This document shows, piece by piece, positions 1 to 39,305 of a DNA stretch of 39,305 nt. The position numbers were made by a program, and so were the translations under genes. The notes beneath the pieces were generated by a model. That model had not been told where the DNA came from, searched no databases, and worked only from the letters and a program-made list of their open reading frames with translations. Within the stretch, counting starts at the first letter, position 1, and every line of letters starts with the position of its first letter. The stretch is from Fimbriimonadaceae bacterium (lineage in GTDB: Bacteria; Armatimonadota; Fimbriimonadia; Fimbriimonadales; Fimbriimonadaceae): the NCBI GenBank assembly GCA_024710805.1, contig JANJUB010000064.1:1-39305 (forward strand), given 5' to 3'.

Positions 1-99
1 GACGCCGACGACGCGATATCCGGCGTTGGCGAATTCCAGGCTCGTCGGCAAACCGATGTAGCCCAGACCGTAAACGGAGAGGGTGGTAGTTGAACTCAC
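1..99 (-). CDS. Nucleotide-sugar dehydrogenase, N-terminal 33 residues (cut by window edge)
   Basis: The gene reads leftward out of the window, so only its 5' end is present. The predicted N-terminus carries the Rossmann signature GLGYIGLPTSLEFANAGY, with the GxGxxG NAD-binding turn after the first beta strand. The GLGYIGLP form is typical of UDP-glucose, GDP-mannose and UDP-N-acetylmannosamine dehydrogenases, which oxidise the sugar C6 hydroxyl to a carboxylate for surface polysaccharide synthesis. I chose the GTG at 99 because the Rossmann strand follows within ten residues and a GAGG lies about 5 nt upstream. The exact substrate cannot be told from 33 residues; WecC/TviB-type proteins match the motif best. 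Confidence 0.8.
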   Translation of the reverse strand, partial: MSSTTTLSVYGLGYIGLPTSLEFANAGYRVVGV

Positions 100-509
100 G
101 GCGGCCTCAGAGTGTACCTTGGGGACCCTGGGTGAACCTGAAGCTGCTGCAGCGTGCAGCCTTAACTCCTTTGTAGCCGCCGGATGCTATTGTGCCGGCG
201 TGAATGCGGCTAGAGTTAGGTTCAGCGCGGGCACCTACGAGGCTGTTGCATGGTGGTTCCGTCGCCGCACTTCATTGTGGGCGAGGGATGCGTCATGCCC
301 TCGCTAAGCTTGTTGGAGCGGTTATGCCCACGCCGGTACGAGCCAACCGGCGACTACGGGGGGCCCACGGGGGGCCGTCCAAGGCACAAAGCAACATCCT
401 CGTATCAACCCGCGGCTACGAAGAGCTTGCTGCACTTGAAGTGCAATGCAACAGCATCACTGTAAGTACAAGACAACCATCTGCGCTTTGCGAGCGCACA
501 ACGCATCGC
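100..509. other. Intergenic stretch with no gene recognised
   Basis: About 410 nt lie between the nucleotide-sugar dehydrogenase start and the truncated gene copy at 510-686. Short reading frames on the plus strand here look composition-driven and have no recognisable domain. A weak inverted repeat (CGAGGG...CCCTCG, near 281-303) could be a hairpin but has no T-run on either side. No tRNA arms were found. The stretch may hold the dehydrogenase promoter and worn-down remains of the truncated copy. Confidence 0.5.
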
Positions 510-686
510 TCACCCACAAAATGGCTCGCTGGTGGCACCGACGACATCCTCGCGAACGCTCACCCCCGCGACCAGCTTCATGTTCGCTCGCTGGCTGAGC
601 TCAGGCAGCAGCCGCGACAACGGCGCAACCGTCGCCGGGACTTCAATCTCGGGGGCAATGTAGAGGAGTGAAAGAACGATCCACAT
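510..686 (-). pseudogene. Truncated tandem copy of the 5' end of the neighbouring STN-like gene
   Basis: This 58-codon frame starts 10 nt downstream of the stop codon of the 697-2580 gene and on the same strand. It repeats that gene's N-terminal region almost residue for residue: EIEVPATVAPLSRLLPEL, then RANMKLVAG, then VREDVVG. It then runs into an unrelated tail and a stop. About 110 nt (roughly 537-645) are also nearly identical at DNA level to 2431-2540. The hydrophobic start MWIVLSLLYIA still resembles a signal peptide. The simplest reading is a tandem duplication whose second copy lost about 90% of its length. Expression as a short secreted peptide cannot be excluded. Confidence 0.75.
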
Positions 687-696
687 GGTGAGATTC

Positions 697-2580
697 CTAG
701 GGCGGCCAACCCAAAGCGCGTCTACCTTCGGCGATACGCTGTTCAAGCATCTCGCGATAGGTGGCGGGCAGCTGGTTCCACGTGACGGGCTGAGGATCAA
801 GCTTCAGCGTGTCGCTGATCTTTAGTTCGTGACTGATCTTTGGACCGACGTCGAACCTGAACGTATAGTGCCGAAACTCACCCATCTGGAACTCGCGAGG
901 GCGGGTTTCGGGGGTCAGCATCTCGTAGCTTAGGTTCTCCGGGCGGATCACCGAAGGCCCTACCTTCGCTCCAACGGCCTCTTCGAAGCGGACGCTCAGC
1001 TTCGCATCCCTCGGCAGATCGTTCGGGAAGGCCTCGGTCGGTTCCTCGCTCAGGTGTTTCATGCCCTGAAGCGGGCTGTTGGGAACTAGTCGGTGCTCAT
1101 ACACCAAGAATCTAGCCAACTCCCTTTGTTGTTCATTCATCTGAGCGAAGGTCAAATCGCTGGTCTGATTCCCGAGGGCCGCAAGGCGCAGCAACCCAAG
1201 CGGCTGCCTAGCCAGTTGCCAATCAAACTCCTTCACTTGGGCGACCTGCGCATACTGCAGTGCGAACTGCGCTTGCGACAAATCGACCTTGCCCATCAAC
1301 GCAGAGAGAGTCCTCACCGTAGGTCGAGGATCGCTGGCGCGGATGAACTCCTGAGTTGCGGCTCGACTCGTGCGCATCCGGCGGCTCAAGACCGGTTCGT
1401 GAGGTCGGATGATGACCCGATCCTCGCGTACGTCGATCTCACACCGCCGTCGAATGTTCAGTTCGACTGCGGCATAGGGCATAGGGGGCCGAGCCTCAGA
1501 CGATTCGGTGCGCGGGGGATAGGGCGGATACAGATCAGAGATCAGCATGATCACCGGTCGGGACTTCACTTTCGCATACAAGCGCATCGCGCCTTCAAAG
1601 AAAAGCGACTGAGGATCGTATTCGGCGGGGCGCCGCAGGCGACTGATCACGTCCGCGGGCAACGGGAACTTGCTCCAATAGTCCAAGATCCACCCCTCAT
1701 TGACGAGAACCTCGTCGACCCCCTTCTCAAGAGACTCCAAGAGCGCGGTGCCATCGCGGCGAAAGTCGATCTGAGTGGTGAGCAAGACTTTCCCCTGAGC
1801 GTCGGCCAGAATGAGATGCGGACTCAGATTGCCTATCTGGAAAGCGCTGACGACCACAAGGATCTTGTCCACGGCGGAGGGCGGAGCCATCGCAAAGTCG
1901 AACCCGTGCGGACCACCAAGCGGGAAGTACCCTTCGACCTTCTTCGCCGCGTCTGCATACATTTGCTGTTCCTTCACGAACTCGGCAAACAGAGCTGAAG
2001 CCACGTTTGGGAGGAGTCGACGTTGACGAGCCGTCGGTCGAGACGAGAACACGACGGTTCGGTTGGGCGGGATGTCAGCGAGTGCTTCGAGACCAATAGC
2101 CTCGAGGACTCGAAAACCGAACCTCCCAACGGGGGAGCGGCGATCCAGATCTTGAATCTGCCTGAACTCTTGATCTCCAGAGTAGATTGCCTTTCTCCGT
2201 TCAGCAAGGGACTGCGCGTGGAGGCTCGTAAACGGTTCCTTGAGGTTGCCCTGAGAGAGCGTCCGGGCGATCTGCTTGCGGCGGAACTCGACTTCCTGCT
2301 TTCGGTCCTCGGACTCTTGGTCCTTCGTTCGGGCCAGCACCCACTCCCCGCCTTTCTCAGTCCAGGTGGCATTGACTGCTTCCGCGATGCCGTCCATGAG
2401 TTCTCGCACCGGCCGCTTGGGGCTGGCGATGCCGACGACATCCTCGCGAACGCTCGCCCCCGCGACGAGCCTCATGTTCGCCCGCTGGCCGAGCTCAGGC
2501 AGCAACCGCGAAAGCGGCGCAACCGTCGCCGGGACTTCTATCTCCGCCTGAGCCACTACCAAAAGGACCAGCGCCAGCAT
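697..2580 (-). CDS. Secreted protein with N-terminal STN-like domain, function unknown (627 aa)
   Basis: The protein opens with a short signal peptide, MLALVLLVVAQA. Residues 13-90 form a repeat typical of secretin/TonB short N-terminal (STN-like) domains: a L..LL.EL....N.....A..V pattern, then VRELMDGIAEAVNATW and a closing beta strand. In known proteins this module sits at the periplasmic entry of secretins and TonB-dependent receptors. The remaining ~530 residues match nothing I recognise and contain no secretin barrel signature, so the role is unknown. It starts 17 nt after the carB half-gene stop. There is no Shine-Dalgarno sequence at the ATG; TATGAT lies 5 nt upstream, which suggests its own leaderless promoter. 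A truncated copy of its 5' end follows directly downstream. Confidence 0.7.
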   Translation of the reverse strand: MLALVLLVVAQAEIEVPATVAPLSRLLPELGQRANMRLVAGASVREDVVGIASPKRPVRELMDGIAEAVNATWTEKGGEWVLARTKDQESEDRKQEVEFRRKQIARTLSQGNLKEPFTSLHAQSLAERRKAIYSGDQEFRQIQDLDRRSPVGRFGFRVLEAIGLEALADIPPNRTVVFSSRPTARQRRLLPNVASALFAEFVKEQQMYADAAKKVEGYFPLGGPHGFDFAMAPPSAVDKILVVVSAFQIGNLSPHLILADAQGKVLLTTQIDFRRDGTALLESLEKGVDEVLVNEGWILDYWSKFPLPADVISRLRRPAEYDPQSLFFEGAMRLYAKVKSRPVIMLISDLYPPYPPRTESSEARPPMPYAAVELNIRRRCEIDVREDRVIIRPHEPVLSRRMRTSRAATQEFIRASDPRPTVRTLSALMGKVDLSQAQFALQYAQVAQVKEFDWQLARQPLGLLRLAALGNQTSDLTFAQMNEQQRELARFLVYEHRLVPNSPLQGMKHLSEEPTEAFPNDLPRDAKLSVRFEEAVGAKVGPSVIRPENLSYEMLTPETRPREFQMGEFRHYTFRFDVGPKISHELKISDTLKLDPQPVTWNQLPATYREMLEQRIAEGRRALGWPP

Positions 2581-2585
2581 GGCCC

Positions 2586-2591
2586 ATCATA
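2586..2591 (-). promoter_or_regulatory. Candidate -10 element (TATGAT) for a leaderless start
   Basis: On the minus strand TATGAT is followed by five bases (GGGCC) and then the ATG at 2580. Transcription starting 6-7 nt after the hexamer would begin at the ATG itself. No purine-rich ribosome binding site is present. The -35 region is not recognisable. The same geometry recurs at several other genes in the window. Confidence 0.45.
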
Positions 2592-2597
2592 GCGGGA

Positions 2598-4289
<1,692 letters not shown>

Positions 4290-4458
4290 CAAAGCATGAT
4301 TGTGACATGGGCGGTGGGCGCAGGTTTCGAGTCGCGCGATCCGGAGGGGTACAACGCCCCCGCGCGCCTCGTGGTCTCATCTTGTGCGAGCCAAACTTGC
4401 GGCGTACTTTGGGTAACGTGAATGCAGAGTCTGGCGTGAGAGCCGGACGGAGGCGATA

Positions 4459-6531
4459 GTGAAGCAATATAGTGCTGACAAGATTAGAAATGTGGCCATT
4501 GTAGGCCACGGCGGTTCCGGCAAGACGATGCTCGTCGAGCACTTGCTGTACACCGCCGGGGCCGTTGACCGGGTGGGCTCCGTGGATGCGGGCAACACCC
4601 AGAGCGACTACGATCCGCTCGAAATCCGCCGCAAGATCAGCATCAGTGCCTCCATCGTCCCCTTGGAGTGGCACGATCACAAGATCAACTTGATCGACGT
4701 TCCGGGATACCCCGACTTCATTGGGGACCTTCATGGGGTGGCCCGTGTTGTCGAAGCGATGATCATCGTCTGCGAAGCCAAAGCCGACTTGGACGTGGGC
4801 TTTGAGCTGGCCTGGGAAGTCGCCGAGCAGTACGGCCTTGCCAAGTGCATTTTCGTCAACAAGCTCGAGCGCGACAACGCCGACTTCGACGGCCTCATCA
4901 ATACGCTGCACGAGCGCTATGGCCGCAAGGTCGTGTGCGTCCAAATCCCGATCGGGCACCAAGCCGCGTTTAGCGGAGTCCTCGACCTGCTGAACATGAA
5001 GGTCTATAAGGGCAAGGACCGCGGCGTCGAAATGGAAGAGCTGCCGACGGGCTATGCAGAAGAAGCCGCCGAGCGACGCGACAAGATGATGGACGCCGCC
5101 GCCGAAGGTGACGATGAGCTCGCATTGAAGTATCTCGAGGGCGAGGAACTGAACCCGCTCGAGATCGAGCATGGCCTGCTCGTGGGTACGGAGAACGGCA
5201 AGGTCGTTCCCGTCCTGCTCGGTTCTGCGATGAGCGGCATCGGTGTCGCCACGCTGCTCGACCGAATCATCGGCGAACTTCCCTCTCCCAAGGATAAGCC
5301 AAAGGTTTTCGACGGGCGCGAACTCAAGCCCGATCCGGACGGCCCGCTCGCCGCATTCTGTTTTAAGTCGACGGCCGACCCGTATGTGGGCAAGCTCAAC
5401 TACGTACGAGTGTTTAGCGGCACGCTCAAGCAGGACATGAACGTGCTGAACATGAACCGCGAGAAGGAAGAGCGGTTGCATAACATGTACTTCGCGCACG
5501 GCAAAGGACAGGAACCTGCCCAGAACGTGGTCGCGGGGGACATCTGCGTGCTCGCCAAGCTGTCTGATACCCATACGGGGGATACCCTGTCCACGGGCAA
5601 GGACAAGATCATGCTCCCGCCCGTTGAGTTCCCGGACCCCATCTACCGGGTGGCGATCAAGCCGGTCGCCAAGAGCGACGAAGACAAACTCGGCCCGGCG
5701 CTAGCGAAACTCCTCGAAGAAGATCCGACGTTGCGGTACGTCCGTGACGCCGAACTCCATCAGGAGATCCTGGAGGGCATGGGCGACATCCACCTCGATG
5801 CGACGATCGAGAAGCTCAAAACGCGCTTCGGCGTTAGCGTCTCGACGGAAGAGGCCAAAGTTCCGTATCGCGAGACGATCCGCGCGGCCTCCAAGGCCCA
5901 AGGTCGGCACAAGCGCCAAACCGGAGGCAAGGGTCAGTATGGCGACTGCTGGATCGAACTCTCCCCGGTCGGTCGAGGCGAAGGATTCTCGTTCGACAAC
6001 AAGGTTGTCGGCGGCTCGATTCCGAAGAACTTCATTCCGGCCATCGAAAAGGGCATCCGGGAGACGATGGAGCTTGGATTCCTCGCGGGTTTCAAAGTGG
6101 TCGATGTGAAGGCGACGGTGTACGACGGTTCGTACCACGACGTCGACTCAAGTGAAATGGCGTTCAAGATCGCGGGATCGCTGGCCTTCAAGGCCGCGGC
6201 AGAAAAGGCCAATCCGGTGATCTTGGAGCCGATTCTGGAGCTCGAAGTCGATGTTCCGGATGACACGGTCGGCGACGTAGTCGGCGATCTCAACGGGCGC
6301 CGTGGACGCCTGCAAGGCATGGACCCGATCACGGCGGGCAAGACGCGCGTCCGCGCCCAAGTGCCCATGGCGACCATGACCCGATACGCGCTGGACTTGC
6401 GCTCGATCACCAAGGGGCGAGGGCGCTTCCGGCAGAACGTATCGCACTATGACGAGCTTCCGCATCCCGAGCAGCAGGCCCTCATGGCCGAGTACCAGAA
6501 GCGGCGCTCCGATCACGAGAACGACCACTAG
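4459..6531 (+). CDS. Elongation factor G-like GTPase (EF-G2 type, 690 aa)
   Basis: A translational GTPase of EF-G architecture. The P-loop is GHGGSGKT (residues 16-23), the G3 motif is DVPGYPDF (80-87) and the G4 position reads NKLERDN (134-140) instead of the canonical NKMD. Domains II to V follow, including KQTGGKGQYGDC in domain IV and a C-terminal GRGRFRQNVSHYDELP. The GHGGSGKT form and the altered G4 separate it from housekeeping EF-G, which reads GHIDAGKTT and NKMDR. It fits the EF-G-like paralogues seen in Thermus, Thermotoga and many other phyla, whose exact role is unsettled. The GTG start is supported by a GGAGG about 6 nt upstream. It is divergent from carB. Confidence 0.88.
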   Translation: MKQYSADKIRNVAIVGHGGSGKTMLVEHLLYTAGAVDRVGSVDAGNTQSDYDPLEIRRKISISASIVPLEWHDHKINLIDVPGYPDFIGDLHGVARVVEAMIIVCEAKADLDVGFELAWEVAEQYGLAKCIFVNKLERDNADFDGLINTLHERYGRKVVCVQIPIGHQAAFSGVLDLLNMKVYKGKDRGVEMEELPTGYAEEAAERRDKMMDAAAEGDDELALKYLEGEELNPLEIEHGLLVGTENGKVVPVLLGSAMSGIGVATLLDRIIGELPSPKDKPKVFDGRELKPDPDGPLAAFCFKSTADPYVGKLNYVRVFSGTLKQDMNVLNMNREKEERLHNMYFAHGKGQEPAQNVVAGDICVLAKLSDTHTGDTLSTGKDKIMLPPVEFPDPIYRVAIKPVAKSDEDKLGPALAKLLEEDPTLRYVRDAELHQEILEGMGDIHLDATIEKLKTRFGVSVSTEEAKVPYRETIRAASKAQGRHKRQTGGKGQYGDCWIELSPVGRGEGFSFDNKVVGGSIPKNFIPAIEKGIRETMELGFLAGFKVVDVKATVYDGSYHDVDSSEMAFKIAGSLAFKAAAEKANPVILEPILELEVDVPDDTVGDVVGDLNGRRGRLQGMDPITAGKTRVRAQVPMATMTRYALDLRSITKGRGRFRQNVSHYDELPHPEQQALMAEYQKRRSDHENDH

Positions 6532-6540
6532 CAGTCTGTT

Positions 6541-6618
6541 GAATGTTGAATGTCGGATGTGGCTGGATCCCGGATCCCTAGCGACATCCGACATCCGACA
6601 TCCGACATCGAACATCCC
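6541..6618. repeat. Heptamer-built inverted repeat, copy A
   Basis: The left arm consists of heptamers GAATGTT, GAATGTC and GGATGTG. A central GCTGGATCCCGGATCC block follows. The right arm has the reverse-complement heptamer GACATCC three times, then GACATCG and AACATCC. The two arms can pair over about 20 nt to form a long hairpin. The right arm ends 9 nt before the thioesterase ATG, and no Shine-Dalgarno sequence lies between. Related copies occur at 7161-7217, 13665-13726 and 37637-37701. Confidence 0.8.
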
Positions 6619-6627
6619 AGATTTCCA

Positions 6628-7158
6628 ATGCACAGCAAGACCGTCTCCGCCTCCCGCGTGATCATGTCGAAGGTCATGGAGCCGACCGACGCCAACTTCC
6701 TCGGGAAGGTGTTCGGTGGCTCGATCCTGTCGCTCCTCGACTTGGTGGCCTACGCGACGGCGTCGCGTTTCGCGGGCAACATCTGCGTGACAGCCTCGTT
6801 CGATCGAGTCGATTTCCATGAGCCTATCGAGGTGGGTGAACTGGTCATCTGTGAGGGACGCATCTCCTACACGGGTCGAACGTCGCTGGAAGTTACGATC
6901 GAGGTGTTCGCCGAGAACATCTACGAGCAGAATCGCCGTCACACGAACACCGCTCGGGTCACGATGGTGGCGATCAAGGAAGGCAAACCCGTCCCAGTGC
7001 CCGCGCTGGTGTGCGAGACGCGTGAGGATCGTCTTTCATTTCTAGAGGGACAGCTTCGGCGGACGTATCGAGCCCAGCAGCGCGAGGAACTGGCCGCGCA
7101 AGTGGCGGCGCTTCAGAGTCTTTCGGACGAGGATCTGTTGGCGCGGATGCCGGGGTGA
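6628..7158 (+). CDS. Acyl-CoA thioesterase, hotdog fold (YciA/BFIT-like, 176 aa)
   Basis: A single-hotdog acyl-CoA hydrolase. It begins with the typical VMEPTDANFLGKVFGGSILSL, where the Asn-Phe-x-Gly-x-x-Phe-Gly-Gly segment and following helix carry the active site. It continues with ASFDRVDFHEPIEVGELV, the conserved strand that binds the CoA moiety, and RHTNTARVTMVAI. Family members hydrolyse acyl-CoA to free fatty acid and CoA in the cytoplasm. The C-terminal ~40 residues are a charged helix (RAQQREELAAQVAALQ). I chose the ATG at 6628 because upstream in-frame codons fall inside the hairpin repeat and encode repeat-derived residues. It is 96 nt downstream of the EF-G-like gene on the same strand, with only repeat A between. 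Confidence 0.85.
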   Translation: MHSKTVSASRVIMSKVMEPTDANFLGKVFGGSILSLLDLVAYATASRFAGNICVTASFDRVDFHEPIEVGELVICEGRISYTGRTSLEVTIEVFAENIYEQNRRHTNTARVTMVAIKEGKPVPVPALVCETREDRLSFLEGQLRRTYRAQQREELAAQVAALQSLSDEDLLARMPG

Positions 7159-7160
7159 GG

Positions 7161-7217
7161 CGTATGTGGCGTGGGGAATGTGGGATGTGGCTGGAGAACT
7201 GGACGTGGATCACCACG
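7161..7217. repeat. Degenerate heptamer repeat, copy B
   Basis: Directly after the thioesterase stop, GTATGTG, GGAATGTG and GGATGTG are followed by GCTGGAGAACTGG. This is the left arm and central GCTGGA of the family. The usual right arm of GACATCC units is missing, and a small CGTGG/CCACG stem replaces it. It looks like an eroded or half copy. Confidence 0.55.
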
Positions 7218-7270
7218 CTTGCCTAGGGTTCGTCGCGTATTGCCCCCGAACGTCTATATGTTCGTGCAAT

Positions 7271-7363
7271 GACCCCGGAGGGGTCGCAGAGCTTAGCCCC
7301 GGCGTCGCCTCCGGGCGACCCGGGGTAGGCGCCGCCATTTCCCCATGCACCCCGACGGGGTGC
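7271..7363. repeat. Array of three GC-rich hairpins (CCCC/GGGG family), left flank
   Basis: Three perfect short stem-loops lie in tandem. The first is GACCCC-GGA-GGGGTC at 7271-7285. The second is nested: CCCCGG...CCGGGG at 7297-7325 enclosing GTCGCC-TCC-GG-GCGAC. The third is GCACCCC-GAC-GGGGTGC at 7347-7363. The orphan gene begins 23 nt later. Two of these stems reappear, with different loops, on the other side of that gene at 8021-8110. None is followed by a T-run. Confidence 0.7.
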
Positions 7364-7385
7364 CAGATCACATGTACATGCGCGC

Positions 7386-8012
7386 ATGGAGCCGTTGGCG
7401 CGCTGGATCCGGAGGGAGTATGAAGTTCCACTCATCTGGCCGACCGTGTCGGTGTTTCTTGGTCTTCTAGCTGCACTCCTAGTTTTCATAGGCAGTATGG
7501 GGCAGCCAAGCGCGGCAGGGGTGGTCGTCCCTGTCTTCTCGATTCTCCTCGGATCTACTCCGGCTATGCTTCACGCCCTTAGGAATCGCCATCGGCCAAA
7601 GTTGAACTGGCTCGTGGTTGCGGCCAATCGCGGGCAGTTACCTCAAGCTATTGGACCCCGCGCCGAGCAACTCAATGAGGGCGCACTCGACCTCGAGCAG
7701 ATTGTCAACGCGTTGCGGCAGGACTTCTCAGCCACGATTGATTGTAGGCACCTGAGCGCTCAGGCGAAGGAGCGCTTCCGCCGCGCGTTTGATTTGTCGC
7801 TCGGTGCGGCTGCGGGTTACTCGCTCACCCGCGATGGAGCCGAACGGCAAATCGACGCGGACCTCGAATGGCTTCGTCAAGTTCGGCAACATAGCGAGAA
7901 GCTCTTGCTCAGCCCCAGTCAATCCGAAGAGAGCCGGGAGCACCTCCACGAGCTTGAGGCCCTGGTTGCGGCCCGGGAAGAGGCGATTGAAGAGCTTGGC
8001 TTGCGGGGGTGA
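7386..8012 (+). CDS. Unknown membrane protein with two TM segments and a cytoplasmic helical domain (208 aa)
   Basis: I do not recognise a family. Residues about 16-38 (PLIWPTVSVFLGLLAALLVF) and 44-66 (AGVVVPVFSILLGSTPAML) are two hydrophobic segments forming a probable hairpin in the membrane. The remaining ~140 residues are charged and helical, ending in SREHLHELEALVAAREEAIEEL, a likely coiled coil. The ATG at 7386 has no Shine-Dalgarno sequence; the preceding bases are a short palindrome, CATGTACATG. The gene sits alone between two arrays of similar GC hairpins and is convergent with the ATP synthase operon, so the context gives no functional clue. Codon usage looks somewhat less GC-biased at third positions than its neighbours. 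Confidence 0.65.
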   Translation: MEPLARWIRREYEVPLIWPTVSVFLGLLAALLVFIGSMGQPSAAGVVVPVFSILLGSTPAMLHALRNRHRPKLNWLVVAANRGQLPQAIGPRAEQLNEGALDLEQIVNALRQDFSATIDCRHLSAQAKERFRRAFDLSLGAAAGYSLTRDGAERQIDADLEWLRQVRQHSEKLLLSPSQSEESREHLHELEALVAAREEAIEELGLRG

Positions 8013-8020
8013 GTGTTCTG

Positions 8021-8110
8021 GCACCCCTCCGGGGTGCGGGTTGGAGGCGATCTGTACCCTTGGTCGACCGGAGTCGACCAAGGGCTAAGGTCTACGACCC
8101 CTTCGGGGTC
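8021..8110. repeat. Array of three GC-rich hairpins (CCCC/GGGG family), right flank
   Basis: Three perfect stem-loops follow the orphan gene's stop: GCACCCC-TCC-GGGGTGC (8021-8037), a 12-bp stem CCCTTGGTCGAC-CGGA-GTCGACCAAGGG (8057-8084) and GACCCC-TTC-GGGGTC (8096-8110). The first and last share arms with hairpins at 7347-7363 and 7271-7285, so the gene is bracketed by the same two stems in opposite order. They may also end transcription of either convergent unit, although T-runs are missing. Confidence 0.7.
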
Positions 8111-8157
8111 CAACACTCCAACAAGCCAACACGCAAACACGCTAACAAGCCAACCGG
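8111..8157. repeat. Low-G, CAA-rich repeat tract
   Basis: The strand reads as imperfect repeats of CCAACA/CAAACA units, with AACAAGCCAAC present twice (near 8119 and 8144). It lies between the hairpin array and the atpG stop codon. On the atpG mRNA this would be a G/T-rich 3' tail. No function can be assigned. Confidence 0.5.
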
Positions 8158-8162
8158 CCGAA

Positions 8163-9020
8163 CTATCCGTTCAGCGCTTCTGCGCCGCCGACGACTTCCA
8201 AGATCTCCTTGGTGATGTTCGCCTGGCGTTCGCGGTTGGCCTTCAAGGTCAACTGCTGGATCATCTTGCCCGCGTTGTCGGTGGCGCTGGTCATGGCACT
8301 CATACGAGCACCGTGCTCCGAGGCCGTCGCCTCCATCAGCGCCTGCCAAACCAGACCCATGAAGTAGCGCGGAAGCAGCGTGTTCAGCACTTCGTCGGCA
8401 TTCGGCTCGAACTGGTAGTCCGTTGAGCCCTGGCTATCCTCGACGTCCGGTGCCTCGATCGGCAGAAGTTGCACCACCTGAGGAACCTGGCGGATCGCCG
8501 AATAGAACTTGGAGTAGCAGATGTACACCGCGTCGACTTCGCCGCTCGTGTACAGCTCCTTGACCTTCTCACCCAGCACCAGCGCATCATCGTATCGAGC
8601 GCCCGCCGAAGGGACCGTGTGGGCGTAGATCACGTTGATTCCCCGCTTGGAGAAGAACTGATTGGCCTTGCGCCCGACAGCAAGCATGACCTTCTCGGTC
8701 TCGATCGTGCGCAGGAAGTCGCCGCCCTTTCGAAGCAGATTCGTGTTGTAGGAACCGGCAAGGCCACGGTCGGCGGCGATCATGATGAGCGCCACCTTCT
8801 TAACCTCGCGCTTCTCCATCAGCGGATGCTCGGGCAGTTCGCCGGCACCGGAAAGCGAGACCATAATCTCGCGAAGCTTGTCGCTGAAGGGCCGAGCCTC
8901 CAACACGCGGTCCGTCGCCTTCTTCAGGCGCGCCGCCGCCACCAGCTTCATCGCGCGGGTGATCTGCTGGATATTCTTCGCGGACTTAATCCGCTGACGA
9001 ATCTGCTTCAGGTTAGCCAT
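8163..9020 (-). CDS. atpG: F1 ATP synthase gamma subunit (285 aa)
   Basis: Gamma is the central rotating shaft of F1, coupling proton flow through Fo to catalysis in the alpha/beta hexamer. The N-terminal helix reads MANLKQIRQRIKSAKNIQQITRAMKLVAAARLKKA, a highly conserved start. The C-terminal helix includes EHGARMSAMTSATDNAGKMI, the Met-Ser-Ala-Met-x-x-Ala-Thr-x-Asn-Ala motif that runs up the hexamer core. The length is normal. It is the last gene of this operon, 6 nt after atpA. In most bacteria atpD and atpC follow, but here the next gene is convergent and unrelated. Confidence 0.97.
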   Translation of the reverse strand: MANLKQIRQRIKSAKNIQQITRAMKLVAAARLKKATDRVLEARPFSDKLREIMVSLSGAGELPEHPLMEKREVKKVALIMIAADRGLAGSYNTNLLRKGGDFLRTIETEKVMLAVGRKANQFFSKRGINVIYAHTVPSAGARYDDALVLGEKVKELYTSGEVDAVYICYSKFYSAIRQVPQVVQLLPIEAPDVEDSQGSTDYQFEPNADEVLNTLLPRYFMGLVWQALMEATASEHGARMSAMTSATDNAGKMIQQLTLKANRERQANITKEILEVVGGAEALNG

Positions 9021-9026
9021 GGATGC

Positions 9027-10556
9027 TTACTTGAACGAGGCCGCGAACTCCTTGCAAGCCGTCGCGAGCGTCTGCTCGTTCTCCTTGCTCAGAGCCTTCG
9101 AAGACTTGATGCCTTCGATGATGTCCGGATACTTCTCGTGGACGTACTTCAGCAGGCCCTTCTCGAACGGGGCGACCTGGTCGTTAGACAGTTCGTCGAG
9201 CACGCCCGAAGTTCCGGCGTAGATCACAACGATCTGGTCGACAACATCGTACGGCGTGGCGAGATCCTGCTTGAGCAACTCGGTAAGTCGCTGGCCGCGG
9301 ATGAGCTGCATCTGCGTCGCTCGGTCGAGGTCCGATGCGAACTGGGCGAACGCCTGAACGTCGCGGAACTGGGCCATTTCGAGCTTCACCTTACCGGCGA
9401 CCTGCTTCATAGCCTTGATCTGCGCGTTTCCACCGACGCGGCTGACCGAGATACCCACGTTCAAAGCGGGGCGGACGCCAGCGAAGAAGAGGTCGGGCTC
9501 AAGGTAAATCTGGCCGTCAGTGATGGAAATGACGTTCGTCGGAATGTACGCCGACACGTCACCCGACTGCGTCTCAATGATCGGCAGAGCGGTCAACGAG
9601 CCTCCTCCCCTCTCGTCGGAGAGCTTGGCCGCGCGCTCGAGCAAGCGGCTGTGGAGGTAGAAAACGTCACCCGGATACGCTTCACGACCCGGCGGGCGGC
9701 GGAGCAGAAGCGACAGCGCGCGATAAGCGACGGCGTGCTTCGAAAGATCATCGTAAACGACCAGCGCGTGGCGGCCATTGTCGCGGAAGAACTCACCGAT
9801 CGTCGCACCGGCGAACGGCGCGAGATACTGCATGGCGTTCGAGTCCGAAGCGCTGGCGACGACGACGGTGGTGTACTCCATCGCGCCGAACTCCTTCAGC
9901 ATCTGGACGACGCGAGCGACGTTCGACATCTTCTGGCCGACCGCGACATAGATGCAGTAGACCGGATTCTCGCCGGAGCCGGGAACGTGGGTGTACTTCT
10001 GGTTGATGATGGTATCGACGCAGATTTGAGTCTTGCCCGTCTGGCGGTCGCCAATAACGAGCTCGCGCTGGCCGCGGCCAACCGGGATCATCGCGTCGAT
10101 GGCCTTGATACCGGTCTGGAGAGGCTCCTTAACCGGCTGGCGATCGACAACGCCGGGGGCGTTGATCTCAAGCAGGCGAAACTCTTCGCTGGCGATCGGA
10201 CCGGCTCCGTCGATGGGCTGGCCGAGCGCGTTGACGACGCGTCCGAGCATGCCGTTTCCGACGGGAATCTGGATGATGCGACCGGTTTCCTTCACCGGGT
10301 CGCCTTCCTTGATCGCGTTGGATTCGCCGATCAAGACCGCGCCGATCGAATCCTCTTCGAGGTTCAGGGCCAGACCCATGACGCCGCCGGGGAACTCGAG
10401 GAGTTCACCCATTTGGCAGTCGGGCAGGCCGTGCACACGGGCGATACCGTCGCCAACCTGCAAGACGGTCCCGACGTGCTGCGTCTCGACGCCGCGTTCG
10501 AACTTCTCCATTTCTTGCTGGAGAATGCTGGTGATTTCATCCGGTCGAATAGCCAT
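9027..10556 (-). CDS. atpA: F1 ATP synthase alpha subunit (509 aa)
   Basis: The regulatory, non-catalytic nucleotide-binding subunit of F1. The beta-barrel N-terminus is present ([20 protein letters not shown]), followed by the P-loop GDRQTGKT near residue 170 and the family signature [20 protein letters not shown]. The Gln in the P-loop and the conserved PAxNVGxSVSRVG segment ([13 protein letters not shown]) are alpha-type rather than beta-type. The length matches the family. It lies between atpH (6 nt upstream) and atpG (6 nt downstream), implying a single transcript. A long open frame on the opposite strand is a shadow of its codon usage. Confidence 0.98.
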
Positions 10557-10562
10557 GATCGT

Positions 10563-11114
10563 TTAGTGTTGCTTGAGTAAGTCGTATTTGAGGCGATCCC
10601 GGAGGAGGTTCAGCGAACCTCGCACCGTTCCGTCCAAGACGTAGTCGCCGACGGCGACCTTGACACCGCCCATGAGGGCGGGATCGATGCGGAAATCGGG
10701 CTCTACGGTCTTTCCGCTTTGCGAGGAAAGTTTGCTGATGAGGGCGGTCTTCTCTGATTCGGTGAGTTCCACCGCCGAAGTGATCACCGCGTAGAGCACG
10801 GAACCTCGCTCGCGGCGCATCCGCACATATTCTTCGCGGATGGCGTCGAACTCGCTTTCGCGTCGCTTGTTCAGCATAAGCCGGAGCATCGACATCGAGA
10901 GTGCTGTGACACGGTCGGAGAAGAGGCGCTCGGCGATCCGCACTTTGTCGTCGCGGCTGATCCGAGGACTCTGAAGGAACCCTCGGAACTGCGCGTTGTC
11001 GGCGGCGAGACTCGAGATCGCGCCGAGATCACTCTCGACGGCTTCGATGACGCCCGCTCGCTCGGCCGCATTGAAGAGCGCCCGCGCATATCGTTTCGCG
11101 ACGCGACTGTCCAT
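10563..11114 (-). CDS. atpH: F1 ATP synthase delta subunit (183 aa)
   Basis: Delta sits on top of F1 and ties it to the peripheral stalk b subunits. The protein shows the conserved N-terminal VAKRYARALFNAAERAG and the C-terminal signature LMGGVKVAVGDYVLDGTVRGSLNLLRDRL, which matches the OSCP/delta pattern. The length is normal. The start ATG at 11114 is 2 nt beyond the atpF stop codon, so the two are probably translationally coupled. Confidence 0.95.
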   Translation of the reverse strand: MDSRVAKRYARALFNAAERAGVIEAVESDLGAISSLAADNAQFRGFLQSPRISRDDKVRIAERLFSDRVTALSMSMLRLMLNKRRESEFDAIREEYVRMRRERGSVLYAVITSAVELTESEKTALISKLSSQSGKTVEPDFRIDPALMGGVKVAVGDYVLDGTVRGSLNLLRDRLKYDLLKQH

Positions 11115-11116
11115 GC

Positions 11117-11737
11117 TTAGCCGGGCACCTCGACCTTGTCGATGAACTCAGCGATGAGCTTGCGGTTCCGATCGGAGTCCACGTTCTCGCCGAGAATCTT
11201 CTCGGTGGCGCCAAGGGTGAGATCGACGACGTGAAGCCTCAGATCGGTGATGACCCGATTCTTCTCGTTCTCGATGTCCGCCTGAGCTTTGTGGAGATAC
11301 TCATCGGCCCGCGAACGCGCATCGGCCTCGAGTTGACCTCGAAGTTCCTGAGCCTTGCGGATTTCCGACTGAATCTGCTCGCGAGCCGCCGATTCGGTTT
11401 CGACGAGACGTCGCTCGTAATCCGAGCGCATCTGCGTCATTTCACTTCGCAGCGATTCCGCTTCGGTGAACGTGCGCTCGAGTTCGGCGGTTCGCCCGCT
11501 GATGGCGTCCCCAAGCGGTCCGATGTAGAACGATCGGATCACCGGGAACAGGATCAGCAGCACGCCGATGGCCGAGATGGTCTTACCCGGATCGAGAGAA
11601 ATGCCTTGTTCAGCGAGCTTCGTGAGGAACTCGATGTGGACATTCTTCGAGACGTAAAACCCGCCCGCCATCATCGCGATGCCGATGACGAGAATCACCG
11701 GAAACGGAAGACCTGACGACGATTTCTGATTTGCCAT
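11117..11737 (-). CDS. atpF: Fo ATP synthase b subunit with N-terminal extension (206 aa)
   Basis: The peripheral stalk subunit. The long charged helix from about residue 76 onward (ISGRTAELERTFTEAESLRSE onward) is typical of b, as is the segment SFYIGPLGDAISGRTAEL just after the membrane span. Usual b subunits are about 160 residues with one N-terminal membrane helix. Here two hydrophobic segments are visible: LPFPVILVIGIAMMAGGFYV (about 10-29) and TISAIGVLLILFPVIRSFYI (about 52-71). The second corresponds to the normal b anchor, so the first is an extra segment. I chose the ATG at 11737 over a TTG three codons upstream. It lies between atpE and atpH in the usual order. Confidence 0.9.
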   Translation of the reverse strand: MANQKSSSGLPFPVILVIGIAMMAGGFYVSKNVHIEFLTKLAEQGISLDPGKTISAIGVLLILFPVIRSFYIGPLGDAISGRTAELERTFTEAESLRSEMTQMRSDYERRLVETESAAREQIQSEIRKAQELRGQLEADARSRADEYLHKAQADIENEKNRVITDLRLHVVDLTLGATEKILGENVDSDRNRKLIAEFIDKVEVPG

Positions 11738-11806
11738 AGGTTTCAAGGAGCGGGCAGGTGCCGAGGAAATCCTCGACCCCTACCCGTTCGCGCGGTTGTG
11801 CCCCGT

Positions 11807-12019
11807 TTAGATCTTGAGCGAGCCGGGGACGACGAAGACGGTGAGCAGGAATACGAGCTCGACGAACGCGAGCGCGATCAGCATCGCCGTCTGGATCTTG
11901 CCGATGGCTTCCGGCTGGCGGGACATGCCCTGCATCGCCGAATAGCCGATAAGACCGAGACCAATGGCGACACCGAGGGCGGCGAGGCCGATACCGAGAC
12001 CAAAAACGTGACCAGTCAT
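11807..12019 (-). CDS. atpE: Fo ATP synthase c subunit (70 aa)
   Basis: The ring-forming ion-carrying subunit. It has two hydrophobic helices around the polar loop SRQPEA. The carboxylate that carries the ion is the Glu in LIALAFVELVFLLTVF. In helix 1 the position occupied by Gln in sodium-dependent rings (counting back from RQPEA) is Leu, and the residues after the Glu are Leu-Val instead of Ser/Thr. Both point to proton coupling, which is an inference from alignment by eye. The ATG at 12019 is preceded by AGGAGG about 13 nt upstream. The length is at the short end of the usual range. Confidence 0.95.
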   Translation of the reverse strand: MTGHVFGLGIGLAALGVAIGLGLIGYSAMQGMSRQPEAIGKIQTAMLIALAFVELVFLLTVFVVPGSLKI

Positions 12020-12076
12020 TGTTGTTCTATATCCTCCTGATGAGACTCCCAAAGCCTTTCAGCTGGAAACTGTTTG

Positions 12077-12841
12077 TTAGTGCGCCCCCGCAAGCTCACC
12101 GTGGCCGTGCTCATGACCCTCTTCCTCGTGGTGCGTGACGAGCGAAATGTACACGCAGGTGAGAAGGGTGAAGATGAGCGCCTGCACCACGCAGGTGAGC
12201 AGTTTGACCGGCAACAAGAAGAAGCCGATCGGGATGTACACGCCCGCGCCCAACTCATTCATGGCAACGACGGCCTGGTGGCCGCCCTCGATGTTGCCGA
12301 AGAGTCGCAGCGAGAGCGAAACGTTCTTCATCACCTCGGAGATCAGTTCGATCACGAAGATCATCAACGAGATGAGAACAAGGCCGCCGCCCAGTTTGGG
12401 GCCGGCGAAATGGCTAAAGTGGCCCGCAACACCATTTGCCTTCATGCCTTCCCACTGGACATAGCCGATGGAGATGAGCGCGAGGGCGAGGTTGAAGCTG
12501 AGGTCTGCGGTCGGGGCGGTCGGGAAGAACAGCGAGACAATGTTCGACACGAAGATGATCATCCAGAGGGCCATGATCAGCGGAATGTACTTCCGGCCAT
12601 GGCCGCCGATGATGCCCACCGTCATGTTCTCGATGAACAGGTAGAGCTGCTCGGTCCACTGGGTGGTCCACTTCTTGAAGACCCGATTGTTCAGGCCTTG
12701 CTTGGCGGAGTTGAGGAAAAGGAAGAGAATGACGACGACGATGCCGAGGTAGACAAAGAGGCCTTCGTAGCTGGCGCCATGTGCACCACCCTCGCCTCCG
12801 GCTGCTCCGAGCAGCGTCCCTGCTGTCAACACTTCACCCAT
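12077..12841 (-). CDS. atpB: Fo ATP synthase a subunit (254 aa)
   Basis: The membrane stator that provides the two proton half-channels beside the c ring. The essential arginine is in ISEVMKNVSLSLRLFGNIEGG, the most conserved helix of the family, followed by the channel residues in the next helices. The N-terminal part, with FLNSAKQGLNNRVFKKW and FVSNIVSLFFP, also matches. The C-terminus is His/Glu-rich (EEEGHEHGHGE), which is unusual but lies outside the functional core. It sits between the atpI-like gene and atpE. Confidence 0.96.
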   Translation of the reverse strand: MGEVLTAGTLLGAAGGEGGAHGASYEGLFVYLGIVVVILFLFLNSAKQGLNNRVFKKWTTQWTEQLYLFIENMTVGIIGGHGRKYIPLIMALWMIIFVSNIVSLFFPTAPTADLSFNLALALISIGYVQWEGMKANGVAGHFSHFAGPKLGGGLVLISLMIFVIELISEVMKNVSLSLRLFGNIEGGHQAVVAMNELGAGVYIPIGFFLLPVKLLTCVVQALIFTLLTCVYISLVTHHEEEGHEHGHGELAGAH

Positions 12842-12857
12842 ACATAAAAACGGGGCG

Positions 12858-13220
12858 CTAGTCTTGCGACTGCGACCATCCGACCAGCGCGAAGTATACC
12901 AAACCCAAACCGATCAAAAAGTGGTTCAGCGCCGTCGGGCCGAGATTGCGCATCGCGAAGCCCAGCAGGATGAGCACCGGGAGCTTGATGAGAAACATCA
13001 CGACCGTCATGAACGCACCGAATCGGGCTTGAGGCTTGTCGGCCATGGCATTTCCGAGCAGGCGGATGATCAGCCAGAGCGCAAACATGTTGAAGGCAGT
13101 GCCGATAAGCCCAGCCGCCATCCCGACCGCCCCCATCGAGCCGCCGATGCCGTAACTTGCCGCAACCGCGAGGAGGCTGCAGATCACCCAGAGCTTCGGA
13201 TCCTTGATCGCGCGTTTCAA
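12858..13220 (-). CDS. AtpI-like membrane protein of the ATP synthase operon (120 aa)
   Basis: A small protein of four predicted membrane helices, for example LWVICSLLAVAASYGI, GMAAGLIGTAFNMFALWLI, FMTVVMFLIKLPVLILLGF and LIGLGLVYFALVGW. The position between the atpZ-type gene and atpB, and the N-terminal two-helix pattern with a central FNMFALWLIIR, fit AtpI/AtpR proteins, which help assemble the c ring or supply Mg2+. Sequence similarity is too low to separate AtpI from AtpR by eye. It starts with TTG, and that codon overlaps the stop of the upstream gene (TTGA), indicating translational coupling. Confidence 0.75.
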   Translation of the reverse strand: MKRAIKDPKLWVICSLLAVAASYGIGGSMGAVGMAAGLIGTAFNMFALWLIIRLLGNAMADKPQARFGAFMTVVMFLIKLPVLILLGFAMRNLGPTALNHFLIGLGLVYFALVGWSQSQD

Positions 13221-13636
13221 TTGTTTTGCCGATTGAGGATTACGAACGCCATCCCGATACCGGCGACCGCGCCGATCATCATGGCGATGCCCTTGGCCGA
13301 CTCACCGCCGGTGGACTGATCGATGAAGTAGCCGACGGCGTAGCCAAACAACGGCAGGCCGATGATGGTGTACGCGATCGACAGACCGACGCCGAGTCCT
13401 CGCGCGCTCTCCCGGTCGCTAGCGAGCTGCCTCTTGGTTTCGCGTTGCTGAGATTCGCGGACGGCCTTGGATTCCTGCACCCGCGCTTCCAGCCGCTTCA
13501 TCCGCTCATCGAACTCCGCATCGATCTGGTCGCCCTTTGACTCGACCTTGAGTTCGTCTGCTTGGCGCTGGAGTTCCTGCAGACCTTTCTCGATCGGGTC
13601 ATCCGGCTCCGGCAAATCGTGGCGGTCGTCCGTCAT
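13217..13636 (-). CDS. AtpZ-like protein (F0F1-ATPase gene1 family, 139 aa)
   Basis: The last ~65 residues carry two membrane helices with the family pattern: GVGLSIAYTIIGLPLFGYAVGYFIDQSTG, then GIAMMIGAVAGIGMAFVI. This matches the AtpZ/AtpQ family that begins many bacterial atp operons and forms a Mg2+/Ca2+-handling complex with AtpI. Ahead of it lies an ~75-residue charged, probably coiled-coil stretch (GLQELQRQADELKVESK, then DERMKRLEARVQE), making it longer than the usual ~90-100 aa. I chose the ATG at 13636; upstream in-frame codons fall in a hairpin repeat. TACCTT lies 6 nt before the ATG and no ribosome binding site is seen. It is the first gene of the operon. Confidence 0.78.
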   Translation of the reverse strand: MTDDRHDLPEPDDPIEKGLQELQRQADELKVESKGDQIDAEFDERMKRLEARVQESKAVRESQQRETKRQLASDRESARGLGVGLSIAYTIIGLPLFGYAVGYFIDQSTGGESAKGIAMMIGAVAGIGMAFVILNRQNN

Positions 13637-13664
13637 AACGGAAAGGTACCAGTCGCTGGCTGTA

Positions 13665-13726
13665 GGATGTGGAATGTCGGATGTCGCGGACTCAGCACCA
13701 CATCCGACATTCAACATCCCACATTC
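13665..13726. repeat. Heptamer-built inverted repeat, copy C
   Basis: The left arm GGATGTG, GAATGTC, GGATGTC and right arm CACATCC, GACATTC, AACATCC pair over 20 nt with one mismatch across a 15-nt loop (CGCGGACTCAGCACC). It fills the 98-nt space between the divergent atpZ-like and recG genes and ends 8 nt before the recG ATG. The promoters of both the ATP synthase operon and recG would therefore have to overlap or abut it. Confidence 0.85.
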
Positions 13727-13734
13727 GCCCAACT

Positions 13735-15807
13735 ATGTCCCGCGATCCCCTCGATACCGAAATCCAGTTCCTCAAAGGCGTCGGCCCGAAGCTCGCGCCG
13801 TTGTTCAACAAGGTCGGCATCAAGACGGTCCGCGATGTGCTGTATCACCTCCCGCGGCGCTACGAAGACCGCAGCCATTTACCTCCCTTATCCTCACTCC
13901 GTCCCGGAGACTGGGCAACGGTCCGTGGGCGGCTGACTGGCGTCGACGCCCGGCCCATCAGCGGCGGGCGGGTGATCATCAAGGCGATGCTCTCGGACGG
14001 AAAGTCGGGCATCCAGTTGGTGTGGTTCAACCAGCCGTGGGTGCGCAAGAAGCTGGAGGCCTACAAAGGCGAACTCATCGCCTATGGCCAAGTCAAGGAG
14101 GGCTCGACCTGGCTGGAGATGGCCTCCCCCGAATACGAGCTCATCGACGAAGATGGGGGCGAGGCCTTCGCCCGCATCACGCCGGTGTATCCGCTGACCG
14201 AAGGTCTGGGCCAGCTCTTCGTCCGACGCGCGGCGGCCTCCGCGCTCGACAACTATCTCGGCCATGTCGTCGATCCGCTGCCCGAGAACCTGCGCCGTCG
14301 GTATGAGTTGCCTCCGCTGGATTGGTGCCTGCAAGCGATCCACCGGCCGCAGAGCGACGACGACCGCAAGGCGGCTCGCCGTCGCCTGGTGTTTGAGGAG
14401 TTCTTCGTGATGCAAATGGCGCTCGCCATGCAGCGCGCGGAGACCCATCAGGAGCCGGGAATCGCCTTTGTGATTCCTGAGTCGATCGACGAAGAGTTGG
14501 CGGCAATGCTTCCCTTCACGCTTACCGGAGCGCAGCAGCGGGTCGTGAGTGAGATCTTCGACGACCTCCGCCGCCCCGAACCGATGAACAGGCTGGTGCA
14601 AGGGGACGTCGGTTCGGGCAAGACGGCGGTCGCCGCGTGCGCGATGCTCGCGGTGGTGCGATCGGGATATCAGGCGTGCCTGATGGCTCCCACCGAGATC
14701 CTCGCCGAGCAGCACGCGATCAATTTGCGAAACATGCTGGAACCGCAGGGCATCACGGTGGCCGTGTTGGTCGGCAAGATGACCGCCGCCCAAAAGAAGA
14801 AGGTGTACGAGCAGGTTCGATCGGGCGAGGCTCAGGTGGCGGTCGGAACGCACGCTTTGATTCAAGAGGGCGTCGAGTTCTCCCACCTCGGACTTGCGAT
14901 TATCGATGAGCAGCATCGGTTCGGCGTGTTGCAGCGGGCGGCGCTGCGGGCGAAGGGGCTGGGCAACCCGGACGTGCTCGTCATGACCGCGACCCCGATC
15001 CCACGAACGCTGACGATGGCGCTCTACGGGGATCTCGACCTGAGCATCATCGACGAGTTGCCGCCGGGGCGTACTCCGGTCAAGACCCACTGGCGCCCCG
15101 CCGTGGATCGGCCCAGGGTCTATGAGACCGTTCAGGAACTGGTCGCGCTCGGCCAACAAGCGTATGTGGTGTGTCCGCTGGTTGCCGACTCCGACAAGAT
15201 GCAGGCCCAGGCCGCCGAAGACCTCTACTACCGCCTGACCCAATCGGTCTTCTCCAATCTGAGAGTCGGGTTGCTCCACGGCCAGTTGAAGTCCGCCGAG
15301 AAGGAGGCGACGATGGAGGCCTTTCGTCGCCACGAGCTGGACGTGCTGGTGAGCACGACCGTGATCGAGGTGGGCGTGGACGTTCCCAACGCGTCGGTGA
15401 TGATTATCGAGGACGCGAATCGGTTTGGGTTGAGCCAGCTGCACCAGTTGCGGGGACGTGTCGGACGTGGCGCCGCCCAGAGCTTCTGCATCTTGATCGC
15501 CGATGCGAAGAACGACGAAGCGCAGCGCCGGATGGAGATCATGGTGGCGACCTCGGACGGATTCAAGATCGCCGAGGAGGACTTGAAGCTGCGCGGTCCT
15601 GGCGAGGTTGCGGGAACCCGCCAGCACGGCAACCTCGACCTGAAGATCGCGGACTTGATCCTGGATGGCCGCCTCCTCGAGGAAGCGCGGGGGGCCGCGA
15701 TGAAGCTGGCGGCTTACGATCCGTTCCTGGAGAAACCGACCTATCAGCTATTGCGGGGCAAGGTGCTGGAGTGGCGGGCCAAGATCAACTCGATGCCGGT
15801 GGCCTGA
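13735..15807 (+). CDS. recG: ATP-dependent DNA helicase RecG (690 aa)
   Basis: A monomeric superfamily 2 translocase that reverses stalled replication forks and migrates branched recombination intermediates. The N-terminal wedge region starts with FLKGVGPKLAPLFNKVGI, the family's helix-hairpin-like opening, followed by an OB domain. Motor motifs are intact: Walker A GDVGSGKT, Walker B DEQHRFGV, motif III TATPIPRT and motif VI QLRGRVGRG. The C-terminus DGFKIAEEDLKLRGPGEVAGTRQ is typical of RecG. The length is normal. I chose the ATG at 13735 because the core opens within 12 residues, while upstream codons lie in hairpin repeat C. No ribosome binding site is visible. It is 30 nt upstream of the HerA-like gene. 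Confidence 0.96.
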   Translation: MSRDPLDTEIQFLKGVGPKLAPLFNKVGIKTVRDVLYHLPRRYEDRSHLPPLSSLRPGDWATVRGRLTGVDARPISGGRVIIKAMLSDGKSGIQLVWFNQPWVRKKLEAYKGELIAYGQVKEGSTWLEMASPEYELIDEDGGEAFARITPVYPLTEGLGQLFVRRAAASALDNYLGHVVDPLPENLRRRYELPPLDWCLQAIHRPQSDDDRKAARRRLVFEEFFVMQMALAMQRAETHQEPGIAFVIPESIDEELAAMLPFTLTGAQQRVVSEIFDDLRRPEPMNRLVQGDVGSGKTAVAACAMLAVVRSGYQACLMAPTEILAEQHAINLRNMLEPQGITVAVLVGKMTAAQKKKVYEQVRSGEAQVAVGTHALIQEGVEFSHLGLAIIDEQHRFGVLQRAALRAKGLGNPDVLVMTATPIPRTLTMALYGDLDLSIIDELPPGRTPVKTHWRPAVDRPRVYETVQELVALGQQAYVVCPLVADSDKMQAQAAEDLYYRLTQSVFSNLRVGLLHGQLKSAEKEATMEAFRRHELDVLVSTTVIEVGVDVPNASVMIIEDANRFGLSQLHQLRGRVGRGAAQSFCILIADAKNDEAQRRMEIMVATSDGFKIAEEDLKLRGPGEVAGTRQHGNLDLKIADLILDGRLLEEARGAAMKLAAYDPFLEKPTYQLLRGKVLEWRAKINSMPVA

Positions 15808-15824
15808 ACCCTCACCTGACCAAG

Positions 15825-15830
15825 TAACAT
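15825..15830 (+). promoter_or_regulatory. Candidate -10 element (TAACAT) for a leaderless start
   Basis: TAACAT is followed by seven bases (AGGCCCC) and the ATG at 15838. It lies in the 30-nt gap after recG, where no Shine-Dalgarno sequence is seen. The spacing would put the transcription start at or next to the start codon. It is weaker than the TATGAT and TATAGT cases in this window. Confidence 0.3.
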
Positions 15831-15837
15831 AGGCCCC

Positions 15838-17337
15838 ATGAGCGAACCCCAGAAGGTTCTTGTCGGCTACAGCGACCGCGAGGTCAATCTCCTTGCCAAA
15901 TACGGCAACCGTCACGGCTTGATCGCGGGCGCGACGGGCACCGGCAAGACCGTCACCCTGCAGACCCTCGCCGAAGGGTTCAGCGACCTCGGCACCCCCG
16001 TGTTCATGGCCGACGTCAAGGGCGACCTGAGTGGCCTTTGCCAAGCCGGCGGCGGCAACCCGAAGGTCGAAGCCCGGCTCGAGCAACTTGGGTTGACGGG
16101 TTCGCGGACCCACACTGATTACCCGGTGGTGTTCTGGGACCTCTGGGGCCAGCAGGGCCACCCGATCCGAACCACGATTTCCGAGATGGGGCCGTTGCTT
16201 CTCGCGCGGCTGATGAACCTGAACGATGTTCAAGAGGGTGTTCTCAATCTGGCGTTCAAGCTTGCCGACGATCAGGGGTTGCTCCTGCTCGACCTGAAGG
16301 ACCTGCGCTCGATGCTCACCTACGTCGCAGAGAATGCCAGCCAGTTGACCAAGACCTACGGCAACGTCAGCGCCGCGACCGTCGGCACGATCCAGCGCAA
16401 TCTGCTCGTGCTCGAAGAGCAAGGCGCCGACAAGTTCTTCGGCGAACCCGCGCTCGAGCTCAACGACTTGATGCGGACCACGACGAGCGGCCGCGGCTAC
16501 ATCAACATCCTCGCCGCTGACAAGCTGATGCAGAATCCGCGGCTCTACAGCACCTTCCTGCTGTGGCTGCTCTCCGAATTGTTCGAGGAACTCCCGGAAG
16601 TCGGCGATCCCGATCACCCAAAGCTCGTGTTCTTCTTCGACGAAGCCCACCTGCTCTTCAGCGACGCGCCTCCCGCGCTGGTTCAGAAAGTCGAGCAGGT
16701 GGTGAGACTGATCCGTTCAAAGGGTGTCGGCGTCTACTGGATCTCGCAAAATCCGCTCGACATTCCCGACACGGTGCTCGGCCAGTTGGGCAACCGCGTG
16801 CAACACGCGCTCCGCGCCTTCACCCCACGCGACCAGAAGGCCGTCGCTTCGGCGGCGGATACCTTCCGCGTCAATCCGAAGTTTTCGACCGCCGAGACGA
16901 TCACGACGATGGGCGTCGGCGTCGCGCTCGTCTCCTGCCTCGAAGACGGCGGCGTGCCGATGGAGGTCCAAGAGACGTTCGTGGTTCCTCCGATGTCGCG
17001 GATTGGCCCGTGCGACGCGACGGTTCGGCAAGACACGTTCAACTCCAGCCCGGTGGGGGGCAAGTACGACAAGACCGTGGATCGCGAGTCGGCTTACGAG
17101 ATCCTGAAGGCCAAGGCGGAAAAGGCAGCCGCCGCTGTCGCCGAGGAGCAAGAAGCCATTGCCGCCGAGAAGCAGGCGAAGGCCGAAGCCAAGGCACAGG
17201 CTGCACCTGCGCGACGTGGCGATTCGATGGTCGAGGCCATGGCGAAATCGGTGCTCCGCTCGGCCGGGTCGCAGATCGGGCGATCGCTTGTTCGAGGCGT
17301 ACTCGGGGGATTGCTCAAGCCGACCCGCCGCCGATAG
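15838..17337 (+). CDS. HerA-type ATPase, DUF853 family (499 aa)
   Basis: A RecA-fold ATPase of the HerA/FtsK superfamily. Walker A is [18 protein letters not shown] (P-loop near residue 34) and Walker B is [13 protein letters not shown] (near 265). [23 protein letters not shown]-like elements (here [15 protein letters not shown]) and [30 protein letters not shown] are hallmarks of the DUF853/YjgR family. The C-terminus is an Ala/Glu/Lys-rich helix (residues about 420-465) followed by a short basic tail. The biochemical role of DUF853 proteins is not established; DNA translocation is inferred from the fold only. The genes recG, this gene and the CNNM-type gene are nearly contiguous on the plus strand. 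Confidence 0.9.
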
Positions 17338-17340
17338 TCG

Positions 17341-18354
17341 ATGCTCTACATCTTGTACGGCCTGCTGGCCGTGTTGTCCGCGATCATCGTGGCCGCCGAA
17401 ATGGCGACCTACTCGACTCGGCGCGAACGTTTGCTAGACCTTGCCGAGAAAGGCGACCGACGGGCGAAGTTGGCAGTCGTGTACTTGCGCGCGCCGCGTT
17501 GGTATCTCGCCGGATCGCAGCTTGCGATCACGCTCACCTCGACGGTGATGGGATTGCTATCCAGCCAGCTTTTCAGCCAACCCTTGACCGAGTGGTTTGT
17601 CAAAAAGGGACTCGACGCCAACACCGCCCAATCCGCCGGCTTTTGGACGGCGACCGTGGCCCTGACGTTGCTGCTGACGGTGTTCGTCAACCTGCTGTCC
17701 AAGCGGATCGCCTTCGCCTACGCCGACGCGACCGCCATGCTCTTTGCCCACGTAGCGTGGATCTGGATCAAGGCCACCGGGCCCATCTTAAAGGTGCTTA
17801 ACTGGACGGTCGACGGTTGGGCCAAGGTGCTGAGATTGCGTGATACGGGCGACAGTGACATCACCGAGCGTGATGTACTGACTCTATTGCGCGAGGGCCG
17901 TCGCGACAAGCTCATCGATTCCAGCGAGTTCGAGATTGTACGCAATGCCCTGGCGCTGAGCGATCGGAAGATCACCGAAGTGATGACGCCTCGGAACCAG
18001 ATTGCCTGGATCGACTTGAACTCGAACGATCCCTCTCACCTAGCCACGCGGCTTAAGGTCGATCGTTCGCAGATTCCCGTTGCGGAGGGGAATCTGGACA
18101 ACATCGTCGGCTACGTCAAAGTCCGCGAGCTTCTGGTCGCTTATCCCAGTCCGACACTCGAGAACGTCCGCGCTTGCCTCATGCCCTGCATGAGGATTCC
18201 CAAGTCAGCGACCGCGCTTCAGACGCTGAACACGCTCCGAGACTCGAAAGCGCGCCTGGCGTTCATCGGCGACGATCACGGCCATATCATCGGACTGGCG
18301 TCGCTCAACGATCTCGTCGAGTTGGTCTTGGGTGAGATCGTGTCGATCCACTAG
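17341..18354 (+). CDS. CNNM/HlyC-CorC family membrane protein with CBS pair (337 aa)
   Basis: The N-terminal DUF21 transmembrane domain has helices such as MLYILYGLLAVLSAIIVAAEMATYSTRRERLLDL (the AEMA-x-x-STRRxR pattern) and FWTATVALTLLLTVFVNLLSKRIAF. It is followed by a cytoplasmic CBS pair (DVLTLLREG, then KITEVMTPRNQIAWIDL, ending DHGHIIGLASLNDLVELVLGEI). The family exports Mg2+ or sodium-coupled divalent cations. The usual Leu-Pro-Lys of the TM domain reads Leu-Ser-Lys here. The C-terminal CorC/HlyC domain found in many members is absent. The start lies 3 nt after the preceding stop. The stop codon directly abuts that of the convergent VanZ-like gene. Confidence 0.88.
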   Translation: MLYILYGLLAVLSAIIVAAEMATYSTRRERLLDLAEKGDRRAKLAVVYLRAPRWYLAGSQLAITLTSTVMGLLSSQLFSQPLTEWFVKKGLDANTAQSAGFWTATVALTLLLTVFVNLLSKRIAFAYADATAMLFAHVAWIWIKATGPILKVLNWTVDGWAKVLRLRDTGDSDITERDVLTLLREGRRDKLIDSSEFEIVRNALALSDRKITEVMTPRNQIAWIDLNSNDPSHLATRLKVDRSQIPVAEGNLDNIVGYVKVRELLVAYPSPTLENVRACLMPCMRIPKSATALQTLNTLRDSKARLAFIGDDHGHIIGLASLNDLVELVLGEIVSIH

Positions 18355-19068
18355 CTAGCGCCGCTTTCGCTTCGCGATCGCCAGCCCGATCGTGACCCCC
18401 GCTCCATCGAACAGCAAATCGATCGGAGTCCCGTACCGCGTGTTGATGGTCGACTGGCGAATCTCGTCGAACACACCGTGGGTCAGAGCGAAGACCGCAG
18501 CTAGAATCGCCGCGTACTTATAGCCCCGGGCGGCTCGGTAGAGGCAGAACGCCATCACCCCGTAAAACACCACATGGACAGATTTTCGGAAGGTCCAAAC
18601 GATCGCTTCGACGACCTCGGGCGAGAAGTAGTCGGACAGCCATCCGCGCATGGGGGTCGCGCTGCCCGCGTTGCCGCTGACGTAGGCGATCAACGCCCCC
18701 ATGGCTAGCGCCGCCAATAGGAAGGTGCCACGGCGAATCCGTTCTTCGCCCAGCTGCTTGAGCGTTATGCCCCCCGCAATGAGGATCGCGCCGATCAATC
18801 CGATTCTCGTGACCCCCACTACGGTCTGCATTCGCTCTGAAACTTCGAGGGGTTCAAAGGACCGCAGGTACGCGAACGCGAACAGGGCCGCGTAGGTCAC
18901 CGTGCCGGCAACCGCCGACACCTCGAGAGCGGGCACCCGCATCAGCAAGGAACCTACGATCAGGGCCATCGCAACCACCGGCCAAACCGGAATATCGATG
19001 GCGTTCATGGCGAGGCCATAGGCCGCCGTCCCGATGAAGCCGACCAAGAACCACGCTACGAGCCTCAT
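18355..19068 (-). CDS. VanZ-like membrane protein (237 aa)
   Basis: A polytopic protein with an N-terminal pair of helices (LVAWFLVGFIGTAAYGLAM onwards) and several more up to about residue 120. The C-terminal ~110 residues match the VanZ pattern: RKSVHVVFYGVMAFCLYRAA, then ALTHGVFDEIRQSTINTRYG and DLLFDGAGVTIGLAIA. VanZ family members are linked to envelope stress or lipid modification but mostly lack a proven function. The start at 19068 overlaps the stop of surE (ATGA), so the two genes are probably co-translated. Confidence 0.78.
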   Translation of the reverse strand: MRLVAWFLVGFIGTAAYGLAMNAIDIPVWPVVAMALIVGSLLMRVPALEVSAVAGTVTYAALFAFAYLRSFEPLEVSERMQTVVGVTRIGLIGAILIAGGITLKQLGEERIRRGTFLLAALAMGALIAYVSGNAGSATPMRGWLSDYFSPEVVEAIVWTFRKSVHVVFYGVMAFCLYRAARGYKYAAILAAVFALTHGVFDEIRQSTINTRYGTPIDLLFDGAGVTIGLAIAKRKRR

Positions 19069-19838
19069 GTGGGAACGCCGAAACGAAAGTGATCGGAGAG
19101 GGATTCGCAGGCGGCATGGTGGGTCCAATCCAGCGTGATCGGGGTTACCGAGGCAAAGCCATCGGATACCGCCTGAACATCGGTCCCAGGCTGGTTCCGA
19201 TCCATGACCACGACACCCCCCTGCCAGTAGTAGGGCCGATTCCAAGGATCATGGCGAACCTCGACGCGATCTTCGTAAACCCGCTTACCCATGCCGGCGA
19301 TCCGGGTTCCTCGCAACTCAATCGGTGCGATCGACGGGATGTTCACATTGAGGAAGGTCAACTCGGGAAGCGGAGCGGTCACGAGGAGTTCCCAGTTCTC
19401 GCGCAACCACTGCTTCCCGGTCTCATAGTGGATGGGAGCCCCGGAGACGAAGCTCGCCATGGAGAGGGCGACCGACCTGATGCCGTTGATGCAGCCCTCC
19501 ATGGCTCCGGCCACCGTGCCAGAGTAAGTCACATCGAAGCCGAGGTTGGGCCCGTTGTTGAAGCCGCTCAGCACCAGGTCGCAGCCATCGGGCCAGAGTA
19601 CGGTGAGGGCGATGTTCACACAGTCGACGGGTACGCCGTTGACTTCGAGGGCCTCGTGGCCGAGCGATGTTACGGGACGTGCTCGGAGTGGGTCATGCAA
19701 GGTCATCGCGTGGCCACACGCGCTGCGCTCCCGGTCGGGGGCCACGACCTTCACCGAGCCAAAGTCCTGAGCGACTTCGACGAGCGCCCTCAACCCCTCC
19801 GCCTGGATTCCGTCGTCATTGGTGATGAGGATGCGCAT
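19065..19838 (-). CDS. surE: 5'/3'-nucleotidase SurE (257 aa)
   Basis: A metal-dependent phosphatase acting on nucleoside monophosphates. The N-terminal MRILITNDDG provides the Asp-Asp metal ligands (residues 8-9). APDRERSACGHAMTL holds the conserved Ser region, and LVLSGFNNGPNLGFDVTYSGTVAGAMEG matches the SurE signature SGiNxGxNlGxDvxYSGTVgAAmEg, with Asn supplying another ligand. The length fits. It shares four bases with the downstream VanZ-like gene. In proteobacteria surE often neighbours pcm and rpoS, but that context is absent here. Confidence 0.95.
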   Translation of the reverse strand: MRILITNDDGIQAEGLRALVEVAQDFGSVKVVAPDRERSACGHAMTLHDPLRARPVTSLGHEALEVNGVPVDCVNIALTVLWPDGCDLVLSGFNNGPNLGFDVTYSGTVAGAMEGCINGIRSVALSMASFVSGAPIHYETGKQWLRENWELLVTAPLPELTFLNVNIPSIAPIELRGTRIAGMGKRVYEDRVEVRHDPWNRPYYWQGGVVVMDRNQPGTDVQAVSDGFASVTPITLDWTHHAACESLSDHFRFGVPT

Positions 19839-19966
19839 CCCGTAAGGTGTACCCGCGCAAGCCCCAAGGATTCTTGCGGGGATCGGCCCCGTCGGATTAC
19901 CAGGTTTGGGTTCCCGGCTCTTTTCGCCTCACGCCTCATCGTGTACCATGTTGGGGAGAGGGCTTC

Positions 19967-20569
19967 ATGCAGTACAAGATTGCTTCCATTGTTTTCGGTC
20001 TCGCCGTAGCGGGCAGCGCTTCCGCGATTACATTCTCGAACGTGACGTTTCAGGCTCCGCCGCTTTCGGACGGTGCCACCTTCAACACGTCGGGCAACTC
20101 GATCAGCTTCTTCTTGCCGAACGCAATCGTCGGCGACCCGGTGGATCCTCTCCGTGCCGGTAACGTGAACATCCAGTACGACGCATTTTCGGCGGCTCCG
20201 GCCTTCGCGGCTGAAGTGGGTGTCAACTTGGGCGTTGCTCTCTCGGGCTCGGGAACGGTTTCGTTCATTGAGCAAATCTTCGAGCTCGATGCCATCGGCA
20301 ACGAGATCGGCGGCCCGATCGGTACGGTCAACCACGTCTTTCTGCCCGGCGGCGCCACGAACTGGAGCGGCACGATCACGTTTGACCGACAGGTGGAGCG
20401 ATTCCGGTCGAAGAAGTTCTTCAACCTCTCGGCGGTCGACACCGTTGACTTCGACCTCGCCGCGATCGGCTTGGTCAACCAGAGCATCCAGGTTGTCCCC
20501 GAGCCCGCAAGTATGGCCGCAATCGGCCTTGGCGTCGCCGCGCTGCTGCGCCGAAAAAGAAAGAACTAG
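19967..20569 (+). CDS. PEP-CTERM protein, first of a tandem pair (200 aa)
   Basis: A secreted protein with a signal peptide (MQYKIASIVFGLAVAGSASA) and a C-terminal sorting tail (VVPEPASMAAIGLGVAALLRR, then KRKN): the Pro-Glu-Pro motif, hydrophobic stretch and basic cluster recognised by exosortase. The ~155-residue middle (residues 21-178) is beta-rich, with SFFLPNAIVGDP and NIQYDA, and matches no family I know. It is roughly two thirds identical to the gene at 20747, so they are recent tandem duplicates. GGGAGAGG lies about 5 nt before the ATG. Unlike its two PEP-CTERM neighbours I see no sigma-54-type site upstream. Confidence 0.88.
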   Translation: MQYKIASIVFGLAVAGSASAITFSNVTFQAPPLSDGATFNTSGNSISFFLPNAIVGDPVDPLRAGNVNIQYDAFSAAPAFAAEVGVNLGVALSGSGTVSFIEQIFELDAIGNEIGGPIGTVNHVFLPGGATNWSGTITFDRQVERFRSKKFFNLSAVDTVDFDLAAIGLVNQSIQVVPEPASMAAIGLGVAALLRRKRKN

Positions 20570-20589
20570 CTTCAGTTTCGACTCTCTTC

Positions 20590-20621
20590 GATCGGGGGAA
20601 GCGGGATCGCTTCCCCCGATC
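20590..20621 (+). terminator. Rho-independent-like hairpin after the first PEP-CTERM gene
   Basis: A perfect 14-bp stem, GATCGGGGGAAGCG paired with CGCTTCCCCCGATC around a GGAT loop, starts 20 nt after the stop codon. It is followed by TCTTGTC, a weak T tract. It separates the two tandem PEP-CTERM genes into independent transcripts. Confidence 0.75.
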
Positions 20622-20705
20622 TCTTGTCAGACCCCGGACCAGCCGATATTGTCTCATCGGGATTTTCAAGCTAGAAATGCGGGGATTTTGAACTTCAAGG
20701 CAACT

Positions 20706-20722
20706 TTGGCATTCAGATTGCC
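20706..20722 (+). promoter_or_regulatory. Candidate sigma-54 (-24/-12) promoter of the second PEP-CTERM gene
   Basis: TTGGCATTCAGATTGCC has the GG and GC dinucleotides exactly 10 nt apart, with TTGGCA and TTGC around them, close to the consensus YTGGCACGRNNNTTGCW. The implied start would be near 20732, about 15 nt before the ATG and just ahead of an AGGGA ribosome binding site. In Zoogloea and related proteobacteria PEP-CTERM genes are controlled by sigma-54 with PrsK/PrsR. Confidence 0.55.
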
Positions 20723-20746
20723 ATAGGACTAGGCAGGGATTGGCAT

Positions 20747-21355
20747 ATGAAGAATTTTAGGTTCCTTTCTATTGGTATCGCGCTCGCTTCGGTGTCGACC
20801 GCGCACGCTACTTCGTTCTCAAACGTCAACATTCAGGCTCCTCCGCTTTCCACCGGCGCGACGTGGACTTCGTTGGGCAACTCGGTCAGCTTCTTTCTGC
20901 CGAACGCGATTGTCGGCGACCCCGTCAACCCGCTTCGCGCTGGCACGCTGAACATCCAGTACGATGCCCATACTCCCGGTCCCGCCGTTGCCAATGAGGT
21001 CGGTGTCAACCTGGGTGCCGCCCTCTCGGGCTCGGGGACGATCTTCTTCCAGGAGCAGGTTTTTGAGCTCGACATCAACGGAAACGAAGTCGCGGGTGGT
21101 CCCATCGGCGTGATCACCCACACGTTCAACCCGGGTGGTCCCACCACTTGGTCGGGAACGATCAACTTCAGCCGCTCCGTCGAGCGATTGCGCGCCAAGA
21201 AGTTCTTCACGATGTCGGCCACCGACACCGAGGTGTTTGACCTCGCGTCCATCGGCCTCGTCAATCAGAACATTCAAGTCGTTCCTGAGCCCGCCACTAT
21301 GGCCGCAGTTGGTCTCGGCGTGGCCGCTCTGATGCGCCGCCGCAAGCGAAGCTAG
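20747..21355 (+). CDS. PEP-CTERM protein, second of the tandem pair (202 aa)
   Basis: A paralogue of the 19967-20569 product: the same signal peptide layout (MKNFRFLSIGIALASVSTAHA), the same core with FSNVNIQAPPLSTGAT and SFFLPNAIVGDPVNPLRAG, and the same tail (VVPEPATMAAVGLGVAALMRR). The core is of unknown fold. Identity is highest in the first 60 mature residues and the sorting signal; the middle has diverged. The product should be exported, processed by an exosortase encoded elsewhere, and attached to or released from the cell surface. It has its own upstream sigma-54-like site and a terminator downstream. Confidence 0.88.
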   Translation: MKNFRFLSIGIALASVSTAHATSFSNVNIQAPPLSTGATWTSLGNSVSFFLPNAIVGDPVNPLRAGTLNIQYDAHTPGPAVANEVGVNLGAALSGSGTIFFQEQVFELDINGNEVAGGPIGVITHTFNPGGPTTWSGTINFSRSVERLRAKKFFTMSATDTEVFDLASIGLVNQNIQVVPEPATMAAVGLGVAALMRRRKRS

Positions 21356-21373
21356 TCCCTCCGCTCGTCCCGC

Positions 21374-21410
21374 AAAGAGAGCGCACCCCCTTTGGGTTCG
21401 CTCTCTTTTT
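21374..21410. terminator. Terminator between the PEP-CTERM gene and comF
   Basis: A 10-bp stem, AAAGAGAGCG paired with CGCTCTCTTT around a CACCCCCTTTGGGTT loop, followed by TT. The stem is A-rich on its 5' side and T-rich on its 3' side, so it can serve both the plus-strand PEP-CTERM gene and the convergent comF gene. Confidence 0.85.
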
Positions 21411-21416
21411 GCATTG

Positions 21417-22025
21417 CTACCCGCCCGCCGCGTAGGTAATCAGCGACACTTCACGCGCCCCTCGTTCAAGCAAGGTCTTCGCGCATTCAAGGGCGGTCCC
21501 GCCGCTCGTCGTCACGTCGTCGAGCAAGAGGATCGACTGTCGATTCACTCGATCATCGGCCACGAAGGCACCTTGGAGATTGTTGAGCCGCTCGTCGGTG
21601 CTAAGTCCCACTTGGGGTCGAGTCGGTCGAGTGCGCCGAAGCAACTCGGGTTGGACTCTTGTGAACGCCTCGGCGAGCAGCTCGGCTTGATTGAAACCCC
21701 GTAGGCATCGGCGAGTCCAGTGAATCGGCACCGGGACTACGGCATCGACCTGGTCGAGCCCGGTCCGATCGGCCAACTCCGCCATCTGCTGACTCATGAG
21801 TGCCGCGTGGGAAGTCACCCGGTCGTACTTGAGCCGCCGGACCGCCTGCGCCGCACGGCCCGTGTAGTCGAGATACGCGACCCGACGCGTGAGTGGACCC
21901 TCCGATAGTGGAGACTCGTGCTGTAAGGGCTCCATCTCCGCGGCGCACCGCTCGCAGATCGCCGCATCGCCGCTTCGCGCGCAGAGGGCGCACTTGGTCG
22001 GATAGAAGATGCCCAGCCAGTCCAT
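21417..22025 (-). CDS. comF: ComF family protein (phosphoribosyltransferase fold, 202 aa)
   Basis: It begins with a zinc-ribbon-like pair, CALCARSGDAAICERC (residues about 12-27), then a phosphoribosyltransferase-fold domain ending in the PRPP-binding loop SILLLDDVTTSGGTALEC. The conserved HWTRRCLRGFNQAELLA segment in the middle (residues about 102-118) is also typical. ComF/GntX proteins are needed for DNA uptake in naturally competent bacteria, but many carriers are not known to be competent. It starts 7 nt after the stop of the DUF1854 gene, so the two form a small operon. No other competence genes lie nearby. Confidence 0.9.
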   Translation of the reverse strand: MDWLGIFYPTKCALCARSGDAAICERCAAEMEPLQHESPLSEGPLTRRVAYLDYTGRAAQAVRRLKYDRVTSHAALMSQQMAELADRTGLDQVDAVVPVPIHWTRRCLRGFNQAELLAEAFTRVQPELLRRTRPTRPQVGLSTDERLNNLQGAFVADDRVNRQSILLLDDVTTSGGTALECAKTLLERGAREVSLITYAAGG

Positions 22026-22032
22026 TTCCGCA

Positions 22033-22581
22033 CTAGAACAGTTGCTCGATCAGCAACTGACTCGCAGTATCGAGCCGGCTATAGTCCTCGATCTCGAACC
22101 GCTGGCCGTCGACGCTCTGGATCAAGAAGCGGCCCGGGGCAATCTCCGACGAGGAGTCACGCCAGTTACGCACATAGAACTGAATCGGACCACGTGAGGT
22201 CAGCACGTCGAACGTCCATAGGCCGCCCTCTTGCTTCACGGAGTTCAGCTTCAGAACCTTTGGCGTGAAGTAGCGCCAGTCGATTTCCTGTTCGGCGACG
22301 TGGCGCGACGCGTGATCGAGTTCATCCAGCGACTTTAAGATGCCGACTTCTTTGCCTTCACCGTCTTGAAGCGAGAAGTATAGATCGGGGTGGGACAGCG
22401 GAAACACCCGTCGAAGGCGTGCGCCGAGTACACACCGATCGCCTTCGATGATCGCCCGCATATCCGAGGCCCCATCGGGTCGGTCCAAAGTAAGGCTGCT
22501 GCCTTCCAAATAGCGAAGATCGAGGTATTCCATGTTCAACAAAAACAAATCTGGCGTCACGAACCCTTTAACGCACGTCAT
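22033..22581 (-). CDS. DUF1854 domain protein (182 aa)
   Basis: Residues about 55-182 match DUF1854: RRVFPLSHPDLYFSLQDGEGKEVGIL, ELDHASRHVAEQEIDWRYFTPKV, FDVLTSRGPIQFYVRNWRDSS and FLIQSVDGQRFEIEDYSRLDTASQLL. The family is often encoded near cyanophycin or ABC transporter genes, but its biochemical role is not known. The start is uncertain: the ATG at 22581 has TATGAT exactly 5 nt upstream, and the ATG at 22533 begins closer to the conserved region. Neither has a ribosome binding site. I chose 22581 on the promoter-like signal. It lies upstream of comF and divergent to the Bax inhibitor-1 gene. Confidence 0.75.
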   Translation of the reverse strand: MTCVKGFVTPDLFLLNMEYLDLRYLEGSSLTLDRPDGASDMRAIIEGDRCVLGARLRRVFPLSHPDLYFSLQDGEGKEVGILKSLDELDHASRHVAEQEIDWRYFTPKVLKLNSVKQEGGLWTFDVLTSRGPIQFYVRNWRDSSSEIAPGRFLIQSVDGQRFEIEDYSRLDTASQLLIEQLF

Positions 22582-22586
22582 ATCGT

Positions 22587-22592
22587 ATCATA
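22587..22592 (-). promoter_or_regulatory. Candidate -10 element (TATGAT) for a leaderless DUF1854 gene
   Basis: On the minus strand TATGAT is followed by ACGAT and then the ATG at 22581, the same TATGAT-N5-ATG arrangement as at 2586-2591. It overlaps the AAGGAG-bearing leader of the divergent Bax inhibitor-1 gene. No -35 element is evident. Confidence 0.45.
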
Positions 22593-22615
22593 AGGAGCGA
22601 TAGGAGTTTAGAACG

Positions 22616-23362
22616 ATGAGAGGATCCAATCCGACATTACGGGAAGATGTATTTCACCGCGTAGCCGTTACGGGGCATGACTCGTCGGCCACCATGACCG
22701 TCAATGGCGTGATCATGAAGTCGGCCCTGTTGCTGCTCTTCTTACTGGCGGGCGCGTCGTACACGTGGTACATGGTCGCTTCGAACCCGGCCCAGCCCGA
22801 AGTTTGGATGCCATGGTTGCTCGGCTCTCTAGTCGTTGGCTTCATTCTTGGCCTCGTGATCTCGTTCGTGCCGAGAACCGCGGCGTTCTTGTCACCCGTG
22901 TATGCCGTGGCGCAAGGCGTCTTCCTGGGCGCTCTTTCGTCGATGCTGAATCAGCGTTACGAAGGCATCGCCCTCATGGCCGTAGCGCTAACCATGGGCG
23001 TGTTCGTTTCGATGTTGCTGGCGTATCGGGCCGGCCTCATCAAAGCGACTGAGAAGTTCAAGTCGGTAGTGATCGCGTGCACGCTAGGCATTGCGGTGAC
23101 CTACGGACTTACGCTGTTGCTCGGGCTTTTTGGGGTGCAGGTGCCGTACATCCACAGTTCCGGGCCGATCGGCATTGTGTTCTCGCTGTTCTGTATCACG
23201 ATCGCCTCGCTCAACCTAATCATCGACTTCGATTTCATCGAGCAAATGCAGGCGCTGGGCGCTCCCAAGGCAACCGAGTGGTACGCCTCATTCGGCCTGT
23301 TGGTCACGGTCGTGTGGCTCTACATCGAGATTCTTCGGCTACTCGCCAAGCTCCGACGCTAG
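22616..23362 (+). CDS. Bax inhibitor-1/YccA-type membrane protein (248 aa)
   Basis: After a ~33-residue soluble N-terminus (MRGSNPTLREDVFHR onward) there are about seven membrane helices, for example ALLLLFLLAGASYTWYMV, WLLGSLVVGFILGLVISFV and VIACTLGIAVTYGLTLLLGLF. The C-terminal part has SLNLIIDFDFIEQMQALGAPKATEWYASFGLLVT, the acidic pair and the GAPK.xEWYaaFGLlvTlvWlYlEiLRLL pattern typical of bacterial YccA/BI-1 relatives. The family forms pH-sensitive calcium leak channels; direct evidence is from BsYetJ. AGGAG lies about 9 nt before the ATG, a proper ribosome binding site. Its stop codon shares CTAG with that of the convergent alkyltransferase-like gene. Confidence 0.88.
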   Translation: MRGSNPTLREDVFHRVAVTGHDSSATMTVNGVIMKSALLLLFLLAGASYTWYMVASNPAQPEVWMPWLLGSLVVGFILGLVISFVPRTAAFLSPVYAVAQGVFLGALSSMLNQRYEGIALMAVALTMGVFVSMLLAYRAGLIKATEKFKSVVIACTLGIAVTYGLTLLLGLFGVQVPYIHSSGPIGIVFSLFCITIASLNLIIDFDFIEQMQALGAPKATEWYASFGLLVTVVWLYIEILRLLAKLRR

Positions 23363-23667
23363 TCGGGGCACCAGCCGAATCGCGACATGTCTACCCGTCC
23401 CTCGTGGACGGGTATTCCTTCTTTTAGGAGCAGGTTTTCCTGCTCTCGAGCGAGGGCAGGGTCACGCTTGTGGACCGGAAGGTCACCCGTTTTGGCGACC
23501 ACGCGCCACCATGGAACATCGGGCGGACACGCCGCCATCCACCGCCCCACGAGGTATCCGCTCACCGGTTGCGAAAGGGCATGTCCCAAATCGCCATAGG
23601 CGACACACCTTCCCGGGGGGACGCGCCGTACCCAGTCGTAGAGCTCTTGGACGAGTTCACTGGCCAT
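23359..23667 (-). CDS. Alkyltransferase-like (ATL) protein, MGMT family without the catalytic Cys (102 aa)
   Basis: The fold matches the C-terminal DNA-binding domain of O6-alkylguanine transferases: VRRVPPGRCVAYGDLGHAL, then VPWWRVVAKTGDL and LLLKEGIPVHEGRVDM. The active-site PCHR motif reads PWWR (residues 52-55): Trp replaces the alkyl-accepting Cys, as in ATL proteins (PWHR), and the His is also Trp. ATLs bind O6-alkylguanine and hand it to nucleotide excision repair. In Atl1 an arginine finger flips the base; the aligned position here appears to be Tyr (GYLVG). The ATG lies one base after the stop of the flavoprotein gene (TGA-A-ATG), so translation is coupled to it. Confidence 0.85.
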   Translation of the reverse strand: MASELVQELYDWVRRVPPGRCVAYGDLGHALSQPVSGYLVGRWMAACPPDVPWWRVVAKTGDLPVHKRDPALAREQENLLLKEGIPVHEGRVDMSRFGWCPD

Positions 23668-23668
23668 T

Positions 23669-25348
23669 TCAGGAGGTGGGCACGTCCGAGGTCTCTCGAA
23701 TGCTGCCCGCGACATGGAACCGCAGGTTGGGTTCGTTCTTGTTGAACTTCGCTTTCACCCAGCCGGTCTCGACCATCGCCTCAAGGACTTCTAGCGCTTG
23801 CCCGACCCCCTGCTCGTTTCCTTGGTACATCGACCTCAGTTCGGCCAAGAAGGGGCGTGCCTTATGCGTCTTGCCGAGCGCGTGGGTGACCACCCGGTAA
23901 AGCCCATGCATGGGCAACGCCTTGCCATCCTTACGGTAGCAGAGCACGGGTAGTACGCGGCCATCGCTATAGACCGGGATCGGGACCCGCTCGGCGCCGT
24001 GAATGTCCAAGCGAAACTCGTTGAACTCGTTGATCTTCCAGTCGTTCTGACCGGGGAAGAACTTGGAGGCGAACTCCTTGATCGCGGCCACGCTGAAGAC
24101 CCCCACCGAAGCCAAACCCGGGTCGTCCTGGGCAAATCCACCGGTGCCCAGCCAACGGAACGCCTGGCCGGGATCGAGTTCCAATCCACTGGCCTTCGCG
24201 ATCTCCGTGGTGTACTGCTGAAGGTCGGTGAAGATGCCGTTCCCCGCGTACCAGAAGTTAGCAAAACGGATGTGCTGCCCAATCCGCGACTTTTGGTTCT
24301 CTTCGTAGCTGGCTTTCAGCCAGTCGGCAGGCTGCTCGCCCCGCTCAAGTTCGATCAAGCTGAACGCAGCCTCTCGCGCGCCGGTCATCGCTAGGGTCAA
24401 GCCCGCGGAGAGAATCGGATCGGCAAACCCTGCGCACTCACCGACCATGAACCAGTTGTCGCCGGTTAAGCGATCGCAGATGTGGGACCAATCTTTGGTC
24501 GCTTCGAGCTTGCCCTCCGGCGTTGCGTTTTCGACAAGCCGCCGGATGGTGGGTTCGGCGTCGATCGCCTTGCGATACAGCTCTTCCTTGTCCAAGCCAC
24601 AAGACTTGTAATACTCCGCGGGCACGACCAGGCCCAGGCTGGTGCGGGTCGGGCTGATCGGGATGAACCACAGCCAGCCGAACTCGACGCTCATGACCAG
24701 GATGCGCGTTCCGCCGGTCCCCAGCGATACCGCCCACTCGGCGTTCTGCCAGTAATCCCAAATGGCGATGTTCTTCAACGACGGCGGCTCCTCGGCGCCG
24801 ATGTCCAACTTACGCCGCAGGAAACCGGCATTGCCCGTGCAGTCGAGCACATAGTCCGGGGTGAGTTCCTCCCCATTAGCGAGTTGGACCGACGCGACTC
24901 GGTCGCCGTCCATGATCACGTCTTTAACCGCCGTCTGTTCGCGTATCGTCGCACCAAGTTCGGCGGCGTGATCCAAAAGGATCTTGTCAAAGACCGAGCG
25001 ATCCACCTGGAACGCGGTGAACTTCCGTTGTCCCTTGAACCGCCCCGGCCGAGGCTTATCCATAAACTCCTCGTGGCCCAGGAAGCTGAAATCCCACAGC
25101 TTGTCGGACTGCCCCCAGCGAAACGTCGCGCCGATCTTGATCGGAAAGTCGGCTTCCTCGACCTTGTCCCAGGCTCCCATCTCGTCGAGCAGGTAGCACA
25201 CGGGCGGCAGCAGACTCTCGCCAATATGGTCGCGAGGAAACTTCTCGCGCTCCAATACGGTCACGCTCCAATCGGGCGCGAAACGGCGCAGATAAATCGC
25301 CGCCGTGGACCCGGCGGGCCCCCCACCAAGAATGCAAACCTTAGGCAT
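23669..25348 (-). CDS. Flavin-dependent halogenase-like oxidoreductase (559 aa)
   Basis: The N-terminal FAD-binding fold has GGGPAGST (residues 8-15). IGESLLPPV (42-50) and FPIKIGATFRWG (68-79) follow, the latter with a Lys at 71 in the place of the catalytic Lys of PltA/CmlS-type halogenases. GWLWFIP (224-230) fits the WxWxIP motif that marks flavin-dependent halogenases and blocks monooxygenase chemistry. WFMVGECAGFADPILSAGLTLAMTGAREAA is the second FAD contact. The C-terminal ~160 residues are family-specific. Halogenation is inferred from motifs; related oxidoreductases share parts of them. No natural-product genes adjoin, and the only partner is the coupled ATL gene. The ATG at 25348 opens directly into the first beta strand. 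Confidence 0.82.
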   Translation of the reverse strand: MPKVCILGGGPAGSTAAIYLRRFAPDWSVTVLEREKFPRDHIGESLLPPVCYLLDEMGAWDKVEEADFPIKIGATFRWGQSDKLWDFSFLGHEEFMDKPRPGRFKGQRKFTAFQVDRSVFDKILLDHAAELGATIREQTAVKDVIMDGDRVASVQLANGEELTPDYVLDCTGNAGFLRRKLDIGAEEPPSLKNIAIWDYWQNAEWAVSLGTGGTRILVMSVEFGWLWFIPISPTRTSLGLVVPAEYYKSCGLDKEELYRKAIDAEPTIRRLVENATPEGKLEATKDWSHICDRLTGDNWFMVGECAGFADPILSAGLTLAMTGAREAAFSLIELERGEQPADWLKASYEENQKSRIGQHIRFANFWYAGNGIFTDLQQYTTEIAKASGLELDPGQAFRWLGTGGFAQDDPGLASVGVFSVAAIKEFASKFFPGQNDWKINEFNEFRLDIHGAERVPIPVYSDGRVLPVLCYRKDGKALPMHGLYRVVTHALGKTHKARPFLAELRSMYQGNEQGVGQALEVLEAMVETGWVKAKFNKNEPNLRFHVAGSIRETSDVPTS

Positions 25349-25355
25349 CGACCAT

Positions 25356-25361
25356 ACGATA
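25356..25361 (-). promoter_or_regulatory. Candidate -10 element (TATCGT) for the halogenase-like gene
   Basis: On the minus strand TATCGT is followed by seven bases and the ATG at 25348. With the divergent cutC start at 25401, the whole intergenic space is only 52 nt, which leaves little room for leaders on either side. Confidence 0.3.
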
Positions 25362-25388
25362 ACACATGTTTTCTCCCCATGCCACGGG

Positions 25389-25394
25389 TATGGT
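25389..25394 (+). promoter_or_regulatory. Candidate -10 element (TATGGT) for a leaderless cutC
   Basis: TATGGT is followed by GCGAGG and the ATG at 25401. The GAGG touches the start codon, too close to act as a ribosome binding site. The spacing fits transcription starting at the ATG. Confidence 0.4.
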
Positions 25395-25400
25395 GCGAGG

Positions 25401-26114
25401 ATGATCGTTGAAGTCGTCGGCTGTTCTGTCGAAGATGCCCTTGCCATCGAGCGCGCCGGTGCGGACCGCATCGAACTCTGCGCCGGAATCATCGCCGGAG
25501 GAGTCACGCCCTCAACCGGGTTGCTGCGCGCCGTCAAGGCCGAGTGCTCCCTCCCGGTCATGGCCATGATCCGCCCTCGCGAAGGTGGCTTCTGCTACTC
25601 AGAAACTGAGTACACGACCATGGAGCGCGAACTCGACGAGCTGGTTAGCGCAGGCGCCGATGGAGTGGTCTTTGGCATCCTCCTCGCCGACGGCTCGATC
25701 GACCAGCCAAGGATGGAGAAGTTGCGCCAGCGGGCCTTGGGCCTACCGGTTATGTGCCACCGTGCCTTCGACGTCACACCCAACCCACTGGACGCGATCG
25801 ACGCGCTCGTCGATGCGGGCATCGACCGTGTCCTCAGCAGCGGCCAGGCAAGCGAGATCTTGGCGGGTCTCCCTACGCTGCGCCGAATCCTGGATCATGC
25901 CGCGGATCGGATTGCCGTCCAACCGTGCGAGGGCATTCGGGCGCATAACGTCTCGCTCGTTGTCGAGGCGCTTGCCCCCAGATGCATCCATTTCGGCCCG
26001 TTTCGGGAAGCCCTCGATCCCACATCTCGACTCGGAACCGAGGTTGACTACGGCCATCACATGGTGGTCGATGAGCTAGCAATCCGTGCCGTTGTAGACC
26101 TGATTCGGGCCTAG
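25401..26114 (+). CDS. cutC: CutC family protein (237 aa)
   Basis: A TIM-barrel protein. The start MIVEVVGCSVEDALAIERAGADRIELCAG matches the conserved first strand and the Glu-Leu-Cys motif. MAMIRPREGGFCYSETEY and the following strands carry the conserved residues of the family, and GLPVMCHRAFDVT holds the signature His-Arg-Ala-Phe-Asp. ILTSG-like and GADGVVFG elements are also present. CutC was first linked to copper tolerance in E. coli; that role has been questioned and the reaction is unknown. The length is normal. The ATG at 25401 is the only plausible start in the short divergent region. Confidence 0.93.
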   Translation: MIVEVVGCSVEDALAIERAGADRIELCAGIIAGGVTPSTGLLRAVKAECSLPVMAMIRPREGGFCYSETEYTTMERELDELVSAGADGVVFGILLADGSIDQPRMEKLRQRALGLPVMCHRAFDVTPNPLDAIDALVDAGIDRVLSSGQASEILAGLPTLRRILDHAADRIAVQPCEGIRAHNVSLVVEALAPRCIHFGPFREALDPTSRLGTEVDYGHHMVVDELAIRAVVDLIRA

Positions 26115-26156
26115 GGCCCGGCATTTGCGCTGGCTCTCGGTCGCGACATCATCGAA

Positions 26157-26172
26157 TGGCCCGCGTTCTGCA
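26157..26172 (+). promoter_or_regulatory. Candidate sigma-54 (-24/-12) promoter of the third PEP-CTERM gene
   Basis: TGGCCCGCGTTCTGCA has GG and GC exactly 10 nt apart and matches the consensus TGGCACGNNNTTGCA at all but two defined bases (the A of TGGCAC and one T of TTGC). A start near 26183 would give a ~25-nt leader containing AGCGAGA ahead of the ATG at 26208. The same type of site lies in front of the gene at 20747. Confidence 0.5.
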
Positions 26173-26207
26173 GATTCTCGCTAGTGTTCGTTAAGCGAGA
26201 TTCATTC

Positions 26208-26759
26208 ATGAAGAAAGCGGCACTTATCAGTATTCTCGGTCTAGCGGTTGTGGGCATGTCGAGCGCCCAATCGCGAAGTTCGTTCTCGATTCCGACGACT
26301 TGGACCGGCATCATCATCGAAGGCACGGGTCCGAACACCTGGAACCTCGCCCTCAACGGCGCTCCGACGATCACGTGGAATGGAAACACCTACGACGTCA
26401 CCGATGTCTTCGGCTTCTGGCTCCTCGACAACAATGACGACATGTCGGCCCAGGGCCAGAACTCTGGCGTTTGGAACTACAACGAGAACTACTCGGGAAC
26501 CGGTGGAATCGCGGGTTACAAGACGAATCCGAACAAAGGCGTCACCGTCGGCAACTCCCGGGACTTCACGTTCACCCAAGTGAGCGGCAGCGCCGAGACC
26601 TTCGGCATCCACGCTCGGGTTTCACTCAACAACGTGGTCGAGACCTTCTACTTCGAAGGCGACTTCGAGGACCCCGCGACGGTTCCTGAACCCGCAACCT
26701 TGGCCGTCCTCGGTATCGGCGCCGCCGCTGTCGCCCGCCGACGACGCAACAAACGATAA
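26208..26759 (+). CDS. PEP-CTERM protein, unrelated core (183 aa)
   Basis: It has a signal peptide (MKKAALISILGLAVVGMSSA, then QSRSS) and a sorting tail (TVPEPATLAVLGIGAAAVARR, then RRNKR). The ~130-residue mature core is Asn/Thr/Gly-rich and aromatic (TWTGIIIEGTGPNTWNLALN, then NTYDVTDVFGFWLL), typical of secreted beta proteins. It shows no clear similarity to the tandem pair at 19967-21355 outside the two targeting signals. Its function is unknown. The ATG at 26208 is nearest to the signal peptide's basic start. A sigma-54-like site lies upstream and a hairpin terminator downstream. Confidence 0.87.
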   Translation: MKKAALISILGLAVVGMSSAQSRSSFSIPTTWTGIIIEGTGPNTWNLALNGAPTITWNGNTYDVTDVFGFWLLDNNDDMSAQGQNSGVWNYNENYSGTGGIAGYKTNPNKGVTVGNSRDFTFTQVSGSAETFGIHARVSLNNVVETFYFEGDFEDPATVPEPATLAVLGIGAAAVARRRRNKR

Positions 26760-26788
26760 GCTACGATCAGCTCTGAACACTCCTGTTT

Positions 26789-26811
26789 GCGGGCCGGCAT
26801 TGCCGGCCCGC
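26789..26811. terminator. Hairpin terminator between PEP-CTERM and LolA-like genes
   Basis: A perfect 10-bp stem GCGGGCCGGC-ATT-GCCGGCCCGC, followed by TTCAGTTTA on the plus strand. The 3' T tract is weak. It lies between two convergent genes (stops at 26759 and 26833) and may serve both. Confidence 0.7.
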
Positions 26812-26832
26812 TTCAGTTTAAATGTCTAATTT

Positions 26833-27534
26833 TTACCAACGAAACATCGCGTCATCGATGCCTTTGTTGATCGCCATTCGCTGATATTCGGTCACGCCGG
26901 CGACCTTATCCTCGACGTTCTTCACCGTGCACTTGGTCGGGAACCACACCCCGCCTTCGTTCTTGGGATTCTCGTAGATGAAGGTGGCCAACTGGAGCCC
27001 CTCCTGGTTGAACCATGCCCGGCGGGTGATGAATTTCTTATCCTTGTCGACCCAAACGCGATGGCGACTGTTATCGTTCTTCGAGTAGGTGATGTCAAAA
27101 ATCCAGTTGCCCGACTCGCGATCCGTTCGGACGAACTTCGCGACGAACAAGTCCTCAAAGAGTGATGGGGTGAGGATGCCGAAATCGAGCGTCGTCTGTC
27201 GCTTGCCCGGCGCCTTCGAGACGTCATCGACGCCCTTCAACTTGTTGTCGACGTTGTAGTGCTTTTTCGCGCCATTGATGATGTACAGCAACTTGGCATC
27301 TTCGACAACCGCCTCCAATCGCATCTTGAACGGCTCTTTCACCCGGGCAGTGGTGGTGGTGAAGCGATACGAGTAGGCGAAGTCGCCGTTGATCTTCTTG
27401 AGCTCGGCTTGGTTGCCCCGAACGACCTTCGCGACGAAGAACGCATCACGGAAGTTCTTCTGCACGATATCGTTCCAATCCGGGTTGGCTTGACCGGCGA
27501 GAGCGACGGCGGCGAGGGTTGTCAGATGCAGCAT
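26833..27534 (-). CDS. Secreted LolA/LppX-like protein (233 aa)
   Basis: A signal peptide (MLHLTTLAAVALAGQA) is followed by a beta-rich protein with the layout of outer-membrane lipoprotein sorting proteins. There is an early helix (WNDIVQKNFRDAFF), then alternating strands such as RVKEPFKMRLEAVVEDAKLLYIINGAKKHY, and late ITYSKNDNSRHRVWVDKDKKFITRRAWFNQEGLQLATFIYEN. The RVWVDKDKKFITRRAWFNQEG segment resembles the strand pair around the fold's open end. LolA-fold proteins carry lipids or lipoproteins, but membership here is judged by pattern only. GGAG lies about 14 nt before the ATG, rather far. It is convergent with the PEP-CTERM gene and divergent from the following membrane protein gene. 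Confidence 0.65.
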   Translation of the reverse strand: MLHLTTLAAVALAGQANPDWNDIVQKNFRDAFFVAKVVRGNQAELKKINGDFAYSYRFTTTTARVKEPFKMRLEAVVEDAKLLYIINGAKKHYNVDNKLKGVDDVSKAPGKRQTTLDFGILTPSLFEDLFVAKFVRTDRESGNWIFDITYSKNDNSRHRVWVDKDKKFITRRAWFNQEGLQLATFIYENPKNEGGVWFPTKCTVKNVEDKVAGVTEYQRMAINKGIDDAMFRW

Positions 27535-27653
27535 TGTGTTCGGTGTAACTCCTGTTCTCGTGAAAGTGCGGGGTGAGTCCCCTTATCAAGACGTCAGTTT
27601 TGAGTCACGGGATTCCCGAGCGGGTCCTTCGGGCCGTGTAAACTCCATCCTTC

Positions 27654-28676
27654 GTGACGCACGACCCGCTTCAGCGTTACCAGATTCGTCGCCACGCGGC
27701 TCAAAGCCGCCGCGAGCGGTTGCGTCCGATGACCCCGAGCGAAGTGGTCGAACTGGCGCTCGAAGCGTATCGAAACTCTGCCCGGACCTTGCTTGCCGCA
27801 TCGGCACCCGCCTCGCTGCTGGGACTCGCGGGTTTTATGTTCTTCTGGTCCTACGCGTTTCCCCTGTTCTGGTCGACGCGGAATCCGGACGACACGCGAG
27901 CCCAGATCGGTGAGGCAGTCGGCGCGATGGGCCTCGCGATCTTTGTCGCGGCTCCCGTGGCGCTCTACGGCGCGGCTTATGTCGCGGCGCTCACCACGCA
28001 TATCGTGAGTGACTTTATGGCGGGCAGTTTGCCCAACGCGGCGGCCGCCCAAGCCGCGGCGCGCCGGGCGACTCCGGTGCTGCTGCGACTGCTTCTGCGC
28101 CAAGTCGCGACGGCGGGTGTGTTCTTCGTCATCGCCATCGGACTGCTGTTCGTCAGTGCGCTCACCAGTGAAGGGAACGAGAGTTTTGGCATGGCCGCCC
28201 TCACCGCCGGGATTGCGGTCGTGACGTTCGCTTTCGCGATCGCGTTTGCGCCAGCGGTCATGGTGAGAGACGCCCTGGTTCCGGCGGCAGCGGTGATCGA
28301 GAACCTGCCCCCTCGGGATGCCATTAGGCGTGGGCGTAGTCTCATCGGCTCGAGCGTGGGCGCGCCCCTGATCGCGATGCTGCTCATCGCCTTCTTGTTT
28401 GGGGTTTTTGGCTGGGGCTTGTTCTCCCTGGATGCCCAACTGGGCATCGGCCAGTGGGTGGCCAACACGTTCGTCGGGGCTGCGGCCCACGACATCGTCG
28501 CGGCGACCTTCGCCTACATTCCGTGGTATCTGGTTATCTGGGTTTCGGTGCCGATGTGGAGCACCGTTTGCACCATTCTCTACTTCGAGCGGCGCGTGAG
28601 CCGGGAGGGATATGACATTGAAGTGTTGGCGCAAGAGGTTTGGCGCAATACTCCTGGTCATCGTTTCCAGCTGTAG
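27654..28676 (+). CDS. Polytopic membrane protein, first gene of the DUF4129/DUF4350 cluster (340 aa)
   Basis: After a basic N-terminus (TPSEVVELALEAYRN) there are about six membrane segments, including LLGLAGFMFFWSYAFPLFW, AMGLAIFVAAPVALYGAAYVAAL, VFFVIAIGLLFVSAL and LIAMLLIAFLFGVFGWGLF. The pattern of a conserved helix near residue 26-45, a mid-protein amphipathic loop (PPRDAIRRGRSLI) and a C-terminal LYFERRVSREGYDIEVLA is like the membrane domain family found beside DUF4129 proteins and in GDPD membrane domains. The function is unknown. I kept the GTG at 27654; an ATG at 27729 is an alternative, and TAAACT lies 9 nt before the GTG. Its last 65 nt overlap the next gene. Confidence 0.75.
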   Translation: MTHDPLQRYQIRRHAAQSRRERLRPMTPSEVVELALEAYRNSARTLLAASAPASLLGLAGFMFFWSYAFPLFWSTRNPDDTRAQIGEAVGAMGLAIFVAAPVALYGAAYVAALTTHIVSDFMAGSLPNAAAAQAAARRATPVLLRLLLRQVATAGVFFVIAIGLLFVSALTSEGNESFGMAALTAGIAVVTFAFAIAFAPAVMVRDALVPAAAVIENLPPRDAIRRGRSLIGSSVGAPLIAMLLIAFLFGVFGWGLFSLDAQLGIGQWVANTFVGAAAHDIVAATFAYIPWYLVIWVSVPMWSTVCTILYFERRVSREGYDIEVLAQEVWRNTPGHRFQL

Positions 28677-29520
28677 CGCGCTCGCCCAGGAATCCGCGAC
28701 GGAACTGGAGGAGCGGGTCGCCAACTTGCGCGACCAACAGCTGCGGCAAGCGGTCCGTGAGTCTCTCTCGGAGACCGATCCTCTGCTTCCGCTTCTCGAC
28801 GACCTCGATGCAGAGAAGATTCGTCGTGCGGTCCGAGACCGGGCCGCTGCCGAACGAGCCGCTCAGGGGTTAGATCCGTCTTACCGGGAAGCGGCTCAGC
28901 AAGAGAAGCGCTCGTCGCCCCTCTATCGCGACAGCGGAGCCCGCGAAGGTTCGAACTGGATCGCCCAAGCGTTTGAAGCGATCGCGCGGTGGCTCCAACG
29001 GGATCGCGCATCCCGAACACCCAACATCAACCCTCCGATGTTTGGCGGCCTTGGCCAAGGGCTCATCTATGTGGTTTGGGGCATCCTGTTCGGGCTCCTA
29101 GCCGCCTTCTTGTACTTCGCATTCCGCCACTTCTCGTGGCGGTCGCAGCTTCGCCGAAGGGCGCGGGCGATCCTCGACGACGACGAGCCCGACTACTCGC
29201 TCGATGAGTGGCTGCAGAAAGCTGACGAACTCGAGGCGCAGGGTCGCTATCGTGAGGCTGTCCGTGCCCTGTACTTGGCCTGCCTCATCCGATTCGATGA
29301 GGCACGTGTCGCCCGGTTTGTGCGCGGCGAGACGAACTGGGAACACTTCCGGCGCATCGAGCAAAGTCCGCTTCGACCCGATGGGCTGAACTTCCGCCCG
29401 GCAACTCTGGCGTTTGATCGAGTTTGGTACGGCATGGATGTTCGCGGACGCGAGGATGTCCAGGCGTTTCGCACTTGGTACGTCGAGATCACCGAACTGA
29501 CGCGGAGGAAGGCGGCGTGA
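28612..29520 (+). CDS. DUF4129 domain membrane protein (302 aa)
   Basis: A signal peptide or first helix (WRKRFGAILLVIVSSCSALA) is followed by a charged periplasmic stretch and one membrane helix (GQGLIYVVWGILFGLLAAFL, near residues 147-170). The C-terminal domain YSLDEWLQKADELEAQGRYREAVRALYLACLIRFDEA, then NWEHFRRIE and FDRVWYGMDVRGREDVQAF, matches DUF4129. DUF4129 genes typically sit with DUF4350, MoxR ATPase and DUF58 genes. The ATG at 28612 overlaps the previous gene by 65 nt in a different frame, and a GGGAGGG precedes it closely. A TTG two codons later is an alternative start, and no downstream start would preserve the hydrophobic segment. Confidence 0.8.
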   Translation: MTLKCWRKRFGAILLVIVSSCSALAQESATELEERVANLRDQQLRQAVRESLSETDPLLPLLDDLDAEKIRRAVRDRAAAERAAQGLDPSYREAAQQEKRSSPLYRDSGAREGSNWIAQAFEAIARWLQRDRASRTPNINPPMFGGLGQGLIYVVWGILFGLLAAFLYFAFRHFSWRSQLRRRARAILDDDEPDYSLDEWLQKADELEAQGRYREAVRALYLACLIRFDEARVARFVRGETNWEHFRRIEQSPLRPDGLNFRPATLAFDRVWYGMDVRGREDVQAFRTWYVEITELTRRKAA

Positions 29521-30707
29521 GACGCATCGTCCGGGGTATGCCGGTCGGAATCTGGGTACTGCTGGGCATCCTGGCGCTGGCCGCCACCATGCTCACGCTG
29601 GCCCAAAGCAACGCCGAGACACGGCCTAGCGCCGGCAGTGCGGCCCCGAGCGGACTAAGAATCTTTGCCACCCTCGCCCGATCGGCCGGGTTCGATCTTG
29701 ACTCCACGCGCGATCCGCTTCCCCGTTTTGACCAGCGCGACGTCCCCGTCGTGGTGCTGATCGAGACGGCCTCCGTGTCGGATTGGATCGCCGAGTTCGA
29801 GCAAAGTGAGGAAGAGAAGGCGTTTGAAGAGCACGTGCTCACCTTCGTGCGGGAAGGCGGCACCGCGATCGTCGGCCGGCTCTCGGGCAACTTCCGAAAG
29901 GCCTCGATCGATGCGCGAAAGCGTACTCGCGCCGTCGCAGCAGATGGTAAGACGTCGGCCGAAGTCTCTGTACCGACCGTCTTACCTGACCTCTGGGTAA
30001 GCGACAAGTCGCTGATCTCCAGAGTCTGGCAAACAGAGGGCGGCGCACCCTACTTGGACGTTGCCTCCGTCGGCAAGGGCCGGCTGATCGTGCTTCACGA
30101 CTGGCTTCCCGCCACGAATCGCTTCATCACGGAGGCCGATCACGCGCCCATCCTGTTGGGCGCGCTGCAGAAACTCACTCCGCCCGACTCCCGGTTACGG
30201 TTCTTGGAGGCGGCATGGGGCAACGTGCAGGAGCCCGGGATCCTCGACCGCCTAGGGCCTGGCTACGCTGCCGGATGGGGCCAGATCATCGTCTGCCTGA
30301 TTGTGGTTGCGTACTCGCTTGGCCGGGGATTTGGACTCGCACCATTGGTCCGCCCACGACAGCGGGGTCAGCGCGACTTGGTCGAGGCAACGGCCGGGTT
30401 CTATCGCCGCGCCAATGCGACGGACGTGGCGCTCAAAGCCGCTCTCGCCGACGCGCGTCATAAAATTCTGAGCGAGCTTAAGCTGGCCCGAGGCACGGAG
30501 TGGGCGGTGTGGAGCGAGCGAGTTCCCGAGCCGCTGCGTCACATTTATCGCGAGGTCGAACTCGCGTCTCACGAGCGTATCCGCCCGCAAGATGCGATTC
30601 GGGTGGCGATGGATTTAGATCGCGAAGTGACAGCATTTATCGGCAAGGAGCGGATCGCCAGCCGCCGCAAAGTGCGGAGCGACGGAACCCGCCGTTCGCG
30701 GTTCTGA
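29517..30707 (+). CDS. DUF4350 domain membrane protein (396 aa)
   Basis: The layout fits DUF4350: a basic N-terminus, one membrane helix (GIWVLLGILALAATMLTLA), a periplasmic glutamine amidotransferase-like domain (VVVLIETASVSDWIAEFE, then FVREGGTAIVGRLSG and YLDVASVGKGRLIVLHDWLPATNRF), a second helix near residue 260 (WGQIIVCLIVVAYSLGRGFGLAPLV) and a cytoplasmic tail. In that family the domain binds no obvious substrate. The GTG start overlaps the stop of the DUF4129 gene (GTGA). No MoxR or DUF58 gene adjoins, so the usual partners must lie elsewhere or be missing. Confidence 0.78.
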   Translation: MRRIVRGMPVGIWVLLGILALAATMLTLAQSNAETRPSAGSAAPSGLRIFATLARSAGFDLDSTRDPLPRFDQRDVPVVVLIETASVSDWIAEFEQSEEEKAFEEHVLTFVREGGTAIVGRLSGNFRKASIDARKRTRAVAADGKTSAEVSVPTVLPDLWVSDKSLISRVWQTEGGAPYLDVASVGKGRLIVLHDWLPATNRFITEADHAPILLGALQKLTPPDSRLRFLEAAWGNVQEPGILDRLGPGYAAGWGQIIVCLIVVAYSLGRGFGLAPLVRPRQRGQRDLVEATAGFYRRANATDVALKAALADARHKILSELKLARGTEWAVWSERVPEPLRHIYREVELASHERIRPQDAIRVAMDLDREVTAFIGKERIASRRKVRSDGTRRSRF

Positions 30708-30709
30708 GT

Positions 30710-30715
30710 TATAGT
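30710..30715 (+). promoter_or_regulatory. Candidate -10 element (TATAGT) for a leaderless start
   Basis: TATAGT is followed by AGTGT and the ATG at 30721. No ribosome binding site is present in the 13-nt gap after the DUF4350 stop. The hexamer is close to the TATAAT consensus and has the N5 spacing seen at 2586 and 22587; no -35 was found. Confidence 0.42.
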
Positions 30716-30720
30716 AGTGT

Positions 30721-31110
30721 ATGCGTACGATTAGCCTTACTTGCGCCCTGGTTCTTGGTCTGCTCACTTCCCTAACGGCATCAGCTCCTGCTCAGGCAAA
30801 GCTGAGCGACATGGATAAGAAGGAAGTGGCGATGTTGGCCGCCCTCGAAAAGAAGCATGTGGCCGCCGAAGCCGCCTACAAGAAGAAGCCGACTGACGCG
30901 AAGCTCAAGAAGGCGCACATCGATGCTGCAACGAAGCTCGCCGACGCCGTCTTGGTCAGCCCGGCACTCGCTCCGAAGGACAAGTATCCGAAGTCGCTGC
31001 GCCTCTATCGAGGCATCAAGAAGATTGACGCAAAGAACGTGCATGCGAAGAAGCAGATCGAACTGATCGAAGGCATTTATCGCAGCATGGGCCGTCCCAT
31101 TCCCAAGTAG
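30721..31110 (+). CDS. Small secreted Lys/Ala-rich protein, unknown function (129 aa)
   Basis: A signal peptide (MRTISLTCALVLGLLTSLTASAPAQA) precedes a ~100-residue charged, mostly helical mature protein, with segments such as EVAMLAALEKKHVAAEAAYKK and AKLKKAHIDAATKLADAVL, resembling a TPR-like helix pair. The C-terminus IELIEGIYRSMGRPIPK is distinctive. I recognise no family. It starts 13 nt after the DUF4350 gene and ends directly before the next gene's TTG start, so it may belong to either unit. Confidence 0.7.
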   Translation: MRTISLTCALVLGLLTSLTASAPAQAKLSDMDKKEVAMLAALEKKHVAAEAAYKKKPTDAKLKKAHIDAATKLADAVLVSPALAPKDKYPKSLRLYRGIKKIDAKNVHAKKQIELIEGIYRSMGRPIPK

Positions 31111-32970
31111 TTGGAAGATCCTTCCGCACGCCGTTTTGCGATTCGGGCCGCCATTGTCGCGGCCCTCGTGGCATTTCTTCCCTACCTCTACGGTCTGCTC
31201 GCGGCCCCTCCGGGGTCGGCGTTGCTGGGGGTACCGATTGCCGCGGACGACAACATGGTGTACGCCGCCTGGATGCGCCAGGCGATGGACGGAAGGTTCC
31301 TGTTTGACAACCGCTTCACCCTCGATGCCCAGCCCGGGCTGACGATTCACCTCTACTTCTGGTTCTTGGGGATCCTCGCCAAAGGGTTGGGGATCACCCT
31401 TGCCTTAAGCGCAGCACGAATCGTCTTCACCGGCCTGTTTGTGTGGGCGGTGTATCAACTCATCCGTCGGGTGACCACCGACAACTACGTTCAGAAGGTC
31501 GGTGTGATCGTGACGGTCATCGGCGGCGGGCTTGGGTTCCTCGTGTGGCACCACTTTGGCATCGCCCACACTAAGGGTTCCCCCTTCGCGCCGCTGACTC
31601 AGGGCCGTTTACCGGTCGACGTGTGGCAAACCGAGGCGTTCGTGTTTCCTTCGATGCTGGAGAACGGTCTCTTCATGGCATCGCTCTGCTTGATCATCGC
31701 CGTGTTCATCGCGGTGCTGGACAGCCGCGAGAGTTGGCGCCCGGTGCCTTATGGCGTGCTTGCCATGGCGGTGCTCATGAACATCCACAGCTACGACGTG
31801 CTGCTCATCGCGTTCGTGCTGGTCGCTTTCCTCGTGGTCTGTTCAGCAAGCCGACTTGTCACCGGGGCTTGGGTGGCTCGCGCCGCCGTGATCGGCCTCG
31901 GAGCGGTGCCCAGCGCACTGTGGTTCTTGTACGTGCTTCGCCAAGACGCGGTCTTCCAGGCCCGCGCCGCGACCGAAACCTATTCCCCGAACTTCCAGAC
32001 CGTTCTCATGGGCTTCTCGGTGCTGATTGTGCTGGCGCTGATCGGGCTCCTTCAGACCAAGACCGACGAGCGGGACGACCTCGCCGGCAAGCCCGCCTCC
32101 GATCGATACCGCCAAATGGCGGTCTGGGCAAGCGTGATCCTCATGGTCGCCGCTTATGGGTTGGCGCTCCGACACGCCGAGGGATACTGGATGGGCGCGC
32201 TCGCCTTTGGAGTCGGGATGGCACTTGTCATAGCGGTCGCTACCCAGCTGCGGACCGGCCAGCCGGGCCACGACTTGATCCTTTGCTGGGCCCTCGTTGG
32301 AATGCTCGCGCCGTACTTCCCTGCTCTCTTTCAGCGCAAGCTCGCGATGGGGCTGTCCGTGCCGTGGGCGATCCTGGCGACGCTCGGATTCGCGTGGTTG
32401 CTCGGCCAGCGCGAGCGAGGGGTCCGCAACCTGGGCGTGGCTCTTGGCATGGGGTTGCTCGGGGCGACGTCGCTCCAGTGGTTTGCGCGGGACTTGACGC
32501 TCATCCGGGCCAATGTCTCAAACACGACGGTTCACCCGATGTACCTCTCCCCCAACGTCCAGCAGATCTTGGAAGCGTTGGATCGGCAGGAAGGTCGCAA
32601 GACAGTCATCGCCATGCCCGGCATCCCCCGCCCCATCGAGGTCGATCGGTACGACACGCCCTACCTGCCCGACCTCAATGCCATATTGAGCGGCCTGACA
32701 GGTGCCTACACCTACGCCGGCCATTGGAGCGAAACGCCGAACTACAACCAGCGCCGCGGCGATGCAACGATGTTGTTCCTGGTGCCCGACTTAGAAGCGC
32801 GAAGAGCATTCCTGCATCAAGCGGGAATCGAGTACGTGGTGGCCCCAGTGCCCGAGGCGTTTCCACAGATCGAGGAGCTGACCCAAGGGCGCTCGATCGC
32901 CGACATGCGCGATCTAGGCGAGACCCTCGTCGATGGCCCCCAGTTTCGGCTCATCCGCGTCGGAGGGTAG
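31111..32970 (+). CDS. Polytopic membrane protein, GT-C glycosyltransferase-like (619 aa)
   Basis: About 11-12 hydrophobic segments span the first ~460 residues. The first periplasmic loop carries ADDNMVYAAWMRQAMDGRF, an acidic pair followed by Trp-Met-Arg, the layout seen in GT-C transferases that use lipid-linked sugars. A soluble C-terminal domain follows (residues about 480-619; NTTVHPMYLSPNVQQILEAL, then IEYVVAPVPEAFPQIEEL). The activity is inferred from this layout only. It starts with TTG directly after the preceding stop codon, with no clear ribosome binding site, and could be translated by re-initiation. Its last 57 nt overlap the convergent tsaD gene. Confidence 0.72.
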   Translation: MEDPSARRFAIRAAIVAALVAFLPYLYGLLAAPPGSALLGVPIAADDNMVYAAWMRQAMDGRFLFDNRFTLDAQPGLTIHLYFWFLGILAKGLGITLALSAARIVFTGLFVWAVYQLIRRVTTDNYVQKVGVIVTVIGGGLGFLVWHHFGIAHTKGSPFAPLTQGRLPVDVWQTEAFVFPSMLENGLFMASLCLIIAVFIAVLDSRESWRPVPYGVLAMAVLMNIHSYDVLLIAFVLVAFLVVCSASRLVTGAWVARAAVIGLGAVPSALWFLYVLRQDAVFQARAATETYSPNFQTVLMGFSVLIVLALIGLLQTKTDERDDLAGKPASDRYRQMAVWASVILMVAAYGLALRHAEGYWMGALAFGVGMALVIAVATQLRTGQPGHDLILCWALVGMLAPYFPALFQRKLAMGLSVPWAILATLGFAWLLGQRERGVRNLGVALGMGLLGATSLQWFARDLTLIRANVSNTTVHPMYLSPNVQQILEALDRQEGRKTVIAMPGIPRPIEVDRYDTPYLPDLNAILSGLTGAYTYAGHWSETPNYNQRRGDATMLFLVPDLEARRAFLHQAGIEYVVAPVPEAFPQIEELTQGRSIADMRDLGETLVDGPQFRLIRVGG

Positions 32971-33975
32971 CTCCGCGTTCGGAAAGGCATCGAGCGTGAA
33001 GTCGTCTTTCTGACCGGAGGCCAGCCGCCACGAGCCAGCCAGTCCGATCATGGCGGCGTTATCAGTACAGAGTTCGATGGGCGGCACAATGAGCCGGATA
33101 CCCGAGCGAGCGGCAAGCTCCGCCAGTCGCTCGCGCAGGCGCTGATTGGCGGCTACCCCGCCAACAACCGTCATCGTCTTCGCGCCGACGCTATCGGCAG
33201 CGGCGACGGCTCGGGCTGAGAGCACCTCGGTGATGGTCTCCTGTACCGACGACGCCAGGTCGTCGATATTGAGCCGGTCGCCCTCCTTCTCGATCAAGCG
33301 CGAAACGGCGGTCTTGAACCCGGCAAACGAGAAGTCGAAGGTCTCGCCCTTCAACCCCCGGGGCAAGGCATAACTTGCCCTGCCGGCCCGCGCGCGATCT
33401 TGAATGGCCCGTCCCCCGGGGTAAGGCAAGCCCATCAGGCGAGCCGACTTGTCGAACGCCTCTCCGGCGGCGTCGTCGATCGACTGCCCAAGCAGCCGGT
33501 ATCGCCCCGGGGCCAGGACGTGCACAAGCTCAGTGTGACCGCCAGATACCACCAAGGATAAGTGCGGAAACTTAGGCGGATCATCGTACCCATCGAGCAC
33601 GGCGAACGGGCTGAGCAAGTGGCCTTCGATGTGGTGGACGCCGATGAGCGGGACACCAAGCGAGAACGACAGTGCCTTCGCGGTGGTCAGGCCCACGCTC
33701 AGCGCGCCGATAAGTCCCGGACGGTTCGTGACCACGATCGCCTTGATCTGATCCAACTCTACGGCCGCATGAGTCAGCGCATCCGCGACCACCGGCAGCA
33801 TGGCATCGACATGGGCCCGCGCCGCCGCCTCGGGTACCACCCCACCCCATCGCTCGTGCATGTCGGCTTGACTGGCGACGATATTCGATAGAACGCGTCT
33901 GCCCAGCAAAACCGCGGCGCTGGTCTCGTCGCAGCTGGACTCGATCGCCAACAGGGGCCCTTCATGCCAGGTCAT
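32914..33975 (-). CDS. tsaD: tRNA N6-adenosine threonylcarbamoyltransferase (353 aa)
   Basis: TsaD transfers the threonylcarbamoyl group to A37 of ANN-decoding tRNAs. The ASKHA-fold start LLAIESSCDETSAAVL and the metal-binding HHIEGH motif (His115 and His119) are intact, as are LSLVVSGGHTELV and the NTD/CTD signature VVGGVAANQRLRERL. The length is typical. The last ~25 residues extend past the conserved CTDNAAMIGLAG. It overlaps rimI by 14 nt at its start and overlaps the convergent membrane protein gene by 57 nt at its end. The partner tsaB and tsaE genes are not in the window. Confidence 0.96.
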   Translation of the reverse strand: MTWHEGPLLAIESSCDETSAAVLLGRRVLSNIVASQADMHERWGGVVPEAAARAHVDAMLPVVADALTHAAVELDQIKAIVVTNRPGLIGALSVGLTTAKALSFSLGVPLIGVHHIEGHLLSPFAVLDGYDDPPKFPHLSLVVSGGHTELVHVLAPGRYRLLGQSIDDAAGEAFDKSARLMGLPYPGGRAIQDRARAGRASYALPRGLKGETFDFSFAGFKTAVSRLIEKEGDRLNIDDLASSVQETITEVLSARAVAAADSVGAKTMTVVGGVAANQRLRERLAELAARSGIRLIVPPIELCTDNAAMIGLAGSWRLASGQKDDFTLDAFPNAELPSDADEPKLGAIDEGLA

Positions 33976-34408
33976 GGCACCACATCACGAGCGCGTCTTC
34001 TTGATTGTCCGGGTAGTAACGCTTGCGGCGCGAGACAACCTCGTATCCCAGATTCTCGTATAGCTTGATCGCAGCGTCGTTGCTCGCGCGGACCTCGAGC
34101 GTCGAGCACGTCATTCCCTCGTCCTTCGCGCGGGCGATGAGTTCGAGCATCAGGCGTCGGCCGATACCCTGTCGCTGCTTGAGGGGATCGATCGCCACGT
34201 TCGTCACGTGCGCCTCGTCGATGCAACGCCAATAGCCTCCATAACCGGCGATTTGGCCGTCCGCGATCGCCACCAAGAAACAGCTATCGGGATTGGTCAG
34301 CTCGTTGCGGAAGGCACGCTCTGACCACGGAGCCGTGTTGACCTCGGCCTCGATTCGCAAGACGTCCGACAAGTGGTTTTCGGCGAGCTTCTCAAAGCGA
34401 AGGACCAT
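33962..34408 (-). CDS. rimI: Ribosomal protein S18-alanine N-acetyltransferase RimI (148 aa)
   Basis: A GNAT-fold acetyltransferase. The acetyl-CoA binding motif reads KQRQGIGRRLM (pattern R/QxxGxG/A), preceded by VTNVAIDP and followed by LEVRASNDAAIKLYENLGYEVVSRRKRYYPDNQEDALVM. The AS-N-x-A-x-x-LYE-x-x-GF and R-x-x-YY elements are typical of RimI. In E. coli it acetylates the N-terminal alanine of ribosomal protein S18. Its place beside tsaD is common in bacteria and supports the assignment. It starts 3 nt after the livF stop codon. Confidence 0.92.
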   Translation of the reverse strand: MVLRFEKLAENHLSDVLRIEAEVNTAPWSERAFRNELTNPDSCFLVAIADGQIAGYGGYWRCIDEAHVTNVAIDPLKQRQGIGRRLMLELIARAKDEGMTCSTLEVRASNDAAIKLYENLGYEVVSRRKRYYPDNQEDALVMWCHDLA

Positions 34409-34411
34409 CGC

Positions 34412-35113
34412 CTACCCGCCCAGGTACGCCTCTTTGACCTTGGGATTCGCGAGCAGATTCTTGCCCGTGTCGGTGAGAACGATATTGCCGGTTTCGAGCA
34501 CGTAGGCCCGGTGAGCGATTTCGAGCGCCCGGTGGGCGTTCTGCTCGACGATGAGCACGGTCGTTCCGTCGCCGTTGATGTCGGTGACGATGCGGAAGAT
34601 CTCGGTGACCAGATTGGGCGCAAGGCCAAGGCTGGGCTCGTCGAGCAGCAACAGCCGCGGACGCGACATCAGGGCGCGTCCGATCGCGAGCATCTGCTGC
34701 TCGCCACCGCTCATCGTCCCGGCGTTCTGTTTGATCCGTTCGCGCAACCGGGGGAAGCGCTTCATCACATCCTCCAAGTCTGCGGCAATCCCGGCGTCCT
34801 TGCGGGTGATCGCCCCAAGTTGCAGGTTCTCCATCACCGACATGTTGGTGAAGATGCGACGGCCCTCAGGGCTGTGGGAGATTCCGAGTTTGACGATCTC
34901 GTGCGGCGGAGTCTCGTGGATCGGCTGGTCTTCAAAGAAGATCTCGCCCGTGCGCGGCCTGAGCAATCCGCTGATCGTACGGAGAAGCGTGCTCTTGCCA
35001 GCTCCATTCGAGCCGATGATAGCCACGATTTCGCCCTGCTTCACTTCGATGGACACATCGTTGAGAGCCTGGATGGCTCCATAGAACACGCTGATCCCTT
35101 CAGTGCGCAACAT
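34412..35113 (-). CDS. livF: Branched-chain amino acid ABC transporter ATPase LivF (233 aa)
   Basis: An ABC nucleotide-binding subunit of the LivF type. Walker A is GSNGAGKST (residues 34-42), the signature is MSGGEQQMLAIGRAL and Walker B is LLLLDEPSLGLAP. EGRRIFTNMSVMENLQLGA and LVTEIF are characteristic of LivF. In a complete system it works with LivG, the LivHM permease and a periplasmic binding protein to import leucine, isoleucine and valine. None of those partners is in the window: it leads a run with rimI and tsaD instead. A perfect 7-bp inverted repeat (CTGGTAG-GTT-CTACCAG) at 35116-35132 lies 2 nt upstream of its ATG. Confidence 0.93.
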   Translation of the reverse strand: MLRTEGISVFYGAIQALNDVSIEVKQGEIVAIIGSNGAGKSTLLRTISGLLRPRTGEIFFEDQPIHETPPHEIVKLGISHSPEGRRIFTNMSVMENLQLGAITRKDAGIAADLEDVMKRFPRLRERIKQNAGTMSGGEQQMLAIGRALMSRPRLLLLDEPSLGLAPNLVTEIFRIVTDINGDGTTVLIVEQNAHRALEIAHRAYVLETGNIVLTDTGKNLLANPKVKEAYLGG

Positions 35114-35115
35114 GG

Positions 35116-35132
35116 CTGGTAGGTTCTACCAG
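35116..35132. promoter_or_regulatory. Inverted repeat just upstream of livF
   Basis: CTGGTAGGTTCTACCAG has two 7-bp arms around a 3-bp centre and ends 2 nt before the livF start codon. On the livF side it could be an operator or a hairpin blocking ribosome access. No regulator is encoded nearby, so the function is open. Confidence 0.3.
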
Positions 35133-35275
35133 ATTCTGCCGGTCTTGAGCGGATGATGAACCGACCTTCCTCGGGACGCTGGTCCCCGCAGGCCCAAATC
35201 GGGTATCTTCTTCGAGCTTCGGGAGGTTGGGGCACCAAGCCGGTGCTCGTAGTTTCCGAAGACAGGACAACTATC

Positions 35276-35587
35276 ATGGCAGACATCAAAGTTCGCATTC
35301 GACTGCGCGCTTACGACCACCGGCTGATCGACCAATCCGCCGAGAAGATCGTAGAGAGCGCCAAGCGCACGGGAGCCCGCATCAGCGGTCCGGTGCCCCT
35401 TCCCACCAACCTTCGCCGCTTCTGCGTCATCCGCGGACCGCATATCGACAAGGAGTCGATGGAGCATTTCGAGATGCGCATCCATAACCGGCTGATCGAT
35501 ATCCTCGATCCAACCAACAAGACGATCGATGCGCTCATGCGGCTCGATCTGCCCAGCGGCGTCGATATCGAAATCAAGCAGGCCTAA
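35276..35587 (+). CDS. rpsJ: 30S ribosomal protein S10 (103 aa)
   Basis: The sequence is a full S10: [40 protein letters not shown], then the loop [56 protein letters not shown]10 sits in the 30S head and also binds NusB for antitermination. In most bacteria rpsJ opens the S10 operon ahead of rplC. Here nothing ribosomal follows: a strong terminator lies 16 nt downstream, then an unrelated gene, and livF is divergent upstream. The ATG at 35276 is set by the conserved start [19 protein letters not shown] lies about 12 nt upstream. Confidence 0.97.
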
Positions 35588-35603
35588 GCACTGCAGAGCC
35601 CCG

Positions 35604-35640
35604 TTTGCCGGTCGGATCTTGCCGACCGGCAAATTTTTTT
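35604..35640 (+). terminator. Strong Rho-independent terminator after rpsJ
   Basis: A perfect 12-bp stem, TTTGCCGGTCGG paired with CCGACCGGCAAA around an ATCTTG loop, is followed by seven Ts. It is the clearest intrinsic terminator in the window and makes rpsJ a single-gene transcript. Confidence 0.93.
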
Positions 35641-35693
35641 GCCCAAAAGTCCCAGCGCGGAAACTGCCCAACCGAACTCCTCGTAAACCCCAC

Positions 35694-37631
35694 ATGCGTC
35701 GTCTAGCCCTACTCACCCTGCTTGCGCCCGCTCTCTCTGCCGCAAACTCCGGCATCGATGCCCAGAAGGCGGCCGAGCCGCCCAAGATTGACGGCACCAT
35801 CCATCAGGCGGAGTGGGGTGCCTCGCACGGCGAGGGGTTCTTCGACACGCGCAACGGCGCCGCAGCCGAACCCGGCCGATTTTGGCTGACTTACGACGAG
35901 AAGTACATCTACTTCGCAGCTCAGCTCGATGGCGACCCCAAGTCGATCAAGGCCACGGAGTATCGCCAGAACGTGCGAATCTCCTCCGACGACTCGGTGT
36001 TCTTGATCGTCGAACCGTTCGGCAACGCAAATCAAGCGAACGTGTTCGGCGTCAACGCGCGAGGGGCGACCGACGTGCGAATCGCGGGTGGACGGGCCAT
36101 CAAGCGGGAGTGGTTGGGTGAGTTCATGGCGTCCGGTCGGGTCACCGAGAAGGGCTTCGAGATCGAAGCGCGGATCCCGTGGGGCATCATGCGGCTGCCT
36201 GCTCCTGGCAAGCGCGACGTGCGCTTCAACGTGGTTCGCTACAACCCCACCTCGCAGCGCGAAATGGAGTGGCATTACACGAATCAGCAGTCGTCGAACT
36301 CACCCTTCTGGCGCGGGGTCGAGGTCCCCGAGTCGGGCAACGAGCGGACGCTCAAACTCCTGCCGTACGTATACGGCGGCTGGTCGCGCAATGGCCATAT
36401 CGCAAACGGCGGTCTCGATCTCAAGACCTCCCTAACCGACCAAATCGACCTCGTCGGAACCGTCAATCCGGACTTCCGCAACGTCGAGAACCAGATTCTG
36501 TCGGTGGACTTCAGCTACTTCGAGCGACTCGCGGGCGAAGCCAGGCCATTCTTCCTCGAAGGCACCAACTTCTTTGGCACCTCGCGGGACGCCCCGCTCT
36601 TTGCATCGCAACGAATCGGCAAGTTCGACGCCGGACTCAAGTCGTTCGGCCAAATCACCGATCGGACGCGGTTCGCGATTCTGGATACGATCGACTTTGG
36701 CGAGCAGAACGCGTTTGCGGGCAACGTCCGACACCAGTTCAGCGATAGCGCCGGGGCGACCGTCGCCCTCTCTAGCCTCTCGGATCGGCGCGGCGCGGAC
36801 AACACTGCCGTTCACCTCGGTTTCGACTCGACCTTCAAGAGCGGCCTGGGCGTTTTCGGCCAGCACCAAACCTCCCGCGACACGGTTTCAGGATATGGCC
36901 ATCGGATCAACACCGGCATGTTCTACAACGCGAACGGTATCGACGCCTATGCGGAGTACCTCGAAGTCACGCGGGGCTACAATCCTCGGCTTGGATTCGT
37001 GCGCGAACGTGATGTGAGAGGATTCGCCACAGGTGGGCAATACGTCAAGCCCGTCGAGCGGGGGCCGATCATGGAATACGGGTTTGGGGTGAACGCAAGC
37101 GACTTCCGAAGGATGGACGGCCGGCCTCACCGGCGCGGACTCGAGTTCAACACTTCGCTGACCCTCCGGGATGGCACCGACATCGACATGGGTGGGGCCT
37201 TCGAGCGGTTCCGCAGCAACGATGACCGGCTATGGTTCTTCAGCTTGGAGCGCCCGCGGGGCGACGCGTACCGCCGATGGCAAGTCGATTACGTGAGCGG
37301 CGTCATCGCGGGACAAGCCTACGACTCGTTTGGATTGCAGACCAGCTACCGCCCGGTGGCACCCCTGCAGCTGAGTCTGCGGGCGCAAGAAGTGCGTCAC
37401 TTCTCGCGATCGACTCAGCTCATCTTCGGCGCGAACTACGACTTGGGCAACGACTTGTCGGTGAGCGGCCGGATGGTACGCAATGGCCGCGACACGAACG
37501 CCTATGTCGCCTTCCGAAAGAGCGGCAATCGCGGCGCGGAGTACTACATCATCTTCGGCGACCCGAACGCACGCAAGTTCGAAACGAGCTTCGTGATCAA
37601 GGCCGTGTTCCCGTTCGAGCTGAAGATCTAG
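35694..37631 (+). CDS. DUF5916 protein with CBM9-like domain and C-terminal beta-barrel (645 aa)
   Basis: A signal peptide (MRRLALLTLLAPALSA) is followed by a CBM9-like sugar-binding domain (KIDGTIHQAEWGAS, then FWLTYDEKYIYFAAQLDG and IEARIPWGIMRL, residues about 30-190). The remainder matches DUF5916: LPYVYGGWSRNG, LVGTVNPDFRNVENQ (the NPDF motif) and FERLAGEARPFFLEGTNFF, then alternating strands to FKSGLGVFGQH and a C-terminal aromatic FELKI. The strand pattern and the aromatic end fit an outer-membrane barrel. Proteins of this type often accompany carbohydrate or peptidase loci, but no partner gene adjoins. The start is the first ATG after the rpsJ terminator; no ribosome binding site is obvious. 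Confidence 0.85.
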   Translation: MRRLALLTLLAPALSAANSGIDAQKAAEPPKIDGTIHQAEWGASHGEGFFDTRNGAAAEPGRFWLTYDEKYIYFAAQLDGDPKSIKATEYRQNVRISSDDSVFLIVEPFGNANQANVFGVNARGATDVRIAGGRAIKREWLGEFMASGRVTEKGFEIEARIPWGIMRLPAPGKRDVRFNVVRYNPTSQREMEWHYTNQQSSNSPFWRGVEVPESGNERTLKLLPYVYGGWSRNGHIANGGLDLKTSLTDQIDLVGTVNPDFRNVENQILSVDFSYFERLAGEARPFFLEGTNFFGTSRDAPLFASQRIGKFDAGLKSFGQITDRTRFAILDTIDFGEQNAFAGNVRHQFSDSAGATVALSSLSDRRGADNTAVHLGFDSTFKSGLGVFGQHQTSRDTVSGYGHRINTGMFYNANGIDAYAEYLEVTRGYNPRLGFVRERDVRGFATGGQYVKPVERGPIMEYGFGVNASDFRRMDGRPHRRGLEFNTSLTLRDGTDIDMGGAFERFRSNDDRLWFFSLERPRGDAYRRWQVDYVSGVIAGQAYDSFGLQTSYRPVAPLQLSLRAQEVRHFSRSTQLIFGANYDLGNDLSVSGRMVRNGRDTNAYVAFRKSGNRGAEYYIIFGDPNARKFETSFVIKAVFPFELKI

Positions 37632-37636
37632 CGGGC

Positions 37637-37701
37637 GGATGTGGGATTTAGGATGTGGGATGTCGCTGGAGACGACATTCGACATTTGACATTCCGCACT
37701 C
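37637..37701. repeat. Heptamer-built inverted repeat, copy D
   Basis: The left arm reads GGATGTG, GGATTTA, GGATGTG, GGATGTC; the centre is GCTGGAGAC; the right arm reads GACATTC, GACATTT, GACATTC, CGCACTC. It fills the gap between the stops of the convergent DUF5916 and lysS genes. Pairing is imperfect (roughly two thirds of positions), but the heptamer rhythm and GCTGGA centre tie it to copies A and B. Confidence 0.75.
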
Positions 37702-37702
37702 A

Positions 37703-39305
<1,603 letters not shown>

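Follow-up and report, generated by a model that had tools for sequence, protein, structure and literature searches.

Dispersed intergenic arrays of a degenerate heptanucleotide in a Fimbriimonadaceae genome: a constant arrangement with an exchangeable word

Introduction

To our knowledge, each account of bacterial heptamer arrays (in Xanthomonas, Nostoc, Calothrix and the Beggiatoaceae) has dealt with a single word and offers no mechanism. The closest described kind is the GGGAATC/(GGGANTN) family of Xanthomonas, which combines five conserved with two degenerate positions (Rehm et al. 2015, PMC4692102). Its arrays number ~185, are dispersed mostly between genes, have four units most often and include 70–75 convergent pairs. 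Of these arrays, 83% are co-located in a sister species, where the single or paired type is usually kept; formation of a G-quadruplex is proposed, and a Calothrix heptanucleotide repeat case is cited (PMC4692102).

The arrays described here occur in a 39,305-nt contig of a Fimbriimonadaceae bacterium (JANJUB010000064.1, assembly GCA_024710805.1), the whole of which is called the window below, and are built of the degenerate word GRATGTN. Their arrangement is like that of the Xanthomonas repeats as far as PMC4692102 sets it out (tandem 7-nt units, intergenic location, a mode of four units, convergent pairs), whereas the word differs, convergent pairs dominate here (47 of 66 sites), and replacement of the word at orthologous gaps, which is seen here, is not described in the parts of that source covered. 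The arrays share this arrangement but not the G-quadruplex type, because none of the 115 arms carries four G3 tracts or can form a three-tetrad quadruplex. As to a match with an already described family, the literature searched did not contain this word, the literal words GAATGTTGAATG and ACATCCGACATCC, among others, returning only unrelated oligonucleotides; an equivalent arrangement is the one in Xanthomonas (PMC4692102).

Arrays of this kind are on record, though no explanation of them has been given; what is new here is that the pitch, the number of units, the inward direction of the G-rich strand and the position stay constant while the word is free. The original prediction had likened the heptamer rhythm to the cyanobacterial STRR repeats, a likeness that is correct in kind (bacterial heptanucleotide repeats, dispersed in tandem between genes) and does not extend to the word or the arrangement: STRR arrays are direct, consist of other words and are not known to form convergent pairs with a cap. 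Membership in that class was rejected, the arrays here being inverted pairs of a word different from the STRR words. The TAACTGA repeats, which are intergenic direct heptamer arrays in Beggiatoaceae, Cyanobacteria and Bacteroidetes (MacGregor 2015, PMC4679880), also resemble the present arrays in their intergenic location, patchy presence over distant lineages and lack of a known mechanism, but they are direct, lie mostly just upstream of start codons and use another word (PMC4679880), while the arrays here are mostly inverted.

Anatomy of the arrays

Counts for the whole genome of the window (G000; 3.25 Mb, 207 contigs) were obtained by pattern searches, and the anatomy of the sites was taken from the stretches around them; the sister species, G001, was the sole same-genus genome searched.

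Inverted arrays had been predicted at four intergenic sites of the window, and three of them have this form. At site A (6541–6617), the left arm (6541–6567, + strand) reads GAATGT-T-GAATGT-C-GGATGT-G and is followed by the cap GCTGGA, and the right arm (6584–6617, − strand) carries five reversed units, four of them good and one degenerate; the predicted run of three consecutive GACATCC units in this copy is read directly in the sequence. Site C (13658–13726), located in the divergent gap upstream of recG, consists of a left arm with GGCTGT, GGATGT, GAATGT and GGATGT (13658–13684, + strand) and a right arm with four reversed units (13700–13726, − strand). Site D (37637–37701), in the convergent gap adjoining a class II (D/K/N) tRNA synthetase gene, has a left arm with GGATGT, GGATTT, GGATGT and GGATGT followed by the cap GCTGGA (37637–37670, + strand) and a right arm with three to four reversed units, the outermost being degenerate (37675–37701, − strand). 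The exception is site B, a half-array without a reversed arm (7162–7195, + strand), which reads GTATGT-GCGTGG-GAATGT-GGATGT and then GCTGGA. Two-unit matches with at most two mismatches number 24 in the window against 7.6 ± 2.7 in shuffled versions, and 0 of 100 shuffles reach 24.

Over all sites examined, the unit has the composition G (98%), G/A, A (87%), T (95%), G (97%), T (96%) and N, with C (40%), G (37%), T (16%) and A (6%) at position 7. The number of units varies between copies, as had been noted, but only within a narrow range, with four units in 60 of 115 arms and three in 35. The element GCTGGA, formerly placed in the centre, does occur at the inner edge of the arms; it is a degenerate cap, exact in only 19 of 115 arms, with its leading G present in 92% of them (n = 115). 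The centres between the arms measure 10 to 114 nt. In all 47 two-arm sites, GRATGT precedes ACATYC, so that the G-rich strand runs inward, and the reverse order was found 0 times; the remaining 19 of the 66 sites are one-armed. The unusually long 114-nt centre (L082:2044-2255) holds another repeat of ~33 nt, which is present at several places in both genomes.

A second dispersed family of the genus has octamer units, CCAACANG/TTGGYKTG. Its arrays are either single or convergent and in many cases adjoin those of the heptamer, which the octamer replaces at some orthologous gaps. It is represented in the window by a single arm with six units of CCAACANG (8110–8154, + strand), and elsewhere, for example, at L081:6586-6744, L090:7498-7699 and L059:2938-2974.

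Copy number, placement and distribution

The predicted genome-wide excess was confirmed. In G000, there are 105 exact matches to the tandem pair GRATGTNGRATGT, which is of the GRATGTN type, and none to the reversed control pattern; the pair is present 63 times in G001, 19 times in G013 (a genome of the same family) and 0–4 times in 58 other relatives. The forecast of hundreds of copies per genome was too high, because the 105 matches form only ~45 clusters, that is, sites, and the window is a local concentration of them. A family of heptamers dispersed between genes does exist: all 66 sites in the stretches fetched from G000 and G001 lie between genes, which were called ab initio at 86.5% coding. 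Tandem, convergent and divergent gaps are occupied roughly as such gaps occur, with 12 of the 66 sites (eight in G000 and four in G001) in divergent gaps. The arrays are real and not due to chance.

The GRATGTN hairpin was also found in at least 115 stretches over many phyla, in a scan with a pattern for this word only, which shows spread and not relative abundance. In several genomes the matches run into the hundreds, with next to none for the control, one of the array-rich ones being Oscillochloris ZM17-4 (336 matches); among 149 Acidobacteriota genomes, four reach at least 10 matches, compared with one for the reversed control pattern. The richest genome met was Desulfobacteraceae S24.Bin080, with 926 two-unit matches and very long arrays at L129:6531-6724 and L167:6893-7094. 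In Saprospiraceae MAG_35 (G067), the reversed control itself is enriched (29 matches), possibly owing to another heptamer word.

Pairing, slippage and mobile palindromes

The arms can pair, and the RNA folds of three window sites are good (z −4.9 to −5.5). It could accordingly be proposed that the sites form hairpins, in RNA or as cruciforms, that terminate transcription or stabilise mRNA, and one orthologous gap in Aquirufa, which has a classical bidirectional terminator in some species and heptamer arrays in others, is in line with this proposal. Selection on pairing would be expected to leave its mark on the variable positions, and there the evidence is against it: purine/pyrimidine matching across arms was found in 79 of 142 comparisons (74.4 expected, p 0.26) and spacer matching in 34 of 108 (38.5 expected), and covariation between arms is absent in any register (p 0.70). 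In the orientation of the transcript, the 28 A·C mismatches exceed the 13 G·U wobbles, the opposite of the RNA prediction. The occurrence of arrays in divergent gaps and the one-armed state of nearly a third of the sites also count against this interpretation, which we consider unlikely. The original description of the sites as arranged in hairpins does not hold as an organising principle, because the variable positions of the pairable arms do not covary. An Rfam search of the window gave no match, and intrinsic terminators were rejected as a class in view of the divergent gaps and of the absence of a T run at the window sites. Symmetry of the flanks and of the centre ends was null or marginal.

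The same variable positions bear on the suggestion that the arrays are simple-sequence repeats extended by replication slippage, with the inverted partner produced by template switching. Tandem heptamers are what slippage produces, and long homogeneous arrays do exist elsewhere (L129, L167 and 14 units in L097). Here, neighbouring units are nearly independent, being alike at the R position in 162 of 312 cases (148 expected, p 0.05) and at the spacer in 71 of 197 (65 expected, p 0.20), the number of units is narrow, and the arms are not copies of each other. Moreover, slippage offers no dispersal, without which one word could not have reached dozens of loci. The growth by slippage put forward originally is unsupported because of the near independence of adjacent units and their narrow number, and we regard it as the most improbable of the readings weighed here.

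REP elements lie beside RAYT genes (PMC3116915), and the sites resemble REP, BIME and REPIN elements in being intergenic inverted pairs, but without this adjacency. Mobile palindromes of the REP/REPIN or MITE type, which RAYT or another transposase would mobilise in trans, would be dispersed, intergenic, inverted and limited in copy number, as the sites are, and Y1 transposase-like matches were found in G000 (11), G001 (8) and G013 (9). However, none of the 20 stretches around RAYT-like matches in these three genomes has an array beside the gene, relatives without arrays carry RAYT counts of 6–9, and the array-rich Oscillochloris ZM17-4 has no RAYT; a RAYT-type transposase, suggested as the partner of the repeats, is thus encoded in the genome but flanked by arrays in no case. 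The centres are, in addition, unique to each site. Copying of the whole palindrome is disfavoured because centres do not recur outside orthologous sites, the exceptions being L082, which involves the other repeat, and one weak 20-nt match, and no ectopic copying of centres was found. The mobile-palindrome explanation is therefore judged to be quite unlikely. As classes, MITEs were rejected on this behaviour of the centres, and REP/REPIN-RAYT elements on the lack of repeats flanking a RAYT gene and of compensatory changes between arms; the arrays do not qualify as hairpins of the REP sort. When ORFs within 800 bp of the arrays were clustered over 115 stretches from other organisms, no recurrent mobile-element family emerged as a linked mobiliser.

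Persistence of arrays between sister species

In syntenic stretches, the identity between G000 and G001 is ~87%. The record of G001 (JADZEW01) is labelled Methanoregulaceae archaeon SJ84 and is syntenic with the bacterial genome of the window; it is probably mislabelled, because the neighbours of recG and an EF-G gene of bacterial type are among the genes in synteny.

Most of the gaps compared hold an array in both species. The arrays of L044 and L072 are nearly identical, whereas in other cases (window site A and L070, L034 and L080, L045 and L085) the gap is common but the centre is not. This comparison set is biased, because many G001 stretches were picked for holding arrays. In stretches chosen independently of known arrays, each of the five resolved G000 sites corresponds to a G001 gap occupied by one or the other family, heptamers at two and an octamer array at three. 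The gap of site B, with a heptamer half-array in G000, has an octamer half-array in G001, and altogether four gaps hold the heptamer in one species and the octamer in the other. A check for target-site duplications met no clean empty site within the genus, the orthologous gaps being occupied by another array.

At ten well-aligned sites, core positions 1, 4, 5 and 6 of the unit differ between the species in 12 of 268 comparisons (4.5%), a low value that is partly built in by unit recognition (up to ~twofold) and by alignment and that comes from ten sites. The degenerate positions 2 and 7 differ at the same sites in 16 of 114 comparisons (14%; p 0.002 against the core), and the surrounding bases in 94 of 927 (10%).

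A putative factor reading heptads

The interpretation that we tentatively prefer, while giving it somewhat less than an even chance, is that the sites are genus-specific convergent arrays of recognition sites with a 7-bp pitch for a putative factor that reads heptads. An arm consists of about four direct copies of GRATGTN, with G, A, T, G and T conserved, a purine at position 2 and position 7 free, ending inward in the GCTGGA-like cap, and the arms are mostly set as convergent pairs around a unique centre. What is conserved on this interpretation is the word and the pitch, not base pairing between the arms. The factor would be a cooperative, sequence-specific DNA-binding (or RNA-binding) protein requiring several adjacent heptads, by analogy with omega/ParB. 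The parS heptads of pSM19035, to which omega/ParB binds cooperatively, are unspaced 7-bp units in direct or inverted orientation, at least four of them contiguous being needed for full activity (PMC9499535); they are, however, WATCACW words of plasmid promoters and of a centromere, while the arrays here are GRATGTN words in chromosomal gaps.

This preference is based on the distribution of the word (105 matches against a control of 0, 63 in the sister species and about 0 in most of the family), on the wholly intergenic placement with a four-unit mode and an inward order at every two-arm site, on the independence of the arms at the R and spacer positions in any register, on the slower change of the core than of the degenerate positions together with the arrays in five of five orthologous gaps from independently chosen stretches, and on the need of the omega system for at least four contiguous heptads, direct or inverted (PMC9499535). 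The binder might serve in local gene insulation or in chromosome organisation. Against it, clustering of the ORFs near arrays revealed no gene family linked to them, and a binder of fixed specificity does not explain the different words at the same gap or the octamer replacements.

Turnover of words and a putative writer

Other words are found at orthologous gaps in other genomes. Upstream of recG in G013, that is, in the gap of window site C, a convergent heptamer array has the word GGGTRTT (lag-7 z 22.6), pairs of which number 47 in this genome against 0 for the control and 0–2 in 36 other genomes. In one orthologous gap of Aquirufa (L273–L286), arrays of GAATGTA, TRGACGY, TAGTCRY, CAGTARN or TAGAGAG type, with a dominant period of 7, are found in nine species. 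Five further species have sequence without periodicity there, and in four of them the classical bidirectional intrinsic terminator is present. TRGACGY is counted 171, 148, 58 and 41 times in four Aquirufa species and 0–1 times in twelve others. For CAGTARN, the four highest species counts are 115, 57, 34 and 15, and the twelve other species have 0–7. Related genomes thus have a dispersed word of their own at the same orthologous gaps, which points to an undescribed factor that reads or writes seven-base words. Some process would also have to seed a new word through the genome.

The alternative that these data favour is that the arrays are self-spreading or template-written repeats without host function, a putative enzyme writing the current word of the genome at intergenic sites, the words being replaced whenever the source changes and earlier arrays decaying. 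It would account for words that are species-specific and genome-wide (GGGTRTT in G013; TRGACGY, at its two highest counts, and CAGTARN, at its highest, in Aquirufa), for the patchy presence over many phyla, for other words at the same gap and for the replacement of whole cassettes between sister species, as at window site A and L070. The slower change of the core positions speaks against this alternative, as do the narrow four-unit mode and the fixed inward polarity, which look constrained, and the fact that centres are not copied between sites. Taken as a whole it appears rather unlikely, although nearly as likely as an array of recognition sites, and it explains the change of words better.

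A particular form of writing can be imagined in which the arrays are scars of a putative telomerase-like enzyme that adds about four G-rich heptamers to 3' ends at intergenic breaks, the healed ends then being joined. If this were true, convergent arrays would be expected with the G-rich strand inward and a unique junction as the centre, one-arm arrays would mark places where one end was healed, and each genome would have one word, changing with the template. The writer would fit the inward polarity of all 47 two-arm sites. Among the clusters listed for other words (GGGTRTT, TRGACGY, TAGAGAG and the octamer, with CAGTARN only weakly G-rich), reading by eye places the G-rich word ahead of its complement almost throughout. 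A telomerase-like bacterial enzyme, DRT10, does write short tandem cDNA words from a changeable RNA template (PMC12632851), but it makes defence cDNA, with 9-nt units in its main example, and would be linked to chromosomal arrays only by conjecture. We consider such a writer highly improbable.

The same arrangement with species-specific words is found in many phyla, and close relatives keep the gap and change the word. What is conserved (the 7-nt pitch, about four units, convergent pairs with G inward, and the position) is therefore separable from what is free, namely the word, and the origin and spread of short dispersed repeats can now be tested in Aquirufa, a cultivated genus with many sequenced species. 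In the Aquirufa gaps L280 and L282, GACGC..GCGTC palindromes occur, some of them followed by a T run. Their stem is similar to the TRGACGC unit, and one of the two, heptamer word or terminator stem, may have given rise to the other.

Follow-up and report, generated by a model that had tools for sequence, protein, structure and literature searches.

The window (the whole 39,305-nucleotide stretch that was analyzed) contains, between a thioesterase gene and atpG that point towards each other, an orphan open reading frame for a 208 amino acid protein. Two units of ~100 bp, each with three hairpins, face each other across this frame in opposite orientation (Table 1). The order within a unit is HP1 (GACCCC/GGGGTC), a linker close to GCAGAnnTTAGCC, the longer and variable hairpin HP2, a spacer, HP3 (GCACCCC/GGGGTGC) and then CAGAnCAC; the stem sequence of HP2 differs between the left and the right side of the block. 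HP3 is the innermost hairpin on either side, so that the hairpin order is reversed on the right. The sequence-only reading of this DNA had described six hairpins, three per side, with their loops and order and with both named stems shared by the two sides, and all of them were confirmed. It had also called the neighbors unrelated, which fits a thioesterase-like gene and atpG. The left unit starts 112 nt past the thioesterase stop codon and its inner end lies 12 nt before the orphan start, and the gap between the two units is 637 nt. Gaps between convergent genes are described as a usual location of REP-like repeats (PMC3733652).

Table 1. Features of the block and of related loci. Positions are those of the window unless a locus is named.
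Feature	Position	Strand	Remarks
Left neighbor, 4HBT-fold thioesterase gene	6550..7158	+ (towards block)	Pfam PF03061, E 2.5e-19
Left three-hairpin unit	7270..7373	+	model R1 85.8 bits; leave-out model R2 E 4.6e-15
Left unit HP1	7271-7285		GACCCC/GGGGTC
Left unit linker	7286-7298		GCAGAGCTTAGCC
Left unit HP2	7297-7325		variable stem sequence
Left unit HP3	7347-7363		GCACCCC/GGGGTGC; inner tail CAGATCAC
Orphan ORF, 208 aa	7386..8012	+	no Pfam/NCBIfam match over cut-off
Right three-hairpin unit, mirror image of left	8011..8111	-	R1 88.5 bits; leave-out R2 E 9.9e-15
Right unit HP3	8021-8037		GCACCCC/GGGGTGC
Right unit HP2	8057-8084
Right unit HP1	8096-8110		GACCCC/GGGGTC
8-nt-period repeat, CCAACACG-type	8112..8162		between right unit and atpG, outside block
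Right neighbor, atpG (ATP synthase gamma)	8163..9020	- (towards block)	Pfam PF00231, E 4.3e-95
Unit/small-gene island, sister species G001, C31	L111, 1071-3440
Unit/small-gene island, own genome G000, C33	L142, 1668-2374
Transposase-bracketing loci			L098, L099, L101, L102, L103, L104, L105, L106, L109 (one pair), L114, L138, L139, L140

Single short hairpins mean little here because the window is so rich in GC stems: 54 GC-rich stems of at least 6 were counted, against 20-32 in ten first-order Markov controls, and many of them lie inside genes. To avoid circularity, a covariance model (R2) was built without any window sequence. Trained on the six units that the genome has outside the window, it recovers both window units (Table 1) as well as those of the block in a sister species, G001 (E 1.7e-12, and 1.8e-4 for a shortened one). 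In an alignment of nine units 93% of the cells are paired, a share that is favored by taking the structure from one of the nine rows, and eight pairs have changed on both sides yet still pair; none of 500 shuffled controls reached eight double-changed pairs (mean 2.5). This alignment comprises eight full or partial units of the window's own genome and one unit of the sister species, whose shortened left copy was left out. Based on the leave-out model and the covariation, the ordered three-hairpin unit is not a product of chance, and generic hairpins arising by chance were excluded as an explanation. The leave-out model also gave a weak match on the forward strand at 10594-10691 (E 0.006), inside an ATP synthase subunit coding sequence, which is probably due to chance.

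One possible option is that the hairpins simply terminate transcription of the three genes that converge here (thioesterase, orphan and atpG), with no element involved. The gap is indeed convergent, the hairpins are stable (z of -4.1 and -4.9), and the HP2 stem of the right unit is kept between the two species by a compensating T-A to G-C change, as read from the alignment. However, the three-hairpin unit of ~100 bases, together with its linker, is common to transposase elements of other genera (see below), which is unexpected of generic terminators. The units gave no Rfam family match at gathering score, a result with which ordinary terminators would still be compatible. We regard this option as improbable, and the hairpins may serve as terminators alongside another role.

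The orphan protein has two N-terminal hydrophobic helices (about residues 17-37 and 44-63, by eye), and its tail was predicted by AF2 to be all-helical, at low confidence (pLDDT 50.6). Searches of Pfam and NCBIfam gave no match over cut-off, the best weak Pfam match being DUF6611 (E 0.023), so the earlier description of a gene without a recognized family holds. Its product is probably a membrane-anchored accessory protein. By profile search the gene is present in two of 291 genomes of the phylum (own included), both of the same genus. A protein search of 100 relatives gave one further copy, in the sister species G001 of the same genus, and a short-peptide-pattern scan of GTDB genome contigs found this copy again; beyond it, no second copy was found in the own genome, the relatives, the 291 phylum genomes or the viruses and plasmids searched. 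The profile search also gave two weak partial matches (E 0.001 and 0.009) that span about 50 residues close to the membrane part of the N-terminus and were not counted as relatives of the orphan.

In the sister species the block lies at the same site with both units present, the left one shortened. The one other genome that carries the gene therefore has it with the same flanks, and the gene was not seen to be conserved without its hairpins, the outcome that the sequence-only reading had named as contrary to its proposal. The two proteins are 63.5% identical, with dN 0.29 and dS 1.46; residues 76-208 are the most constrained (dN 0.14) and the N-terminal membrane part the least (dN 0.66). The orphan is under purifying selection. 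The dS of the four genes around it is 0.44-0.93, below that of the orphan, which indicates that the orphan evolves faster altogether. In the right unit 90 of 102 bases are the same in the sister species, compared with 47% agreement at the orphan's third codon positions. These data are most simply read as a block that is older than the split of the two species and has been maintained. At present it has the character of a fixed locus with vertical inheritance, old and stationary. Repeats of the CCAACACG type were seen in the sister species on both sides of the block and in inverted orientation (L011, about 3880-3925 and 4732-4775), and its block looks as if set within an older inverted repeat of this type; similar repeats occur at C120 and C138, there without units. 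The sister record itself (JADZEW010000008.1, L011) is titled Methanoregulaceae archaeon, yet the contig has bacterial EF-G and F-type ATPase genes, and this label looks wrong.

At least eight units were found in the 3.25-Mb genome by model R1 at E up to 1, with 150 of 704 first-look candidates scored, so that a few weak ones may be missing: two in the block, three within about 700 bp on contig C33, and one each on C63, C35 and C207. Such a number is far from hairpins scattered genome-wide, which had been named beforehand as the other outcome that would speak against a cassette. In the family, the unit is present in 16 of 61 genomes (R1, E up to 0.01) and in 17 of 85 (R1, E up to 1e-8); filters were stricter in these searches than in the own genome, and pairs with weak members can be missing. 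Counting every forward match directly followed by a reverse match at a gap of 250-3000 nt, there are 16 mirrored adjacent pairs among the 218 matches listed. Thirteen of these, in other genera and with gaps of 382-548 nt, enclose a gene for an IS200-like transposase or a broken version of it, and two others are the block of the window and that of the sister species. The last pair, in genome G102, has a gap of 1764 nt in which an ankyrin-like gene (named by eye) lies between separate dimers, 232 and 62 nt from the units, with no transposase match. A tyrosine-transposase match is thus carried by 13 of the 14 bracketed loci in other genera, G102 being the exception; four of the bracketed loci also supplied query transposases for the match search. 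Seventeen further mirrored neighbors among the matches listed have a gap of less than 250 nt and are REPIN-like, close groups of units occur elsewhere (L108, L112, L115 and L116), and in G014 (L100) a forward unit stands 519 nt ahead of a forward-reverse dimer with no transposase match in between. The G102 and L100 cases indicate that a mirrored or nearly mirrored geometry can form with no element involved.

The block shares with the transposase elements both the likeness of its arms and the place of its gene. Its two arms are 77% identical, within the 72-85% of the 13 elements, while arms of different elements, the window included, are on average 67% identical. Within the genome's eight units, the window arms are also each other's best match, the other units reaching at most 73% and 74%. 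The orphan stop codon ends 1 base beyond the right-unit start. The corresponding offsets of 15 bracketed transposase genes are -27, 8, 3, -24, 4, 3, 4, -5, -12, 2 (L114), -4, 5, -13, -1 and 0, and in 11 of the 15 the stop lies within 8 bases of the right-unit start. This shared register places the orphan where the elements have their transposase gene, although the open frame of the orphan is longer and the gap of the window block exceeds those of all 13 elements. At the solo units of C63 and C207 a stop codon also lies at most 4 bases away on the HP3 side, so nearness to a stop codon is not confined to bracketed genes and may be a property of the units.

A rather likely explanation, and the one that we favor, is that the block derives from an IS200-like element whose ends were mirrored three-hairpin units, a TIRtron in the sense of Di Nocera et al. 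(2013), and that, lacking a transposase of its own, it has a passenger gene in place of the transposase gene. We base this on the mirrored ends, on kindred ends round transposase genes elsewhere, on the stop register, and on a gene under purifying selection at the same site in two species. The ends and the gene likely came together as one insertion. A related tyrosine (HuH) transposase, acting in trans, would have recognized both sets of terminal hairpins in single-stranded DNA and would then have moved all the DNA between them, and the hairpins would also stop transcription on either side of the block. Speaking against this explanation, no second copy of the gene, clean empty site or cognate enzyme was found, the gap is longer than in the 13 elements, and G102 and L100 show a similar layout of units with no transposase match. 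The earlier proposal of a non-autonomous cassette, or a REP-type unit that had picked up a gene, accords with the bracketed transposase genes of other genera. Recent or demonstrated movement of the block is not supported, as it was found once in its genome and has the same position in the sister species, and neither is present mobility.

Another hypothesis is that the orphan is native, or arrived in some other way, and that two REP-like units with a preference for gaps after genes were inserted independently on its two sides. Solo units do adjoin other genes (C63, C207 and C35), those of C63 and C207 also within a few bases of a stop on the HP3 side; units cluster closely elsewhere, with the 17 short-gap mirrored pairs as further examples, and the two dimers of G102 enclose an ankyrin-like gene in this same arrangement. 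Against independent insertions stand the two window arms, which match each other best, and the mirrored geometry and stop register, which are those of transposase elements. Moreover, the left unit is 112 nt from the thioesterase stop, but its inner end is only 12 nt from the orphan start. This hypothesis seems to us unlikely, yet deserving of serious consideration. We give very little credence to a third one, by which the orphan would be the strongly diverged transposase of the element itself. It has the same position and the same stop register, and two H-x-H matches in the open frame look like chance, but the frame is without the catalytic-tyrosine motif, the N-terminus has two hydrophobic helices, Pfam and NCBIfam gave no transposase match, and tblastn of five element transposases against the window gave none at E 0.01.

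Five of the bracketed transposases were scanned, two from the own genome and three from other genera, and all match the NCBIfam IS200/IS605 model NF033573 at E 2.1e-12 or better; two of the five exceed its cut-off, and all five are far under the cut-off of the REP-associated model. HuH and tyrosine motifs are present in most bracketed transposases of the relatives, and the RAYT motif NP(L/V)(R/K)xG was not found in the 15 bracketed transposase frames read, one of which is a wrong frame. A search for a RAYT (TnpA-REP) gene in the genome had been suggested with the sequence-only reading, and transposase genes of the IS200 type are there, with 11 Y1_Tnp matches of which eight are over cut-off. 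Two own-genome transposase genes (L012 and L014) are flanked by diverged units, seen as weak R1 matches (E 1.1e-4 to 0.06); the leave-out model finds the right-hand units only at these two and no unit at L013, the third full-length transposase gene. In the two genomes of the genus 16 R1 units were found (eight each), none of which encloses a gene resembling those of the element transposases, so that no cognate enzyme was identified. On contig C35, a degenerate-looking ORF resembling a Y1 transposase (by eye) was seen 70 nt from the solo unit (L143, 1605-2072, reverse strand); it is not among the Pfam Y1_Tnp matches of the genome.

The site of the block in relatives was examined at 28 loci from other genera (L034-L061, taken 1.5 kb beyond atpG, some clipped). 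The thioesterase gene is seen at three of them (L037, L045 and L058), and a longer stretch adds L126; the orphan gene is at none of these. An empty site in relatives had been proposed as a check, and no clean one was found, since relatives with the thioesterase-atpG pair have other genes in between. Another small membrane gene family was seen in this gap, in either orientation, in G012 (L037, 901-1485), G043 (L045, 831-1445) and G007 (L126, about 2790-3281). This gap looks like a hot spot for orphan genes.

Other loci of the genus also combine units with small genes. On C63 a family-less ORF (240 aa as called) has its stop at the HP3 side of the unit, and in comparison with the sister species the flanks are continuous while 771 bp with the ORF and the unit are absent there in one stretch. 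This difference may be a deletion rather than an insertion; among nine further genomes with the left neighbor gene, used as outgroups for the polarity, none has the right one in the stretch examined. C207 has a unit and an orphan ORF between a presumably YajQ-like gene and a DUF1552 gene; this locus was rejected as an empty site in the sister species, where its two flanks are on different contigs. On C33 and the syntenic C31 of the sister species, units alternate with small membrane or secreted-protein genes (Table 1), and between matching flanks the two species have stretches of 789 and 685 bp that are unlike except for a unit, a pattern that would fit an exchange of genes beside units. A lipobox-like signal peptide (...LLAAC) was recognized by eye at the start of the first gene of L111, and fragments of similar gene starts were seen again beside several units.

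Several known systems resemble the block. In TIRtrons, mirrored repeats surround the gene of a TIR-associated tyrosine transposase (TIRYT); the repeats can be self-complementary, and solo and dimeric repeats are described from some of the same genomes (PMC3733652). The block likewise has an ORF between long mirrored terminal repeats, and it lacks the defining content of a TIRtron because the gene inside is not a Y1 tyrosine transposase. A further difference is that the GGGGWSAS motif given for TIRtrons (PMC3733652) is unmatched by GGGGTCGC or GGGGTGCC, by eye. Mobile insertion cassettes (MICs) have IS-type ends, a passenger gene and no transposase of their own (PMC3129680), and the block, in its likeness to MICs and to transporter IS, has IS-type ends round a passenger gene and no transposase, where "IS-type" rests on the likeness to the ends of transposase elements. 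As to movement in trans, or copies at several sites, one copy is seen, at the same site in both species. MICs of the IS231 type have the ends of DDE-type IS, whereas the ends of the block belong to the IS200-like tyrosine-transposase family. In Borrelia plasmids, IS605 stem loops persist beside lipoprotein genes and stay structured, as in the block; they are single stem loops at gene 3' ends, in contrast to the mirrored three-hairpin pair that brackets a gene here (Delihas, 2009; PMC2775950).

REPtrons, in which inverted palindromic units surround a Y1 transposase gene (RAYT), also have a similar layout (Nunvar et al., 2010; PMC2817692). The unit of the block differs in its ~100 bp, its three hairpins and its low copy number (at least eight in the genome), and the relatives' transposases differ in the missing RAYT motif and, in the five scanned, in the better fit to the IS200 model. 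The combination of a GTAG head, a short palindrome in high copy and the RAYT motif that characterizes GTAG-type REPs and REPtrons was not found. REPINs are dimers without a gene. Classical IS200/IS605 elements are presented in PMC2817692 as having no terminal inverted repeats, and the block ends are mirrored, although the five bracketed transposases match NF033573.

REP- and TIR-type elements are usually treated as repeats plus a transposase. "Passenger" is absent as a word from the main texts of PMC8266576, PMC6006769 and PMC3733652, and so is "cargo" from that of PMC8266576; among the open-licence papers listed by our searches we recognized none that describes a passenger gene between TIRtron ends. 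Here a mirrored pair encloses a different gene, which selection has preserved across the divergence of two species, and this suggests that ends of this kind are able to introduce and establish new genes in the manner of DDE-type mobile cassettes. Rather speculatively, three-hairpin ends without a transposase might form, in this genus, a system for the capture and shuffling of orphan membrane and secreted-protein genes (the window block, C63, C207 and the C33/C31 island), a class of mobile cassette built on tyrosine-transposase ends. These same loci offer concrete places for studying gene gain through HuH-type ends. The sequence just before the gene starts was considered as a possible leaderless promoter: TACAAT (by eye) stands before the orphan of the sister species, before the genes of C33 and C31 and before the gene at L013, with TACATG in this place in the window copy, and none of the 36 long open frames of the window is preceded by TANAAT.
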